64,000 bases of DNA from Thauera sp. GDN1 (GTDB lineage: Bacteria; Pseudomonadota; Gammaproteobacteria; Burkholderiales; Rhodocyclaceae), in contig NZ_CP097870.1 of NCBI RefSeq assembly GCF_029223545.1, positions 3,224,001 to 3,288,000 on the forward strand, in the 5' to 3' direction. This document shows positions 1-64,000 of this stretch, piece by piece; the first letter of the stretch is position 1, and each line of letters opens with the position of its first letter. The notes beneath the pieces are model-generated. The model was not told where the DNA came from and did not search any database. It was given only the letters and a program-made list of their open reading frames with translations. The translations under genes were made by a program, and so were the position numbers.

Positions 1-1
1 C

Positions 2-1045
2 ATCCTGCGCGACGTCGCCCAGCCGCCGCTGGTGCTGAAGGACAAGATCGCCGCACGCATCAAGGTGATCTCGCGCCTGGACATCTCCGAGAAGCGCGTG
101 CCGCAGGACGGCCGCATGAAGCTGGTGCTGTCGCGGAACAAGGCGATCGACTTCCGGGTATCGACGCTGCCCACGCTGCACGGCGAGAAGATCGTCATGC
201 GCATCCTCGACCCGAGCTCGGCCATGCTCGGCATCGACGCGCTCGGCTACGACCCCGATCAGAAGGAGGCCCTGCTCGCCGCCATCGAGCGCCCCTACGG
301 CATGATCCTGGTCACCGGCCCCACCGGCTCGGGCAAGACGGTGTCGCTCTACACCTGCCTGAACCTGCTCAACAAGCCCGGCGTGAACATCTCCACTGCC
401 GAGGATCCGGCGGAAATCAACCTCGCCGGCATCAACCAGGTCAACGTCAACGAAAAGGCCGGCCTGACCTTCTCCACCGCGCTCCGCGCCTTCCTCCGCC
501 AGGACCCGGACGTCATCATGGTGGGCGAGATCCGCGACCTCGAGACCGCCGAGATCTCGATCAAGGCGGCGCAGACCGGCCACCTGGTGATGTCCACCGT
601 GCATACCAACGACGCCCCGGCGACGCTGGAACGGCTGAAGAACATGGGCGTGGCGCCGTTCAATATCGCCTCGTCGGTGATTCTTATCACGGCCCAGCGC
701 CTCGCCCGCCGGCTATGCTCCTGCAAGAAGCCGGTGGACATCCCGGTCGAGGCGCTGATCGAGGCTGGATTCGGCCCCGAAGAGCTCGACGGCAGCTGGC
801 AGACGATGGGCCCGGTGGGCTGCGATCGCTGCAAGGGCACGGGCTACAAGGGCCGCGTCGGCATCTACCAGGTCATGCCGATCACCGAGGAAATCGCCCG
901 CATCATCATGACGGGCGGCAACTCGATGGACATCGCGGCCCAGGCCCAGCGCGAGGGCGTGCTGGACCTGCGCCAGTCGGGACTGCGCAAGGTGAAACAG
1001 GGCGTCACCTCACTCGAAGAAGTGCTGGCGACGACCAACGAATAA
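2..1045 (+). CDS. pilB: Type IV pilus assembly ATPase PilB, C-terminal part
   Basis: Only the last 347 residues lie in the window; the reading frame is open at the left edge, so the gene starts upstream. The protein is the hexameric cytoplasmic ATPase that powers pilus extension. Visible motifs are the Walker A loop GPTGSGKT near visible residue 106, the Walker B region MVGEIRDLE near 173, and the His box ending STVHTND. A C-terminal zinc site follows (CSC about 35 residues before CDRC), which is typical of PilB/GspE rather than the retraction ATPases PilT and PilU. pilC follows 15 bp downstream and then pilD, the standard order. Confidence 0.96.
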
Positions 1046-1060
1046 AGGACGTTCGATCTC

Positions 1061-2290
1061 ATGGCGACTGCGAGCCGGGCGATGCGCGCCACAGGCCCCA
1101 AGGAAGAGCTGTACACCTGGGAAGGCAAGGACAAGACCGGCAAGGTCGTGCGCGGCGAGATCCGCGCCAACGGGGACGCCATGGTGCAGGCCATGCTGCG
1201 CCGCCAGGGCATCCAGGTCGGCAAGATCAAGAAGCTGAAGATGTCGCGCGGCGGGCGCATCACCGACAAGGACATCGCGCTGTTCACCCGCCAGCTCGCC
1301 ACCATGATGAAGTCCGGCGTGCCGCTGCTGCAGGCCTTCGACATCGCCATGAAGGGCTCGGGCAATCCGGCGCTTTCGCGCCTGCTCAACGAGATCCGCA
1401 CCGACGTCGAGACCGGCCTCAACCTGTCGCAGGCCTTCGCCAAGCATCCGGTCCATTTCGACAAGCTGTTCTGCAACCTGGTCGCCGCCGGCGAACAGGC
1501 CGGCATCCTGGACAGCCTGCTAGACCGCATCGCCACCTACAAGGAAAAGATCCTCGCCATCAAGGGCAAGATCAAGTCCGCGCTGTTCTACCCGGCCGCG
1601 GTCGTGGTGGTCGCCGCGCTGGTGATCTCGGTGATGATGCTGTTCGTGATTCCCGAGTTCAAGAACGTGTTCTCCAGCTTCGGCGCCGATCTGCCGGCGC
1701 CGACCCTGCTGGTGATCGCGATGTCGGACTTCTTCGTCGACTACTGGTACGTCATATTCGGCGTCCTGATCGGGGCGATCGTCGCCACCGCCTGGAGCTA
1801 CAAGCGCTCCACCGCCATGCAGACCACGCTCGACCGCCTGGTGCTGCGCCTGCCGGTGATCGGCCCGATCATCCGCAAGGCCACGATCGCACGCTGGACG
1901 CGCACGCTGTCGACGATGTTCGCCGCCGGCGTGCCGCTGGTGGAGGCGCTGGACTCGGTGGGTGGCGCCGCCGGCAACCACGTCTACATGGTGGCGACCA
2001 AGCAGATCCAGAGCGAGGTCAGCACCGGCACCAGCCTCACCGTCGCCATGCAGAATGCGGACGTGTTCCCCACCATGGTGGTGCAGATGGTGTCGATCGG
2101 CGAGGAATCCGGCCAGCTCGACGGCATGCTCGGCAAGGTCGCCGACTTCTTCGAGCAGGAGGTCGACGACGCCGTCGCCGGCCTGTCGCAACTGCTCGAG
2201 CCGATCATCATGGTGTTCCTGGGCACCATCATCGGCGGCCTGGTGGTGGCGATGTACCTGCCGATCTTCAAGCTCGGCTCGGTCATCTGA
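1061..2290 (+). CDS. pilC: Type IV pilus inner-membrane platform protein PilC
   Basis: A 409-residue protein of the GspF/PilC family, the polytopic inner-membrane platform that couples PilB and PilT to pilin insertion. It carries two homologous T2SSF domains, about residues 70-193 and 275-396. Each begins with the family signature (FTRQLATMMKSGVPL and WTRTLSTMFAAGVPL). Hydrophobic segments lie near residues 170-200, 225-245 and at the C-terminus. Length is typical. It is separated from pilB by 15 bp and from pilD by 3 bp, so all three are almost certainly co-transcribed. Confidence 0.97.
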   Translation: MATASRAMRATGPKEELYTWEGKDKTGKVVRGEIRANGDAMVQAMLRRQGIQVGKIKKLKMSRGGRITDKDIALFTRQLATMMKSGVPLLQAFDIAMKGSGNPALSRLLNEIRTDVETGLNLSQAFAKHPVHFDKLFCNLVAAGEQAGILDSLLDRIATYKEKILAIKGKIKSALFYPAAVVVVAALVISVMMLFVIPEFKNVFSSFGADLPAPTLLVIAMSDFFVDYWYVIFGVLIGAIVATAWSYKRSTAMQTTLDRLVLRLPVIGPIIRKATIARWTRTLSTMFAAGVPLVEALDSVGGAAGNHVYMVATKQIQSEVSTGTSLTVAMQNADVFPTMVVQMVSIGEESGQLDGMLGKVADFFEQEVDDAVAGLSQLLEPIIMVFLGTIIGGLVVAMYLPIFKLGSVI

Positions 2291-2293
2291 TCC

Positions 2294-3145
2294 ATGCTCG
2301 CGCTGCTGCACGACCCGGTGGCCTTCGCCACGCTCGCGACCCTGCTCGGCCTGTTCGTCGGCAGCTTCCTCAACGTCGTCATCCATCGCCTGCCGAAGAT
2401 GATGGAGCAGGACTGGCACGCCCAGGCCGCCGAACTGCGCGGCGAGGACGCGCCGGCCGGCGAACGCTTCAACCTCGCCACCCCACGCTCGCGCTGCCCG
2501 CATTGCGGACACCAGATCGGCGCGCTGGAGAACATCCCGGTGGTCAGCTACGTGCTGCTGCGCGGGCGCTGCCGCCACTGCGGCGCCGGCATCAGCAAGC
2601 GCTACCCGATCGTGGAGGCCTTCACCGCGCTGCTGTCGGGCTATGCGGCCTGGCACTTCGGCTTCGGCGCCGCCGCGGCCGGTGCCCTGCTCTTCATCTG
2701 GGCGATGATGGCGCTGGCCTTCATCGACCTCGACACCCAACTGCTGCCGGACGACATCACCCTGCCCCTGCTGTGGCTGGGCCTGGCCTTCAACCTCGCG
2801 GACACCTACACCGAACTGTCGAGCGCGGTCGTCGGCGCGATGGCCGGCTACCTCGCGCTGTGGTCGGTGTTCTGGCTGTTCAAGCTCGCCACCGGCAAGG
2901 AAGGCATGGGTTACGGCGACTTCAAGCTTCTCGGCGCGATCGGCGCCTGGCTGGGCTGGCAGGTGCTGCCGCTGACCATCCTGCTGTCCTCCGTGGTCGG
3001 GGCGGCGGTCGGCATCGGCCTGATCGTGTTCGCCCGCCACGGGCGCAACGTGCCGATCCCCTTCGGCCCCTACCTCGCCGCCGCCGGCGTGATCGCGCTG
3101 TTCTGGGGCGAAGCGCTGACGACACGCTATCTCGGCCTGCTCTGA
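2294..3145 (+). CDS. pilD: Prepilin peptidase / N-methyltransferase PilD
   Basis: A 283-residue polytopic aspartic protease that cleaves type IV prepilin leader peptides and methylates the new N-terminus. The cytoplasmic loop has the two CxxC pairs of the bifunctional enzyme (CPHC near residue 69 and CRHC near 95). The two catalytic aspartates are in DLDTQLLPDD and in GYGDFKLL. Eight or so hydrophobic helices follow. The start lies 3 bp after pilC. It is the last gene of the pil unit, followed by a strong intrinsic terminator. Confidence 0.97.
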   Translation: MLALLHDPVAFATLATLLGLFVGSFLNVVIHRLPKMMEQDWHAQAAELRGEDAPAGERFNLATPRSRCPHCGHQIGALENIPVVSYVLLRGRCRHCGAGISKRYPIVEAFTALLSGYAAWHFGFGAAAAGALLFIWAMMALAFIDLDTQLLPDDITLPLLWLGLAFNLADTYTELSSAVVGAMAGYLALWSVFWLFKLATGKEGMGYGDFKLLGAIGAWLGWQVLPLTILLSSVVGAAVGIGLIVFARHGRNVPIPFGPYLAAAGVIALFWGEALTTRYLGLL

Positions 3146-3196
3146 CCCTGCCCGCGCAAGGGGCTTGAAGCAGACCTCCTCCGCCCTCATGTATCG

Positions 3197-3228
3197 AGCG
3201 CGCTCCGGCAACCGGGGCGCGCTTTTTC
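3197..3228 (+). terminator. Intrinsic terminator of pilBCD
   Basis: A 12-bp stem (AGCGCGCTCCGG with CCGGGGCGCGCT, one G-U pair) closes a CAA loop and runs directly into TTTTT. It lies 52 bp after the pilD stop on the plus strand and separates pilD from the following fmdB-like gene. Confidence 0.9.
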
Positions 3229-3277
3229 CTTATGCTGCATTGCGTTAGACTTGCGCACTTGTTTTCGGGAGCACGCC

Positions 3278-3541
3278 ATGCCCATCTATGAATATCGTTG
3301 CCCGAGCTGCGGTTTCCAGAAGGAACACCTGCAGAAAATGAGCGATCAACCCCTGTCCGCCTGCCCCTCCTGTGGCGCCGCCGGCTACGCCAAGCTGCTG
3401 TCGGCCGCCGGCTTCCAGCTCAAGGGCTCGGGCTGGTACGCGACCGACTTCAAGGGTGGCAGCAGCTCGGCCCCGGCCGCCTCGTCCTCCTCCGACTCCT
3501 CCCCTGCGGCCGGTTGCGGCGGCGGCTGCGCGTGCCACTGA
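3278..3541 (+). CDS. FmdB-family zinc-ribbon protein
   Basis: An 87-residue small protein starting MPIYEYRCPSCG, the hallmark of the FmdB/CxxC_CXXC_SSSS family. Two CPSCG knuckles form the predicted zinc ribbon. A Ser-rich tail ends in a Cys/Gly cluster (CGGGCACH). The ATG at 3278 is chosen over an upstream in-frame start because it has GGGAG at the right spacing and matches the family N-terminus. The biochemical role of the family is not settled, though FmdB was linked to regulation in methylotrophs. The next gene begins 1 bp after the stop, so the two are probably translationally coupled; in many proteobacteria this pair precedes aspS. Confidence 0.9.
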   Translation: MPIYEYRCPSCGFQKEHLQKMSDQPLSACPSCGAAGYAKLLSAAGFQLKGSGWYATDFKGGSSSAPAASSSSDSSPAAGCGGGCACH

Positions 3542-3542
3542 C

Positions 3543-4169
3543 TTGAAAAAATACTTCATCACCGGCCTGCTGATCTGGATCCCGCTGGCGATCACCTTCA
3601 TGGTGCTCGCCTGGATCGTCGGCTCGCTCGACGCCATCCTGCTGTGGCTGCCCGCCGAGCACCAGCCGAGCCGCTACATCGGCTTCGACATTCCCGGCGT
3701 CGGCGTGGTCGCGAGCCTGCTGATCATCTTCTTCACCGGCCTGGTCGCGGCCAACGTGCTCGGCCAGAAGCTGGTGCGGCTGTGGGAAGCCCTGCTCGCG
3801 CGCATCCCGGTAGTGAAGTCGATCTACTACAGCGTCAAGCAGGTCTCGGACACCCTGTTCTCCAGCAGCGGCCAGGCCTTCCGCAAGGCGCTGCTGGTGC
3901 AGTACCCGCGCGAGGGCGCGTGGACCATCGCCTTCCTCACCGGACAGCCGGGCGGCGACGCCGCCAATCATCTCGAGGGCGACTACGTCAGCGTGTACGT
4001 GCCGACCACGCCCAACCCCACCTCGGGCTTCTTCCTGATGATGCCGCGCGAGGACGTCATCGAGCTCGACATGAGCGTCGACGAGGCGCTCAAGTACATC
4101 ATCTCCATGGGGGTGGTCGCGCCCCCGTTGCGCAAGCCGGCCACGCGTGCCGCGCTGCTCAACGAATGA
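3543..4169 (+). CDS. DUF502-family inner-membrane protein
   Basis: A 208-residue protein of the DUF502 family. It appears to start at TTG (LKKYFITGLLIWIPL), one base after the fmdB stop; an upstream in-frame extension overlaps fmdB and lacks family similarity. Two strong transmembrane helices (about residues 5-27 and 50-72) precede a soluble domain with the family motif IPVVKSIYYSVKQVSDTL. The function is unknown, but linkage of FmdB, DUF502 and AspS is widely conserved in beta- and gammaproteobacteria. The N-terminal TTG start and absence of a spaced ribosome-binding site fit translational coupling. Confidence 0.9.
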   Translation: MKKYFITGLLIWIPLAITFMVLAWIVGSLDAILLWLPAEHQPSRYIGFDIPGVGVVASLLIIFFTGLVAANVLGQKLVRLWEALLARIPVVKSIYYSVKQVSDTLFSSSGQAFRKALLVQYPREGAWTIAFLTGQPGGDAANHLEGDYVSVYVPTTPNPTSGFFLMMPREDVIELDMSVDEALKYIISMGVVAPPLRKPATRAALLNE

Positions 4170-4253
4170 CGACGCCTGCTGCAGCCAGCCAGACCCTCAA
4201 CGATCATTGACTCCCCGGGGCGGCCCGCCGCCCCCGACCAGCCGGAACCCGAC

Positions 4254-6053
4254 ATGCGAACTCACTACTGCGGAAAAGTCACCGCCGCCGACCTCGACCA
4301 GATCGTCACCATTTGCGGCTGGGTGCACCGTCGCCGCGACCACGGCGGCGTGATCTTCATCGACCTGCGCGACCGCGAGGGCCTGGTGCAGGTGGTGTGC
4401 GATCCCGACCGCGCCGAGATGTTCAAGACCGCCGAGTCGGTGCGCAGCGAGTTCGTGCTGAAGATGAGCGGCAAGGTGCGCCGCCGCCCGGCCGGCACCG
4501 AGAACGCCAACCTCACCTCGGGCGAGATCGAGATCCTCTGCCACGACATCGAGGTGCTCAACGCCGCCGCCACGCCGCCCTTCCAGCTCGACGACGAGAA
4601 CCTGTCCGAGACGGTGCGCCTGACCAACCGCGTCATCGACCTGCGTCGCCCGCAGATGCAGAAGAACCTGATGCTGCGCTACAAGACCACGATGGCCTTC
4701 CGCCGCTTCCTCGACGGCGCCGGCTTCATCGACGTCGAGACGCCGATGCTGACCAAGAGCACGCCGGAAGGGGCACGCGACTACCTGGTGCCCTCGCGCG
4801 TGCATCCGGGCCAGTTCTTCGCCCTGCCGCAGTCGCCGCAGCTGTTCAAGCAGCTGCTGATGGTCGCCGGCTACGACCGCTACTACCAGATCGTCAAGTG
4901 CTTCCGCGACGAGGACCTGCGCGCCGACCGCCAGCCCGAATTCACCCAGGTCGATCTCGAGACGTCCTTCATGGACGAGCACGAGATCACCGCCCTGGTC
5001 GAGGAGATGATCCGCGTCGTGTTCCGGGAAGCGATGGACGTCGAACTGCCCGCGCCCTTCCCGCGCATGACCTACGCCGAGGCGATGCGCCGCTACGGCT
5101 CCGACAAGCCCGACCTGCGCGTCACGCTCGAACTCACCGACGTCACCGACGCGGTGCAGGACGTCGCCTTCAAGGTCTTCAGCGGCCCCGCCACTTCGGG
5201 CGGCCGCGTCGCCGCGATGCGCGTGCCGGGCGGCAACAGCCTCACTCGCGGCGAGATCGACGAATACACCAAGTTCGTCGGCATCTACGGCGCCCGCGGC
5301 CTGGCCTACATCAAGGTCAACGACCTCACCCAGCCCAACGAGCAGGGCCTGCAGTCGCCGATCGTCAAGAACCTGCACGAAACCGCGCTGCGTACCATCC
5401 TCGAGCGCACCGGCGCGCAGTCGGGCGACCTGATCTTCTTCGGCGCCGACAAGACCAAGGTGGTCAACGACGCCATGGGCGCGCTGCGCATCAAGCTCGG
5501 CCACGAGAAGGGCTACGTCACCGGCGAAGCCTGGTGCCCGCTGTGGGTGGTCGACTTCCCGATGTTCGAGTACGACGAGGACGACAAGCGCTGGACCGCC
5601 TGCCACCATCCCTTCACCAGCCCGAAGGACGAGCACATCGACCTGCTCGAGTCCAACCCGGGCGAGTGTCTGGCCAAGGCCTACGACCTCGCGCTCAACG
5701 GCTGGGAGATCGGCGGCGGCTCGGTGCGTATCCACCGTGCCGACGTGCAGGCGCGCGTGTTCCAGGCGCTCAACATCGGCCCCGAGGAGCAGCAGGCCAA
5801 GTTCGGCTTCCTGCTCGACGCGCTCAAGTACGGCGCGCCCCCGCACGGCGGCCTCGCCTTCGGCCTGGACCGCATCGTCACCATGATGACGGGCGCCGAG
5901 TCCATCCGCGACGTCATCGCCTTCCCCAAGACCCAGCGCGCCCAGTGCCTGCTGACCGACGCGCCCAGCGGCGTGGACGAGAAGCAGCTGCGCGAGCTGC
6001 ACATCCGCCTGCGCCAGAAGGTCGAGACCCAGGTCGAGGTCGAGCGCGGCTGA
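4254..6053 (+). CDS. aspS: Aspartyl-tRNA synthetase
   Basis: A 599-residue class IIb aminoacyl-tRNA synthetase that charges tRNA-Asp. The N-terminal OB-fold anticodon domain begins MRTHYCGKV and contains [20 protein letters not shown]. Class II motif 2 ([19 protein letters not shown]) and motif 3 ([11 protein letters not shown]) are intact. The bacterial GAD insertion occupies roughly residues 310-420. Length matches bacterial AspRS of about 590-600 residues. It lies 84 bp after the DUF502 gene on the same strand. Confidence 0.98.
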
Positions 6054-6138
6054 GCGCCGCCCCGCGACGCACGACGGCAGCGCTCCGCGCGGGACCGCTG
6101 CCGTCCGCCCGCAAACCTGCCGCATCCGAAACACCGCC

Positions 6139-6534
6139 ATGCTCCGCACCGTGCTGCTGCGCCTGCTGCTCCTGCTCTCGGTGGTTATGGCCCTGCCGGG
6201 CTGCTCGCCGGCAGGCGGGCCCGAGGCCACCCAAGACGCACGCACGCCTGCCCGCTCCACCCACGCCGGGCTGCCGGCCGAGGCGATCGAGACCCTCGCG
6301 CTGATCCAGCGCGGCGGCCCCTTCCCCTATCGCAAGGACGGCACCACCTTCCACAACCGCGAACGCCTGCTGCCGGGCAAGCCGCGCGGCTACTACCGCG
6401 AATACACCGTGCCGACGCCGGGTTCGCGCGACCGCGGCGCCCGCCGCATCGTCGCCGGCGGCGACCCACCCGAGGTGTTCTACTACACCGCCGATCATTA
6501 CCGCAGCTTCCGCCGGATCGAGCCCCTGCCATGA
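6139..6534 (+). CDS. Secreted guanyl-specific ribonuclease (barnase / RNase T1-Sa family)
   Basis: A 131-residue protein with an N-terminal signal. Hydrophobic residues 4-20 are followed by a possible lipobox LPGC (Cys22), so the enzyme may be a lipoprotein or simply exported. The mature domain (about 45-131) matches microbial guanyl-specific ribonucleases (N1/T1/barnase). The catalytic set is visible as Glu89 in YYREYTV, Arg102/Arg103 in ARRIV and His120 in ADHYRSF. The stop overlaps the next start by 4 bp (ATGA), and the next gene encodes a barstar-like inhibitor, which strongly supports a nuclease-inhibitor pair. Confidence 0.9.
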   Translation: MLRTVLLRLLLLLSVVMALPGCSPAGGPEATQDARTPARSTHAGLPAEAIETLALIQRGGPFPYRKDGTTFHNRERLLPGKPRGYYREYTVPTPGSRDRGARRIVAGGDPPEVFYYTADHYRSFRRIEPLP

Positions 6535-6914
6535 ACGCCACGCCGCCGCGCCCCGCCCCCGGCGCACCGCTCGACATCCGCATCGACCTCGCGGCCTGCG
6601 CCGACAAGGCCGAGCTGCTCTCGCGCTTCGCCTGTGCGCTCCACTTCCCCGCCTGGTTCGGCCACAACTGGGACGCGCTCGCCGACTGCCTGACCGACCT
6701 GTCCTGGCTCCCCGCGCACCACTACCGCCTCGAACTCGCCGACCCTCAGGCCCTGCGCGCCGCCGCGCCCGAAACCCTGGAAGTCGCGCTCGACATCCTC
6801 ACCGACGCGGCCGAGTTCTGGGCTGCGGAAGGCGTCGCGTTCGAATTCGCCCTCAGCGAGACGCCGCAGGCGGATGCTCCGCCTGCGCCAGACGCGCCCG
6901 CCGCTCCTCGATGA
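6531..6914 (+). CDS. Barstar-family ribonuclease inhibitor
   Basis: A 127-residue cytoplasmic protein with the barstar fold signature. The segment FPAWFGHNWDALADCLTDL (residues 42-60) corresponds to the helix of barstar that plugs the barnase active site, with acidic Asp residues after the Trp. Its start overlaps the upstream ribonuclease stop by 4 bp, so translation is coupled and the inhibitor is made together with the enzyme. It has a disordered Ala/Pro-rich tail. The expected job is to protect the cell from its own ribonuclease before export; targets of the secreted enzyme are not evident here. Confidence 0.92.
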   Translation: MNATPPRPAPGAPLDIRIDLAACADKAELLSRFACALHFPAWFGHNWDALADCLTDLSWLPAHHYRLELADPQALRAAAPETLEVALDILTDAAEFWAAEGVAFEFALSETPQADAPPAPDAPAAPR

Positions 6915-7086
6915 GTTCCGCGAGGCAGCGCGGGCAATAGCACCCGGCATCCACCGCCACCGCGCCGGCTTCTGGCACTGCGAAGGCCGCGGGATAGGCG
7001 GCGCACCAGCATGCCGGTTCGCCGGCCTGCATGCCGCAGGTGAAACGTGCGCCGCAGCGTGGACAGGTGTTGGTGTGGTCGTTCAT
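6853..7086 (-). CDS. Small cysteine-rich CWC-type protein
   Basis: A 77-residue protein starting MNDHTNTCPRCGARFTCG. It has nine cysteines, in CPRC, the C and CWC of GMQAGEPACWC, and CYCPRC; this matches the cysteine-rich CWC family of small putative metal-binding proteins. Longer upstream starts give sequence without similarity, so the ATG at 7086 is preferred. It is convergent with the barstar gene and its last 62 bp overlap the barstar 3' end on the opposite strand. Function is unknown. Confidence 0.8.
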   Translation of the reverse strand: MNDHTNTCPRCGARFTCGMQAGEPACWCAAYPAAFAVPEAGAVAVDAGCYCPRCLAELIEERRARLAQAEHPPAASR

Positions 7087-7237
7087 GGTCCATGCCCGCC
7101 TGATGGGATGTCGGAAGCCGGTGAGTGCCGGCAGCGGAGGCAGCAAGCACTGCGCCGGCGATGATAGTCCATCCCTGCGTCTTCCCGCCGCCCGCTCCTC
7201 CCGACCGCCTTGCTCCCGGACATCGCACGCCCGCCGT

Positions 7238-7266
7238 CTTGAAAACCCCTGATGCGCGCCTATATT
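7238..7266 (+). promoter_or_regulatory. Sigma-32 (heat-shock) type promoter for hsp20
   Basis: CTTGAAAA at 7238-7245 matches the sigma-32 -35 element (CTTGAAA). The -10 region CCTATATT at 7259-7266 has the C-rich-then-AT form of the heat-shock -10 at a normal spacing. It lies about 50 bp upstream of the Hsp20 start and points at it. Assignment rests on motif match and gene identity. Confidence 0.7.
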
Positions 7267-7316
7267 GGCTTTGAGGCCGGAATGCACCGGCCACCTTGTC
7301 GAGAGGAGAACCGCAC

Positions 7317-7754
7317 ATGAGCACCAATGTCACCCGACGCGCCGACCCCCTGGAGGACTTCTTCCGTGGCTTCTTCGTCCGCCCCGTCGATTTCGGCGGC
7401 GGCGCCTTGGCCAACCTCGGGGCCGATGCCCCGCAGATGCGGGTCGACGTCAAGGAGAACACCGATGGCTACGAGGTGCACGCCGAGCTTCCCGGGATGA
7501 AGAAGGAAGACATCCATGTGCACATCGACGGCCCGGTGGTGTCGATCAGCGCCGAGCGCAAGCAGGAAAAGGAAGTGAAGGAAGGCGAGAAGGTCCTGCG
7601 CACCGAGCGCTACTTCGGCAAGGTCTCGCGCAGCTTCCAGCTCGGCCAGGAGATCGACGAGGCCAAGGCTTCGGCCAAGTTCAAGGACGGCGTGCTCGAA
7701 CTGGCGCTGCCGAAGAAGGCCGAGGCCCAGGCCAAGCGGCTGACCATCGACTGA
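7317..7754 (+). CDS. Hsp20-family small heat-shock chaperone
   Basis: A 145-residue alpha-crystallin-type chaperone that holds unfolding proteins in an ATP-independent way. The ACD spans about residues 40-140, with the core ELPGMKKEDIHV and the closing motif KFKDGVLELALPKK. The C-terminal tail lacks an extended IXI motif but ends KRLTID. The ATG at 7317 is preferred over an upstream in-frame ATG-like start because GAGAGGAGAA sits just upstream. A heat-shock type promoter precedes it, and it is convergent with argB across a shared terminator. Confidence 0.95.
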   Translation: MSTNVTRRADPLEDFFRGFFVRPVDFGGGALANLGADAPQMRVDVKENTDGYEVHAELPGMKKEDIHVHIDGPVVSISAERKQEKEVKEGEKVLRTERYFGKVSRSFQLGQEIDEAKASAKFKDGVLELALPKKAEAQAKRLTID

Positions 7755-7788
7755 TCGCGCGGCACCGTTCCCGCCGCATCGGGCGTAT

Positions 7789-7832
7789 GAAAAAACCCGC
7801 CCCGGCGAGCGCCGGCGGCGGGTTCTGCTTTT
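7789..7832 (-). terminator. Bidirectional terminator between hsp20 and argB
   Basis: A long hairpin pairs AACCCGCC with GGCGGGTT around an inner CCGGCG/CGCCGG stem. On the minus strand it is followed by six T residues (terminator of argB). On the plus strand it is followed by a short CTGCTTTT, so it can also end the hsp20 transcript. Confidence 0.85.
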
Positions 7833-7869
7833 CTCGGACCGTGAAACCGCAGCCCCGATGCGCTTGCCC

Positions 7870-8802
<933 letters not shown>

Positions 8803-8988
8803 CTAGTGGCCCGCCCCCGGAACCGGAAGCGCACCGCGACGATCGGCAAGACGGCGGCGTAATTGATATTAATTTTCTATCGAGCACGTCGTTACGTTCA
8901 ATTTGAGCTATCGAAAACCGGAGTCCATACTGCAATCGTCGAAAGCGGGCGATTGCCCGTTTCAGCACCCGAGACGAGGAGTTCCGCC

Positions 8989-9882
8989 ATGGTCGCCAAG
9001 GTAGCCGGCCTGCATTTCCAGCCCGCCAGCCCGGCCGGCGCCCTGCGTGCGCTCAGCGGCTGGCTGATCGCGCTCACCGGCCTCGCGCTGTTGATCGCCC
9101 AGCTCGTGCGCGGCGTCGAAGGCTTCGATCTGCCGGTGTCCGGCGCGATTTCGGGCGGCGCGATGGCGGCGGCGGCCACCGCGCTCGGCGCGGTGCCGCT
9201 GCTCGTGGTGCGCCGCATCGGCGCCAGCGTGCAGGGCCTGCTGCTCGGCTTCGGGGCCGGCGTGATGCTGGCCGCGAGCGTGTTCTCGCTGCTGCTGCCC
9301 GCCTTCGAGGCCGCGCAGGGGCACGCCGGCTCGGCCTCGGGCGCCGCCATGCTGGTCGCCCTCGGTCTGCTGCTCGGCGCCGGCGGCCTGCTGGCCATGG
9401 ACCACGCCCTGCCCCACACCCACGCGCCGGAAGGGCGGCGCAGCGCCAATGCGGTGTGGCTGTTCGTGTTCGCGATCGCGGTGCACAACATCCCGGAGGG
9501 CCTCGCGATCGGCGTTGCCGCCGGTATCGACGGCGTTGCGGGCGATGCGGTCGCGACCGGGATCTCGCTGCAGAACGTTCCCGAAGGCCTGATCGTCGCG
9601 ATCGCGCTGGTCACCGCCGGCTACGGCCGCTGGCTGGCCTTCGGCGTGGCCGCGGTGTCGGGTCTGATGGAACCGATCGCCGCCATCGCCGGCTCGATGA
9701 TGGTCTCGGTGTCGGCGACGATCCTGCCCTGGGGCCTGGCGGGTGCCGCCGGCGCGATGCTGTTCGTGGTCAGTCACGAGATCATCCCCGAGTCGCACCG
9801 CCGCGGCCATGAAACCCTGGCCACCGGCGGCCTCATGGCCGGCTTCGTGCTGATGATGCTGATGGATGCGTTGCTGGGCTGA
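8989..9882 (+). CDS. ZIP-family divalent metal transporter
   Basis: A 297-residue ZIP/ZupT-like membrane protein, predicted to import Zn(II) or related divalent metals. Eight hydrophobic helices are visible. The metal-binding helices IV and V carry HNIPEGLAIGVA and LQNVPEGLIVA, where the first has the canonical HNxPEG; the second lacks the usual His. The His-containing loop HALPHTHAPEG follows TM3. The ATG at 8989 is chosen because GACGAGGAG precedes it; an upstream in-frame start adds 42 residues of non-membrane sequence. An AT-rich stretch at 8858-8880 may hold its promoter. Confidence 0.92.
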   Translation: MVAKVAGLHFQPASPAGALRALSGWLIALTGLALLIAQLVRGVEGFDLPVSGAISGGAMAAAATALGAVPLLVVRRIGASVQGLLLGFGAGVMLAASVFSLLLPAFEAAQGHAGSASGAAMLVALGLLLGAGGLLAMDHALPHTHAPEGRRSANAVWLFVFAIAVHNIPEGLAIGVAAGIDGVAGDAVATGISLQNVPEGLIVAIALVTAGYGRWLAFGVAAVSGLMEPIAAIAGSMMVSVSATILPWGLAGAAGAMLFVVSHEIIPESHRRGHETLATGGLMAGFVLMMLMDALLG

Positions 9883-9930
9883 GACGCGTGGCGCGCCAGC
9901 ACCTCATGCCTCGACCAGCGGAAGATGTAA

Positions 9931-9966
9931 AAGCGAAGGGCGCCCGCATGGAGCGCCCTTCGCTTG
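9931..9966 (-). terminator. Intrinsic terminator of the 4.5S RNA gene
   Basis: A perfect 12-bp inverted repeat (AGCGAAGGGCGC with GCGCCCTTCGCT) followed on the minus strand by TTTTAC. It lies 12 nt after the 3' end of the SRP RNA. Confidence 0.9.
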
Positions 9967-9977
9967 TCGTATTCGGG

Positions 9978-10077
<100 letters not shown>

Positions 10078-10084
10078 GGCCGGC

Positions 10085-10090
10085 ATTGTA
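10085..10090 (-). promoter_or_regulatory. -10 element of the ffs promoter
   Basis: TACAAT on the minus strand, 7 nt before the predicted first base of the 4.5S RNA at 10077. No good -35 hexamer is seen at 17 bp; a TTGCCG lies further upstream at a poor spacing. Confidence 0.65.
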
Positions 10091-10156
10091 GCAGCATGCC
10101 GGCCGCTGCGGTGCGGCAAAGAAGCCGCGCTCCGCCGGGCGGGATCAGCCCCTCGT

Positions 10157-11848
10157 TCAGCCCTTCAGCTCGGGGAAGTCTTCCTCGAAGAACTCCAGCT
10201 CGCCACGCGCGTTCTCGCCCCGCGCCTCTTCGGCCTTGCGCAGCTCGACGCGGCGGATCTTGCCCGAGATCGTCTTCGGCAAGTCGGCGAAGGACAGGCG
10301 GCGGATGCGCTTGTACGGGGCCAGGCGCTCGCGGGTGAAGGCGAAGATCTCCTTGGCCAGCTCCTTGCTCGGTTCCTGGCCGGCGACCAGGATCACGAAG
10401 GCCTTGGGCACCGCCAGGCGCACCGGATCCGGGCTCGGCACGACCGCGGCTTCGGCCACCGCCGGGTGCTCGATCAGTACGCTCTCGAGCTCGAAGGGGC
10501 TGATTCGATAGTCGGAGGCCTTGAACACGTCGTCCGCACGGCCGACGTAGGTGATGTAGCCGTCCTCGTCGATGCTGGCGACGTCGCCGGTCCGATAGTG
10601 GCCGTCACGCATCACTTCCGCGGTCTTCGCCGGATCGCCGGAGTAGCCGACCATCAGGCCCACCGGACGGCTGTCGCCGAGCACCAGCGAGATCTCGCCC
10701 TCGGTCACCGGGTTGCTGTCCACGTCGAGCAGGGCGATCTTGTAGCCGGGCAGCGGACGGCCCATGGAGCCGGGCTTGAGCGGCTGGTCGGGGGTGTTGC
10801 CGATCTCGGCGGTGGTCTCGGTCTGCCCGAAGCCGTCGCGGATGGTGATGCCCCAGGCCTTCTTCACCTGATCGACGACTTCCGGATTCAGCGGCTCGCC
10901 GGCACCGATCAGCTCGCGCAGCTTGGTCTTGACCGAAGCCAGGTCCTGCTGGATCAGCATGCGCCACACGGTCGGGGGCGCGCACATGGTGGTGACCTCG
11001 TACTGCACCAGCACGTCGAGCAGGGCCGCCGCGTTGAAGCGGTTGTAGTTGTACAGGAACACGCAGGCGCCGGCATTCCAGGGCGCGAAGAAGCAGCTCC
11101 AGGCGTGCTTGGCCCAGCCCGGCGAGGAGATGTTCATGTGGCGGTCGTTGGGCTTCAGGCCGATCCAGTACATCGTCGACAGGTGGCCGACCGGGTAGGA
11201 CTGGTGGGTGTGCAGCACCAGCTTGGGCTTGGAGGTGGTCCCCGAGGTGAAGTACAGCAGCAGCGGGTCATCGACGCGGGTCACGCCCTCCGGGGTGAAG
11301 ACGTCGGACTCGGCGGCGGCCTCCTCGAAGGCCTTCCAGCCCACCGGCGCGCCGCCCACGGCGATGCGGCCGAAGCTGCCCGGCAGGCTCTCGAACTTGT
11401 CGGTGTGGGCCTTGCCGATCACCACGTGCTTGACCTGGCCGCGCTCGACGCGGTCCACCAGGTCGTCCGGGGTCAGCAGCGTGGTCGCCGGGATCACGAC
11501 CGCGCCGAGCTTGATCGCGGCGAGCATGGTCTCCCACAGCGGCACTTCGTTGCCGAGCATGATCAGGATGCGCTCGCCGCGCTTGACGCCCTGCTTGCGC
11601 AGCCAGTTGGCGACGCGGTTCGAGCGCGCCGACATCTCGGCGAAGCTGAGCTTCGACTCGCGGCCGTCTTCCTCGATGATCCACAGCGCCGGGTTGTCGT
11701 TGCCCTTGGCCATGGCGTCGAAGTAATCCAGCGCCCAGTTGAACTCCTTCAGCTTCGGCCACGTGAAGCCGGCGTAGGCGGTGGCGTAGTCGCTGCGGTG
11801 CTGCAACAGGAAGTCGCGGGCGGCGAGAAATTCATTCAGGGCAGTCAT
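10157..11848 (-). CDS. Acyl-CoA synthetase (AMP-forming), benzoate/medium-chain acid type
   Basis: A 563-residue adenylate-forming ligase. The P-loop-like motif YFTSGTTSKPK, the A5-type motif DGFGQTETT, the A7 aspartate region YRTGDVA, and the catalytic lysine in KTISGKIRR are all present, so it should activate a carboxylic acid to its CoA thioester. Overall character (WALDYFDAMA near the N-terminus, SPGWAKHAW) is that of AcsA/medium-chain or aromatic acid CoA ligases; the exact substrate cannot be read from sequence. It is monocistronic and faces a palindromic operator upstream, suggesting control by a degradation-pathway regulator. Confidence 0.88.
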   Translation of the reverse strand: MTALNEFLAARDFLLQHRSDYATAYAGFTWPKLKEFNWALDYFDAMAKGNDNPALWIIEEDGRESKLSFAEMSARSNRVANWLRKQGVKRGERILIMLGNEVPLWETMLAAIKLGAVVIPATTLLTPDDLVDRVERGQVKHVVIGKAHTDKFESLPGSFGRIAVGGAPVGWKAFEEAAAESDVFTPEGVTRVDDPLLLYFTSGTTSKPKLVLHTHQSYPVGHLSTMYWIGLKPNDRHMNISSPGWAKHAWSCFFAPWNAGACVFLYNYNRFNAAALLDVLVQYEVTTMCAPPTVWRMLIQQDLASVKTKLRELIGAGEPLNPEVVDQVKKAWGITIRDGFGQTETTAEIGNTPDQPLKPGSMGRPLPGYKIALLDVDSNPVTEGEISLVLGDSRPVGLMVGYSGDPAKTAEVMRDGHYRTGDVASIDEDGYITYVGRADDVFKASDYRISPFELESVLIEHPAVAEAAVVPSPDPVRLAVPKAFVILVAGQEPSKELAKEIFAFTRERLAPYKRIRRLSFADLPKTISGKIRRVELRKAEEARGENARGELEFFEEDFPELKG

Positions 11849-11925
11849 GGGCTCTCCTCTCCATTACATCGTTGGCATCATTGGCGAATCATCGGCGGCC
11901 GGCGGCACCGCGGTCGGGCGTTATT

Positions 11926-11945
11926 TTACGTTGACGTTAACGTAA
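11926..11945. promoter_or_regulatory. Palindromic operator upstream of the acyl-CoA synthetase
   Basis: TTACGTTGACGTTAACGTAA contains a perfect ACGTTAACGT palindrome (11934-11943) and a second overlapping ACGT half. It lies 78 bp upstream of the minus-strand acyl-CoA synthetase, within the divergent region shared with the nitroreductase. The form is like operators of MerR-family LiuR-type regulators of acyl-CoA catabolism; that family assignment is inference. Confidence 0.5.
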
Positions 11946-12140
11946 TTCACCGATCGGGATCAAAAAAAACTCATGCGGACGACCCGGGCGGCCATTCGCG
12001 CGCGCCGCTCGACCGGCCCCGCTCCCCGTCAGGCGGCTCCTTGGGCAACGGCTGCACGCGGTCCGGGCCGCGCATGCGCCGCGTCGCAGCCAGCCGCTAT
12101 ACTGCTTGCCGACACCCCCTGTCCGACCCGAGGAATGCCC

Positions 12141-12959
12141 ATGTCTTCGCCTCCGTCCCGCCTGAGCGCCCGCTACGGCACTGGCGCCGCGCCGGCTGCC
12201 GCACTGAGCCCGCTGATCGAACAGCTGCTCGACCATCGCTCGGTGCGCGCCTATCTGCCCGATCCGGTCAGCGACGCACAGCTCGCCGCCATCGTCGCCG
12301 CGGCACAGTCGGCTGCCAGCTCGTCCAACCTCAATGTATGGAGTGTGGTCGCAGTCCGCGACGCCGGCAAGCGCGCCCGCCTCGCCGAGCTCGCCGGCAA
12401 CCAGGCCCATGTGCGCGAGGCGCCGCTGCAGCTGGTGTGGCTGGCCGACCTCGCCCGCCTGCGCCGCATCGCCGGCCAGCTCGGCCGCCCGTCGGCGGGC
12501 CTCGATTACACCGAGATGTTCCTGACCGGCGTCATCGACGCCGCGCTCGCCGCGCAGAACGCCGCAGCCGCGGCCGAATCGCTCGGCCTCGGCATCGTGT
12601 ACATCGGCGGCATGCGCAACCACCCGGAACAGGTCGCCGCGCTGCTCGAGCTGCCGCCCGAAGTGTTCGCGGTCTTCGGCATGTGCGTCGGCACGCCCGA
12701 TCCGGCCCGCCCGACCGCGGTCAAGCCGCGCCCGCCGCAGTCGGTGGTGCTGCATCACGAGCGCTACCGCGAGGACGTCCAGGACGAGGGCGTCGAGGCC
12801 TATAACCAGGCCATGGCGCGCTTCTACACGGAACAGAACATGAACGTGCATGGCAGCTGGGCGGTGCACTCGGCCAAGCGCATCGCCGGTCCCGAGACCC
12901 TGTCGGGGCGCGATCGACTGGTCGAGGCGCTGCACGCGCTCGGCTTCCCGCTCAAGTGA
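12141..12959 (+). CDS. NADPH-dependent nitroreductase / flavin oxidoreductase (NfsA-like)
   Basis: A 272-residue FMN-binding protein of the nitroreductase superfamily, NfsA/Frp branch. The N-terminal motif LLDHRSVRAYLPDPVSDAQL and the SSNLNVWSVVAV segment bind FMN phosphate and ring. The central GLGIVYIGGMRNHPEQVAALL and the C-terminal Lys/Arg-rich NADPH loop fit the family. The start at 12141 has AGGA 5 bp upstream; the ATG at 12135 overlaps this ribosome-binding site and is less likely. Physiological electron acceptor is not evident. It is followed 40 bp later by an unassigned gene on the same strand. Confidence 0.9.
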   Translation: MSSPPSRLSARYGTGAAPAAALSPLIEQLLDHRSVRAYLPDPVSDAQLAAIVAAAQSAASSSNLNVWSVVAVRDAGKRARLAELAGNQAHVREAPLQLVWLADLARLRRIAGQLGRPSAGLDYTEMFLTGVIDAALAAQNAAAAAESLGLGIVYIGGMRNHPEQVAALLELPPEVFAVFGMCVGTPDPARPTAVKPRPPQSVVLHHERYREDVQDEGVEAYNQAMARFYTEQNMNVHGSWAVHSAKRIAGPETLSGRDRLVEALHALGFPLK

Positions 12960-12999
12960 TCCAGCCATCCGCCGCCCCCGTTCCAGCCGAGGACAGTCC

Positions 13000-14415
13000 A
13001 TGCGCAAACGCGACACCACGCTGACCACCGACCAGAAGGCCCTCGCGGTCAATCTGGACAAGTACAAGTACGGGGCGATCGTCGAGATCGGCGCCGGCCA
13101 GGAGGTGGCGCGCCGCTTCTTCCAGGTCGGTGCCGCGGCCGGCACCATCGCCAAGACCATGTCGGCCTACGACATGGCGGTCAGCGACGACATCTACGGC
13201 CATGTCGACCGCTACGTCAGCCGCGCCCGCCTGCTGCAGATGCTGGACAAGGAATTCTCCCAGGTGGTCGCGCGCCTCGCCCACCTGCGGCCGAAGAACA
13301 CCACCTTCTTCGCCTACGCCGCCACCGTCACCGCGCGCAGCTTCAAGCAGAAGAACGAATGCCACGGCTGGGTCGGCATCCGCCTGCAGCTGCACCCCGG
13401 CGCCGAGCCGAGCGACGTGATCATGCACGTGCGCATGCTCGACAACGACAACGCCCAGCAGTCCGAGGCGCTCGGCATCCTCGGCGTGAACCTGATCTAC
13501 GGCGCCTTCTTCCACCACGACCAGCCCGAGTGGGTGGTCGAGGGCCTGGCCGACGGCCTGGGCTCGGACCGCATCGAGGTGGATCTGATCCACTTCTCCG
13601 GCCCCTACTTCGAGGAAGTCGAGAACCGGCTGATGAACCTGCACCTGATCCGCAGCTGGCTCACGCGCGCGGTGGTGTTCAACCCGGCGGGCGAGGTGGT
13701 GGTGCCGGGCGAGCTCTTCTACCGCAAGCCGGTGATGGTGATGCGCGGCAGCTTCAAGCCGGTGACCCTGGTCAACGTGGACATGATGGCCGCTGGCCGC
13801 AGGCAGTTCAGCCAGCTTGCCGCGGTGGACGAGAACGAGGTCCTGTCGCTCGCCGAGATCACGATGAACTCGCTGATCAGCGGCGACAACGTGGACGGCG
13901 CCGACTTCCTCGCCCGCATCGACCTGCTCGCCTCGCAGGGCTACACGGTGATGATCTCGGACTACGTGCGCTTCTTCCGCCTGCGCGCCTACCTGCGCCG
14001 CTACACGCAGAAGCCGATCGGCATCGTGCTGTCGGTGCGCGACTTCGCCTTCCTGTTCGACGAGAAGTACTACGAGGGCCTGGAGGGCGGCATCCTGGAA
14101 GCCTTCGGCAAGCTGTTCCCGGACAACACCCACGTCTATGTCTACCCCTCGCGCCCGCGCGGCACCGACGCCTCGGCCACGGTCACCCTCGACAACGTGC
14201 AGGTGCCGGACAACCTGCGCCACCTGCTCGCCCACCTGAAGGAGAACGACAAGCTGGTGGCGGTGCAGCCGCTCGACGAAAGTCACCTGCACATCGACAT
14301 CGCCGACGTGCTGGCGCGACTGCGGCGCGGGCGCGGCGACTGGGAGGCCGAGGTGCCGGAGGCGGTCGCGCAGCGCATCATCGACGGCCGCCTGCTCGGC
14401 TTCGACACCGAGTGA
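13000..14415 (+). CDS. Conserved hypothetical protein of about 470 residues
   Basis: A 471-residue soluble protein starting MRKRDTTLTTDQKALAVNLD, with a well placed GAGGA ahead of the ATG. It has no signal peptide, no clear membrane helices and no nucleotide-binding motif that I can identify. Features include QEVARRFFQVGAAAGTIAKTMSAYD, several acidic patches and a Cys-poor composition (one Cys, in NECHGW). Related proteins in databases carry conflicting names such as TonB receptor; nothing here supports a receptor, as there is no signal sequence, plug or barrel pattern. It lies 40 bp after the nitroreductase and ends at a strong terminator, so the two probably form an operon. Confidence 0.85.
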   Translation: MRKRDTTLTTDQKALAVNLDKYKYGAIVEIGAGQEVARRFFQVGAAAGTIAKTMSAYDMAVSDDIYGHVDRYVSRARLLQMLDKEFSQVVARLAHLRPKNTTFFAYAATVTARSFKQKNECHGWVGIRLQLHPGAEPSDVIMHVRMLDNDNAQQSEALGILGVNLIYGAFFHHDQPEWVVEGLADGLGSDRIEVDLIHFSGPYFEEVENRLMNLHLIRSWLTRAVVFNPAGEVVVPGELFYRKPVMVMRGSFKPVTLVNVDMMAAGRRQFSQLAAVDENEVLSLAEITMNSLISGDNVDGADFLARIDLLASQGYTVMISDYVRFFRLRAYLRRYTQKPIGIVLSVRDFAFLFDEKYYEGLEGGILEAFGKLFPDNTHVYVYPSRPRGTDASATVTLDNVQVPDNLRHLLAHLKENDKLVAVQPLDESHLHIDIADVLARLRRGRGDWEAEVPEAVAQRIIDGRLLGFDTE

Positions 14416-14444
14416 GCGCCTGTGCCGCGTACCCTGCAGACCCC

Positions 14445-14472
14445 GACCCTGCCCAAAGCAGGGTCTTTTTTT
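14445..14472 (+). terminator. Intrinsic terminator after the 471-residue protein
   Basis: GACCCTGC pairs with GCAGGGTC around a CCAAA loop and is followed by seven T residues. It lies 30 bp after the stop codon. Confidence 0.93.
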
Positions 14473-14600
14473 GAACTTCGGCGGGCGTTGCGGTCTTCAT
14501 ATATGGCAGCGCAGCAACGCAGTCGTCCGGCTGCGCAACAAGGTCGCCCGCCCGCCGCGGGCGGCACACGAGACCCACACGGCCCCGAACCCAAGCGCGC

Positions 14601-17303
14601 ATGAGTCCACCCAGCCCTTCGTTTGTGAACATCGACCATCCCCACGCCGTCCCCGCAGAAGCCGCGCTCGCCGCGCTGGCCAGCGATGCCTGCGGCCTGT
14701 CCACCGCCGAGGCCGCACGCCGGCTCGAGACCGTCGGCCCCAACCGCCTGCCCGAGGCAGCGAAGGACGGCGCGCTCAAGCGCTTCCTCAGGCACTTCAA
14801 CGACGTGCTGATCTACGTGCTGCTCGGCGCCGCCGGCATCACCGCCCTGCTCGGGCACTGGATCGACACCGGCGTGATCCTCGGCGTGGTCGTGATCAAC
14901 GCCATCATCGGCTTCATCCAGGAGGGCAAGGCCGAACAGGCGCTCGAGGGCATCCGCAAGATGCTGTCGCTGCACGCCCAGGCTTGCCGTGACGGGCGCT
15001 GGAGCGCGATCGACGCCGACGCCCTGGTGCCGGGCGACATCGTGCGCCTGCGCTCGGGCGACCGCGTGCCCGCCGACCTGCGCCTGATCGAGGCGACCAG
15101 CCTGCGCATCGAGGAATCGGCGCTGACCGGCGAATCGGTGCCCGCCGACAAGGGCACCGACGCGGTGGCGGCGGATGCCGGCGTCGGCGACCGCAGCGGC
15201 ATGGCCTTCTCCGGCACCCTGGTCGCGGCCGGGCGCGGCATCGGCGTGGTGGTCGCCACCGGCGGCGACACCGAACTCGGCCGCATCAACCGCCTGATCG
15301 CCGAGGTGCAGACGCTGCAGACCCCGCTCACCCGGCAGATGGCGCAGTTCAGCAAGCTGCTGTCGGTGGCGATCGTCGCCCTCGCGCTGCTGATGCTGGC
15401 GGTGGGGCTGAAGGTGCACGACTTCCCGCTCGCCGAGGTCTTCCTCGCCGCGATCGGCTTCGCGGTGGCGGCGATCCCCGAGGGCCTGCCGGCGATCCTG
15501 ACCATCACCCTCGCGCTCGGCGTGCAGCGCATGGCGCAGCGCAACGCGATCACCCGCAAGCTCACCGCGGTCGAGGCGCTGGGCTCGGTGACCGTGATCT
15601 GCTCGGACAAGACCGGCACGCTGACCCGGAACGAGATGACCGTACGCCACGTCCTCACCCGCGGCGGCTTCTATGAGGTCAGCGGCACCGGCTACCGCCC
15701 CGAGGGCGAGATCACGCTCGAAGGCAAGGTGGCCAGCCTGGCGAACCACGGCCACCTGCACGCGCTGATCGAGGTGGTCGCGGTCGCCAACGACACTCAT
15801 GTGGCCGAGGAAGACGGCCAGTGGAAAGTCACCGGCGAACCCACCGAGGGCGCGCTGCGCACCCTCGCCCACAAGGCCGGCTTCGACGCCGAGGCCCACG
15901 AGCGCCACGCCAGCATCCCCTTCGAGTCGGCCAACAAGTTCATGGCCACGCTCAACACCGTACCCGGCGGCACCCGCCGCATCCTGCTGAAGGGCGCGCC
16001 CGACCGCCTGCTCGACCGCTGCCGCCAGGAACTCGGCACCGGCGGCGAGTGCGAGCCGCTCGAGCGCGCCTTCTGGGAAGGCCAGATCGAGGCGCTGAGC
16101 GCCGAGGGCCTGCGCGTGCTCGCCGCCGCGACGCGCGAGGTGGCACGCGACAAGGACGACCTGGCACTGGAGGACCTCGAGGAGGACATGGTCTTCCTCG
16201 GCCTGATCGGCATCATCGATCCGCCGCGGCCGGAAGCGATCGACGCCATCCGCTCCTGCCACACCGCCGGAATCCGGGTGAAGATGATCACCGGCGACCA
16301 TGCCGGCACCGCGCGCGCGATCGGCATCGAGATGGGCCTGGGCACGGCGGAATCGCTGAAGGTGATCACCGGCGCCGAGATCGAGGCTGCCAGCGACGCG
16401 CAGTTGCAGGACATCGCCCACGACTGCGACATCTTTGCCCGCACCAGCCCCGAGCACAAGCTGCGCCTGGTCAAGGCCCTGCAGGCACGCGGCGAGGTGG
16501 TCGCGATGACCGGCGACGGCGTCAACGACGCCCCAGCCCTCAAGCGCGCCGACGTCGGCGTGGCGATGGGCATCAAGGGCACCGAGGCAACCAAGGAAGC
16601 CGCCGAGATCGTACTCGCCGACGACAACTTCTCCACCATCGAACGCGCGGTCGAGGAAGGGCGCACGATCTACGACAACCTGAGGAAGGCCATTCTCTTC
16701 ATCCTCCCCACCAACGGCGCGCAGGGTCTGGTGATGCTCGCCGCGGTGGTGTTCGGCCTCACCCTGCCGCTGACCCCGGTGCAGATCCTGTGGGTGAACA
16801 TGGTGGTCGCGGTCACCCTGGCGCTGGCGCTCGCCTTCGAGCCGGCCGAGCCGGGGGTGATGCAGCGCCCGCCGCGCAAGCCGGGGGCGCCGATCATGGA
16901 CGGCGGGATGCTGTGGCGGGTGGGCTTCGTCTCGCTGCTGATCGGCGGCGCCACCATCCTGTCCTTCGAGTATTCGCTGCTGCAGGGCATGGAGCTGCAC
17001 GCCGCGCGTACGATGGCGGTCAACACGCTGGTCATCGCCCAGGCCTGGTACCTGTTCAACAGCCGCTTCCTGACCGCCTCCAGCCTGGCGCCCTCACGGT
17101 TGTTCACGAACCCGGCGGCGCAGGTCTCGGTGCTGATCCTGGCCTTGCTGCAGCTCGGTTTCGTCTACCTGCCGGTGATGAACATCTGGTTCGGCACCAC
17201 CCCGCTGCCGCTGCGCGACTGGCTGATGCCGATCGCGGTCGGCGCCGCGGTGTTCCTCGTCATCGAGGCCGAGAAGGCATGGCTGCGCGCGCGTCGGCGC
17301 TGA
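14601..17303 (+). CDS. Cation-transporting P-type ATPase (P2 type, Ca2+/Mn2+-like)
   Basis: A 900-residue P-type ATPase. It has the actuator motif TGES, the phosphorylation motif DKTGTLT, the MITGDH and [11 protein letters not shown] motifs, and M4 with [11 protein letters not shown]. The PEGLP signature and overall length place it with P2A-type pumps (SERCA/PMR1 group) rather than heavy-metal P1B pumps; there is no N-terminal CxxC metal domain. Ten hydrophobic helices are arranged 2+2+6. Likely substrates are Ca2+ or Mn2+, but Na+/K+ P2-type pumps of bacteria look similar. No ribosome-binding site stands out before the ATG at 14601. Confidence 0.92.
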
Positions 17304-17324
17304 AGGCCCACAAGCGGCGTGCGC

Positions 17325-18245
17325 TCAGCCCGAGACGTCCTTCCAGTGCAGGCTGAGCCAGGCCCCGAGCACGCCGACGGCCAGCAACATCGCCCCGATC
17401 ACCGAGTTGCTCACCGCGACGTAGTCGGTGCGCCGGTTGCTTCCGGCCATGGCCACCAGGCAGGTCTTGCGGCCGAGGCGCACACCCGCATGAGCGATAC
17501 CCAGCACCAGGAAGGCCGGCAAGCGCGCAGGCGAGGGCGAAAACCATCCGGTTCGAACGATCGGCCCAGCGCCCCCAGACCGGCGCGCTCAACAGGCCGA
17601 CCAGCCCCTCGACCGCGATGAAGAGCCCGAGCAGGCCCACGGCGCCAGGCCGACGCCCAGCGCCGCCATCCCCGACACCGCGCTGCTCCAGCCCGAAAGC
17701 CGTCCGCGCCGCGTCTTCGGAATGGTCTTGCCCTGCACGTCCTTGTACGCCACCGAGCACGCGCCGCGCGCGAGGCTGAACAGCACCAGCAGCGCGATCA
17801 CCACCCAGCCTGCCGCGGCCCCTTCCAGCGCCAGCGCCGCCCAGCCCATGCCGAGCAGACACAGGCCCTGCAGCGCGCCGCCCCACACCCACACCCACTT
17901 GCGCACCGGCTGGCGGCGGACCACCGCGCCGATCAGCATCTGCGGCAGCATCGAACCCGACTCGCGGATCGGCACCAGCAGGCTCAGCATCCAGCCCGGC
18001 GCACCAAGCTGCAGCAGCAGCCAGGGCAGCGTGGTCTTGGCGCTGGCGATGCGGTCGGCGAGGCTGGAAAGCGTGTTGGCGACCAGGGTGTGGAAAAAGT
18101 TGCCCGGCGACTCGCGGCAGGCATCCTCGGAGATCGCCTTGCACACGCGCCCCTCGTCGTCCTCAGCCAGGCGCTCGTAAAGGCTCTCCATCCACTCGGG
18201 ATGCTTCGGCGCGGACGACTCGGCGTGCGGGGACAGGTCCTGCAT
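17325..18245 (-). pseudogene. Decayed MFS transporter gene
   Basis: Major facilitator sequence is spread over three frames. The N-terminal part starts at ATG 18245 (MQDLSPHAESS) and runs in one frame to about 17645. A second frame continues with GLLGLFIAVEGLVGLL and WGRWADRSNRMVFALAC to about 17525. A third frame carries FLVLGIAHAGVRLGRKTCL to the stop at 17325. The total coding length is only about 305 residues against about 400-430 for the family, and the loop between the middle helices appears missing at the first junction, so deletions rather than simple base-calling errors are likely. The motif GRWADR of MFS proteins is still readable. Confidence 0.75.
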
Positions 18246-18438
18246 CGGGGCTCCTGGTCGGCTTCGGGGGATGCTGGGGTGATTGCACCTGCAGCTTAGC
18301 GCAGCGCACAATGCCCGCAAACCTGCCCCCCGACGCTCGCCCCGAGCTCGCCCCCGGCTTCGCTTTCGGCACGACCCGGTCCGGGCCGGCAGCCGCGAAC
18401 CGAGCTGGGGCCTCCCATCCCCGCTTCGCGCCGGCCCG

Positions 18439-20430
18439 ATGACCCAGGAACAGCTCCTCATCCTCGCCATCCTCACCGCCACCGTGGGCATGTTCCTGTG
18501 GGGGCGCTGGCGCCACGACATGGTCGCGGCGGCCGCCCTGCTCGCCTGCGTGCTCGCCGGCCTGGTCGCACCCGCCGAGGCCTTCGCCGGCTTCGCCCAC
18601 CCGGCGGTGGTCACCGTGGCCTGCGTGCTGGTGCTCTCACGCGGCCTGCAGGTCTCGGGCGCGGTCGATGCGCTCGCCGCGCGACTCCTGCCGGCCAAGG
18701 CCGGCATCCTGCTCAGCCTGTCCGCGCTCGTCGGCCTGGGCGCGCTGCTGTCGGGCTTCATGAACAACGTCGGCGCGATGGCCCTCCTCATGCCGGTGGC
18801 GATGCAGCTCGCCTCGCGCCTCGCGCTGCCCCCCGGCAGGGTGCTGATGCCGCTCGCCTTCGGCACCATCCTCGGCGGCATGACGACCATGATCGGCACC
18901 CCGCCCAACCTGATCGTTTCCGGTTTTCGCGCGCAGACCGGCGCCGGGAGCTTCGCCATGTTCGACTTCACGCCGATCGGCCTCGCCGTCGCCGTGGTCG
19001 GCACCCTGTTCATCGTGCTGCTCGGCTGGCGCCTGGTGCCCGCGCGCGAGAAGGCGAGCACCGAGGGCTTCGAGACCGGCGCCTATGTCACCGAGGTCCG
19101 CGTGGTGCCCGACAGCAAGGCCGCCGGCCTCTTCCTGCGCGAGATCGAATCCCGACTCGACGAGGCCGGCGCGCAGATCATCGGCCTGGTACGCAACGAG
19201 GTACGCATGACCGCCCCCCAGTCGAGCCGCAAGGTGCTGGCGGGCGACATCCTGGTCATCGAAGCGGACATCGAGGCGCTGCCCGAAGTCCTCGCCACGC
19301 TCGGCCTGCAGCTCGAAGAGGCCGGCCCGTCGAGCGCGGACGCGGCGCGACAGGACGGGGAAGACGCGCAGCCCCGCAAGTCTCCGGCAAAACCTGCGCA
19401 GGCTAACCGCGACGACGCGCGCAAGACAGGCGAGCAGGAGCAGGGCGGTCAGCAAAAGGAAAAAGACAAGGACACGAAAGGCACGAGTGACAAGAAGGGA
19501 ACCGAGGCGAGCGAAGAAGCGGAAGAGGATGAGCAGGACGCTGCCCGATCCGCCGCTGACGCCGAGATCACGCTGATGGAACTGGTCGTGCGCCCGGAAG
19601 CCATCCTGATCGGCCGCTCGGCCCGCGATCTGTCGCTGCGCACGCGCTACGGACTGAACCTGCTCGCCGTCTCGCGCAACGGCAGCCGTTCGAAGTCGCG
19701 ACTGAGGACGCTGAAGATCCAGGCCGGCGACCTGCTGCTGATGCAGGGCCCGCTCGAGGCGCTCACCGAGTTCGCGGCGGACTCGGGTTGCGTGCCGCTG
19801 GCCGAGCGCGAGCTGCGCATCCCCGACCGCCGCAAGGCCTGGACCGCCGGCATCATCATGCTGTTCGCGGTCGGCAGCGCGGCGCTGGGCGTGCTGCCCG
19901 CGGCCATCTCCTTCACGCTCGGCGTGCTCGCCACGATGGCCTTGCGCACCATCCCGCTGCGATCGGTCTACGAGAGCATCGACTGGCCGGTCATCGTGCT
20001 GCTCGCGGCGCTGATCCCGGTGGCGGGAGCGATGGAGTCGACCGGCACGGCCGACCTGATCGCACGTGCGCTGCTCGACGGCGTGGCACGGGGCGACGCC
20101 ATCGTCGCCCTCACCCTGGTGCTGCTCGTCACCATGTTCCTGTCCGACCTGATGAACAACGCCGCGACCGCCGCGGTCATGTGCCCGATCGCGATCGGTA
20201 CCGCCGCGGCGCTCGGGGTCGGCGCGGACGCCTTCCTGATGGCGGTCGCCATCGGCGCCTCGTGCGCCTTCCTGACCCCAATCGGCCATCAGAACAACAC
20301 CCTGATCCTCGGCCCCGGCGGCTTCCGTTTCGGCGACTACTGGCGGCTCGGACTGCCCCTGGAACTGCTCGTGGTGGCGCTGTCCGTCCCCCTGCTGCTG
20401 CTCGTGTGGCCGCTCGGAGGCACCATCTGA
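18439..20430 (+). CDS. SLC13/DASS-type anion permease with two RCK_C domains
   Basis: A 663-residue permease. An N-terminal membrane half (residues 1-200) with NNVGAMALLMPVA and GTPPNLIVSG, and a C-terminal half with MNNAATAAVMCPIA and PIGHQNN, are the paired signatures of the SLC13/CitMHS/ArsB group, suggesting Na+-coupled carboxylate or sulfate transport. Between the halves are two TrkA-C (RCK_C) regulatory domains at about 215-292 and 376-455. They are separated by an unusual highly charged, Lys/Glu/Gln-rich linker of about 80 residues (293-375). The start at 18439 is the first Met giving a sensible TM1; no clear ribosome-binding site precedes it. Confidence 0.88.
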   Translation: MTQEQLLILAILTATVGMFLWGRWRHDMVAAAALLACVLAGLVAPAEAFAGFAHPAVVTVACVLVLSRGLQVSGAVDALAARLLPAKAGILLSLSALVGLGALLSGFMNNVGAMALLMPVAMQLASRLALPPGRVLMPLAFGTILGGMTTMIGTPPNLIVSGFRAQTGAGSFAMFDFTPIGLAVAVVGTLFIVLLGWRLVPAREKASTEGFETGAYVTEVRVVPDSKAAGLFLREIESRLDEAGAQIIGLVRNEVRMTAPQSSRKVLAGDILVIEADIEALPEVLATLGLQLEEAGPSSADAARQDGEDAQPRKSPAKPAQANRDDARKTGEQEQGGQQKEKDKDTKGTSDKKGTEASEEAEEDEQDAARSAADAEITLMELVVRPEAILIGRSARDLSLRTRYGLNLLAVSRNGSRSKSRLRTLKIQAGDLLLMQGPLEALTEFAADSGCVPLAERELRIPDRRKAWTAGIIMLFAVGSAALGVLPAAISFTLGVLATMALRTIPLRSVYESIDWPVIVLLAALIPVAGAMESTGTADLIARALLDGVARGDAIVALTLVLLVTMFLSDLMNNAATAAVMCPIAIGTAAALGVGADAFLMAVAIGASCAFLTPIGHQNNTLILGPGGFRFGDYWRLGLPLELLVVALSVPLLLLVWPLGGTI

Positions 20431-20484
20431 GCATGAGCACGGCGCCTTTCCCGAGCCCCCCGAACCTTCACGACGGAGAACCCC

Positions 20485-21375
20485 ATGAGCAGGCACAAAC
20501 CGATCGACATCGCCGACTTCCGCGTCAAGGCCGGCAGGAAGATCGACCTCGACGACTGGCCGACCCGGATCGCTCCCCTGTATGCATCGAAGAGCGACTA
20601 CCAGGCGCGGCTGGAGGCGGGAACCGAGCATCTCGCCGAGCTGCAGGAAATGCTCTACGCCCACGACCGCTACTCCCTGCTGGTGATCTTCCAGGCCATG
20701 GACGCGGCCGGCAAGGACGGCGCGATCCGCCACGTCATGTCGGGCGTCAATCCCCAGGGCTGCCAGGTGTTCAGCTTCAAGCACCCGAGCGCCACCGAGC
20801 TCGACCACGACTTCCTGTGGCGCACCCACGTGGCGCTGCCCGAGCGCGGCCGCATCGGCATCTTCAACCGCTCGTACTACGAGGAGGTGCTGATCGTGCG
20901 CGTGCTGCCCGACATCCTGCGCGGCGAGAAGCTGCCCGACGAAACCCTGGCGGCGAAGGACTTCTGGGGCGACCGCTTCCGCTCGATCGCCGATTCCGAG
21001 GCCCATCTGCACCGCAACGGCACCCGCATCGTCAAGATCTTCCTGCACCTGTCCAGGGATGAGCAGCGCGACCGCCTGATCGCGCGCATCGACGAGGAGG
21101 ACAAGAACTGGAAGTTCGACGAGGGCGACATCGAGCAGCGCAAGCACTGGGACAGGTACATGGCGGCCTACGCCGACTGCCTGCGCGCGACCAGCACGTC
21201 CGACTGCCCGTGGTACGTGGTGCCGGCCGACGACAAGAAGAACGCGCGCCTGATCGTGTCGCAGATCCTGGTCGACACGCTGTCGGCACTCGACATGAGC
21301 TACCCGACCACCACCCCGGCGCGCCGCGAACGGCTGCTGGAAATCCGCCGCCAGCTCGAAGCCGGCGAGGTTTGA
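20485..21375 (+). CDS. ppk2: Polyphosphate kinase 2
   Basis: A 296-residue PPK2-family enzyme that uses polyphosphate to phosphorylate nucleotides. Walker A is MDAAGKDG (residues 72-79), followed by the lid/Walker B motif [14 protein letters not shown]. The length and the single PPK2 domain fit the one-domain class I or III group; class III enzymes convert AMP and ADP to ATP, but class cannot be fixed from sequence alone. ACGGAGAA precedes the ATG. It is separated from the SLC13 permease by 54 bp and is convergent with the lipoprotein gene at 21384. Confidence 0.93.
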
Positions 21376-21383
21376 GCGACGCC

Positions 21384-22124
21384 TCAGCGCGCGCCAGCGG
21401 GCTCCGTGGCAGCGCGTACGGACCACTCGACCACCTCCGCCGCCAGCCGGTCGCCGGCGCTGCCGAAGGCCTGGACCACCGCCGGCACCGCGGCATCGGC
21501 GGCGGGCACGCGCTGCTCGAAACTGCGGCTGGCGACGATGCGCCGGGACGCCGTGTGCACCAGGCGGGCGTCGAGGCGGACCACGGCCTCGGGGCGGCCA
21601 TCGCGGTACGCGCTGTGGAAGGCGCGCAGGTCGCTGTCGAGTTCGAAGTCGGCCTGCAACTGCCTGTCGTCGCTGCTCAGCGCGGCGATGCGACCATCGG
21701 CGCGGAAGGCGTCGAGCAGGCGGTTGCGCACCAGCACCGGCGCCGGGTCGCTCCAGCCGGCCCCCTTGTAGACGCTGACCCGGTTGTCCTCGGGCACGAC
21801 CACGATGCGCTGGCCGGACAGATGCACACCCGCGGCCGGACGCGCGACACGCAGCGACCACGGCGCCACCTGCGCGGCGTTGCGGACCGGGGCCGGAGCG
21901 GACGCGGCGGACGGCAGCAGGTAGACGTCCACCGGCTCGGCCGTGGGCAGGATGGTGCACGCGGGCAGCAGCACTGCAGCGAGCGCGGCCCACCCGACCC
22001 GACATCCGACGCGTCCGGCGACCGCACGCGCCGTCCGGCTCACGGCGCGCACGCGATCGGCTCCGGCATTCGTGGTCATCGGCCCGTCATCGTTCCGGCC
22101 CGGCACGGATTGCGGCGTTTTCAT
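21384..22124 (-). CDS. ABC-type transport auxiliary lipoprotein (PqiC/LptE-like component)
   Basis: A 246-residue lipoprotein. An Ala-rich hydrophobic stretch ends in LLPACTIL, a lipobox whose Cys is near residue 56. The C-terminal domain (VYLLPSAASAP..., VLVRNRLLDAF) matches the ABC-type transport auxiliary lipoprotein family that includes PqiC. The ATG overlaps the upstream MCE gene stop by 4 bp, so it is the last gene of a four-gene lipid transport operon (permease, ATPase, MCE protein, lipoprotein). The long N-terminus before the signal suggests the true start may be a later Met near residue 16. Confidence 0.82.
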   Translation of the reverse strand: MKTPQSVPGRNDDGPMTTNAGADRVRAVSRTARAVAGRVGCRVGWAALAAVLLPACTILPTAEPVDVYLLPSAASAPAPVRNAAQVAPWSLRVARPAAGVHLSGQRIVVVPEDNRVSVYKGAGWSDPAPVLVRNRLLDAFRADGRIAALSSDDRQLQADFELDSDLRAFHSAYRDGRPEAVVRLDARLVHTASRRIVASRSFEQRVPAADAAVPAVVQAFGSAGDRLAAEVVEWSVRAATEPAGAR

Positions 22125-23062
22125 GGCGTGAACTCCTTGGTCGGTTCGAGGCCGAGCAGGTAGTCGGCGGGACGGTCTTCGAGCTGGCGGGTGATCGCGC
22201 GCAGCGAGGCGAGCGTGGTGCGCAGCTCGGCCACCGCCGGGCCGATCTCGGCCAGCCCGCGCATGCCGCCGTCGAGCGGCTCGCGATTGTCGGCGATCAG
22301 CTTGTCGACCGAGCCCATCGCGCGCTCGAAGGCCAGCATCGCATCGCGCGCACTGACCAGGGTCTGGACGCCCTGCTTCTCGACCAGGCGATTGGCGGTG
22401 CCGAGCACCCGGGTGGCCTCGGCCAGGGCGACACCTGCCTGCGCGCTGGCAGCGGTGAGCTGCTTGAGCGCCGCCCCCACGTCGTCACGCTGCGCGGCCA
22501 GGGCGGCGGTGGTCTGCTCCAGGTTGTCGAGCGTGCGCCCGATCGCGGCGACGTTGTCGGCCGAGAACAGCGCACGCGCCTGCACCATCAGCTCGTTGAC
22601 GTTGGTGATCGCATCCTCGCCGTCGGCGAGCAGGCGGCTGAACGGCGACGGTGCGGCGACGATGCGCGGCACCTCGCCGTCTGCGCTCACCAGGCGCTGG
22701 CTGGCGGGGTCGTTGCCGGTGGTGAGGCGGATCATCGTCAGCCCGGTGATGCCCGCCGGCACCAGCCGCGCCTGGGTGTCGGTGCGCACCGGCGCGGTGC
22801 TGTCGACGCGCACGCGGGCGATCACCCGGCGCGCGTCCTCGGGGTCGAGACGCAGGCTGACGACGTCGCCGATGCGGATGCCGTTGAACTCCACCGTGCC
22901 GCCCTTGGACAGACCGGACACCGCCTCCTGGAACACGATGTCGTAGGTGTCGAACTGGCGGTCGGCGTCGCTCTTGCCGAGCCACAGCGTGAACATCAGC
23001 GCGGCGCCGACGACGAGCACGGTGAAGAGGCCGATCAGCACATGATGGGCGCGGGTTTCCAT
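22121..23062 (-). CDS. MCE-family (MlaD-like) periplasmic lipid-binding protein
   Basis: A 313-residue protein with an uncleaved N-terminal anchor (VLIGLFTVLVVGAALMFTLWL, residues 8-28) and one MCE domain (about 40-120; SGLSKGGTVEFNGIRIGDV). A long predicted coiled coil or helical region follows (residues 150-300) rich in Ala, Leu and Glu. MCE proteins form hexameric rings that bind lipids between membranes. The ATG at 23062 is preferred to an upstream in-frame start because that extension is low-complexity and overlaps the ATPase gene. It lies 1 bp after the ATPase gene and overlaps the lipoprotein gene by 4 bp. Confidence 0.92.
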   Translation of the reverse strand: METRAHHVLIGLFTVLVVGAALMFTLWLGKSDADRQFDTYDIVFQEAVSGLSKGGTVEFNGIRIGDVVSLRLDPEDARRVIARVRVDSTAPVRTDTQARLVPAGITGLTMIRLTTGNDPASQRLVSADGEVPRIVAAPSPFSRLLADGEDAITNVNELMVQARALFSADNVAAIGRTLDNLEQTTAALAAQRDDVGAALKQLTAASAQAGVALAEATRVLGTANRLVEKQGVQTLVSARDAMLAFERAMGSVDKLIADNREPLDGGMRGLAEIGPAVAELRTTLASLRAITRQLEDRPADYLLGLEPTKEFTP

Positions 23063-23063
23063 G

Positions 23064-23888
23064 TCAGGGGTTCTCCGTTGCGGCGCGCACGGCGCGGGCG
23101 GCGGCCACCGCAGCGGCGGCGGCGCGGCCGCGCGGGCCGTGGAAGTATTCGCGGATCCAGTCGTCGTCGGTGGCGGCGACTTCGTCCAGGCGGGCATTGA
23201 CCAGCACCTTCTTCTGCGCCAGCACGGCGACGCGATCGGTGATGGTGTAGATGGTGTCGAGGTCGTGGGTGACGATGAACACGGTCAGGCCGAGCGCGTC
23301 GCGCAGGGTCAGGATGAGCTGATCGAAGGCCGCGGCGCCGATCGGGTCGAGGCCGGCGGTGGGCTCGTCGAGGAACAGGATGTCGGGGTCGAGCGCGAGC
23401 GCACGGGCGAGCGCGGCGCGCTTGACCATGCCGCCGGAGAGGTCCGCCGGATACTTGTCGCCGGCGCTCGCCGGCAGCCCGGCGAGCGCGATCTTGAGCG
23501 CGGCCAGCTCCGCCGCGTCGCGCTTCGACAGGCCGACATGCTCGATCAGCGGCAGCGCCACGTTCTCGCTCACGGTCAGCGAGGAGAACAGCGCACCCTT
23601 CTGGAACAGCACCCCGAAGCGGCGCTCGACCTGCTTGCGACGCGCATCCGGCAGGCTCAGCAGGTCCTCGCCGAACACATGCACGCTGCCCTCCCGCGGC
23701 CGGTTCAGACCGACGATGGTGCGCAGCAGCACCGACTTGCCGGTGCCCGAGCCGCCGACGACGCTGAGGATCTCGCCGCGGCGCACGTCGAGATCGAGCG
23801 CATCGTGCACCACCTGGGCGCCGAACTGGTTGCGCACCCCGCGCACCTCGATGACCGAGTCCACCGGATTCGCGGCCACGCTCACCAC
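23064..23888 (-). CDS. Lipid ABC transporter ATP-binding protein (MlaF-like)
   Basis: A 274-residue ABC ATPase. It has Walker A GGSGTGKS, the Q-loop region, the signature PADLSGGMVKR, Walker B DILFLDEPTAGLDP and the switch His in THDLDT. The sequence VIEVRGVRNQFGAQVVHDALDLDV is typical of MlaF/Ttg2A subunits. It overlaps the permease gene by 7 bp and is followed 1 bp later by the MCE protein, so it energises that complex. The GLDP motif and length are normal for the family. Confidence 0.94.
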   Translation of the reverse strand: MVSVAANPVDSVIEVRGVRNQFGAQVVHDALDLDVRRGEILSVVGGSGTGKSVLLRTIVGLNRPREGSVHVFGEDLLSLPDARRKQVERRFGVLFQKGALFSSLTVSENVALPLIEHVGLSKRDAAELAALKIALAGLPASAGDKYPADLSGGMVKRAALARALALDPDILFLDEPTAGLDPIGAAAFDQLILTLRDALGLTVFIVTHDLDTIYTITDRVAVLAQKKVLVNARLDEVAATDDDWIREYFHGPRGRAAAAAVAAARAVRAATENP

Positions 23889-25051
23889 CCCATCTCCATG
23901 CAGAACAGCGCGGCGATCGCATCGACCACGATGACCACGAAGATCGACTGCACCACCGCGGAGGTGGTGTGCTCGCCCACCGACTGCGCGCTGCCCTGCA
24001 CGCGGAAGCCCTCCAGGCAGCCGATCACGGCCACCAGGAAGGCGAAGACCGGCGCCTTGGCCATGCCGACCCAGAAGTGGATCAGGCCGACGTTCTCCTG
24101 GATGCGCGACAGGAACAGCGCCGGCGAGATGTCGAGCGACAGCGCCGACACCAGCATGCCGCCGACGATGCCCGAGACCATGGCGACGAAGCTCAGGATC
24201 GGCAGCGCGATCAGCAGCGCATACACCCGCGGCAGCACCAGCAGCTCGATCGGGTCGAGGCCGAGCACGCGGATGGCGTCGATCTCCTCGTTGGCGCGCA
24301 TGGAGCCGATCTGTGCGGTGAACGCGCTCGCGGTGCGGCCGGCGACGATGATCGCCGCCAGCATCACGCCGAACTCGCGCAGGAAGGAGTAGGCCACCAG
24401 GTCGACGGTGAAGATGCTGGCGCCGAAGTTGGCGAGCACGGTGGCGCCGAGGAAGGCGACCACCGCGCCGACCAGGAAGGTCAGCAGGGCGATGATCGGC
24501 ACCGCGTCGAGCCCGGTGCGCTCGAGGTTGGCGACGAGCGCTGTCATCCGCCAGCGCCGCGGCTGCACCGCGACCCGCAGGGCGGTCTCGAGGATCAGGC
24601 CGATGAAGCCGGAGAGGCCGATGACGTGGCGCCAGAACACTACCATGGCATGGCCGATATGGGCGAGCACGTCGCCGAGCGCGTAGCCCTCGGCGACGGC
24701 TGCCGGCACCGCGGGTGCGGCGAGCGCGTCGGCGACCGCCTTCAGCAGCGCACGCCGCTCGCGCGGCAGCGCCCCGTCGTCGGCGAGCAGCGCGGCCACG
24801 CGCGCGGGACCGAGCAGGCGATGCAGCATGCGGGCACCGGCGGTGTCGAGCGCGCCGAGCGCGCCCACGTCGACCGGCAGCCCCGCCTCCCCCTGCGCAC
24901 CCAGCGCCGCGAGCCGCGCCTCCAGCGCCGCATGGTGCGCCAGCGTCCAGTCACCCGACAGCCGCAGCCGCGCGCCGGTGGCGTCGGAGACGAGCTCGAC
25001 GTCGCCGGGCCTGCGCGCGGAAGTGTCTGCTTGTTCGGGATCCCTGGGCAT
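23882..25051 (-). CDS. Lipid ABC transporter permease with N-terminal STAS domain (MlaE-like)
   Basis: A 389-residue protein. Residues 15-95 look like a STAS domain (GARLRLSGDWTLAHHAALEARL), and the rest is an MlaE/YrbE permease with five or six helices and the conserved RTASAFTAQIGSMRANEEIDA loop. In E. coli the STAS protein MlaB is separate; here it is fused to the permease, as in the PqiA-linked and Ttg2 variants. An upstream in-frame start at 25111 exists, but neither start has a strong ribosome-binding site; 25051 gives the better N-terminus. It is the first gene of the operon. Confidence 0.88.
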   Translation of the reverse strand: MPRDPEQADTSARRPGDVELVSDATGARLRLSGDWTLAHHAALEARLAALGAQGEAGLPVDVGALGALDTAGARMLHRLLGPARVAALLADDGALPRERRALLKAVADALAAPAVPAAVAEGYALGDVLAHIGHAMVVFWRHVIGLSGFIGLILETALRVAVQPRRWRMTALVANLERTGLDAVPIIALLTFLVGAVVAFLGATVLANFGASIFTVDLVAYSFLREFGVMLAAIIVAGRTASAFTAQIGSMRANEEIDAIRVLGLDPIELLVLPRVYALLIALPILSFVAMVSGIVGGMLVSALSLDISPALFLSRIQENVGLIHFWVGMAKAPVFAFLVAVIGCLEGFRVQGSAQSVGEHTTSAVVQSIFVVIVVDAIAALFCMEMGW

Positions 25052-25313
25052 TCGTTGCGACTCGGTGGGCAAGGGCCGGATGTTACAACACCGTCCGCGC
25101 AGCTCCGCCATTGAATCGAAACAGTCGGAATCAGGCCCCGGAGCGCGCCGGCGCTGAGGTGCGTTTTGTGCGATGCGGCCAATGGGCGCACAATCGTGGC
25201 ATGCGACATCGCGCGTGCTCCTGTGATGCTCCAGGCCCGAAGGCGCCCGCCGACCTTGCGCGGCAACATGCCAGCGGCGTCATCACGGGCGCCACCGCCC
25301 CAAGGTGATTTCC

Positions 25314-26381
25314 ATGAACACAGCACAACGGAGCCGGCTCGCCTGGATCGGGGCCGGGATTGTGGTCATTGCCGCAGCCGCGGCCTGGCAGCTCCTGCGC
25401 CCGGCGGCCGACGACGGCAGTCTCGTGCGCGGCAACGGCCGCATCGAGGCCACCGAGGTCGACGTCGCCGCCAAGGCCCCCGGCCGGGTGGACGCGATCC
25501 TGGTCAACGAAGGCGACTTCGTGCGCGCGGACGAGATGGTCGCGCGCATGGACGTCAAGGCGCTGCAGGCCCAGCTCGCCCAGGCCCAGGCCGAAGTCGC
25601 CAACGCGATGAGCGCGCGCGAAACCGCCCGCGCCCTGGTCGCCCAGCGCCACGCCGACGTGGCGATGGCCGAGGCGACGCTGATCCAGCGCCGCGCCGAA
25701 CTCGACGTCGCGCGCAGCACCGCGGCCCGCTCGCGCGCCCTGCTTGCCGACCGCGCCACCTCGGCGCAGAAGGTCGAGGACGATGCCGCCCGCGCGCGCA
25801 GCGCCGAGGCCAACATCGCCGTCGCCCAGGCCCAGATCACCGCCGCCCGCGCCGGCGTGCGCGCCGCCGAGGCCCAGGTGCAGCAGGGAGAAGCAGCGAT
25901 CCTGGCCGCCGAGGCGGTCGTCGCCCGCCTGCGCACCGAGATCGCCGACGGCGAGCTGCGCGCCCCGCGCAACGGCCGCGTGCAGTACCGCGTGGTGCAG
26001 CCGGGCGAGGTGGTCGGCGGCGGCGGCAAGGTGGTGAGCCTGGTCGACGTCGGCGACGTGTACATGAGCTTCTTCCTGCCCGAGATGGCCGCCGGCCGGG
26101 TCGCACTCGGCAGCGAGGTGCGCATCGTGCTAGACGCCGCGCGGGAGTTCGTGATCCCGGCGAAGGTGTCCTACGTCGCCAGCGTCGCCCAGTTCACGCC
26201 CAAGACCGTCGAAACCCAGAGCGAGCGCCAGAAGATGGTGTTCCGGGTCAAGGCGCGCATCGACCCCGAGCTGCTGGCGAAGTACCCCGAGCAGGTAAAG
26301 ACCGGCCTGCCCGGCATCGCCCACCTGCGCCTGAACACGCAGCGCGAGTGGCCGCCGGAACTGCAGGTGAGGCTGCCGTGA
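25314..26381 (+). CDS. HlyD-family membrane fusion protein (YhiI-like)
   Basis: A 355-residue periplasmic adaptor. It has an N-terminal anchor helix (residues 8-28), a biotinyl-lipoyl-like segment ([21 protein letters not shown]), a long alpha-helical hairpin (about 80-215) rich in Ala, Gln and Glu, and a beta-barrel with [21 protein letters not shown]. It links an inner-membrane ABC exporter to an outer-membrane channel. AAGGTGAT precedes the ATG. Its TGA overlaps the following GTG start by 4 bp, and the three genes to 30333 have the yhiI-rbbA-yhhJ order. Confidence 0.92.
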
Positions 26382-29155
26382 GCGCGCAACGCGGCGACGC
26401 AGCGCGCACTGTTGCGCCGGCCGCCACAGCGGACGCCGCCGTGCCGCCGGTCGCGCGCCTGATCGATGTGCGCCACCGCTACGGCGAGACGCTGGCCGCC
26501 GCCGGCGTCACGCTGGACATCCCCGCCGGGCGCATGGTCGGCTTCATCGGTCCGGACGGCGTGGGCAAATCGACCTGGCTGGGTCTGATCGCCGGCGCGC
26601 GCCGGATCCAGCACGGCGCCGTCGAGGTGCTCGGCGGCGACATGGCGGACGCCCGCCACCGCGCCCGCGTCTGCCCGCGCATCGCCTACATGCCGCAGGG
26701 CCTGGGCAGGAACCTCTATCCCACGCTGTCGGTGTTCGAGAACATCGACTTCTTCGGCCGCCTGTTCGGCCAGTCCGCAGCCGAGCGCGCGCGCCGCATC
26801 ACCGAACTGCTCGCGGCCACCGGCCTGGGCGCCTTCGCCGACCGTCCCGCCAACAAGCTCTCCGGCGGCATGAAGCAGAAGCTCGGGCTGTGCTGCGCGC
26901 TGATCCACGACCCCGACCTGCTGATCCTCGACGAGCCCACCACCGGCGTCGATCCGCTGTCGCGCCGCCAGTTCTGGGAGCTGATCGCACGCATCCGCGC
27001 CGCCCGCCCGGGCATGAGCGTGCTGATCGCCACCGCTTACATGGAGGAGGCCGAGGGCTACGACTGGCTGGTGGCGGTGGACGCCGGCCGCGTGCTCGCC
27101 ACCGGCACCCCGGACGCGCTGCGCGCCGCCGGCGGCGCCGACACGCTGGAAGCGGCCTTCATCGCGCTGTTGCCCGAGGCGCGCCGGCGCGAGCATCGCC
27201 GGCTCGAAATTCCGCCGCACGATGCGGGCGAGGTCGTCATCGAGGCGCGCGGCCTGCAGATGCGCTTCGGCGACTTCGTCGCGGTGGACGACGTCAACCT
27301 GGCCGTGCGCCGCGGCGAGATCTTCGGCTTCCTCGGCTCCAACGGCTGCGGCAAGTCGACCACGATGAAGATGCTCACCGGCCTGCTCGAGCCCACCGCC
27401 GGCGAAGCCCTGCTGCTCGGCCGCAAGCTCGACGCGAAGAACATCGAGACCCGCCACCGCGTGGGCTACATGTCGCAGTCCTTCTCGCTGTATGGCGAGC
27501 TCTCGGTGCGGCAGAACCTCGAGCTGCATGCGCGCCTGTTCCACCTGCCCGCGGACGAGGCCGCGGCCCGTATCGCCGAACTCGCCCGCCGCTTCGACCT
27601 CGAGCCGGTGATGGACACCCAGCCCGACGCGCTGCCGCTCGGCATCCGCCAGCGCCTGCAGCTGGCGGTGGCGGTGCTGCACCGGCCCGACGTGCTGATC
27701 CTCGACGAGCCCACCTCGGGCGTCGACCCGGTGGCGCGCGACCATTTCTGGGCGCTGATCGTCGACCTGTCGCGCCAGGAGGGGGTGACGATCTTCATCA
27801 CCACCCACTTCATGAACGAGGCCCAGCGCTGCGACCGCGTCTCGCTGATGCACGCCGGCCGCATCCTCGCCAGCGACAGCCCGGCGGCGCTCACCGCGGC
27901 GCGCGCCAGCGAACGGCTGGAGGATGCATTCATCGCCTACCTGGAGGAGGCGAGCGGCATTGCGCAGCGCCCGCCCGCCGATGCGACGGCGCACACGTCC
28001 ACGGGCGCCGATCGCGGCGATCGCCATGCCGGCTTCAGCCTCGCCCGCCTGCTCAGCCTGTCGGCGCGCGAGGCGATCGAGCTGCGGCGCGATCCGGTGC
28101 GGCTGACCCTGGCGCTGGTCGGCACGCTGGTGCTGATGCTGGTCATGGGCTACGGCATCAACATGGACGTCGAGAACCTCGGCTTCGCGGTGCTCGACCA
28201 CGACCGCAGCGTGGCCAGCCAGCGCTACACCCTGCAGATCGCCGGCTCGCGCTACTTCACCGAGCGCGCCGCGCTCGAAAGCCACGCCGAGCTCGATGCG
28301 CGCATGCGCAGCGGCAAGCTGACGATGGCGATCGAGATCCCGCCCGGCTTCGGCCGCGACCTCGCGCGCGGCAAGGCGCCGCAGATCGCGGTCTGGCTCG
28401 ACGGTTCGATGCCGCTGCGCGCCGAGCTCGCGCGCGCCTACGTGAGCGGCGTGCATGCGCAGACGCTGGCGGAGGCGGTCGCCGAATCCGGCGCCGCCTC
28501 CGCGACCGCGCCGGCCACGATCGAGGTGCGCTACCGCTACAACCCCGAGCTGCGCAGCCTGGTGGCGATGGTGCCGATGGTGATCCCGCTGCTGCTGGTC
28601 TTCATCCCGGCCATGCTGACCGCGCTCGGCGTGGTGCGCGAGAAGGAGCTCGGCTCCATCCTCAACCTCTACACCACGCCGGTGACGCGCTTCGAGTTCC
28701 TGGTCGGCAAGCAGCTGCCCTACATCGCGCTGTCGCTGTTCAACTTCGTGCTGCTGTTCGTGTTCGCGATCACGCTGTTCCAGGTGCCGTTCAAGGGCAG
28801 CATCCTCGCGCTCGCCTGCGGCGCGCTGCTCTACGTCACCGCCACCACCGGGCTCGGCCTGCTCGCCTCGACCATGACCAGCAGCCAGGTCGCCGCACTC
28901 GCGGGCACCTCGATCGGCACCCTGCTGCCGGCCATCCAGTTCTCCGGGCTGATGGACCCGGTGTCCTCGCTGGAAGGCGCCGGGGCGCTGATCGGCGCGA
29001 TCTACCCGACCGCCCACTTCCTGACCATCTCCAGCGGCACCTTCTCCAAGGCGCTCGGCTTCGCCGATCTCGGCGCCTCCTTCCTGCCGCTGGCAGCGGC
29101 GATCCCGGTGCTCACCGTGCTGGCGGTGGCGCTGCTGAAGAAGCAGGCGACATGA
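26378..29155 (+). CDS. rbbA: RbbA-type ABC transporter: two ATPase domains fused to an ABC-2 permease
   Basis: A 925-residue protein beginning at GTG inside the hlyD stop. The first ABC domain has Walker [10 protein letters not shown] near residue 58, signature LSGGMKQK and Walker [14 protein letters not shown]. The second has Walker [10 protein letters not shown] near 320 and Walker [14 protein letters not shown]; its signature region reads PLGIRQRLQ, lacking the usual LSGG. From about residue 560 an ABC-2 permease follows with six helices and the typical loop [12 protein letters not shown]. This is the architecture of RbbA/YhiH, described as a ribosome-associated ATPase in E. coli, though here the neighbours point to export. 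Confidence 0.9.
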
Positions 29156-30333
29156 GCGCGGAGCAGGCACAGACCATGGAACGGAAGCCCTCCATGAGCC
29201 GACGCTCGAGCCACCTGCGCAACACCTGGCACCTCGGCGTCAAGGAGTTCCACAGCCTGGCGCGCGACATGGCGCTGTTGTTCCTGATCGTGTTCATGTT
29301 CAGCGTGTCGATCTACGCCGACGCGCGCGCCAAGCCCGAAAGCCTGAACCGCGCCTCGATCGCGGTCGTCGACGAGGACCACTCGCAGCTCTCCACCCGC
29401 ATCGTCGCCGCGCTGCAGCCGCCGCAGTTCATCACGCCGGAACAGGTCGTTCTCGCCGACATGGACCGTGGCATGGACGCCGGCCGCCACACCTTCGTGC
29501 TCGACATCCCGCCCGGCTTCCAGCGCGACGTGCTCGCCGCCCGCAGCCCGGCGCTGCAGCTCAACGTCGACGCCACCCGCCAGAGCCAGGCGCAGACCGG
29601 CGCCGGCTACATCCAGAACATCCTCGCCGACGAGATCCGCGCCTTCGTCCAGCGCGTGCGCGCACCCGCGCCGCAGCCGGTGGAACTGGTGCCGCGCGCG
29701 ATGTTCAACCCCAACCTCAACGCCTCCTGGTTCGCCGCCATCAACGCGCTGATCAACAACGTCACCATGCTCGGCATCCTGCTCACCGGTGCGGCGCTGA
29801 TCCGCGAGCGCGAGCACGGCACCATCGAGCACCTGCTGGTGATGCCGGTCACCCCGCTCGAGATCATGCTGTCGAAGATCTGGTCGATGGGGGTGGTGGT
29901 GCTGGTGGCGTCCTCGTTCTCGCTGCAGGTGGTGGTGAAGGGCTTCCTCGGCATCAGCGTCGCCGGCTCGGCCGTCCTGTTCGCGCTCGGCACCCTGCTC
30001 TACCTGTTCGCCGCGGCCTCGATCGGCATCTTCATGGGCACGGTCGCGCGCAACATGCCGCAGTTCGGGCTGATGTCCATCCTCGTGCTGCTGCCGCTGC
30101 AGATCCTGTCCGGCGGCGTCACGCCGCGCGAGAGCATGCCGGAGACGATCCAGCACCTGATGTCGCTGGCGCCGACCACGCACTATGTCTCGCTCGCACA
30201 GTCCATCCTGTTCCGCGGTGCGGGCATCGACGTGGTGTGGCCGGAATTCCTGATGGTCGCGGCAATTGGCGCGGTGTTCCTCACCCTCGCCCATCGCAGG
30301 CTGCGCCATGCGATCGGCACGATGCAGAATTGA
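29152..30333 (+). CDS. ABC-2 type exporter permease (YhhJ-like)
   Basis: A 393-residue permease overlapping the RbbA gene by 4 bp (ATGA). One helix near residues 40-58 is followed by a large periplasmic domain and five more helices, with [21 protein letters not shown], the ABC-2 signature near residue 220. It is likely to pair with the RbbA-type ATPase and its own permease domain to form a complete exporter, with the HlyD protein as adaptor. No outer-membrane factor is encoded in the window. It is followed 33 bp later by phaC. Confidence 0.92.
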
Positions 30334-30366
30334 ACCCGGCCCGCCCGGAACATGGAGGAGAAGCTG

Positions 30367-32133
30367 ATGAGCACGACAGAGACGAAGGCGAAGACCGGGA
30401 CCGCGCGCCCGCAGCGCAATGCGCTCGACCAGCGCGTCCATGCCGCGATCGCCCGCGCCACCGCCTCGGTGTCGCCGATCGCGCTGCTGCTGGCCACGGT
30501 GGACTGGGCCGGACACCTCGCGGTATCGCCCGGCAAGCGCCTCGAGCTCGCCGACCTCGGGCTCGAGCAGGCTCGCCGCCTGCTGCGCTACGCGCTCGCG
30601 ATCGCGGTGTCCCCGCCCGGCTCGCCGGCGCACGAGTGCATCGAGCCCCCCGCGCAGGATCGCCGCTTCACCGCGCCGGAATGGCACCAGTGGCCGTTCA
30701 ACCTGATCCACCAATCCTTCCTGCTCACCCAGGAATGGTGGGACGCCGCCACCCGAGGCGTGGCCGGGGTGTCGCGCCATCACGAGCAGGTCGTCGCCTT
30801 CGCCGCGCGCCAGTTGCTCGACATGTTCTCGCCGGGGAATTTCCTGCCCACCAATCCGATCGTGCTGCGCCAGACGCTGGCCAGCGCCGGCATGAACCTC
30901 GCACGTGGCGCCGCCCACGCGACCGAGGACTTCGAGCGCGTGCTCGCGGGCGCGCCACCAGCCGGCGCCGAGGACTTCGTGGTCGGCCGCGACGTGGCGG
31001 TCACGCCCGGCAAGGTCGTGTTCCGCAACCGCCTGATCGAGCTGATCCAGTACGCGCCCGCCACGGCCACCGTGCATCCCGAGCCGGTGCTGATCGTGCC
31101 GGCGTGGATCATGAAGTACTACATCCTCGACCTGTCGCCGCACAACTCGCTGGTCAAATACCTGGTGGACCAGGGCCACACCGTGTTCTGCATCTCGTGG
31201 AAGAACCCCGGCGTCGACGAGCGCGACCTCGACATGGACGATTACCTCGGGCTCGGCTTCCACGCCGCGCTCGACGCCATCAACGCCATCGTGCCCGGAC
31301 ACAAGGTGCACGCCACCGGCTACTGCCTCGGCGGCACCCTGCTCGCGATCGCCGCCGCGGCGATGGACCGCGACGGCGACGACCGCCTGGCGACGATGAC
31401 GCTGTTCACCGCGCAGACCGACTTCACCGAACCGGGCGAGCTGGCGCTGTTCATCGACGACAGCGAGGTCAGCCTGCTCGAGGCGCAGATGCAGGACACC
31501 GGCTACCTGACCGCCGGCCAGATGGCGGGCGCCTTCCAGATCCTGCGCTCGAACGACCTGCTGTGGTCGCGCATCGTCGGCGAGTACCTGATGGGCGAGC
31601 GTGCGCCGATGAGCGACCTGATGGCCTGGAACGCCGACGCCACCCGCATGCCGGCGCGCATGCACAGCCAGTACCTGCGCCGCCTGTTCCTCAACGACGA
31701 CCTCAGCGAGGGACGCTATCCGGTGGGCGGCAAGCCGGTGTCGCTGTCGGACATCGACCTGCCTGTGTTCTGCGTCGCCACCCAGAGCGACCACGTCGCC
31801 CCCTGGCGCTCGGTGTACAAGCTGCATTACCTGGTGCCGGCCGAAATCACCTTCGTGCTCACCAGCGGCGGCCATAACGCCGGCATCGTCAGCGAGCCCG
31901 GCCATCCACGCCGCCAGTACCGGATGCTGACCCGGCCCGCCGGCGACAACTACGTGCCGCCCGACGACTGGGTGCTGCGCGCGCCGGAGAGCGCAGGCTC
32001 GTGGTGGCCGGCGTGGTCAGCCTGGCTGGCGGCGCATTCGGGCAAGCCGTCCCCACCCCCTGGATTCGGCGCGCCCGAGCAGGGCTACCCGGTGCTGGAG
32101 GACGCCCCCGGGCGCTATGTGCATGAGAAGTAG
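30367..32133 (+). CDS. phaC: Poly(3-hydroxyalkanoate) synthase, class I
   Basis: A 588-residue alpha/beta hydrolase that polymerises hydroxyacyl-CoA. The lipase-like box is GYCLGG (catalytic Cys, about residue 317), with a later Asp in TQSDHVAPW and His in GGHNAGI. N-terminal WQHWPFN-type region (EWHQWPFNLIHQSFL) and length of about 590 residues fit PhaC class I. The ATG at 30367 is chosen because GGAGGAG lies just before it; an upstream ATG at 30352 is part of that ribosome-binding site. No phaA, phaB or phasin gene is adjacent; it ends at a strong terminator. Confidence 0.92.
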   Translation: MSTTETKAKTGTARPQRNALDQRVHAAIARATASVSPIALLLATVDWAGHLAVSPGKRLELADLGLEQARRLLRYALAIAVSPPGSPAHECIEPPAQDRRFTAPEWHQWPFNLIHQSFLLTQEWWDAATRGVAGVSRHHEQVVAFAARQLLDMFSPGNFLPTNPIVLRQTLASAGMNLARGAAHATEDFERVLAGAPPAGAEDFVVGRDVAVTPGKVVFRNRLIELIQYAPATATVHPEPVLIVPAWIMKYYILDLSPHNSLVKYLVDQGHTVFCISWKNPGVDERDLDMDDYLGLGFHAALDAINAIVPGHKVHATGYCLGGTLLAIAAAAMDRDGDDRLATMTLFTAQTDFTEPGELALFIDDSEVSLLEAQMQDTGYLTAGQMAGAFQILRSNDLLWSRIVGEYLMGERAPMSDLMAWNADATRMPARMHSQYLRRLFLNDDLSEGRYPVGGKPVSLSDIDLPVFCVATQSDHVAPWRSVYKLHYLVPAEITFVLTSGGHNAGIVSEPGHPRRQYRMLTRPAGDNYVPPDDWVLRAPESAGSWWPAWSAWLAAHSGKPSPPPGFGAPEQGYPVLEDAPGRYVHEK

Positions 32134-32268
32134 CACGGAGCTGCGTCCGCCGGCGCGTTATCGATCAATCCGCTTTATAGTTGAAGCACTATTTTTTGTT
32201 GCAACGCACAAAATTTACCGCTAGTATTTGAACCGTCTCCTCCACCCTCCTCCTTTGGTGTGGATTTG

Positions 32269-32304
32269 GCCCGGAAGTCGAAAGACCTCCGGGCTTTTTT
32301 CTTT
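32269..32304 (+). terminator. Intrinsic terminator of phaC
   Basis: GCCCGGA and TCCGGGC form a 7-bp stem, extended by further pairing, around a 12-nt loop, followed by TTTTTTCTTTT. It lies about 135 bp after the phaC stop; the stretch between contains no gene that I can support, only AT-rich sequence with TTGTTGCAACGCACAA. Confidence 0.88.
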
Positions 32305-32309
32305 TCGGC

Positions 32310-32385
32310 GTCCCGCCTGCGTCCCGCCTGCGTCCCGCCTGCGTCCCGCCTGCGTCCCGCCTGCGTCCCACCTGCGTCCCACCTT
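32310..32385. repeat. 11-bp tandem repeat (unit GTCCCGCCTGC)
   Basis: Five exact copies of GTCCCGCCTGC start at 32310, 32321, 32332, 32343 and 32354. A sixth copy has one change (GTCCCACCTGC) and a seventh is partial. The array sits between the phaC terminator and the 3' end of nasA; it is a minisatellite-like spacer repeat, not CRISPR, as there are no unique spacers. Confidence 0.95.
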
Positions 32386-32389
32386 CGGT

Positions 32390-35110
32390 TCACCCCGATA
32401 ACGCGTGCGCTGCACTGATCATGCGGCGGATCTCCGGCACGCAGGAACCGCAGGACGTGCCGCACTTCAGCCGCCGCTGCATTGCGTCAAAATCCTCGCC
32501 GCCGGCAATCGCGGCACGGATGTCCGACTCGGCCACGTTCAGGCAGTTGCAGATGATCCGCCCCCGTCCACGCGCCGCCGCGGGCGGCGCAGCCAGCGGC
32601 GCCAGCAGCCAGGGACGCAGATCGGCGGTCGCCTGGCGCTCCACCATCACCTCGCGCAGCCACGTCCCGGCGACGGTCTCGCCGCACAGGCGCAGGCCGA
32701 CCAGGCGCTCGTCCTCGATCAGCGCACGCTTGCTGACGCCGCGGCGGACATCGGAATAAGTCAGCGCCGCATCCCCATCCAGCCCGGCAAGTGCGTCGAG
32801 TTCGTCCAGCCAGGCCGACGGGATCGGCTGCTCGTGCGCCACCCGCATCACCACCGCGGCCTCGTCGCGGCCGGCAAGCGCCAGCGAGGCGTAGGCGAAG
32901 CGGTCCAGCCAGGGCACCAGCGCCTCGGCGAGCTCGGTGGCGGCCCGCTCTCCGGTCTCCACCCGCATCAGCAGCAACTGGAAGGGCAGCGCCGCCTTGT
33001 CGATGCGCACCGCCGCGTGCTTGAGCTCGGGCTGCTTCGAGAACGGATCGAATTCGCCCGCCATCAGCTCATTGATACCAGCCGAGTTGAGCACGTTGCG
33101 CCCCCAGTGCATGGCGACGAAGGCCTGGCCGCGGCGCAGCTCCTCCGAGGCCAGCGCGCGCAGCACGATCTCGCCGCGCCGGCCCGACACCCGCACCAGC
33201 TCGCCGCTGGCCACCTCGAACATGCGCAGGTCGGCCGGATGCAGCTCGATGCGCGCCTCGTCCACATGGCTGTACAGGCGCGCGACCTTGCCGCTGCGGC
33301 TCATGCCGTGCCACTGATCGCGCAGCCGCCCGGTGGTGAGCGCGATCGGATAGTGCGCATCGACCTGCTCCGCCGTGGTCTCGCCCACCGGAACGACGAA
33401 GCGCGCACGTCCGCTGGCCGTGGGAAAGCGGCCATCGGCATACAACCGTGTGCGGCGTGCCGCATCGGCCACCGCCATCCCCGCCGGAAACGGCCACTGC
33501 TGCGGCCCGGCCAACTCCAGCACGGCGTAGTCGAGCCCGGTGATGTCGAGATCGCGCCCGGCGGTGGTGGCCACGTGCTCGGCGAAGATCTCCTCCACCT
33601 TGGCGTAGGCGAACATCGCCGCCGCCTGCGGCTTGCCGATCAAGGCGCTGAGCGCCTGCGCGAAGTCGCACACGATGCGCCAGTCCGCGCGCGCCTCGCC
33701 CGGCGGCGGCAGCGCGCGCTGCACGCGGGTGATGCGGCGCTCGGAGTTGGTGACCGTGCCCTCCTTCTCGCCCCAGGTCGCGGCCGGCAGCATCAGGTCG
33801 GCGAAAGGCGCGGTCTCGGTGCTGCGGTAGGCCTCCTGCAGCACGACGAAGTCGCAGCGCTCGAGCGCCTCGCGCACCAGCGCCTGCTCGGGCAGCGACT
33901 GCGCCGGGTTGGTGCATGCGATCCACAAGGCCTTGATCCGCCCCTCGGCCGCGGCGCGGAACAGCTCGACCGCGGTCAGGCCGGGCTTCTCCGGCACGCT
34001 GTCGACACCCCACAGGCGCGCGACCTCGGCGCGGTGCGCGGGGTTGGCGAGCTCGCGGTGCGCGGACAGCAGGTTGGCCAGCCCGCCGACCTCGCGCCCG
34101 CCCATGGCGTTGGGCTGGCCGGTCATCGAGAACGGGCCGCAGCCGGCGCGGCCGATCTTGCCGGTAGCGAGCGACAGCGCGATCAGCGCGGCGCCGTTGT
34201 GGGTGCCGTGGGTCGACTGGTTCAGCCCCTGGCACCACAGCGACATCGCCGCCGGCGCCCGTCCCCACCAGCGCGCGGCGGTGACGATGGCCGCCGCGTC
34301 GAGGCCGCACTTCTCGGCGGCCACCGTCGGCGTCACCGCCGCCACATGCGCGCGCAGGGCGTCGAAGCCTTCGGTGTGGGCGGCGATGAAGGCGGTGTCG
34401 ACCAGGTCCTCGCGCAGCAGAACGTGCAGCATCGCGTTGTACAGCCAGATGTCGGTTCCGGGCAGCAGCGCGAGGTGCAGGTCGGCCGCGGCGGCGGTGT
34501 CGGTGCGGCGCGGGTCGACCACGATCAGCTTCATGTCCGGCCGCGCCTTCCTCGCGTCCTCGATGCGGCGGAAGGCCACCGGGTGCGCATAGGCCGGGTT
34601 GCCGCCGGCGATCAGCAGGCAGTCGGTGTGGTCGAAGTCCTCGTAGGCGCAGGGCGGCGCGTCCGCGCCCAGGGTCTGCTTGTAGGCGGCGACCGCGCTC
34701 GACATGCACAGGCGCGAGTTGGTGTCGACGTTGTTGCTGCCGATCAGGCCCTTCATCGCCTTGTTGAAGACGTAGTAGTCCTCGGTCAGCAGCTGGCCGG
34801 AGATGTAGAAGGCCACCGAATCCGGCCCGTGGCTGCGGATGGCCTCGGCGAAGCGCTGCGCGGCGACGCCGATCGCCGCGTCCCAGCCCACGCGCCGACG
34901 GGGCTCGCCGCGCGCGCTGCGCAGCTCGGGATGGAGCAGCCGGGTCTCCGGCCGGGCGCTCAGGTGCAGCGTCGAACCCTTGGTGCACAGGCGGCCGAAG
35001 TTGGCCGGATGCGCCGGATCGCCGCGCACGCCGGTGATGCGCGCGCCGTCGTGCTCGATCAGCACGCCGCAGCCGACGCCGCAGTAGGGACAGGTGGCCT
35101 TGGTTTCCAT
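32390..35110 (-). CDS. nasA: Assimilatory nitrate reductase catalytic subunit with C-terminal BFD-type 2Fe-2S domain
   Basis: A 906-residue molybdopterin oxidoreductase reducing nitrate to nitrite in the cytoplasm. The N-terminal CPYCGVGCG cluster binds 4Fe-4S. The Mo-bisPGD domains follow, with NVDTNSRLCMSS giving a Cys Mo ligand. The C-terminus has a BFD-like [2Fe-2S] domain with CNCLNVAESDI and CGTSCGSC, as in NasA/NarB enzymes that take electrons from a flavoprotein or NADH subunit. The ATG at 35110 has GGAG ahead and is preferred to an in-frame ATG at 35146. No nirB/nirD gene is adjacent. Confidence 0.95.
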   Translation of the reverse strand: METKATCPYCGVGCGVLIEHDGARITGVRGDPAHPANFGRLCTKGSTLHLSARPETRLLHPELRSARGEPRRRVGWDAAIGVAAQRFAEAIRSHGPDSVAFYISGQLLTEDYYVFNKAMKGLIGSNNVDTNSRLCMSSAVAAYKQTLGADAPPCAYEDFDHTDCLLIAGGNPAYAHPVAFRRIEDARKARPDMKLIVVDPRRTDTAAAADLHLALLPGTDIWLYNAMLHVLLREDLVDTAFIAAHTEGFDALRAHVAAVTPTVAAEKCGLDAAAIVTAARWWGRAPAAMSLWCQGLNQSTHGTHNGAALIALSLATGKIGRAGCGPFSMTGQPNAMGGREVGGLANLLSAHRELANPAHRAEVARLWGVDSVPEKPGLTAVELFRAAAEGRIKALWIACTNPAQSLPEQALVREALERCDFVVLQEAYRSTETAPFADLMLPAATWGEKEGTVTNSERRITRVQRALPPPGEARADWRIVCDFAQALSALIGKPQAAAMFAYAKVEEIFAEHVATTAGRDLDITGLDYAVLELAGPQQWPFPAGMAVADAARRTRLYADGRFPTASGRARFVVPVGETTAEQVDAHYPIALTTGRLRDQWHGMSRSGKVARLYSHVDEARIELHPADLRMFEVASGELVRVSGRRGEIVLRALASEELRRGQAFVAMHWGRNVLNSAGINELMAGEFDPFSKQPELKHAAVRIDKAALPFQLLLMRVETGERAATELAEALVPWLDRFAYASLALAGRDEAAVVMRVAHEQPIPSAWLDELDALAGLDGDAALTYSDVRRGVSKRALIEDERLVGLRLCGETVAGTWLREVMVERQATADLRPWLLAPLAAPPAAARGRGRIICNCLNVAESDIRAAIAGGEDFDAMQRRLKCGTSCGSCVPEIRRMISAAHALSG

Positions 35111-35150
35111 CAGGGTCTCCGCAATCTCGATCTCGGGGGGAGGCATGCGC

Positions 35151-36833
35151 TCAGTGCCGGCTGAGCAGGAAGAGCAGCAAAAGGTTGAGCAGCAGGGACG
35201 CGCCGGCGACGAGCTTCAGCGCCAGGCGCGGGTTGCGTTCGACCAGCGGCACGTGGCGGCGGGTGGCGAGCGGCCGGCTGGCGCCGCGTTCGAGCGCGAG
35301 CAGGAATTCCTCGGCGGTCTCGAAGCGCTCGCCGGGCGCGCGCGCGCAGGCCTTGAGCAGCACGGCCTCCAGCCACGCAGGGGTGTCGGGGCGGTAGCGG
35401 ACGGGCGATACCGGCGCGCCGAAGTACGGGCGCTGGAAGGGTTCGATCTCGCCGTAGGGGTACTTGCGGGTGAGCAGCTCGTACAGCGTCACGCCGCAGG
35501 CATAGAGGTCTGACGAGGGGCTGGCGGGGCTGCCGGCGAAGAGCTCGGGCGCCATGTAGGACGGCGTGCCGGGGTTGTTGATCTCGGCCAGGTCCTCGGC
35601 GTCGGCCGCCGCCACGCCGAGATCGAGCAGGCGCAGCTCGCCGCCGCGGTCGATGTGCACGTTGTCCGGCTTGATATCGCGATGCACGATGCCGAGCCGA
35701 TGCAGCGCGGCGACGCGGCCGAGCAGCGCGCGCCCGATGCCGACCAGCTCGTGCGGCGCGTAGCGATGGCCGCGACCGAGGGCGGCCTTCAGCGTCTCGC
35801 CCTCGTGCCAGCTCATCAGGTAGTACAGGTGGTCGCGCTGCGCGTGCTCGCACACGCGCGGAAAACCCTTCCCCGGCGCCCGGCGCGCCAGCCATTCCTC
35901 ACGCACCAGCGCGCTCGCGGCCTCGTCGTCGGCATCCGGGAGCAGGGTCTTCAGCACCAGCGGAACACCATCGGCCAGCCGCGTCACCCGATAGAGCAGC
36001 GTCACCCGCGATTCGTGCACCAGCTCGTCGATGCGCAGGCCGTCGAGCACCTGTCCGGGCTTGAGCCGAGGCGGCAGCGGCAGACGGCGGCTGTCGGCGA
36101 GGCGGTCGCGCAGGTTGTCGGGGGGCAGCACGTCGATGCGGGCGACCAGGGCGGTCGCGTTGTCGGCCGTGCCGCGGCGGATCGCGCCGAGGACCAGCGC
36201 GTCGGCCGCGGCCTGCGGATCGGCATGGGCTTCCACCACCGCGGCGATGCCGGCGTCGCCCAGCGTGGCCCACACCCCGTCGGTGACCAGCACGAAGCGG
36301 TCCCCCACCGCCAGCTCGCCGTCGTCGTGATCGACCAGCAGCCGGGCCTCGAGCCCGATCGCGCGCCGCAGCACGTTGTCGAATTCGGGATGCGCCCAGG
36401 TGTGGTCCTCGGTCAGGCGCAGCAGCACACCGTCGCGCCAGCGGTAGGCGCGCGAATCGCCGACGTGGGCGACGTGGTGGCGCCGCCCGCGCAGCACCAC
36501 CGCGGTCAGCGTGGTGGCCATGCCGGCATAGTCGCGCGACTTCGCCGACTGGCCGAGCAGCCAGCGATTGACCGCACCGAGCACGGTGTCGATGGACTTG
36601 TCCACGCCCCAGGTCTGCGGCGTTGCGTAGTAGTCGGCGAGCAGACTGCGCACGGTCTGCTCGGCAGCCTCGCGGCCGTAGGCGTGGCCGCCCACGCCGT
36701 CCGCCACCGCCAGCAGCACGCCCTTGGCGGCGAGCTCCTCGCCCTCCGGGGTGGCCGCGCCGACGAAGTCCTCGTTGCGCGGCCGCGGCCCCTGCTGGCT
36801 GGCGTGACCGAGGCTGACCTGCAGCGCGTTCAT
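35151..36833 (-). CDS. Fused PP2C protein phosphatase and Ser/Thr protein kinase
   Basis: A 560-residue protein joining two opposing activities. The PP2C domain covers residues 1-236 with metal-binding aspartates in RNED, ADGVGGH and VTDGVW. The kinase domain (about 265-520) has Lys295 in LVLKTL, the catalytic loop HRDIKPDN (384-391), a DLG instead of DFG at 404, and the APE motif of GTPSYMAPE. A C-terminal membrane helix (LVAGASLLLNLLLLFLL) tethers it to the inner membrane. It lies between the nitrate transporter and nasA in one operon, so a role in controlling nitrate uptake or assimilation is suggested. The glycine-rich loop is weak. Confidence 0.93.
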   Translation of the reverse strand: MNALQVSLGHASQQGPRPRNEDFVGAATPEGEELAAKGVLLAVADGVGGHAYGREAAEQTVRSLLADYYATPQTWGVDKSIDTVLGAVNRWLLGQSAKSRDYAGMATTLTAVVLRGRRHHVAHVGDSRAYRWRDGVLLRLTEDHTWAHPEFDNVLRRAIGLEARLLVDHDDGELAVGDRFVLVTDGVWATLGDAGIAAVVEAHADPQAAADALVLGAIRRGTADNATALVARIDVLPPDNLRDRLADSRRLPLPPRLKPGQVLDGLRIDELVHESRVTLLYRVTRLADGVPLVLKTLLPDADDEAASALVREEWLARRAPGKGFPRVCEHAQRDHLYYLMSWHEGETLKAALGRGHRYAPHELVGIGRALLGRVAALHRLGIVHRDIKPDNVHIDRGGELRLLDLGVAAADAEDLAEINNPGTPSYMAPELFAGSPASPSSDLYACGVTLYELLTRKYPYGEIEPFQRPYFGAPVSPVRYRPDTPAWLEAVLLKACARAPGERFETAEEFLLALERGASRPLATRRHVPLVERNPRLALKLVAGASLLLNLLLLFLLSRH

Positions 36834-36836
36834 GGC

Positions 36837-38051
36837 TCAGATCTTCGCCGAGCTCAGGTGCGCCGCGCCCCAGGTGGTGCGCCAGCGCGTCTTCACCGCG
36901 GTCAGCCCGACCAGCGCGAACACGGCGAGCGCGGCGAAGATCAGGAAACCGGCCTGATAGCTGCCGGTGAGTTGGCGCGCGAAGCCGAGCGAGGACGCCA
37001 GGTAGAAGCCGCCGATGCCGCCCGCCATCCCGACCAGGCCGGTCATCACCCCGATCTCGCGGCGGAAGCGCTGCGGCACGAGCTGGAACACCGCGCCGTT
37101 GCCCATGCCCAGCGCCAGCATCGCGCCGACGAACACCGCCAGCGCCATCCACGCCTCGGGCAGGCCGAAGCTGACGATGGCGAGGAAGATCGCCGCCAGG
37201 ATGTACATCACCGTCAGCGACTTCACCCCGCCGACGCGGTCGGCCACGTTGCCGCCGATCGGGCGCACCAGCGAGCCGGCGAACACGCAGGCGGCGGTGA
37301 AGTAGCCCGCCATCTTCGGATCGAGCCCGTACTGGGTGTTGAAGTAGATCACCAGCGACGAGGCGAGGCCGACGAAGCCGCCGAAGGTCACCGCGTAGAA
37401 GAACATGAACCACCACGCGTCCTTGTCCTTGAGCACGGCCAGGTATTCGGCGAAGCGCTTGGGCGCGGGCGCATCGGGCGCATCCTTGGCCATGAAGCAG
37501 AAGGCCACGAGCACGATCACGAGCGGGATCAGCGCCAGCCCGAACACGTTGTGCCAGCCGAAGGCCAGCGCCAGCCCGGGGGCGAACAGCGCCGCGAACG
37601 CGGTGCCGGAGTTGCCGGCGCCGGCGATGCCCATCGCCGTGCCCTGGTGCTCGGGCGGATACCAGCGCGAGGCCAGCGGCAAGGCTGCGGCGAAGGACGC
37701 CCCGGCCACGCCGAGGAACACGCCCAGCACCAGCAGCTCGTTGAACGAATGCACGCCGGCGACCCAGGCGTAGGCGAGCGCGCCGATCACGATCACCTGG
37801 CCGATGATCGCCGCCTTCTTCGGCGACAGGCGGTCGACCAGCACCCCCATCACCATGCGCAGCAGCGCCCCCGCCAGCACCGGCGTGGCCACCATCAGGC
37901 CCTTCTCGGCATGCGACAGGCCGAGGTCGGCGGCGATGCCGACCGCCAGCGGGCCCAGCAACACCCACACCATGAAGGCGAGATCGAAATACAGGAAGGC
38001 GGCGATCAGCGTCGGCGTGTGGCCGGCCTGCAGGAAGGATTTCTTGTCCAT
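36837..38051 (-). CDS. narK: Nitrate/nitrite transporter of the NNP family (NarK/NasA type)
   Basis: A 404-residue MFS permease with twelve hydrophobic helices and the NNP-family signatures AAALPLASRWYPPEHQGTAM and GNSGTAFAALFAPGLA. It most likely imports nitrate for the NasA reductase encoded two genes downstream. The ATG at 38051 is preceded by GGAG; the upstream in-frame start is non-membrane sequence. It is the first gene of the operon and lies about 110 bp downstream of a sigma-54 type promoter. Spacing to the kinase gene is 3 bp. Confidence 0.93.
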   Translation of the reverse strand: MDKKSFLQAGHTPTLIAAFLYFDLAFMVWVLLGPLAVGIAADLGLSHAEKGLMVATPVLAGALLRMVMGVLVDRLSPKKAAIIGQVIVIGALAYAWVAGVHSFNELLVLGVFLGVAGASFAAALPLASRWYPPEHQGTAMGIAGAGNSGTAFAALFAPGLALAFGWHNVFGLALIPLVIVLVAFCFMAKDAPDAPAPKRFAEYLAVLKDKDAWWFMFFYAVTFGGFVGLASSLVIYFNTQYGLDPKMAGYFTAACVFAGSLVRPIGGNVADRVGGVKSLTVMYILAAIFLAIVSFGLPEAWMALAVFVGAMLALGMGNGAVFQLVPQRFRREIGVMTGLVGMAGGIGGFYLASSLGFARQLTGSYQAGFLIFAALAVFALVGLTAVKTRWRTTWGAAHLSSAKI

Positions 38052-38170
38052 GTCGGGCTCCAGAGTCGTGCTCGAAACGCACCGGCGGTGCGGGAATTTC
38101 CAGCGCATGACTTCGTTGCCAAATCGACCCACCGGCGCTGGCGGATCGGGCGCTGTGCCGAGGAAGGCTC

Positions 38171-38186
38171 AGCAAGCCTCGTGCCA
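38171..38186 (-). promoter_or_regulatory. Sigma-54 promoter of the nitrate assimilation operon
   Basis: TGGCACGAGGCTTGCT on the minus strand matches the sigma-54 consensus TGGCACRNNNNTTGCW at every defined position. Transcription would start near 38160 and run into the narK-type transporter at 38051. Confidence 0.88.
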
Positions 38187-38239
38187 CGTTTGAAATCGTT
38201 CTGAATCAGCAGCTTGGCCTCGAGGCTCGCGGACGGCCA

Positions 38240-38256
38240 TGCACCAGCTTGGTGTG
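38240..38256. promoter_or_regulatory. NtrC-like enhancer site
   Basis: GCACCAGCTTGGTGT matches the NtrC palindrome GCACCA-N3-TGGTGC with one end-base change. It lies about 85-90 bp upstream of the predicted sigma-54 start, a usual distance for an NtrC enhancer. Control by nitrogen limitation is inferred. Confidence 0.7.
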
Positions 38257-38389
38257 CGGTGCACAAGAGCGGTGCGTGCGAGGGCTTGCCAGGCTGGAAA
38301 AACGCGCTGCATGGGTGGAATGGCGATAAGGCTGAAGGCCCCCGTGCAGGTGCGACGCAAGGACTCGGCGCCTCATCCATGTTATTTTC

Positions 38390-38412
38390 TCGATAATTTT
38401 TCTATTTATCGA
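38390..38412. promoter_or_regulatory. Inverted repeat TCGATAA-N9-TTATCGA before the Bcr/CflA exporter
   Basis: Perfect 7-bp arms at 38390-38396 and 38406-38412 in a strongly AT-rich stretch 16 bp before the exporter ATG. Position suggests an operator overlapping the promoter. No regulator gene is adjacent, so its partner is unknown. Confidence 0.5.
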
Positions 38413-38427
38413 TTAATTGCGATCACC

Positions 38428-39618
38428 ATGTCTTCGCCGCTCGTCATCCTGATCCTGTCGCTGCTGCTCGGCCTGCAGCCGATCACCACCGACCTCTACC
38501 TCCCCGCCCTGCCCGCGCTGACGGCCAGCTTCGGCGCGGTGCCCGCGCAGGCGCAGCTGACCCTGACCGCGCTCCTGCTCGCCTTTGGCGCGTCTCAGTT
38601 GTTCTGGGGGCCGCTGTCCGACCGGGTCGGGCGACGCCCGGTGCTGCTGATCGGTCTGGTGGGCTACACGCTGGCGGCGATCGGCAGCGCGCTGGCCGGC
38701 TCGATCGAGGTGATAGTGTTCTGGCGCGTGCTGCAGGGGGCCTTCATGGGTGCGGGCACGGTGTGCGCGCGGGCGATCGTGCGCGACCTGTACTCGCCGC
38801 AGGAGGGGGCGCGGGCGATGAGCAAGGGCTTGTCCGGCCTGGGCGTCGCCGCCTGCCTGAGCCCGTGGCTCGGCGGCCTGCTGGCGGAATGGTTCGGCTG
38901 GCGCGCCACCCTGGTGGCGCTCACGGTCGCGGGCGCCGCGACCCTGTTCGTCGTTGCCCGGTACTTCGAGGAAACGCTGCACGAACGCCACCCCGAGGCC
39001 CTGCAGCCCGGCGTGCTGCTGCGCACCGCGCGCGGCATCGTCTGCAACCGCAGCTTCTGGGCCTACGCCGCGCTATGCACCGCGTCCTTCGGCGGGCTGT
39101 TCTGCATCCTGTCGGCGTCGTCCTTCGTGTTCATCAAGCTGCTCGGCACCTCGCCGAGCTTCTACGGCGTGCTGCTGCTCCTGCTGTCCGCCTTCTACAT
39201 CGCCGGCACCATGCTGTGCCGGCGCATGATCCTGCGTTTCGGCGTGCAGCGCAGCGTGATGATCGGCGGCGCCCTGTCGCTGGGCGGCGGAGGGCTGATG
39301 CTGGCCTTCGCACTCGCCGGCGTGAGCACGGTGTGGTCGATCATGGTGCCCGCCTTCATCTTCATGCTCGGCCATGGGGTGCACCAGCCCTGCGGGCAGA
39401 GCGGCGCGATCGCGCCCTTCCCGAAGGCGGCCGGCGCCGCGTCGGCGATCACCGGCTGCCTGATGATGGTGGTGGCCTTCGGCGCCGCATTCTGGGTGGG
39501 CGCCAACATGGACGGCAGCGCCCTGCCGATGGTGGTCGGCGTGGCCGTCTGCAGCGCCGCCGTCGCCTTCATTGCCTGGGTGCCGGTGCAGCGGGTGCGG
39601 CCGGGGGCGGCGGGGTAA
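38428..39618 (+). CDS. Bcr/CflA-family MFS drug exporter
   Basis: A 396-residue MFS permease of the DHA1 Bcr/CflA group. The N-terminus has ITTDLYLPALPALTASF, typical of the family. Motif A is GPLSDRVGRRPVLLIG, and motif C-like sequences in helix 5 (GLGVAACLSPWLGGLL) mark a drug/H+ antiporter. Twelve helices are visible. The ATG at 38428 lies just after an AT-rich stretch; an upstream in-frame extension is non-coding in character. It is divergent from the nitrate operon and convergent with the pqq-linked genes, with 3 bp between stops. Confidence 0.92.
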   Translation: MSSPLVILILSLLLGLQPITTDLYLPALPALTASFGAVPAQAQLTLTALLLAFGASQLFWGPLSDRVGRRPVLLIGLVGYTLAAIGSALAGSIEVIVFWRVLQGAFMGAGTVCARAIVRDLYSPQEGARAMSKGLSGLGVAACLSPWLGGLLAEWFGWRATLVALTVAGAATLFVVARYFEETLHERHPEALQPGVLLRTARGIVCNRSFWAYAALCTASFGGLFCILSASSFVFIKLLGTSPSFYGVLLLLLSAFYIAGTMLCRRMILRFGVQRSVMIGGALSLGGGGLMLAFALAGVSTVWSIMVPAFIFMLGHGVHQPCGQSGAIAPFPKAAGAASAITGCLMMVVAFGAAFWVGANMDGSALPMVVGVAVCSAAVAFIAWVPVQRVRPGAAG

Positions 39619-39621
39619 GCC

Positions 39622-40518
39622 TCAGCGGGAGACGGGACGAGCACGGCGGCGGCGCCGGCCGCCCAGCGCCGCAACATCGGCCAGCAGGGCCTGCGCCGCG
39701 TTCGGCGCGACCAGCAGGGCGCGATGGATCTGGAGCAGGCGCGCACCGGCGGCCAGGCGCGCCGCGGCCTCGCGCGCCGAATCGATGCCGCCCACGCTGA
39801 TCAGGCACACCTGCGCGCCGACCGCATCGAGCAGCCGCGCCAGGTCCCTGGTCGCCCCTTGCGCTGCGCCCTCGGCCGACACCAGCAGCCCGTCCGCGCC
39901 CGCCCCGACCAGCCGCCGGGCCCAGGCCGCGGCCTCGGCGCGGGTCATCCACGCCGCGGGCAGCTTGGCCACCAGCGCCAGCCGCCGTGGGCGCGGCAGG
40001 CGGTCGCGCAGCTCGGCGAGCGCGGCCAGCAGCTCCACGCACTCGGCGGGCGTGGCGCCACTGCGTCCCGGGTTCAGCACCGCGTAGTCGGCATGCGCCT
40101 GCCAGCCGGCAAGCGCAGCGCGCAGCAGTGCGGCACGGCACACCGGCGCGCCGTGCTCGGCGTTCGGCACGAGCAGACTCAGCCCGTGGCAGGGCCTGCT
40201 CCCGCCCTGGAGCCTGGGCTGGCGCGCCGCGGCGAGGTGGATCAGCGGCGGGTGGCCACCAGCGGACGGACGATGGCTGCCGGTTTCCACCCCGCCGATG
40301 CCCAGCGCCGCGGCATCGGCGAGCAGCCGGCCGTGGCGATCGAGTCCCGCCGCAACCAGCACCGGCGAAGCGAAACGCAACCCCATCGCCTCGACCGCGC
40401 TCGCCGCCACAGCACCCCCGCGGCCGGCGTCGCTCCGAACCGCGTCGGCCGCGCAGCGTGCCAGCCCCTGCACCGACCAGCGCGTACGCAATGCGCGCGG
40501 GCTCAGTGCCGGGATCAT
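39622..40518 (-). CDS. Dihydroorotate-dehydrogenase-like FMN protein
   Basis: A 298-residue TIM-barrel protein related to class 2 dihydroorotate dehydrogenase. SPVLVAAGLDRHG matches the PyrD FMN loop, GIGGVETGSHRP the next strand, LVAKLPAAW the Lys strand, and ISVGGIDSAREAAARLAAG the phosphate-binding end. However, the PyrD substrate motif with N-x-S-x-PN is replaced by LNPGRSGATPA, so orotate chemistry is doubtful. It overlaps the SerC-like gene by 4 bp and is the last gene of the pqqA-pqqD-pqqE unit. It may be a flavoprotein acting on another substrate. Confidence 0.72.
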   Translation of the reverse strand: MIPALSPRALRTRWSVQGLARCAADAVRSDAGRGGAVAASAVEAMGLRFASPVLVAAGLDRHGRLLADAAALGIGGVETGSHRPSAGGHPPLIHLAAARQPRLQGGSRPCHGLSLLVPNAEHGAPVCRAALLRAALAGWQAHADYAVLNPGRSGATPAECVELLAALAELRDRLPRPRRLALVAKLPAAWMTRAEAAAWARRLVGAGADGLLVSAEGAAQGATRDLARLLDAVGAQVCLISVGGIDSAREAAARLAAGARLLQIHRALLVAPNAAQALLADVAALGGRRRRRARPVSR

Positions 40519-41789
40519 GCGAGCACACCGTACCCGGCAGTCCCGGCGCGCGCAGGTGCCGAAGCGCGCGCGAATCGGGCGATGAAGGCGGCAAGCGCTT
40601 CCACACCCGCGTCGGCAAGACCGTTGTAGAGGCTGACGCGCACGCCGCCGCGCTCGGGATGCCCGCGCAGGTCGCGCAGGCCGGCAACTTCCGCAGCGGC
40701 CAGGAAGCGCTCGGTGGTGTCGTCATCGGGCAGCCGGAAACAGGGATTGACCCGCGAGCGCCAGCCCTCGGGCACTGTCGGACGGTAGAGCCCGGCCGCC
40801 TCGCCTTCGGCCAGCGCGGCGGCGAGCAGCGCATGGCGTCGGTCGAGCCGCGCCTGCATCGCGGCCACCCCGCCGGCGGCCTCGATCCAGTGCAGCATGC
40901 GGTGGGCGACGAAGACCGGCAGCACCGGCGGGGTGCACAGGCGCGATTCGGCCGCGGCCTGCGCGGCGTAATCCAGCACCCGCGGGGTGCCGCGGCGGGC
41001 GCGGCCGAGCAGGTCGCGGCGGACGATGACCAGGGTCAGCCCGGGCGTGCCGACGGTCTTCTGCGTGCCGGCGTAGACCAGGCCGAACCGACGCCAGTCG
41101 AGCGGCCGGGTCAGCAGTTCGGAGCTCAGGTCGGCGACCAGCGGCACTGCGGTCTTCGGCAGGGCCGGAAACTGCAGGCCGTCGGCGGTCTCGTTCGCGG
41201 TGAGATGGACGTAGGCGGGCGGCTGGCCGCCGCCTTCCGTCCGCGCGGATGGAAGGCACGGCCCGTCGTCGTCAGGGACGAGGGCCTGCAGCTCGAGCAC
41301 ATCGACCGCCGCGCAGCGACTTGCCTCGGCGATCGCGCGCCGCGACCAGTGACCGCTGTCGATGTACAGCGCGCGCGCCACCCCCGTCGGCCCGTCCGCA
41401 GCGCTCCGCGGGCCGTCCGTCGGTCGCCGCGCCGCAGTCGTCGCCCCCGCTTCCTCCACGCCGCCGAGCAGGTTCATCGGCACCAGCGCGAACTGCGCGC
41501 TCGCCCCGCCGGCCAGGAACAGCACCGCGAACGCCTCCGGAATCGCCAGCAGGCGGCGCAGGCAGGCCTCGGTCCCGGCCTGCAGCTCGCGGTAGGCGGA
41601 CGAGGTGAAGGGCAGGCTCAGGATCGAGCCCGGCCCCGGGCGGCAGGCCTCGGCGACCTCGTTGGCGACCTCGACCGGCAGCGGGCCGGCCGCTGCCGAG
41701 AAGCTGTAGCCGGGCTGCGCCCGCCAGGCGGCGAAGGACTCGGGTGCGGACGCCCGCAAGCCGGACTCAGGAGAACAGCCCGACGCCAT
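40515..41789 (-). CDS. Phosphoserine-aminotransferase-like PLP enzyme
   Basis: A 424-residue fold-type I PLP enzyme resembling SerC. YSFSAAAGPLPVEV matches the SerC start. LAGGASAQFALVPMNLL, DLSSELLTRPLDW and YAGTQKTVGTPGL follow the SerC order, and the Lys of GTQK is the Schiff-base lysine. The C-terminal GGVRVSLYNGLA is also SerC-like. It carries an insertion (about residues 110-140, Ala/Arg/Pro-rich) and lacks the usual SHR substrate motif, having FTSSAYR instead, so a substrate other than phosphoserine is possible. Overlaps its neighbours by 23 bp and 4 bp. Confidence 0.78.
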   Translation of the reverse strand: MASGCSPESGLRASAPESFAAWRAQPGYSFSAAAGPLPVEVANEVAEACRPGPGSILSLPFTSSAYRELQAGTEACLRRLLAIPEAFAVLFLAGGASAQFALVPMNLLGGVEEAGATTAARRPTDGPRSAADGPTGVARALYIDSGHWSRRAIAEASRCAAVDVLELQALVPDDDGPCLPSARTEGGGQPPAYVHLTANETADGLQFPALPKTAVPLVADLSSELLTRPLDWRRFGLVYAGTQKTVGTPGLTLVIVRRDLLGRARRGTPRVLDYAAQAAAESRLCTPPVLPVFVAHRMLHWIEAAGGVAAMQARLDRRHALLAAALAEGEAAGLYRPTVPEGWRSRVNPCFRLPDDDTTERFLAAAEVAGLRDLRGHPERGGVRVSLYNGLADAGVEALAAFIARFARASAPARAGTAGYGVLA

Positions 41790-42270
41790 GCGCCCCCACC
41801 CCCATGAAGAACAGCACCGGAATCGAAAGCATGGTGTTCACCCGGGCCGACAGGAAGGTGATGCGCGAGCAGCGCAGGCGCTCGTCGAGCGGCGCCGGCA
41901 CGAAGCCCAGCACCCGCTTCTGGTGCGGCCACAGCACGAACCACAGGTTGCACACCATGATCACCGCCAGCCATATGCCGACGCCCAGCGGCGCCAGGCT
42001 GCCCTGCAGGCCGAGCGCCTCGGCCAGCCAGCCGCGCTCCCACAGGATCGCCAGCCCGCTGCCGAGCACCAGCAGCGAAGCGTAGCGGAAGGTGCCGTGC
42101 TCGCGCTGCATCAGCGCGCGCTGGCGTGGACTGTCCGGATCGGACAGGTCGGCCGCGGTCAGCGGCACGTAGCGCGAACGGGTGACCGCGGTGGCGTAGT
42201 TGTGGCCGACCCACACCAGCGCGCCGAGGAAATGCAGCCAGCGCGCGGCGACTTCGAGCAGCATGTCCAT
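41767..42270 (-). CDS. Urate_ox_N (PuuD-like) membrane protein
   Basis: A 167-residue integral membrane protein. ARWLHFLGALVWVGHNYAT near the N-terminus and CNLWFVLWPHQKRVLGF near residue 113 match the membrane domain of PuuD-type urate hydroxylases (DUF989). Four hydrophobic segments with conserved His could bind heme or a quinone. Unlike full-length PuuD it has no C-terminal cytochrome c domain. It lies in the pqq-linked unit between a small membrane peptide and the SerC-like enzyme; urate itself is an unlikely substrate there, and an electron-transfer role is a guess. Confidence 0.7.
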   Translation of the reverse strand: MDMLLEVAARWLHFLGALVWVGHNYATAVTRSRYVPLTAADLSDPDSPRQRALMQREHGTFRYASLLVLGSGLAILWERGWLAEALGLQGSLAPLGVGIWLAVIMVCNLWFVLWPHQKRVLGFVPAPLDERLRCSRITFLSARVNTMLSIPVLFFMGVGAHGVGLFS

Positions 42271-42283
42271 GGCCGACGCCGCC

Positions 42284-42388
42284 TCACGTCGCCAGGCGCA
42301 GCAGCAGCGCCAGCGCTGCGGTCAGCGCGACACCCAGGCCGACGGTGACCGCGGAGGAATCGAACACGCGCAGCAGCAGATCAGACAT
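42284..42388 (-). CDS. Small membrane peptide, 34 residues
   Basis: A short ORF starting MSDLLLRVFDSSAVTVGLGV and ending RLAT. Residues 13-32 form one hydrophobic helix. Its ATG lies inside the last codons of pqqE (8-bp overlap, ATGTCTGA), and its stop is 13 bp before the Urate_ox_N gene, so it fits the translationally coupled pattern of the operon. No family is recognised. It may be a small subunit of the adjacent membrane protein. Confidence 0.6.
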   Translation of the reverse strand: MSDLLLRVFDSSAVTVGLGVALTAALALLLRLAT

Positions 42389-43595
42389 GGCCGAGCTCCG
42401 TCCGTGCCACGGCGAGCCCGCTGCGCTCTCCCGCCGCCCCCGCCGCGCAGCCACCCGCCTTTGCGAGCAGACGCGAATTGGCGTCGTTGCGCATCACCAG
42501 CGGCTGCACCTTGCGCCCGGGCCTGTGGGCCCGCTCGATCGCCGCGCCGATCAGGTGGTGGTGCGGCGAGCGCGAGCAGGCCGGATCGGTGTTCGAGGCG
42601 TCGCCGGTGAGCAGGAAGGCCTGGCAGCGGCAGCCGCCGAAGTCCTTCTCCTTCTCGTCGCAGCTGCGGCAGGTCGGGCTCATCCATTCGTCGCCGCGGA
42701 ATTTCTGGAAGGTCGGCGACTCGTTCCACAGCCAGGCGAGGCTCTTCTCGCGCACGGAAGGGAACTCCAGGCCCTCGATGATGCGCGCCTCCTGGCAGGG
42801 CATGGCGGCGCCGTCGGGCGCGATGGTGAGGTGGATCGCGCCCCAGCCGTTCATGCACGCCTTGGGCCGGCCCTCGTAGTAGTCGGGGATGACGAAGTAG
42901 ATGGTCATGCGCTCGCCGAGGCGCGCGCGCGCCGCCTGCACCGCGCGCTCGGCCGCTTGCAGCTGTTCGAGCGTGGGCAAGAGTTCGTCGCGGTTCACCA
43001 TCGCCCAGTTGTAGTACTGGATGTTGGCGAACTCGAGGTAATCGACGCCGATGTCCTCGGCAAGCGCGAGGATGTCCTCGACCTGGCCGATGTTGTGGCG
43101 GAACACCGGCACGTTGAGCACCATCGGGAAGCCGTGGGCCTTGATCAGGTGCGCGACCTTCACCTTGAGGTCGAAGGCGCGTGCGCCGACCAGGGTGTCG
43201 GTGAGCTCGCGTTCGCTGGACTGCAGCGAGAGCTGGATCTGGTTGAGACCGGCAGTCTTCAGCGCAATCAGCCTTTCCTCGCTCAGGCCGACGCCGGAGG
43301 TGATCAGGTTGGTGTAGTAGCCGAGCGCACTGGCGTCGGCGACGAGCTCCTCGAGGTCGTCACGCAGCAACGGCTCGCCGCCGGTGAAGCCGAGCTGCAG
43401 CGCGCCGAGTTCCCGCCCCTCGCGCAGCACGCGCTTCCACTCCGCGGTGGAAAGCTCGGCCCTGCCATCGCGGGCGTAGTCGACCGGGTTGCTGCACCAC
43501 GGGCATTTGAGCGGGCAGCGGTAGGTGAGCTCGAGCACCAGCCACAGCGGCTTGCCCTGCCCGTCAAGCCTGACGACGGATCCATCCTTTGGCAC
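42381..43595 (-). CDS. pqqE: PQQ biosynthesis radical-SAM enzyme PqqE
   Basis: A 404-residue radical SAM protein that links Glu and Tyr side chains of PqqA. The SAM cluster motif is C27-x3-C31-x2-C34 in YRCPLKCPWCSNP. FTGGEPLL follows, and the C-terminal SPASM region has CMNGWG, CQEA, CRSCDEKEKDFGGCRC for two auxiliary clusters. The start is GTG at 43595, preceded by GGAGG, giving the usual N-terminus; an earlier in-frame start lies within pqqD. It overlaps pqqD by 32 bp. The C-terminal 30 residues are longer and Ala-rich compared with typical PqqE. Confidence 0.95.
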   Translation of the reverse strand: MPKDGSVVRLDGQGKPLWLVLELTYRCPLKCPWCSNPVDYARDGRAELSTAEWKRVLREGRELGALQLGFTGGEPLLRDDLEELVADASALGYYTNLITSGVGLSEERLIALKTAGLNQIQLSLQSSERELTDTLVGARAFDLKVKVAHLIKAHGFPMVLNVPVFRHNIGQVEDILALAEDIGVDYLEFANIQYYNWAMVNRDELLPTLEQLQAAERAVQAARARLGERMTIYFVIPDYYEGRPKACMNGWGAIHLTIAPDGAAMPCQEARIIEGLEFPSVREKSLAWLWNESPTFQKFRGDEWMSPTCRSCDEKEKDFGGCRCQAFLLTGDASNTDPACSRSPHHHLIGAAIERAHRPGRKVQPLVMRNDANSRLLAKAGGCAAGAAGERSGLAVARTELGHV

Positions 43596-43866
43596 GGAAC
43601 ACCTCCAGGAATTTGTACACGCCCTCGGCGACACGCTCGTCGGCGCCCGGGTAGCGGTGCTGCAGTTCGGCGACCAGCTCGGCGACGGTGCGCTTGCCGT
43701 CGCAGCGCTCGATGATGTCGCCTGCGGTCTGGTTGAGCTTGACGATGCCCTCGGGGTAGAGCAGGACGTGCGAGTCCTGGGTCGGCTCCCAGCGGAACAG
43801 GTACATCGGGTTGAGCGCGTAGCGCTCGTCCGCGGCGGGCGGGCGCGGGGTGGCGGTATCGGTCAT
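43564..43866 (-). CDS. pqqD: PQQ biosynthesis peptide chaperone PqqD
   Basis: A 100-residue RiPP recognition element protein that binds PqqA and presents it to PqqE. The family core LNPMYLFRWEPTQDSHVLLY, PEGIVKLNQTAGDII and the C-terminal winged-helix end VYKFLEVFRAKGWI are all present. It is 60 bp downstream of pqqA, with a hairpin between, and overlaps pqqE by 32 bp. In most species pqqB and pqqC stand between pqqA and pqqD; here they are missing. Confidence 0.95.
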   Translation of the reverse strand: MTDTATPRPPAADERYALNPMYLFRWEPTQDSHVLLYPEGIVKLNQTAGDIIERCDGKRTVAELVAELQHRYPGADERVAEGVYKFLEVFRAKGWIRRQA

Positions 43867-43894
43867 GCGGGCCTCCGCTCCGGGTTGGCTGGCG

Positions 43895-43916
43895 CCGGCC
43901 GCCCGCGGGCGGCCGG
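43895..43916 (-). promoter_or_regulatory. Perfect 22-bp GC palindrome between pqqA and pqqD
   Basis: The sequence 43895-43916 is identical to its own reverse complement and is entirely G/C. In RNA it would form a very stable hairpin just after the pqqA stop. It could stabilise the pqqA message and reduce read-through, making PqqA more abundant than the enzymes. It has no T tract. Confidence 0.6.
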
Positions 43917-43926
43917 GCGGCAGGCT

Positions 43927-44001
43927 TCAGCGCACGTAGACGTAGGCGGTGACTTCGAAGCCGAGACGGATGTCGCAATACGCGGGGTCGGTCCACTGCA
44001 T
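43927..44001 (-). CDS. pqqA: PQQ precursor peptide PqqA
   Basis: A 24-residue peptide, MQWTDPAYCDIRLGFEV followed by TAYVYVR. It keeps the Glu16-x3-Tyr20 spacing in FEVTAY that PqqE cross-links to build pyrroloquinoline quinone; the start W-T-x-P-A-Y is also typical. AGGAGA lies 8 bp before the ATG. The unusual points are Cys9 and the Tyr-rich C-terminus. It is the first gene of the pqqA-D-E unit and is too short for normal gene calls. Confidence 0.93.
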   Translation of the reverse strand: MQWTDPAYCDIRLGFEVTAYVYVR

Positions 44002-44180
44002 GATGGGTCTCCTCTGGAATGATGGTGGGCGAACCGGCGCGGCGGCCGGCTCGTGATCATCATCCCCGCGTGCGAGGGCCCGGGGATCCGCACAATCGCG
44101 GTCCTGCCATCAGCACGATCGCGAGGCCGCGGTCGCGAAAATCATGATTCTTCAGCGACCTGCAGCGGCGTTGACCTTCG

Positions 44181-44957
44181 TCAACGCGGGAAGGGCCGGA
44201 CCTGGCGGACGGCCTCGGCCAGGCCTTCCCCGGCCGCATCGGCCTGCCCCTGCCAGCCGTCGAAGTGCAGCAGCTGGGGCAAGGGCACGCGCTTGAGCCA
44301 GCCGGCGGCCTCCAGCTCAGGACGGGCGTGGAAGTCGCGGACGTAGCCGACGCACAGGTAGGCGATCGGGACGATCTCGGGCGGGATGCCGAGCGCCGCG
44401 CGCAGCGCCTGCTGGTGCAGGATGCTGACCCAGCCCACGCCGAGGTTCTCGGCGCGCGCGGCCAGCCACAGGTTCTGCACCGCGCACACCGCGCTATAGA
44501 CGTCCATCGCGCCGATGTGGGTGCGGCCGATCACCACCGGGCCGTGGCGGCTGCGATCGCAGGTGATGCAGATGTTGACCGGCGACTCGAGGATGCCCTC
44601 GAGCTTCAGGTTGCGGTAGGTGGCGCGCTTGTCCTCGTCGAACATCTGCTCGGCCTCGGCGTGGGCGGCGAGGAAGTCGGCGTGGATCCGCGCGCGCACT
44701 TCGCGCGAGCGCACGACGATGAAATCCCAGGGCTGCATGAAGCCGACCGAGGGCGCGTGGTGGGCGGCGGTGAGCACGCGGGCGAGCACCTCGTCGGGAA
44801 TCGGATCCGGGAGGAATTCGCCGCGCACGTCGCGGCGGGTGTGGATGGCGCGATACACCGCGTCGCGCTCGGCGGCGCTGAACTGCGGATCGGTCTGGAA
44901 ACGCTCGCGCGCATCAATGCGCGCGGGCGCGGAGTGCGCCTGTGTCGGGCTGCTCAT
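44181..44957 (-). CDS. bluB: 5,6-dimethylbenzimidazole synthase BluB
   Basis: A 258-residue nitroreductase-fold enzyme that cannibalises FMNH2 to form dimethylbenzimidazole, the lower ligand of cobalamin. Motifs typical of BluB are AIHTRRDVRGEFLPDPI, HHAPSVGFMQPWDFIVV and NLWLAARAENLGVGWVSIL. The ATG at 44957 has AGGGGAA before it; a longer in-frame start reaches into the riboswitch. A cobalamin riboswitch precedes it, so expression should fall when cobalamin is plentiful. Confidence 0.96.
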   Translation of the reverse strand: MSSPTQAHSAPARIDARERFQTDPQFSAAERDAVYRAIHTRRDVRGEFLPDPIPDEVLARVLTAAHHAPSVGFMQPWDFIVVRSREVRARIHADFLAAHAEAEQMFDEDKRATYRNLKLEGILESPVNICITCDRSRHGPVVIGRTHIGAMDVYSAVCAVQNLWLAARAENLGVGWVSILHQQALRAALGIPPEIVPIAYLCVGYVRDFHARPELEAAGWLKRVPLPQLLHFDGWQGQADAAGEGLAEAVRQVRPFPR

Positions 44958-45017
44958 GAAGTATTCCCCTTGGCTACGAGCAGTGGGCAGTCGCCGACCA
45001 GACGGCTGCAGCAAACG

Positions 45018-45193
45018 CTTCGAGGCCGGTCTTCCGGCTGCGGATCATCTCGTCCGGGCGCCTTCCCGGTCCTCGCGGACCAGTGGCTGGGCGAACCTCG
45101 CCCGGACAATCCCCTTCACGGCGCTGGGCGCGCGGCGGATTGGCACCGCCTTCCCGATTCTCCCGCGGCGAGCGCGGGCACCCCGAAGCAAAC
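45018..45193 (-). promoter_or_regulatory. Cobalamin (B12) riboswitch controlling bluB
   Basis: On the minus strand the conserved elements appear in order: CGGGGTGCC, GAGAATCGGGAAGGCGGTGC, the B12 box GCCACTGG, GGGAAGGCGCCCGGAC, and GCCGGAAGACCGGC at the 3' end. The segment ends about 60 bp before the bluB ATG. Flanking sequence 45194-45337 holds nothing else that I can support. Confidence 0.95.
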
Positions 45194-45337
45194 GAGGGCG
45201 AATCTTAGCGGCAGATCGCGGGAACGTACATCCGTCGGCCCGCCCGAGCCCGCTTCGCCGCACGCCGTCGCTGCCCGTCCTCGGCGCTGCGTGGCCTGCA
45301 TCGGTACCGGATCAGGCGCCGACGGCGGCGCGCACGC

Positions 45338-46051
<714 letters not shown>

Positions 46052-46095
46052 ATCCCTGTCTCCACGCAATGGACGCGACCCGGGCGGGCCGGCCC

Positions 46096-47664
46096 TCACG
46101 CGATCGCGGCGTGCAGTGCCTCGAGCAGGCGCTCCTGGGTGAAGGGCTTGCCGAGCACCCGGACGTCGGCATCCTCGCGGCCGGGCACCGCCTTGTCGGC
46201 GTAGCCGCTCATCAGCACCACCGGCAGTTCGGGGCGGAAGCGGCGCACGAAGCGCGCCAGCGCGCGCCCGTCCATGCCACCCGGCATCACGATGTCCGAC
46301 AGCACGAGTGCGATCGCAGGGATATTTTCGACCATGTCGGCCGCCTCGTGGCCACTTTCGGCCTCGAGCACCGCACAGCCGAGCGCCGACAACTGCTTGC
46401 GCACCACGTCGCGCACCTTGTCGTCGTCCTCGACCAGCAGCACCAGGCGGCCTTCGAGCGGACGCGCCGCGACGGACGGCACATCGACGTCGTCAACCGG
46501 CTCCGCCATGCCCGCGGCCGGCAGAACCGCCGTCTCGCGCGGCGCCTGCGGCAGCAGCAGCGACACCGTGGTCCCCACCGCCTGCCGGCTGCGGATGCGA
46601 ACCCCGCCGCCGGACTGCTTGATGAAGCCATACACCATCGCCATGCCCAGCCCGCTGCCGCGGCCGAACTTCTTGGTGGTGAAGAAGGGTTCGAACACCC
46701 GCGTGAGCGTCGCGCTGTCCATGCCGGTGCCGTTGTCGGCGACCGCGATCTGCACGTAGCAGCCCGGCGGAAGCTCGAGATCGGCAGCCGCGGCGCCCTC
46801 GATGCACTCCAGCGAGCATGCGATGCGCAGCTCGCCGCCGTTGGGCATGGCGTCGCGGGCGTTGAGCGCGAGGTTGAGCAGCGCGCTCTCGAGCTGGTTG
46901 GGGTCGACCAGCGCGCGCAGGTCGACGTCGCGCGAGGCGGTGGACACGGTGATCGTGCTCGGCAGCGAGCGCCGGATCATGCGCGCCATGTCGAGCACCA
47001 GCTCGTTGACCTCGACCACCACCGGCGCGATCGGCTGCTGGCGCGAGAAGGCGAGCAGGCGCCGGATCAGTCCCGCACCGCCCTCGGCCGCGGCCAGCGC
47101 GGGCTCGACGTACTCCGCCACCGCCGGGTGGTCGCCGAGCGCCTCGACCAGGCCGTGGAGGTTGCCCATCACCACGGTGAGCATGTTGTTGAAGTCGTGC
47201 GCGAGGCCGCCGGTGAGCTGGCCGATCGCCTCCATCTTCTGCGCCTGCGCGAGCGCGCCCTGCGTGCGGCGCTGCTCGGTGACGTCCACCGCGTGTACGT
47301 AGCAGCCGATCACCTCGCCACCGGGACCGAAGTCGGGGACCAGCGTGCTGCGGGTATACAGGATCTCGCCGCCCGGGCCGGGCATGCTGTACTCGTAGCT
47401 CACCTCCTCGCCGGCGAGCGCACGCCGCACCTTGTCCTCGACCTGGGCGAACACGTGCGCACCGATGACCTCGTGGATGGGGCGGTCCTTCATGCCCTCG
47501 CTGGTGGTGCCGAACCATTGCGCGTAACGCCGGTTGCCGTAGCGGAACACCCAGTCGTGGTCGAAATAGCCGATGTGCGCGGGAATGGTGTCGGTGATCT
47601 GGCGCAGGCGGAGCTCGCTGTGCGTCAACGCGTCCTGCCCCGACGATGCTTGATCCTCGCTCAT
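46096..47664 (-). CDS. PAS-containing hybrid sensor histidine kinase
   Basis: A 522-residue cytoplasmic kinase. A PAS domain (about 18-125; HIGYFDHDWVFRYGNRRYAQW) is followed by HisKA with the phospho-His156 in GGLAHDFNNML, a HATPase domain (NLALNARDAMPNGG, DNGTGMD, GRGSGLGMAMVYGFI), and a C-terminal receiver (about 405-520) with Asp in LSDIVMPGGMDG. There are no membrane helices, so the signal is cytoplasmic. The type is that of FixL/NtrB-like soluble kinases. It is transcribed toward the OmpR-type regulator downstream. Confidence 0.95.
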   Translation of the reverse strand: MSEDQASSGQDALTHSELRLRQITDTIPAHIGYFDHDWVFRYGNRRYAQWFGTTSEGMKDRPIHEVIGAHVFAQVEDKVRRALAGEEVSYEYSMPGPGGEILYTRSTLVPDFGPGGEVIGCYVHAVDVTEQRRTQGALAQAQKMEAIGQLTGGLAHDFNNMLTVVMGNLHGLVEALGDHPAVAEYVEPALAAAEGGAGLIRRLLAFSRQQPIAPVVVEVNELVLDMARMIRRSLPSTITVSTASRDVDLRALVDPNQLESALLNLALNARDAMPNGGELRIACSLECIEGAAAADLELPPGCYVQIAVADNGTGMDSATLTRVFEPFFTTKKFGRGSGLGMAMVYGFIKQSGGGVRIRSRQAVGTTVSLLLPQAPRETAVLPAAGMAEPVDDVDVPSVAARPLEGRLVLLVEDDDKVRDVVRKQLSALGCAVLEAESGHEAADMVENIPAIALVLSDIVMPGGMDGRALARFVRRFRPELPVVLMSGYADKAVPGREDADVRVLGKPFTQERLLEALHAAIA

Positions 47665-47779
47665 TTGCTCCTGCCCGCCTCCACTGCCCTCTTCCGCGCC
47701 CGAGGGTAACGGAGCATTCTAGAGTGCGCGGCCCGACGGGCAAGACCCGGACAAGATTCAGTACATTCCGACGTAATTG

Positions 47780-47815
47780 CCGACAAGATTTTTTGCCATC
47801 CTCCATACTTGTCGG
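47780..47815. promoter_or_regulatory. Inverted repeat CCGACAAG-N20-CTTGTCGG
   Basis: Perfect 8-bp arms at 47780-47787 and 47808-47815, with a related direct copy GGACAAGATT near 47750. It lies between the divergent sensor kinase and acyl-CoA synthetase genes, about 75 bp before the latter. It is a candidate operator; the regulator is not known. Confidence 0.45.
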
Positions 47816-47887
47816 TATGGATGCCGGGACTGTGTCCAGCCATCCGGCCGCATCGCTAACCTGTTGCCGAACCGGGAGTGGAGAAGG

Positions 47888-49528
47888 ATGTCGAAAATCG
47901 CATACGAACAAGGACTGGACAAGAATCCGGCCAACTACGTGCCGCTGTCGCCGCTCAGCTTCATCGAGCGCACCGCGATGGTGTATCCCACGCGCACCAG
48001 CGTCGTGCATGGCGCACGCAGCTACACCTGGGGTGAAACCTACGCCCGCTGCCGCCGCCTGGCGAGCGCGCTGGTCGCCAACGGGGTCGGCAAGGGCGAC
48101 ACCGTCGCGGTCATGCTGCCCAACGTGCCGCCGATGTTCGAGGCCCACTTCGGCGTGCCGATGACCGGCGCCGTGCTCAACACCCTCAACACCCGCCTCG
48201 ACGCCGAGGCCATCGCCTTCATGCTCAAGCACGGCGAGGCCAAGGTGCTGATCACCGACCCCGAGTTCGCGACCGTGGTCCGCGCCGCGCTCGAACTGCT
48301 CGAGGGCGACAAGCCGCTGGTCATCGATGCGCTCGACGACGAATACCCGGGCACCGAGCGCGTCGGCACGATGCTGTACGAGGACGTCATCGCCGCCGGC
48401 AACCCCGACTTCCAGTGGAGCCTGCCCGCCGACGAGTGGGACGCGATCGCGCTCAACTACACTTCCGGCACCACCGGCAACCCCAAGGGGGTGGTCTACC
48501 ACCACCGTGGCGCCTACCTCAACGCCGCCTCCAACATCATCAGCTGGGGCATGCCGCAGCACTCGTCCTACCTGTGGACGCTGCCGATGTTCCACTGCAA
48601 CGGCTGGTGCTTCCCGTGGACCATGGCGGCCAACGCCGGCATCAACGTCTGCCTGCGCAAGGTCGACCCGGCGCTGATCTACGAGCTGATCCGTCGCCAC
48701 AAGGTCACCCACATGTGCGGCGCGCCGATCGTCTACGGCATGCTGATCAACGCCCCCGACGGCCTGCGCGCCGGCATCGAGCACAGTGTGGCCGGCCTGA
48801 TCGCCGGTGCCGCCCCCCCGGCCGCGATCATCGAGGGAGCCGAGCGCATCGGCTTCGACATCACCCACGTCTATGGCCTGACCGAAACCTACGGCCCGGC
48901 CTCGGTGTGCGCCAAGCACCCCGAGTGGGACGCGCTGCCGATCGACCGCCGCGCCGAACGCAACGGCCGCCAGGGCGTGCGCTACCACATGCAGGAAGCG
49001 ATCACCGTGCTCGATCCGGTCACGATGGAGCCGGTACCCGCCGACGGCGAGACCATGGGCGAGATCATGTTCCGCGGCAACCTGGTCATGAAGGGCTACC
49101 TGAAGAACGAGAAGGCCACCCAGGAAGCCTTCGCCGGCGGCTGGTTCCACACCGGCGACCTGGCGGTCATGCACCCGGACGGCTACGTCAAGATCAAGGA
49201 CCGCTCCAAGGACGTGATCATCTCCGGCGGCGAGAACATCTCCTCGCTGGAAGTGGAAGAGGTGCTGTACCGCCACCCCGCGGTGATGACCGCCGCCGTG
49301 GTCGCCCGCCCCGACGAGAAGTGGGGTGAAGTGCCGGCGGCCTACATCGAGGTCAAGGAGGGCGCCGGCGTCACCGCCGACGACATCATCGCCCACTGCC
49401 GCGAACACCTGGCGCGCTACAAGGTGCCCAAGCACATCGAGTTCTGCGTGCTGCCCAAGACCTCGACCGGCAAGATCCAGAAGTTCGCCCTGCGCGAGAT
49501 GGCCAAGTCGGCCTCCGCGATCGAGTAA
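47888..49528 (+). CDS. Acyl-CoA synthetase (AMP-forming), fatty-acid type
   Basis: A 546-residue adenylate-forming ligase. LNYTSGTTGNPKGVVYHHRG is the ATP-binding loop, VYGLTETYGP the A5 motif, WFHTGDLAV the A7 motif, SGGENISSLEVEE the hinge, and the catalytic Lys is in KTSTGKIQKF. Sequences of this type (WTLPMFHCNGWCFPW) are common among medium- or long-chain and methylmercaptopropionyl-CoA ligases, so the substrate is uncertain. AGAAGG precedes the ATG at 47888; the upstream extension is non-coding in character. Confidence 0.92.
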   Translation: MSKIAYEQGLDKNPANYVPLSPLSFIERTAMVYPTRTSVVHGARSYTWGETYARCRRLASALVANGVGKGDTVAVMLPNVPPMFEAHFGVPMTGAVLNTLNTRLDAEAIAFMLKHGEAKVLITDPEFATVVRAALELLEGDKPLVIDALDDEYPGTERVGTMLYEDVIAAGNPDFQWSLPADEWDAIALNYTSGTTGNPKGVVYHHRGAYLNAASNIISWGMPQHSSYLWTLPMFHCNGWCFPWTMAANAGINVCLRKVDPALIYELIRRHKVTHMCGAPIVYGMLINAPDGLRAGIEHSVAGLIAGAAPPAAIIEGAERIGFDITHVYGLTETYGPASVCAKHPEWDALPIDRRAERNGRQGVRYHMQEAITVLDPVTMEPVPADGETMGEIMFRGNLVMKGYLKNEKATQEAFAGGWFHTGDLAVMHPDGYVKIKDRSKDVIISGGENISSLEVEEVLYRHPAVMTAAVVARPDEKWGEVPAAYIEVKEGAGVTADDIIAHCREHLARYKVPKHIEFCVLPKTSTGKIQKFALREMAKSASAIE

Positions 49529-49561
49529 GCCTCTACCCCTCCTCCGCCGCGCCCTCCCCAA

Positions 49562-49590
49562 CCGGCCCGCTGTCGCAAGACGCGGGCCGG
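49562..49590 (+). terminator. Hairpin after the acyl-CoA synthetase
   Basis: CCGGCCCGC and GCGGGCCGG form a 9-bp stem around an 11-nt loop, 33 bp after the stop. There is no T tract, so it may only stabilise the message or act in a weak or Rho-assisted way. Confidence 0.4.
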
Positions 49591-49632
49591 CGGGCCGGCT
49601 CATGCCCAAAACAAAGACAACCGGAGTTCCCC

Positions 49633-51051
49633 GTGCCCATTCAACGCCAACACGGCGCCGAGCACCCGTACTGGCCGCTCGGCCCCTTCAAGCTGCGCCT
49701 GCCCTTCATCCACTACCGCTGGGAATTCCCGGAGATGATCCAGGGCCTGATCATGTTCGTGGTCAGCCTCGGCATGATCCCGCTGCTGATGAAGTACCTC
49801 GGCATGCCCTACGAGGCCGCGCTCGCCTTCTGCGTCATCGCCGGCATCGGCTACCTGCTGCCCGCGCTGCTCGGCGTGCCGCTGGTGCCGGGCTGGATCA
49901 CCCCGGCGATCCCGGTCGTGCTGCTGTTCCTGCAGGGCTTCGAGCCCGGGCCGGAGGCGGTCAAGGCGATGTTCGCGCTGCAGGTGGAGGTGTTCATCAT
50001 CTTCCTGTTCCTCGGCCTCACCGGACTGGGCAACAAGCTGGTGACGATCATCCCCAACTCGCTCAAGAGCGGCATCATCATCGGCGCCGGCATCGCGGCG
50101 ATGATGGGCGAGCTCAAGAGCGGCGGCCGCATCGACAGCACCCCGATCTCGCTGCTGATCGGCTCGATCGTGTCGGCCTACATCCTGTTCTCGCTGTCCT
50201 TCAAGCACATCGTCGAGACCAGCAAGTTCGCCAAGGCGATCTCCAACTTCGGCATGATCCCCGGCATGATCATCGCGATGATCGTGGGCTGGGCGGTCGG
50301 CGAATACCCGCTGCCCAAGATCGAGTGGGGCATCACCCAGCCCGACTTCGGCCTGATGATGGACTACCTGGTGTTCAACGTCGGCATGCCGAGCGCCGAC
50401 ATGTTCCTGCTCGCCATCCCGACCGCGATCATCGCCTACGTGATCGCCTTCGGCGACATCCTGGTCGGCTTCACGCTGTGCAAGCGTGTCGATCACCTGC
50501 GCCAGGACGAGAAGATCGAGCTCGACGTCACCCGGGTGCACATGGTCACCGCGCTGCGCAACGGCCTGCACGCCCTGCTCGCCCCGTGGCCCGGCCTCGC
50601 CGGCCCGCTGTGGACCGCCGCCCACGCCACCGTCGCCGAACGCTACGCGCTCGGCCGCAAGGCGATGGACTCGATCTACTCCGGTGGCGGCACCTTCTGG
50701 ATCACCGGCCTGATCGCGGTCTTCGTCCTGCCGCTGGTCACCATCTTCAAGCCGGTGCTGCCGATCGCGCTGTCGCTGACCCTGGTGCTGACCGCCTACA
50801 TCTGCATCATGGTGGGCATGGAAGAGCTGAAGAACTCGACCGAGCGCGGCGTCGCCGGCATCGTCGCGGTGACCCTGGCGATGCCCGACCCGAAGGCGAC
50901 CGTGTACGCGGTGGTGATCGGCCTGGTGCTATGGTGGCTGATCGAGCGCCCGAACGCCGCCCAGCGCGCCAGGAGCGACCTGTCGATCATCGGCGACAAC
51001 ACCGCCGACATCGAGGCCGGCGACGAGCACGGGGTCGCGCAGAAGTCCTGA
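49633..51051 (+). CDS. NCS2-type xanthine/uracil-like permease
   Basis: A 472-residue membrane protein with about twelve helices. It looks like the NCS2/AzgA fold: PFIHYRWEFPEMIQGLIMFVVS near the N-terminus, and AFGDILVGFTLCKRVD for helix 8 with an acidic residue. No strong match to a particular substrate class is visible, and it may carry purines, pyrimidines or a small carboxylate. The start is GTG at 49633 with CCGGAG upstream. It lies about 105 bp after the acyl-CoA synthetase, on the same strand, and ends before a hairpin shared with the convergent azlD gene. Confidence 0.8.
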   Translation: MPIQRQHGAEHPYWPLGPFKLRLPFIHYRWEFPEMIQGLIMFVVSLGMIPLLMKYLGMPYEAALAFCVIAGIGYLLPALLGVPLVPGWITPAIPVVLLFLQGFEPGPEAVKAMFALQVEVFIIFLFLGLTGLGNKLVTIIPNSLKSGIIIGAGIAAMMGELKSGGRIDSTPISLLIGSIVSAYILFSLSFKHIVETSKFAKAISNFGMIPGMIIAMIVGWAVGEYPLPKIEWGITQPDFGLMMDYLVFNVGMPSADMFLLAIPTAIIAYVIAFGDILVGFTLCKRVDHLRQDEKIELDVTRVHMVTALRNGLHALLAPWPGLAGPLWTAAHATVAERYALGRKAMDSIYSGGGTFWITGLIAVFVLPLVTIFKPVLPIALSLTLVLTAYICIMVGMEELKNSTERGVAGIVAVTLAMPDPKATVYAVVIGLVLWWLIERPNAAQRARSDLSIIGDNTADIEAGDEHGVAQKS

Positions 51052-51062
51052 GTCCGGGACCG

Positions 51063-51092
51063 CCGGCGGTGAAGCGCGACGCTTCGCCGCCG
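51063..51092. terminator. Hairpin between convergent permease and azlD genes
   Basis: GGCGGTGAAGCG pairs with CGCTTCGCCGCC (one G-U) around a 3-nt loop. It lies 14 bp after the permease stop and 41 bp from the azlD stop. It has no T tract, so only a possible bidirectional terminator. Confidence 0.5.
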
Positions 51093-51132
51093 CATGGACC
51101 GCCCAGGGGGCTGATGCCGGTAGCCGACGAGG

Positions 51133-51459
51133 CTACCAGCCCAGCCCCTTTCTCATCAGCAGCAGCACCGCCATGCCGAGGATGAAGGGCAGCCAGGGGT
51201 TGCGCCAGCGCAGCGCCACCGCGAGCACCACCAGCCCGGCGGCGAACTTGGGATTGAGGGGCGAGACCTCGCCGCCGTCGATCAGCAGGTCGGGCATCAC
51301 CAGCGCCGACAGCGCGGCCGCCGGCGCATAGCGCAGCGCACGCTGCAGCGCGGGCGGCAGCCGCCCCTTCTCGCCGAGCAGGATGAAGCTGCCGCGGGTG
51401 CCGACGGTGGTCATCGCCATCAGCGCGAACGCCACCCACAACCACACGCCCTCGATCAC
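51133..51459 (-). CDS. azlD: AzlD-family branched-chain amino-acid exporter subunit
   Basis: A 108-residue small membrane protein of the AzlD family with three or four helices (LWVAFALMAMTTVGTRGSFIL, YAPAAALSALVMPDLL). The start is GTG at 51459, overlapping the AzlC stop by 4 bp. The AzlC/AzlD pair forms an exporter for branched-chain amino acids and analogues. Confidence 0.9.
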   Translation of the reverse strand: MIEGVWLWVAFALMAMTTVGTRGSFILLGEKGRLPPALQRALRYAPAAALSALVMPDLLIDGGEVSPLNPKFAAGLVVLAVALRWRNPWLPFILGMAVLLLMRKGLGW

Positions 51460-52160
51460 GACCGCCTCCCGCGCTGCTGCCAGTGCTCGGCCGCGAAACC
51501 GGCGGCAATGCCAAGGGCGATGCCGGCCACCACGCCGAGGCGCAGCGGCAGCCCGCGCAACAGCACCGCACCCAGCCCGCCGGCGAGCGCGGCCACCAGC
51601 ATCGGCCGCGTGCGCACCATCGGCAGCACCATCACCATCAGCGCGATCGTCACCATGAACTCCAGCGACCAGTCGCGCGGCACGAACTCGGCACCGAAGA
51701 TGCCGAGCGCGGTGCAGCTCTGCCAGACGCACCAGTTGAACGCCGAGGGCGCGATGTAGTAGCCCCAGCGCCAGTGCGGGTCGTCCGCCTTCAGCAGCTT
51801 GTCGACACCGACCGCGAACACGCCGTCGACCAGCAGGTAGCTCGACGCCAGCCGGCGGGCGAAGGTGCTGTCATGAAAGACCGGCGCGATCGCCGCGCTG
51901 AAGATCACGAAGCGCAGGTTGAGCGCGAGCGCGGTGAGCATGATCAGCCACAGCGGCGCGCCGGCGGCGATCAGCGGCAGCGCGCCGAGCTGTGCGGTAC
52001 CGGCATAGACCAGCAGGTTCATGCCGAGCGACTCGAGCTCGGTAAGACCGATCGAGCGCATCGCGATGCCGGTGACCATCGCCCACGGCAGCAGGCCGAC
52101 CGAGATCGGCAGGAAGTCGCGCAGGCCCTCGCGGGCACCGCGGCGAAATGCGGATTCCAT
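51456..52160 (-). CDS. azlC: AzlC-family branched-chain amino-acid exporter large subunit
   Basis: A 234-residue membrane protein of the AzlC/YgaZ family. GLRDFLPISVGLLPWAMVTGIA at the N-terminus, LNLRFVIFSAAIAPVF and the C-terminal hydrophobic helices fit the family and its normal length. It overlaps AzlD by 4 bp; together they export valine, leucine or related compounds. No Lrp-type regulator is adjacent. Confidence 0.94.
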   Translation of the reverse strand: MESAFRRGAREGLRDFLPISVGLLPWAMVTGIAMRSIGLTELESLGMNLLVYAGTAQLGALPLIAAGAPLWLIMLTALALNLRFVIFSAAIAPVFHDSTFARRLASSYLLVDGVFAVGVDKLLKADDPHWRWGYYIAPSAFNWCVWQSCTALGIFGAEFVPRDWSLEFMVTIALMVMVLPMVRTRPMLVAALAGGLGAVLLRGLPLRLGVVAGIALGIAAGFAAEHWQQRGRRS

Positions 52161-52226
52161 CAGCGCTCCAGGAAAAAGCGCACAAGCATAGCAGCGGGCG
52201 CCGCAGTCCGGGCCCGCGGGCCCGCG

Positions 52227-52802
52227 TCAGAAGCCGAGCGACTCGCCGGCGCCGGCCAGGGTCGCGATGCCGAGGCCGAGGAAGATCGCCGCCGCGATGC
52301 CATGCACCAGCTTCACCGGCATGCGCGCCGCGATGCGGTCGCCGAGCAGCACCGCCGGCACGTTGGCGATCATCATGCCGAGCGTGGTGCCGGCGACCAC
52401 CGCCACCAGCATCTGGTATTGCGCCGCCAGCGCCACCGTGGCGACCTGGGTCTTGTCGCCCATCTCGGCGAGGAAGAAGGCGATCAGCGTGGCGCCGAAC
52501 ACGCCGAAGCGCGGCAGCCTGGCGTCGTCCTCGTCGAGCTTGTCGGGGATCAGGGTCCACACCGCCATCGCGATGAAGGACAGGCCGAGGACCCAGCGCA
52601 GGGTCTGCGGCCCCATCAGCGTGGTCAGCCAGGTGCCGACCGCGGCGGCGAAGGCGTGGTTGGCCAGGGTCGCGACCAGGATACCGAGCACGATCGGCCA
52701 CGGGCGACGAAACTTGGCGGCAAGGATGAAGGCGAGCAACTGCGTCTTGTCGCCGATTTCGGCGAGCGCGACGATGGCGGTGGAGACGAGAAAAGCGTCC
52801 AT
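52227..52802 (-). CDS. GDT1/UPF0016-family cation transporter (Mn2+/Ca2+)
   Basis: A 191-residue membrane protein with six helices in two repeats. Each repeat has the family motif: AEIGDKTQLLAF near residue 15 and AEMGDKTQVATV near 110. Members (TMEM165, MneA, Gdt1) export Mn2+ or exchange Ca2+. The ATG at 52802 gives the family N-terminus MDAFLVSTAIV; an upstream start adds 12 residues that do not fit. No yybP-ykoY manganese riboswitch is visible in the short upstream gap. Confidence 0.93.
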   Translation of the reverse strand: MDAFLVSTAIVALAEIGDKTQLLAFILAAKFRRPWPIVLGILVATLANHAFAAAVGTWLTTLMGPQTLRWVLGLSFIAMAVWTLIPDKLDEDDARLPRFGVFGATLIAFFLAEMGDKTQVATVALAAQYQMLVAVVAGTTLGMMIANVPAVLLGDRIAARMPVKLVHGIAAAIFLGLGIATLAGAGESLGF

Positions 52803-52882
52803 GGCGGGGGCGAGAGAAGGGGGGAAGAGGCGCGGCACGGCGCCGGGGCGCTATCCGCGGCATCGTGCCGCGGCGCAGCATT

Positions 52883-55800
52883 CTATCGGCCGCCGCGCTG
52901 CATGACCATCCGATACACGAGCGGGACCGCGAACAGGGTCAGCACGGTCGAGAACCCCAGGCCCCACACGATGCTGGCCGCCACCGGCCCCCACATCAGC
53001 GATTTCCCGCCCAGACCGATGGCGAGCGAGAACAGGCCGCCGATGGTCGTGGTGGAGGTGATCAGGATCGGCACCAGGCGACGGCGCGCGGCATAGATCG
53101 CCGCATGCTGCACGCTCATGCCGGCGGCGCGGCGCTCGTTGGCGGCGTCGATCAGCACGATCGCGGAGTTCACCGCGATGCCGGTGAGCGCAATGACGCC
53201 GTACAGCGTGTACAGCGACAACGGATTGCCCGACACGAGCAGGCCGAGCACCACGCCGGTGAAGGCGAGCGGCACCGTGAGCAGGATGATCAGCGGCTGC
53301 CAGTAGCTGCGGAACTGGGTGGCGAGGATCAGGTAGATCAGGCCGATGCCGAGGGCGAACAGCCTGCCCATCGAGTCCAGGCTCTCCTGGATGTCCTCGA
53401 GCTCGCCGGAGAAGTCCAGCTCCACGCCCGGGAAGCGTGGCTGCAGTTGCGCCCAGGCCGCCTTCAGGCGGTCGTTGGCCTCGACGGTGTCGATCTGGCT
53501 GCGGTCGAGCTCGGCCTCGACGGTGATCGCGCGCGTCAGCTGGTAGTGGCGGATGTAGCCCTTGGACAGGCGCAGCTCGTGATCCACCAGCTCGCCGAGC
53601 TGCACGCTGCGGCCATCGGCCAGCGGCACCACGCGCTGCAACAGCTCGGTGACGTCGTTGAGGCTTTCCGGGCGTGCGCGCACCACCACCTCGAGCTTCT
53701 CGCCGCCGTCGCGGGTAGTGGCAACGAGTTCGCCCTCGCCGTACAGGCGCAGCAGGCGCGCCACCTCGGCCGGGTTGACGCCGGCACGCGCGAGCTTCTC
53801 GCGGTTCAGTGTCAGCCGCATCTCGCTGCGTCCCGGCACGTCGTCGTCGGTCAGATCCTTCACCCCGGGCAGGCGGGCAACCTCGGCGAGCAGTGCATCG
53901 GCGGCGGCGCGCAGCTCGGGGTAGTCGTCCGACTTGATCTTCACCGAGATCGGCTTCGCGGTCGGCGGGCCACCCTTCATTTCCAGGAAGGAGAACTTGG
54001 CCTCGCCCTCGAGGGCCTCGATCAGGGGACGCACGCCGGCGATGATCTCGCCGGTGTCGCGCATGTCGGCCGCGCGCGGCAGCAGCGAGACCAGCACCTG
54101 GGCGTACTGGTCGCCATAGACCGGCTCGGTGTCGGTGAACTTCAGCCCGGCGTAGCTCGCGATCGAGCGCAGTTCGCTGCCGTCGATCGCCTGCTCCAGC
54201 ACCCGCGCGGCGCGCTCGGCCTCGGCCAGCGTACGCTCGGGCGTCACCCCGGCCGGCATGTCCACGCTGACGTAGAACAGGCGCATCGAGTCGAAGGCGA
54301 AGAACTGCACCTTCACCAGCCCGGACGCCACCGCGCCCCCCGCCCCCGCCACCAGCAGGACCAGCGCCGCCGCCGCCAGCCGCCGCCGGCGCAGCACCGC
54401 CACCAGCGCGCGCGCGTACTTCACCCGCAGCCAGTGCGTCAGGCGCTCGCGCAGCACCTGTGCGCGCGTACGCCGCGCCGGCTGCATGCCCAGCGCAATG
54501 ATGTGGGTGGGCAGGATCCAGAACGCCTCGGCCAGGCTCACCAGCAGGCCGACGGTGACCACGAAGGGCACGACGAACATGAAGTTGCCGAGGATGCCCG
54601 GCAGCAGCATCAGCGGCAGGAAGGCGGCGATCGTGGTCAGCACCGAGGACAGCACCGGCAGCCCGACCTCGGCGATGCCCCCGATCACCGCTTCGCGCGC
54701 TTCTTCGCCGCGCTGCAGGCGGTAGTAGATCGCCTCGACGATCACCACCGCGTCGTCCACCAGCATGCCGAGCGCGATCACCACGCCGAGCAGCACGGTG
54801 AGGTTGAGCGTGGAACCGATCACGTCCACCGCGATGAAGGTGCCGGCAAGCGCGAACGGCACCCCCAGCCCGACCAGCAGCGCCAGCCGCGACCCGAGGA
54901 AGACCCAGCACAACACCAGCACCGCGAACAGGCCGAAGATCGCGTTCGACTCCATCACCCCGATCGCATGACGGGTGGCGTGGGTCTGGTCGTCGATCAG
55001 CGCCAGCTGCACGCCCTGCGAGGCGAGCAGCGGATTGCGCTCGGTCGCGAAGGCCTGCAGGCGCTCGACCAGCTCGAGGGTGTTGGTGCCGGCCTGCTTG
55101 TTGATCGACAGCATGATCGACGGCCGGCCGTTGTAGCTGACCAGCTGGCTCGGGCGCTCGTGGCTGCGCACCACCTCGGCGACCTCGTCGAGCGCGACCC
55201 GTCCGTGCGGCGTCACCACCGCGGCCTGCGCCAGGGTCTCGGGGTCGGGCGTCTTGCCCTCCATCCGCACCAGCCATTCGCGGTCCTGCACCCGCACCCG
55301 CCCGGCCAGCGTGTTGCGGAACCAGGCTGCGACGCCGTCGGCCACCTGCACCGGCGAAAGGCCGGCCGCCGCCACCCGTGCCGGGTCGAAATCCACGTGC
55401 AGCTCGGGCTCGTCGAGACCGGCGGCGATCACCTGGTCCACCCCGGCCAGGCCCTCGAGCTCCTTCTTCACCAGGAAGCCCGCACGCCGCAGGCTCTCGC
55501 CGCCACTGCCGTGCAGGATCAGGATCGCGGTCGGAAAGCCGTTGGAGCTGGTGATCTCCATCACCACCGGATCGGTCGCATCCGGCGGCAGCTCGGCCGA
55601 GGCCTTGTTCTGGATCTCCCGCCGCAGGTCGTTGACCCGCTTGTCGAACTGGCGCTCGCCCAGCTCCTCGAAGCGCACCAGGATCGAGGACACGCCCTCG
55701 CGGCTCGACGACGAGGCGAAGCGGATGTCCTTGACCTGCTTGATCGCGTCCTCGAGCGGGCCGGTGAGCTCGCGCTCGACGTCCTCGGCGGAGGCGCCGG

Positions 55801-55957
55801 GCAGCGTGGTGATGATGCTGACCCAGTTGAAGTTGATCTCCGGGTCCTGCGCCCGCGGCAGCGTCAGGTAGCTGAGCAGGCCGCCCAGCAGCACCATCAG
55901 GAAGGCGATGTTGGCGAGCGGATGGTTGTCGATCAGCCGCCCGTACAGCCCCTTCAC
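52883..55957 (-). CDS. RND-family efflux permease
   Basis: A 1024-residue RND transporter. The TM1 start MKGLYGRLIDNHPLANIAFLM and porter-domain ITTLPGASAEDVERELTGPLE are family features. The TM4 motif LVDDAVVIVEAI carries the two proton-relay Asp residues, and the C-terminal half has ALTGIAVNSAIVLIDAANER. There are twelve helices in two halves. It shares features with HAE1 and metal-efflux-like pumps but lacks strong drug-pump hallmarks, so the substrate is unclear. Its start overlaps the adaptor stop by 4 bp; no outer-membrane channel is encoded here. Confidence 0.94.
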   Translation of the reverse strand: MKGLYGRLIDNHPLANIAFLMVLLGGLLSYLTLPRAQDPEINFNWVSIITTLPGASAEDVERELTGPLEDAIKQVKDIRFASSSSREGVSSILVRFEELGERQFDKRVNDLRREIQNKASAELPPDATDPVVMEITSSNGFPTAILILHGSGGESLRRAGFLVKKELEGLAGVDQVIAAGLDEPELHVDFDPARVAAAGLSPVQVADGVAAWFRNTLAGRVRVQDREWLVRMEGKTPDPETLAQAAVVTPHGRVALDEVAEVVRSHERPSQLVSYNGRPSIMLSINKQAGTNTLELVERLQAFATERNPLLASQGVQLALIDDQTHATRHAIGVMESNAIFGLFAVLVLCWVFLGSRLALLVGLGVPFALAGTFIAVDVIGSTLNLTVLLGVVIALGMLVDDAVVIVEAIYYRLQRGEEAREAVIGGIAEVGLPVLSSVLTTIAAFLPLMLLPGILGNFMFVVPFVVTVGLLVSLAEAFWILPTHIIALGMQPARRTRAQVLRERLTHWLRVKYARALVAVLRRRRLAAAALVLLVAGAGGAVASGLVKVQFFAFDSMRLFYVSVDMPAGVTPERTLAEAERAARVLEQAIDGSELRSIASYAGLKFTDTEPVYGDQYAQVLVSLLPRAADMRDTGEIIAGVRPLIEALEGEAKFSFLEMKGGPPTAKPISVKIKSDDYPELRAAADALLAEVARLPGVKDLTDDDVPGRSEMRLTLNREKLARAGVNPAEVARLLRLYGEGELVATTRDGGEKLEVVVRARPESLNDVTELLQRVVPLADGRSVQLGELVDHELRLSKGYIRHYQLTRAITVEAELDRSQIDTVEANDRLKAAWAQLQPRFPGVELDFSGELEDIQESLDSMGRLFALGIGLIYLILATQFRSYWQPLIILLTVPLAFTGVVLGLLVSGNPLSLYTLYGVIALTGIAVNSAIVLIDAANERRAAGMSVQHAAIYAARRRLVPILITSTTTIGGLFSLAIGLGGKSLMWGPVAASIVWGLGFSTVLTLFAVPLVYRMVMQRGGR

Positions 55958-56973
55958 TGCGCGCCCCCGCCCGCCTGCCCACGCTCCTGCCCGGCGCGCA
56001 GGCCGAGCGCGAAGCGCCCCTCATCCACCACCGCCGTCTGCGCCGGCCAGTCCACCGCCACCGGCCGCCCGGCCTGGGCAGCGGGCAGCGCCACGAAGAC
56101 CGCCTCGCCCTCGCGCACCACCCACACGCCCAGGCGACCGTCGCGCTGCTGCAGATAGGCCGGCGGCAGGTGCGGCACCGTGCTGCGCCAGCGCAGTTCC
56201 CCGGCCAGTCCGGGCGTCAGCTCGCCGTCGCCGGCGAGCACCACGTCGCGCGCCTGCCCGGCCGCATCCACCACCTGCGAGATGCGGCGGATGTGCACCG
56301 GATGTTCGCTATCGCCGACGACCAGCGTCCACGCCCCCGCGGCCTGCAGCGCGTCGATCTGGCCTTCCGGCACGCGCGCATGGACCTCGGCATCCGCACT
56401 GGCGGCCAGCACCAGCAGCGGCGTGCCGGGCGCGGCGAGATCGCCCACCGCGGCCAGGCGCTCGCGCACCACGCCGTCGAAGGGCGCAAGGATCACGGTG
56501 CGCGCCAGCGCGAGCTCGGCCGCCGCCAGCGCGGCGCGGGCCGCATCGCGTTCGCTCTGCAGCACGCCGACCTCGGTCTCGCGGATGCGCAAGCCGTCGG
56601 CACTGATGAAGCCGCGCGCGGCGAGCGCACGCGACTGCTCGAGCTGGGCGCGGGCGAGGCGGATGCGGCTGTCGATGAGCGCGATCTGGGCGCGCACGCG
56701 CTCGTGCTCGATGCGAAAGCTGGCGTCGTCGAGCCGCACCAGCTCCGCGCCGCGCGCCACGAAGGCACCGACCCGCGCCGGCATGGCGACGACGCGCGCC
56801 GACAGTTCGGCCGCCATGCGCGCCTCCTCCTGCGCCACCACGGTGGCCGGAGCACGGAACTCGGGATAGATCGCGATCTCGGCGAGCGGTCGCGGCGACC
56901 ACTCGGCCGCGCGCGGCGTCAGCGGCAGCAGGAGGGCGAGCAGCACCAGGGTGAAGCGTCGGAACGGACTCAT
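55954..56973 (-). CDS. RND efflux periplasmic adaptor protein
   Basis: A 339-residue membrane fusion protein. The N-terminal signal is FTLVLLALLLPLTPRAA. A lipoyl-like domain (VVAMPARVGAFVARGAELVRL), helical hairpin (about 85-155) and beta-barrel (ILAPFDGVVRERLAAVGDLAAPGTPL) follow in the standard order. The ATG at 56973 is preferred to an upstream in-frame start because it begins the signal peptide. It overlaps the RND permease start by 4 bp and should form the pump with it. Confidence 0.92.
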   Translation of the reverse strand: MSPFRRFTLVLLALLLPLTPRAAEWSPRPLAEIAIYPEFRAPATVVAQEEARMAAELSARVVAMPARVGAFVARGAELVRLDDASFRIEHERVRAQIALIDSRIRLARAQLEQSRALAARGFISADGLRIRETEVGVLQSERDAARAALAAAELALARTVILAPFDGVVRERLAAVGDLAAPGTPLLVLAASADAEVHARVPEGQIDALQAAGAWTLVVGDSEHPVHIRRISQVVDAAGQARDVVLAGDGELTPGLAGELRWRSTVPHLPPAYLQQRDGRLGVWVVREGEAVFVALPAAQAGRPVAVDWPAQTAVVDEGRFALGLRAGQERGQAGGGAQ

Positions 56974-57037
56974 CGCAACTCGGTCACGGAAATCGCGGCA
57001 AGGGGAGCCACCGCATGGGAAACCACCCGCTGCAAGC

Positions 57038-57952
57038 TCAACCCTGGTCGATGACCCGGAAACGCAGCGTCGGCGCGGTGAAGTCGTCGGGTGTCGCCCC
57101 CAGGCCGATCTCGCCCTCGCCATACAAGGTACAGGTGTCGCGACGCAGCATCACCGGCGCCGCCGAACCGACGAAGCGCACCCAGCTGCCATTGCTGCTG
57201 AAGTCGGTCAGCAGGCACTGCCCGCCGGTCCACTCGATGCGAGCATGACGGCGCGATACGCGCGGATCGTCGACGGGGAAGCCGACGCCCTCGCCGCGGC
57301 CGATGATCAGCGCCGCGTCGTCGGCGTGCAGTTCGACGTGCTGGTCGAGACGATCGATGTCGATGCGACGGACGGAACGCGCGCCGTCCACCAGCTCGTG
57401 GTAGTCGAGCAGCGTCGTCAGCGTGGTCTCGGCGGTGCGGGCGAAATCGACCCGCCACACCCGCATCGGCTCGGCCTTGCCCTTGATCGTGATGCGGTCC
57501 AGGCTGTGGCAGGCGATGCGCAGCGGCTCGGGCAGGCTGGCAAACACCGCATCGCCGATCAGCGTCTCGCCGGTCTGGGCGCGGTCGCTGAGACGGGCGG
57601 CGACATTCACCGCGTCGCCGTAGCAGTCGCCGTCGTGCTCGACGATGGCGCCGCGATCGATGCCGGTCTTGACCCCCAGCGCGGCGCGGCGCAGCTCGAC
57701 GCTGGCGAGCTCGTGCAGTACTTCCTGCAGATGAGCCCCGGCCTGCACGGCGGCGACCGTGTCGTCGAACAGGACCAGCACGCCATCGCCGAGATACTTC
57801 ACCACCCGCCCGCCGGCGCAGGCGAGATGGCGGCCGAGCGCGTGCGTACAGCGGGTGACGATCTGCGTCGCCGCCACGTTGCCTGCCGACTCGAACAGAC
57901 CGGTACTCCCCGTCAGATCGGCGAATACCACGGTCCTGACCGCTTGCTCCAC
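57038..57952 (-). CDS. Class III nucleotidyl cyclase domain fused to an FHA domain
   Basis: A protein of about 304 residues if started at GTG 57952 (VEQAVRTVVFADLTGSTGLFE). Residues 5-165 form an adenylate/guanylate cyclase homology domain with FADLTGST, KYLGDGVLVLF and DCYGDAVNVAARL, keeping the metal-binding Asp residues. Residues 200-304 contain an FHA phosphopeptide-binding domain (VSRRHARIEW, DFSSNGSWV). There are no membrane helices. The true start is uncertain; a GTG at 57982 and a much longer in-frame form exist. The FHA could bind a phosphoprotein made by a kinase such as the one at 35151, though this is only a guess. Confidence 0.82.
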   Translation of the reverse strand: MEQAVRTVVFADLTGSTGLFESAGNVAATQIVTRCTHALGRHLACAGGRVVKYLGDGVLVLFDDTVAAVQAGAHLQEVLHELASVELRRAALGVKTGIDRGAIVEHDGDCYGDAVNVAARLSDRAQTGETLIGDAVFASLPEPLRIACHSLDRITIKGKAEPMRVWRVDFARTAETTLTTLLDYHELVDGARSVRRIDIDRLDQHVELHADDAALIIGRGEGVGFPVDDPRVSRRHARIEWTGGQCLLTDFSSNGSWVRFVGSAAPVMLRRDTCTLYGEGEIGLGATPDDFTAPTLRFRVIDQG

Positions 57953-58142
57953 GCGCCCTCTCGCTCCAGTTCTGGTTCGCACGACACCGCCCGCCCCCCG
58001 GATGGCGGTGCTTCGCTGCACTGCGCAAGGCAGAATCCTAGCATTATGGGCCCATGCGTTGAAACCGTGACCGGCGAGGCGCGCGACGGCGCGCCCGCCA
58101 CCCCGGAGGGGCGGACGCTGCGGAAAGAAGGCGCGGGCGCGC

Positions 58143-59045
58143 TCAGCCGGGCGGGACGGCGCGCAGGGCCTCGGCCAGCAGCGGGGCGATCTGCACCGCG
58201 TTGCTCGGATGGACGATGCAGTCCGTGCTCCACACCTCGCCGACACCGGCGGCACGGATCAATGCCAGGGCGTCGTCGGCGAAAAGCGCATGCGTCACCG
58301 CCACATCGACCGACGCCGCACCGGCCGCCAGCAGGCGCTCGGCGGTGCGCGCGAGGGTATGCCCGGAGCTCGCCACGTCGTCGACGATCACTGCCGCCCG
58401 GCCGCGCACCGCGGCGTCGGCAGGGAGCGCGATGTCGACCCGGCGGTCGTCGTGGCGGACTTTCTCGCACACGATGAAGTCGAGTTCGTGGCGCTGCGCC
58501 GCAGTCTCGACCCACTGCCGCGACTCGAGGTCGGGGCCCACCAGCAGCGGCCGCGCGCGGTGCGACAGCGCGACGTCGGCGAGCAGGCCCGCGCCGGAGA
58601 GCGCGATCGCATGCGGCACCGGAATCGCTTCGGCCAGCGTGTCGATGCGGTGCAGGTGGGGATCCACGGTGATCACGCCATCGAACAGGCCGGCCAGGAA
58701 CTCGCCGACGATGCGCTGGCTCACCACCTCGCCGGCACGGAAGGCCTTGTCCTGGCGCATGTAGGCGAGATAGGGCGCGACCAGGGTCAGATGCTGGGCG
58801 CCCATTTTCCCGGCGCTGCGCGCGACCAGCAGCAGTTCGAGCAGCTTTTCGTTGGGGCGGTGCAGGCTGCGGTATAGCGCGACGCGCGCGGGCAGGTGCG
58901 CGGGCAGGCGCAGGCGCAGCTCGTCGTCGGGGAAGCGGTGGCGTTCGATCACTGCCGCTTCGATGCCGGCCGCCGTGGCCAGACGCGAGGCCTCGGCGAC
59001 TTCGTCGTCGAAATGCAGCAGGACCATGTCTTCGATCTTGGTCAT
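58143..59045 (-). CDS. Ribose-phosphate pyrophosphokinase homologue
   Basis: A 300-residue type I phosphoribosyltransferase-fold protein related to PRPP synthetase. HRFPDDELRLRLPAHL, KMGAQHLTLVAPYLAYMRQD, VDPHLHR and the PRPP loop VIVDDVASSGHT follow Prs order. It is slightly shorter than housekeeping Prs (about 315 residues) and divergent, and lacks the usual company of ispE or rplY, so it is probably a second PRPP-synthetase-like enzyme. Its promoter region faces the tail cluster across a 288-bp gap. Confidence 0.85.
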   Translation of the reverse strand: MTKIEDMVLLHFDDEVAEASRLATAAGIEAAVIERHRFPDDELRLRLPAHLPARVALYRSLHRPNEKLLELLLVARSAGKMGAQHLTLVAPYLAYMRQDKAFRAGEVVSQRIVGEFLAGLFDGVITVDPHLHRIDTLAEAIPVPHAIALSGAGLLADVALSHRARPLLVGPDLESRQWVETAAQRHELDFIVCEKVRHDDRRVDIALPADAAVRGRAAVIVDDVASSGHTLARTAERLLAAGAASVDVAVTHALFADDALALIRAAGVGEVWSTDCIVHPSNAVQIAPLLAEALRAVPPG

Positions 59046-59210
59046 CGGCGCGAGACTACACCCTGCGCGCGGGGTCCTGAAGAGCTCCCGGGAGCACCGG
59101 CGCGAAGCATTTCACGCCGCGCGCGAGAAGGGCTGGCGCCCATCCGCACGGCCGCCGGCAAGGGGACGGAAACGCCTTGCCGGCGGCCTGCGCGAAATGC
59201 GGAAAGCGGT

Positions 59211-59239
59211 TTGACAAGCCCATTTTGGGCTACTACAAA
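59211..59239 (+). promoter_or_regulatory. Sigma-70 promoter with an inverted repeat in the spacer, for the tail cluster
   Basis: TTGACA at 59211-59216 is a perfect -35. TACAAA at 59234-59239 is a fair -10 at the optimal 17-bp spacing. Between them lies AGCCCATTTTGGGCT (59217-59231), a perfect 6-bp inverted repeat. A protein bound there would block the promoter. The first tail gene starts at 59334. Confidence 0.75.
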
Positions 59240-59333
59240 TGAGTGACCGGACATTCCAAAGACAACACGGCCGGCGCTGCAGCCAGCATCACGACCGCCC
59301 CCGGATCACGAACCTCACCTGCCGGAGAAGACG

Positions 59334-59780
59334 ATGCCCGACGTCCTGGTGCAGGACGCGCTCGCCGCGCTCGACAGCGCGATCACGAGCCTCCTGCCGT
59401 CCGCCGTGCCCGCGGGGATGAACCGTGCGGTGCGCATCGAGCCGAGCCGCATCCGGCCGCTCGGACTGGGCGGCTACGTCGGCAACCATGTCGCCCCCGA
59501 TGCCGGACAGTTCGGCCGCCGGGTGCATGCCCGCATCGCCATCGCCGTCACCGGCGGCAACGACACCGCCGCACGCAACTACGTCGTCGGCCTTGGCACG
59601 GAACTGCTCTGCCTGTCGCGCAGCGAACGCCTGGCACGCGGCGTGCAGCGCCTCGAGCGCGTTCCGGTCGAGGATCCGCGCGCACTCGCCTTCGAAGTCG
59701 ATTTCGAATTCATCAGCACACCCAGCACTGGAGAGGGCGTGATCACCGATCTCGTCCTCGACATCGAGCCCGACGGCTGA
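59334..59780 (+). CDS. Putative tail terminator-like protein of the contractile tail cluster
   Basis: A 148-residue protein starting MPDVLVQDALAALDSAITSLL, with GGAGAAG before the ATG. It has no signal or membrane helix. Position before the sheath gene, size, and an alpha/beta pattern (ARIAIAVTGGND, LAFEVDFEFISTP) suggest a tail-terminator or tail-completion protein, but I do not recognise a defined family. It is the first gene of the cluster. Confidence 0.55.
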   Translation: MPDVLVQDALAALDSAITSLLPSAVPAGMNRAVRIEPSRIRPLGLGGYVGNHVAPDAGQFGRRVHARIAIAVTGGNDTAARNYVVGLGTELLCLSRSERLARGVQRLERVPVEDPRALAFEVDFEFISTPSTGEGVITDLVLDIEPDG

Positions 59781-59883
59781 GCGCTCGGGATCGAAAACCG
59801 CATGGCGCGCCGCACGCGACATGCATCGGCAATGCCCCGTGCGGGGCGAACGGACTCCCCAGCGGGGACAGAAGGAGCGGGCG

Positions 59884-60966
59884 ATGGAAGAGAACTTTGC
59901 GGAACAGATCGTTCCCGGCACATTCATCCGGGTCCAGGCCGAGGGCTTGATCGCGCCCAAGGGCGTGAGCTTCGGCAATGTCGGCATCGTCGGCACCGCG
60001 GCGGCGGCCAGCGGAGTCACCGACGCCATCGGGCAGACCCACATCCTCGGCAGCATGGAGGACGCGGCCAAGCTCTATGCGCCGTCCGACGCCGCCTCCG
60101 CAGGCACGCAGAACCTGATGCGCGGACTCGCCCTGCTGTTCGCCAACGGCGCTCGCACGGTCTATGCCCGTGCGGTCGCCGCCGCCGCGGACCAGACGGC
60201 CTTCGCCAACGCCGCCGCCGAGTTGCTCAAGGAGACGGTCAACATCCTGATCGCTCCCGAGCTCGCCACCGCGACCGCACTGCAGGTGCTGCCGGCGGCG
60301 ACCAACACCGCCGAGGGCGACGGCAAGGACATGATCACCGTGATCGGCTCCGACGCCAGCGGGGTCAGCGACGTCGCCGCCCAGGTCGCGGCGAACAAGC
60401 GCGTGGTGCTGGTGACCCCGGGCGTGCGCACCTACGACCCGGCCGCCGGCGCGATGGTCGACCTGCCCGGCAACTACACCGCAGCCGCGGTCGCCGGCCT
60501 GATCGCCAGCCTCGCCCCGCAGGCCAGCCCGACCAACAAGGTGCTGCCCGGCGTCACCCAGCTCGTCACCCGCTACAGCTACGGCCAGCTCAAGTCGCTG
60601 CTGCAGGCCAACGTCTGCCCGCTCGAGGAGCGCCAGGGCGTGCGCGTTGTGCGCGGCATCACCACCGAGGGCGAGGCCTTCTCGCAGATCACCACGCGGC
60701 GCATCGTCGATTACGCCAAGGCCGGCATCCGCCAGGTCGCCAACCCCTTCGTCGGCCGCCTCAACAACGAGCGCGTGCGCACCGCGCTGCACGGCGCGCT
60801 CGACAGCTTCCTGACCACCATGGTGGTGGACGAGGCCCTCACCGGCTACCAGCTCGAGGTCAAGGCCACGCGCGCCGACGAGATCGCCGGGCGCTGCATC
60901 GTCAATGTGGCCATGCAGCCCACCTTCAGCATCGACTACATCCGCGTGACCCTCGCGCTGTCCTGA
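59884..60966 (+). CDS. Contractile tail sheath protein
   Basis: A 360-residue tail sheath protein. It starts MEENFAEQIVPGTFIRVQAEG, like sheath subunits of phage and related contractile systems. Typical segments are GIVGTAAAASGV, ALLFANGARTVYARAV, VTPGVRTYDP and the C-terminal part with YQLEVKATRADEIAGRCIVNV and FSIDYIRVTLAL. It would form the contractile outer cylinder. AGGAG lies 7 bp before the ATG. It is shorter than phage T4 or many eCIS sheaths, but within the range for simple sheaths. Confidence 0.9.
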   Translation: MEENFAEQIVPGTFIRVQAEGLIAPKGVSFGNVGIVGTAAAASGVTDAIGQTHILGSMEDAAKLYAPSDAASAGTQNLMRGLALLFANGARTVYARAVAAAADQTAFANAAAELLKETVNILIAPELATATALQVLPAATNTAEGDGKDMITVIGSDASGVSDVAAQVAANKRVVLVTPGVRTYDPAAGAMVDLPGNYTAAAVAGLIASLAPQASPTNKVLPGVTQLVTRYSYGQLKSLLQANVCPLEERQGVRVVRGITTEGEAFSQITTRRIVDYAKAGIRQVANPFVGRLNNERVRTALHGALDSFLTTMVVDEALTGYQLEVKATRADEIAGRCIVNVAMQPTFSIDYIRVTLALS

Positions 60967-60988
60967 ACACGCAGGTAAGGAGACCGAC

Positions 60989-61498
60989 ATGCCATCTGCC
61001 GCCAACCAGAATGTCTACACCGGTGCCGACGGCACCATCCTGCTCGCCCCTGCCGGCGACGGGCCCGAGGGGTCGGCCGCCGGCGCCGTGATCGAGGGCA
61101 ACGACCTGATCCAGGTCGGCCGCGTCACCGGCGTCACCGTCCAGGTCAGCTCGGCGATCCGCCCCTTCCACGAGATCGGCCAGCGCTACGCCAGCGAGCT
61201 GCGCTCGGGCAACGTCAGCGTGCGCGGCCACATCGACCGCGCCTGGCTCAACGGCGCGCTGCTGCGCCTGCTGCTCGGCGAAGCGGCCGACCAGCGCCCG
61301 CGCAGCTCCTGGGTGCAACCGGCGTTCAACATCACGCTGATGGCGGAGAACGCCGCCAGCCCGGGCACGAAATCCATCGTCACCCTGCACGACGTCAAGC
61401 TCGAGCAATGGAACCTGTCCATGCCCGAGGACGACTTCGTCATGGAAGGCGCGGACTTCCAGGCCCTGTACGTGAGCGTCCGCGACGAACGAGGCTGA
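60989..61498 (+). CDS. Putative inner tail tube protein
   Basis: A 169-residue protein directly after the sheath, the usual position of the tube. MPSAANQNVYTGADGTILLAPAG and the beta-rich VTVQVSSAIRPFHEIGQ, LHDVKLEQWNLSMPED fit tube proteins, which form stacked hexameric rings. Homology cannot be assigned firmly by eye. AAGGAG precedes the ATG. Confidence 0.65.
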   Translation: MPSAANQNVYTGADGTILLAPAGDGPEGSAAGAVIEGNDLIQVGRVTGVTVQVSSAIRPFHEIGQRYASELRSGNVSVRGHIDRAWLNGALLRLLLGEAADQRPRSSWVQPAFNITLMAENAASPGTKSIVTLHDVKLEQWNLSMPEDDFVMEGADFQALYVSVRDERG

Positions 61499-61502
61499 GC
61501 CC

Positions 61503-62018
61503 ATGACTTCGGCACAGGCAGCACAGGCGAACACCGGCCCGGGGAGCGCCTATCTCGGCGCCGACGAGCTGCTCGCCGGCAGCGCGGCGGCCTACGACAT
61601 CGAGGTGCCTGCGGCGCTCGTCGAGGCCGGTCGCAGCGGCCTGGCGGGCCGGGTGCGGATCCGCCCGCTGACGGTACGCGACCTGCAGCTCATCAGCCGC
61701 GCCGCACGCGACAGCGACAGCCTGGCCGGCGCGCTGATGGTGCACACCGCGCTGCAGACCCCGGAACTGTCGTTGCCGCAGGTGTCGGCGCTGCCGATCG
61801 GGCTGATGGAGTTCCTGCTCGGCGAGGTGAACCGCGTCAGCGGCCTGGCCGTCGCCCCCGCCGCGCTCGAGGAGGCCGCCGAACAGCCGATCGCGCGCGC
61901 AGCCCATGTACTCGCCCGCGAGTTCGGGTGGACACCGCAGCAGATCGGCGAGCTCACCCTCGGCCAGATCCTGCTCCATCTGCAGATGCTGCGCGAGGAA
62001 GGCGGGCGCCATGGCTGA
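61503..62018 (+). CDS. Small tail assembly-chaperone-like protein
   Basis: A 171-residue protein starting 4 bp after the tube stop. It contains RVRIRPLTVRDLQLISRAARDSD, a pattern seen in tail assembly chaperones, and ends with a helical segment (TPQQIGELTLGQILLHLQML). No signal or membrane helix. The next gene overlaps its end by 8 bp. Function is inferred from position between tube and a longer protein. Confidence 0.5.
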   Translation: MTSAQAAQANTGPGSAYLGADELLAGSAAAYDIEVPAALVEAGRSGLAGRVRIRPLTVRDLQLISRAARDSDSLAGALMVHTALQTPELSLPQVSALPIGLMEFLLGEVNRVSGLAVAPAALEEAAEQPIARAAHVLAREFGWTPQQIGELTLGQILLHLQMLREEGGRHG

Positions 62019-63225
62019 TCCGCGCCGCCTCGCGGCTGCCCTTGCGCCCTTCCATGAGGTCAGCAAGCACCTGGAGGCTACGCAGGCGCGGCTCTCCGGG
62101 TTGCTCGCCGCCTTTGCGCGCGAGGCCGAGGCGCACACCGGCGATCTCGAGCGCCTGCCCGCTGCGGCACGTTTCAACCCCTTTGCCGTGCTGCCGAAAG
62201 CCTTCGAACCGGCGCACACCGCCGATCCCGACGGCAAGGTGGGCGGACGGCGCGCCGACAAGGTCAGCCGGGCTGCGCAAGCGTCCGCTCCGCGCCCCGC
62301 CGCAACCGGAACCACCGCCCTGGCGAGTCTGGCCGGCGCCGCGGGCAACCTTCGACAGGCGTCGGGCCGGACGCCGGACATCCCGCCGTCCGCCGCAGCG
62401 CTCACACCCGCTGCCCTCGGTGCCGCAGCCGCGAGCGAGCGAAGCCGCGCGCGTGCGGCCGGACCGGAGCCCATGGCCAGCCTCCCCGCCAGCGAACAGG
62501 CTGAGCACGCGTACGCTGCGGGCGAGCTGATCGACGCGCTGCTCAAGCGCCACGCGCCGCCCCGCGCGCCGACCCGCCTGCACGGCATCGGCACGCGCTC
62601 GGCACAAGCAAGCCATGACGGCGATGCAGCCCCCGCTCAGCGCGTTGCCGCCACTTCGGCAGCACGGGCCGCCCAGGCCGCCCAGGCCGCCGCCGACCAT
62701 CCCGCCCTGCGCCACGGCGCGGAGCTCGCCGCGAGCGCGGCCGCAGCGCATGGCGCCCTCCTCGCTCCCGGCGCGGGGCACGGACACGCACCACCATCGC
62801 GCCTCCACGCCGCCAGTGCGCCCTGGGGCGAGCTTTCCTGCCAGGCCGCGACGCAGGCGGGCGCCGGCATGGACGCGGCAGCAATGGAGCATGGCGACGA
62901 GGCCCTGCGCCGCCTGCTCGACTCCGGATTCGCGCACCCGGCGACGGTCGCACAGGCGTTCGAGAGCGTCAGGCCGGAAACCCTCATGCGCGCACCTACC
63001 CGCTCGCCGCAGCGGCGCGCGCCGTCGCGCCTGCTCGGCGCGTCCGGTCCGCAGGACGTCGCGACCGCGCCGGCCACCAGCGCCAAGGCCGCCACCGCGA
63101 CCCCGACGTCCGCCATGACGACGCCCGCGCCTGCCATGCCTGCGGACGGCGCCGCAGACCTGGCCGCCGGACTCGACCGCCTGCTGCGCGAACAGGCCTG
63201 GCTCAGGGGAGTGGATCTGACATGA
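62011..63225 (+). CDS. Ala-rich protein at the tape-measure position
   Basis: A 404-residue protein starting MADPRRLAAALAPFHEVSK, overlapping the previous gene by 8 bp. About 30 percent Ala, with many Arg, Pro and His and long low-complexity stretches (AHGALLAPGAGHGHAPPS). There are no obvious membrane helices. Its place between the chaperone-like gene and a baseplate-like gene is where a tape measure usually lies, but it is short and has an unusual composition, so this is only a possibility. No family is recognised. Confidence 0.6.
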   Translation: MADPRRLAAALAPFHEVSKHLEATQARLSGLLAAFAREAEAHTGDLERLPAAARFNPFAVLPKAFEPAHTADPDGKVGGRRADKVSRAAQASAPRPAATGTTALASLAGAAGNLRQASGRTPDIPPSAAALTPAALGAAAASERSRARAAGPEPMASLPASEQAEHAYAAGELIDALLKRHAPPRAPTRLHGIGTRSAQASHDGDAAPAQRVAATSAARAAQAAQAAADHPALRHGAELAASAAAAHGALLAPGAGHGHAPPSRLHAASAPWGELSCQAATQAGAGMDAAAMEHGDEALRRLLDSGFAHPATVAQAFESVRPETLMRAPTRSPQRRAPSRLLGASGPQDVATAPATSAKAATATPTSAMTTPAPAMPADGAADLAAGLDRLLREQAWLRGVDLT

Positions 63226-63812
63226 GCCTCACACCCATGCTCGCCGACTGGGAACTGCCGCGCGTGACCCGGCTGGAAACGCTGGAGACGCGCGACTTCC
63301 TCGAGCTTCCGGTCCCGGGGCGCGCCGGCAGCCTGTTCCAGGACCTCGACCGCCGCCCGGCACGCATCCTGGTCGAGGGCTCGGTGTTCGGCAGCGACGC
63401 CGGGCTGGAGCTGCTCAACGCGGTGCGCGAGAAATACCTCGCCGGCGAACCGATGACCTTCGTCTCCGACATCGTCACCGGCACCGACATCCAGTACGTG
63501 CTGTTGCAACAACTGCACATCCAGGCCGAGGCCAGCGCCCCCGACCAGATCGACTACACGCTGTGGCTCACCGAGTCGCCGCCACCGCCGCCGCCGGCCG
63601 ACGTGCTCGGCGGCATCGACACCGGTCTGCTCGACGGCGCGGCCGGACTGCTCGACCAGGCAATGGGTGCCATCGATGCGCTCGACGCGCTCGGCAGCCT
63701 GCCGGCGATCTCCGACCCGACCGGGCCGCTCGCCGGCATCCTCGGCGACACCGCGCCCTCGATCGGCCAGCTCGGCAGCATCGGTTCGGGTCTGCGCGGC
63801 CTGCTGGAGTAA
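63222..63812 (+). CDS. Putative baseplate or DNA-circularization-like protein
   Basis: A 196-residue protein overlapping the previous stop by 4 bp. The N-terminal 120 residues (PARILVEGSVFGSDAG, EKYLAGEPMTFVSDI) resemble the N-terminal domain found in Mu-type tail or baseplate proteins. A Pro run (PPPPPP) links to a Gly/Ile/Leu-rich C-terminus (GAAGLLDQAMGAIDALDALG). Family assignment is tentative. Confidence 0.5.
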   Translation: MSLTPMLADWELPRVTRLETLETRDFLELPVPGRAGSLFQDLDRRPARILVEGSVFGSDAGLELLNAVREKYLAGEPMTFVSDIVTGTDIQYVLLQQLHIQAEASAPDQIDYTLWLTESPPPPPPADVLGGIDTGLLDGAAGLLDQAMGAIDALDALGSLPAISDPTGPLAGILGDTAPSIGQLGSIGSGLRGLLE

Positions 63813-63818
63813 GCGACC

Positions 63819-64000
63819 ATGGCCGGACTGCTCGCCCAACTCGACCTGACCGCATCCGGCGCGGACCTGTCCGCGATCGCGGGCGGCATCGGTGGCGCCT
63901 TCGGCGAGCTCGGCAAGCTGATCACAGGCTGGCAGAGCGGCCCGCCGGGCGACTTCGGCAGCGCGCTGTCCAGCCTCGGTGGCCTGCCTGTCCCGCAGCT
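63819..64000 (+). CDS. Next tail-cluster gene, 5' part only
   Basis: The frame MAGLLAQLDLTASGADLSAI continues to the window edge with 60 codons visible. Rich in Gly, Leu and Ser (AIAGGIGGAFGELGKLI), similar in style to the end of the previous protein. It starts 6 bp after that stop, so the operon clearly continues beyond the window. Function cannot be told from this part. Confidence 0.6.
   Translation, partial: MAGLLAQLDLTASGADLSAIAGGIGGAFGELGKLITGWQSGPPGDFGSALSSLGGLPVPQ

Follow-up and report, generated by a model that had tools for sequence, protein, structure and literature searches.

A complete gene set for a headless contractile phage-tail-like syringe on the Thauera chromosome

Is it possible for a contractile injection system to form and function when it has neither Cis15 nor lysis genes of its own? 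A gene cluster of Thauera sp. GDN1 makes this question testable. A large eCIS survey drops R-type pyocins by requiring eCIS-specific core genes (PMC8213781), and in another the absence of Cis6 and of the Cis15 ATPase sets phages and R-type bacteriocins apart (PMC12210884). Headless systems that possess neither the ATPase nor lysis genes would slip between such survey criteria. Thauera offers clean material in this respect: the site is filled in some genomes of the genus and empty in others, G006 has both this cluster and an AAA+-bearing one, and one tail protein is a candidate wall cutter.

The Thauera chromosome contains a complete, intact gene set for a headless contractile phage-tail-like syringe. 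Its 17 genes lie on a single strand (plus) at 59334-81822, in coordinates extended beyond the 64,000-nucleotide window that was analysed; the genes were called with a simple codon model, and start positions may be off. They comprise a possible terminator, sheath, tube, a protein at the chaperone position, a tape-measure-like protein, an M23-domain protein, hub, spike, PAAR tip, gp25, baseplate J and four candidate fibre genes. Sheath, tube, gp25, J, separate hub and spike, PAAR tip and the M23-type domain are evident from sequence or fold. The left boundary is a prs-like gene (58143..59045, minus strand), in keeping with the PRPP-synthetase homologue named in the initial annotation. Between this gene and g1 stands a putative promoter (59209..59239, plus strand; GTTTGACAA), with TTGACA at 59211-59216 and TACAAA at 59234-59239 around a 17-base spacer that contains the inverted repeat AGCCCA-TTT-TGGGCT. 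It is identical in all six carriers, and the surrounding gap diverges. A strict sigma-70 scan listed no site at this position, and a search with one pattern for a LexA-like box in the stretch between the prs-like gene and g1 found none.

The contractile nature of the cluster is clear from its sheath, g2 (360 aa, 59884..60966), by family matches and by a profile that matches solved CIS and phage sheaths. The top solved matches are the haloarchaeal T6SS-mode sheath 9ezm (1.7e-20) and the Streptomyces sheath 8bky, and the Afp3 and AlgoCIS sheaths are matched as well. The preceding g1 (148 aa, 59334..59780) is a possible tail terminator by position; it has no family match in Pfam or PHROGs and resembles the first ~150 residues of 350- and 358-aa pre-sheath proteins of Rubrivivax and Desulfobacteraceae. 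The tube protein g3 (169 aa, 60989..61498) gave no useful match by sequence, and the nearest folds to its predicted model are 2guj and the R-type bacteriocin tube 6gkx. The next gene, g4 (171 aa, 61503..62018), holds the tail-assembly-chaperone position as in the virus HF1 and is conserved across 12 aligned relatives; it has no family match in the libraries tried, and hhalign did not match it to its HF1 counterpart. It is followed by the fast-evolving g5a (404 aa, 28% Ala, 62011..63225) and by g5 (196 aa, 63222..63812), a baseplate-type protein according to its aligned relatives: DUF6046 is matched by 8 of the 15 members of the alignment and DNA_circ_N by 6 of 15 (best 1e-5), and the Thauera protein itself matches neither. 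The tube, chaperone-position and g5 profiles gave no alignment to the HF1 proteins tried. Of the proteins that had initially been left unnamed, the tube is now supported by fold and the baseplate-like protein by weak matches in relatives; the chaperone-like and Ala-rich proteins still have no family match in the libraries tried.

The tape-measure-like g6 (1159 aa, 63819..67298) is named from its size, position and helical Ala-rich make-up, and its first 60 residues fall in the window, up to 64000. Beyond it come g7 with the M23 domain (67311-70028), the hub g8 (70025-71083), the spike g9 (71080-71718), the PAAR protein g10 (71741-72133), gp25 (g11, 72130-72603), J (g12, 72611-74359) and the four fibre-type genes g13-g16 (74362-81822). 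The hub profile has its best solved match in 9gtr, from Streptomyces. The J profile is nearest to a phage wedge protein (1.1e-13) and then to C. difficile TRI-2 (1e-12), and Afp11/Pvc11 are absent from the 10 matches listed.

We regard g7 as a candidate wall-cutting tail protein and predict that it is an M23 wall hydrolase. Residues H694, D707, H771, H795, H838, H840 and H842 are invariant in all seven sequences, down to 34% identity, and look like residues of the metal-site type. The M23 Pfam score of 20.9 is below the family cut-off of 28.7, the alignment to lysostaphin is weak (E 0.03), and the first M23 histidine departs from the textbook HxxxD spacing. The AF2 model of g7 is too poor to use (pLDDT 44). 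Long parts of the protein are mildly hydrophobic. Three of its six relatives contain a segment above the hydropathy threshold set for a membrane anchor; neither g7 itself nor any other protein of the cluster does.

Pfam recognised neither head nor packaging families in the 17 cluster and 11 flank genes, and no capsid, portal, terminase or integrase was linked to the cluster among the scanned flank genes, where the initial annotation had expected them if this were an ordinary prophage tail. The PF04860 portal has no match anywhere in the genome; the genome-wide search covered this family, and the search for other families of portal, capsid and terminase covered the cluster and scanned flanks. 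The sequence past 64000 contributes the spike, PAAR and candidate fibre genes, and neither AAA+ ATPase nor lysis nor head genes were recognised there. No AAA+ gene stands beside the island, the nearest PF00004 match being ~140 kb off among the best 12 of 28 matches in its own genome and ~190 kb away among all 27 in G006. As a positive control, the same search finds a match 25 kb (G006) and 23 kb (G014) from the other sheath of these genomes. Lysis families at E <= 0.001 were found in none of the 17 proteins by Pfam, the g7 M23 domain aside, in none of the 16 searched with PHROGs (without g16), and in none of the 11 flank genes by Pfam; small unfamiliar holins could escape these searches. The DUF4255 terminator and LysM protein have no Pfam match in the 17 proteins at the limits used (remote homology of g1 is possible), no toxin family was recognised in the cluster, and no TssB/C, ClpV or TssJLM family of T6SS was found by Pfam in cluster or scanned flank proteins.

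Within Thauera, the island occupies a site between prs and deoA. The sheath was found in 6 of 29 genomes, and prs directly adjoins deoA, without the island, in 17 of 29; some genomes are incomplete drafts, in which a missing sheath is not proof of absence. The island ends share no repeat over 9 bases. Copies in the carriers are free of stops in their aligned parts, and dN/dS against G006 is 0.085-0.30 for 14 of the 17 genes, the fastest-evolving being g5a (0.68), g16 (0.53) and g1 (0.50). The island is therefore intact, held at one site and under purifying selection, which, together with the lack of recognised head genes, bears out the early view that this is not a prophage but a tailocin or a contractile injection system. 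G006 and G014 carry a separate AAA+-bearing eCIS-like cluster at a locus distinct from the prs-deoA island, so that G006 has both. The J-position gene of that cluster matches the island J profile at 2.7e-4 in G014, and there is no match at E <= 1e-3 in G006.

Two families of headless contractile syringes are well described, and the island does not fit either. With R-type tailocins (pyocin R2, diffocin) it shares a headless contractile tail and the lack of an AAA+ ATPase, and its J and tube are nearest to phage and R-type bacteriocin proteins. However, it has no recognised lysis cassette and, by the one pattern used, no LexA-like box before g1; it carries a PAAR tip and an M23-domain protein inside the tail operon; and for both sheath and hub the profiles are closer to CIS structures than to pyocin. 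Lysis genes are part of pyocin-type systems, whose clusters are said to lack PAAR proteins (PMC4122934); since no lysis cassette is recognised, the island is not a standard R-type tailocin. With eCIS/PLTS (Afp, PVC, AlgoCIS) it has in common the headless contractile machine, PAAR, VgrG-type hub and spike, and the lack of lysis genes. PLTS are described as having a PAAR tip, separately encoded hub and spike proteins, the order hub-spike-PAAR-gp25-J and no lysis cassette (PMC4122934), and hub/spike, PAAR, gp25 and J stand in this conserved order in the island. Yet an eCIS/PLTS cluster "always" includes an AAA+ ATPase (PMC4122934), whereas the island has none, has no DUF4255 or LysM protein, and contains one phage-type sheath gene and one tube gene. 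The Streptomyces cytoplasmic CIS and the haloarchaeal (Halogeometricum) T6SS-mode CIS provide the best solved matches of the sheath profile, but no membrane anchor or ATPase was found in the island, whose J profile matches phage and tailocin J. The gene order recalls HF1 (sheath, tube, chaperone, tape measure) and HCTV-8 (hub, V, PAAR, gp25, J, I, fibre), which are complete haloarchaeal myoviruses, unlike the headless island; J aligns to these tails at ~30% over a quarter of its length, and the hub is weakly alignable (E 7.7e-5).

Clusters with a related J are present in archaea and across 12 bacterial phyla, many of the named relatives being MAGs. It had been suggested that the system could be an undescribed subtype; the missing AAA+ ATPase and recognised lysis gene make this reasonable, and relatives of J are found in many phyla. 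We tentatively propose that the island may belong to a large unnamed class of contractile injection systems without head, AAA+ ATPase and lysis cassette, spread horizontally over a dozen bacterial phyla and archaea and passed over as phage or pyocin by surveys using eCIS-specific core genes. In its Thauera/Rubrivivax/Desulfobacteraceae/Trueperaceae branch, a unique, partly hydrophobic 800-910-aa M23 protein might serve as payload or tail-borne wall cutter. No AAA match within 50 kb was listed in 13 genomes with J-related clusters, among matches that are part of 403 and reach about E 1e-12, with several clusters on short contigs and G445 left out. In relatives from other phyla, the cluster's contig has no PF04860 portal. 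Endolysin and amidase families occur among the neighbours of relatives' clusters (86 of 136 representative unassigned neighbours; best 25 of 104 Pfam and 25 of 83 PHROG families), and the absence of lysis genes is therefore claimed for the Thauera cluster only.

What does the island make? On balance, we think it probably encodes a domesticated headless contractile particle, which would most likely kill other bacteria as an R-type tailocin does. That it is the decaying tail remnant of an ordinary prophage is very improbable: the gene order is that of HF1 and HCTV-8, and the large set of the J tree to which the island belongs also includes four J proteins from phages, but the selected copies, free of stops where aligned, at one site in 6 Thauera genomes and the lack of a PF04860 portal on the cluster's contig in relatives from other phyla argue against decay. 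We also find it unlikely that the system is a cytoplasmic or membrane-acting CIS as in Streptomyces, which remains inside the producing cell and, when that cell is stressed, is discharged at the cell's own membrane, g7 aiding lysis. The sheath matches 9ezm and 8bky, the hub match 9gtr, the absence of recognised release genes in the cluster and the hydrophobic stretches of g7 and its relatives are consistent with this; the four fibre-type genes, the last one fast evolving, nevertheless suggest outside targets, and the cluster's own proteins stay below the anchor threshold.

Quite unlikely, in our judgement, is an eCIS/PLTS variant whose ATPase was lost and which carries protein effectors into eukaryotic or bacterial targets. 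Its PAAR tip, separate hub and spike genes, gene order and lack of a lysis cassette agree with PLTS, the sheath profile matches Afp3 and AlgoCIS, and Sarris 2014 lists a PLTS, Tmz1t_1864-1884, in Thauera sp. MZ1T (PMC4122934). Against it stand the separate AAA+ cluster, present beside the island in G006 and with J-position genes that match weakly or not at all, the lack of DUF4255, LysM and recognised toxin families, and the single tube and sheath genes.

If the particle does kill other bacteria, a single promoter would drive the operon, and hub, spike and tip would nucleate a tube whose length may be set by g6 and which may be capped by g1. As no holin or endolysin was recognised, release would need either g7 or a factor from outside the cluster. 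The fibre-type proteins g13-g16 would then bind the target cell, the sheath would contract and drive the tube with its PAAR tip through the envelope, and g7, carried on or in the tail, would cut peptidoglycan. The best candidate for specificity is g16, because it diverges fastest among g13-g16; in tailocins, receptor-binding genes are reported as the variable ones (PMC12090994).

Gene calls on sequence extended beyond position 64000, together with comparison with other carriers, bore out the contractile tail gene cluster proposed in the initial annotation. It comprises 17 genes (g1 to g16 and g5a), all on the plus strand at 59334-81822, and it has the components of a contractile syringe. The window (G000:C1:3224001-3288000) lies within the 3.87-Mb single-contig GDN1 genome. 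The island is flanked by a prs-like gene on the left (58143-59045) and deoA on the right, both on the minus strand. The sheath gene (g2) was found in six of 29 Thauera genomes (GDN1, G004, G005, G006, G015 and G027) and in none of 32 further relatives searched. In all six carriers g1 adjoins prs, and in GDN1, G004, G005, G006 and G027 the fibre-type gene g16 adjoins deoA. A deoA match was obtained in 23 of the 29 genomes; prs and deoA are adjacent in 17 of these 23, with 10-158 bases between aligned ends, and in one (G009) the match is interrupted by a contig end. The island ends share no common repeat longer than 9 bases, and GC3 of the cluster genes (0.82-0.95) resembles that of the flanks. 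In the deoA tree, four empty genomes belong to the same grade as the five deoA-bearing carriers (supports 80/87 and 88/95). The simplest account of this tree would be one insertion and one loss, with recombination or two insertions as alternatives. Beside the island, a minus-strand gene at 57038-58255 overlaps the prs-like gene; its product has adenylate/guanylate cyclase and FHA domains. About 7 kb past the island in locus L006, a TIR-domain protein is encoded on the minus strand at 12729-13625 (Pfam 1.3e-12, with a weak PADLOC match to ThsB).

The aligned parts of the carriers contain no stops, several drafts covering only part of the cluster. Between GDN1 and G006, dN/dS is 0.085-0.30 for 14 of the 17 genes and highest for g1 (0.50), g16 (0.53) and the Ala-rich g5a (0.68, computed over the first 182 of its 404 residues). 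By these measures, the cluster is maintained. In the gap upstream of g1, GTTTGACAA is invariant in all six carriers. TTGACA, 17 bases and then TACAAA can be read by eye in GDN1 and G006, giving putative promoter elements at 59211-59216 and 59234-59239 in GDN1. A strict promoter scan listed no site in this gap, and the one LexA-like pattern tried found no box there. The putative spacer holds an inverted repeat at 59217-59231, perfect in GDN1 (AGCCCA-TTT-TGGGCT) and weaker in G006, which is a possible operator.

The absence of head genes, also claimed initially, agrees with our searches. The portal family PF04860 gave no match in GDN1, G006 or G004, and no terminase, portal or capsid family was among those listed in library scans of the cluster neighbours. 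PF04860 was found in five of 12 other genomes, each time on a contig different from that of the cluster. The AAA+ ATPase, which was to be looked for past position 64000, was searched as PF00004 in 13 genomes (GDN1 and those of 12 of the 62 named loci of the J gene, g12; matches listed to about 1e-12). Among the matches listed, the nearest to J on the same contig lies about 154 kb away in GDN1, about 57 kb in Mycolicibacterium senegalense, 194 kb in Paraglaciecola and 186 kb in Zoogloea; in nine of the 13 genomes, some with short contigs, none of those listed is on the cluster's contig. Taking all 27 matches in G006, the nearest is about 190 kb from the cluster (912-935 kb). Two Thauera genomes provided a positive control: G006 and G014 each encode a further sheath protein (about 570-580 aa), and PF00004 is matched 25 kb and 23 kb from it, respectively (loci L176/L177, G006:C1:3988001-4028000, and L178/L179, G014:C1:22001-62000). 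These second clusters have a J-position gene of 732-770 aa and, presumably, two tube-size genes. They look like eCIS and are separate from the island, both systems being present in G006. According to Sarris et al. (2014, PMC4122934), Thauera sp. MZ1T has a PLTS, the AAA+ ATPase is always present in PLTS and absent from pyocins, and lysis genes are absent from PLTS.

We lean towards an antibacterial, tailocin-like action of the island. In favour of a bacterial target are the M23 domain and the resemblance of J and the tube (g3) to phage and tailocin proteins. The M23-like domain is C-terminal in g7 (905 aa; Pfam 4.2e-4, under the cut-off). Residues H694, D707, H771, H795, H838, H840 and H842 are invariant in seven sequences with identity down to 34%, and the g7 profile aligned weakly with lysostaphin (0.03). 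This profile found g7 only in GDN1 and loci L080, L081 and L082 among 70 sources, L077-L079 ending short of g7. No segment of g7 exceeds the membrane-segment threshold, which three of its six relatives pass. Action on the producing cell itself or on membranes would accord with the CIS-like sheath and hub (g8) and with the lack of recognised release genes; we regard it as unlikely. An eCIS without the ATPase by which such systems are defined is less likely still, and a tailocin-like syringe remains our preferred reading.

The island is made of ordinary parts in an unusual combination. A five-sequence J profile matched 62 loci in a species-genome collection and four entries in a viral-contig collection. 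A search of 399 genomes of the order with J yielded 22 matches: GDN1, three at 2.0e-38 to 2.5e-37 (G081, G213 and G244) and 18 with weaker scores. Of 70 sources, profiles recovered gp25 (g11) in 69, the spike (g9) in 62, the hub in 58 and the sheath in 33; many of the loci are truncated by the end of the contig or of the 10-kb flank. In the J tree (84 rows; a quick tree with long branches), GDN1 falls in a group of 7 rows (SH-aLRT 100) made up of Thauera, Rubrivivax, Desulfobacteraceae and Trueperaceae. The remaining J relatives include, by record title, Zoogloea and Accumulibacter as well as representatives of Actinomycetota, Chloroflexota, Cyanobacteriota, Acidobacteriota, Verrucomicrobiota, Nitrospinota, Bacteroidota, Myxococcota, Vulcanimicrobiota, Thermodesulfobacteriota, Bathyarchaeota and Methanobacteriota. 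A bold reading would be a broader class of such systems. However, a 67-row set (support 94, drawn open) holds these clusters together with four phage J rows (HF1, HCTV-8, phiH and Pd_22F), and thus a single clade of headless clusters is not established. The literature searched on Thauera contractile injection, on tailocins or contractile systems in Actinobacteria or archaea, and on Rhodocyclaceae genera with tailocins or contractile injection yielded no account of a headless class lacking the ATPase. This is not proof of novelty, since Sarris et al. name Thauera under another term and were therefore missed. Related literature comprises PMC8213781, PMC12210884, PMC11566945, PMC12998442, PMC12237407, PMC10598620, PMC12090994, PMC9230969, PMC10066040, PMC12923769 and PMC13277306.

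Hub-spike-gp25-J clusters whose J belongs to this family are present on four Bathyarchaeota and methanogen MAG contigs (L126, L127, L131 and L137), and a sheath is seen on three of these. In a Rubrivivax MAG, the gene for a 507-aa protein (L147:7189-8712, minus) shares the strand of g1 and lies 113 bases upstream of it; we take the protein to resemble a HerA-type ATPase, and such a gene is not adjacent to g1 in the Thauera carriers. Eight Zoogloea-type clusters (L096, L099, L100, L101, L106, L107, L109 and L118) end beside a gene that presumably resembles a polysaccharide-synthesis enzyme, a possible link to the receptor or to self-protection.
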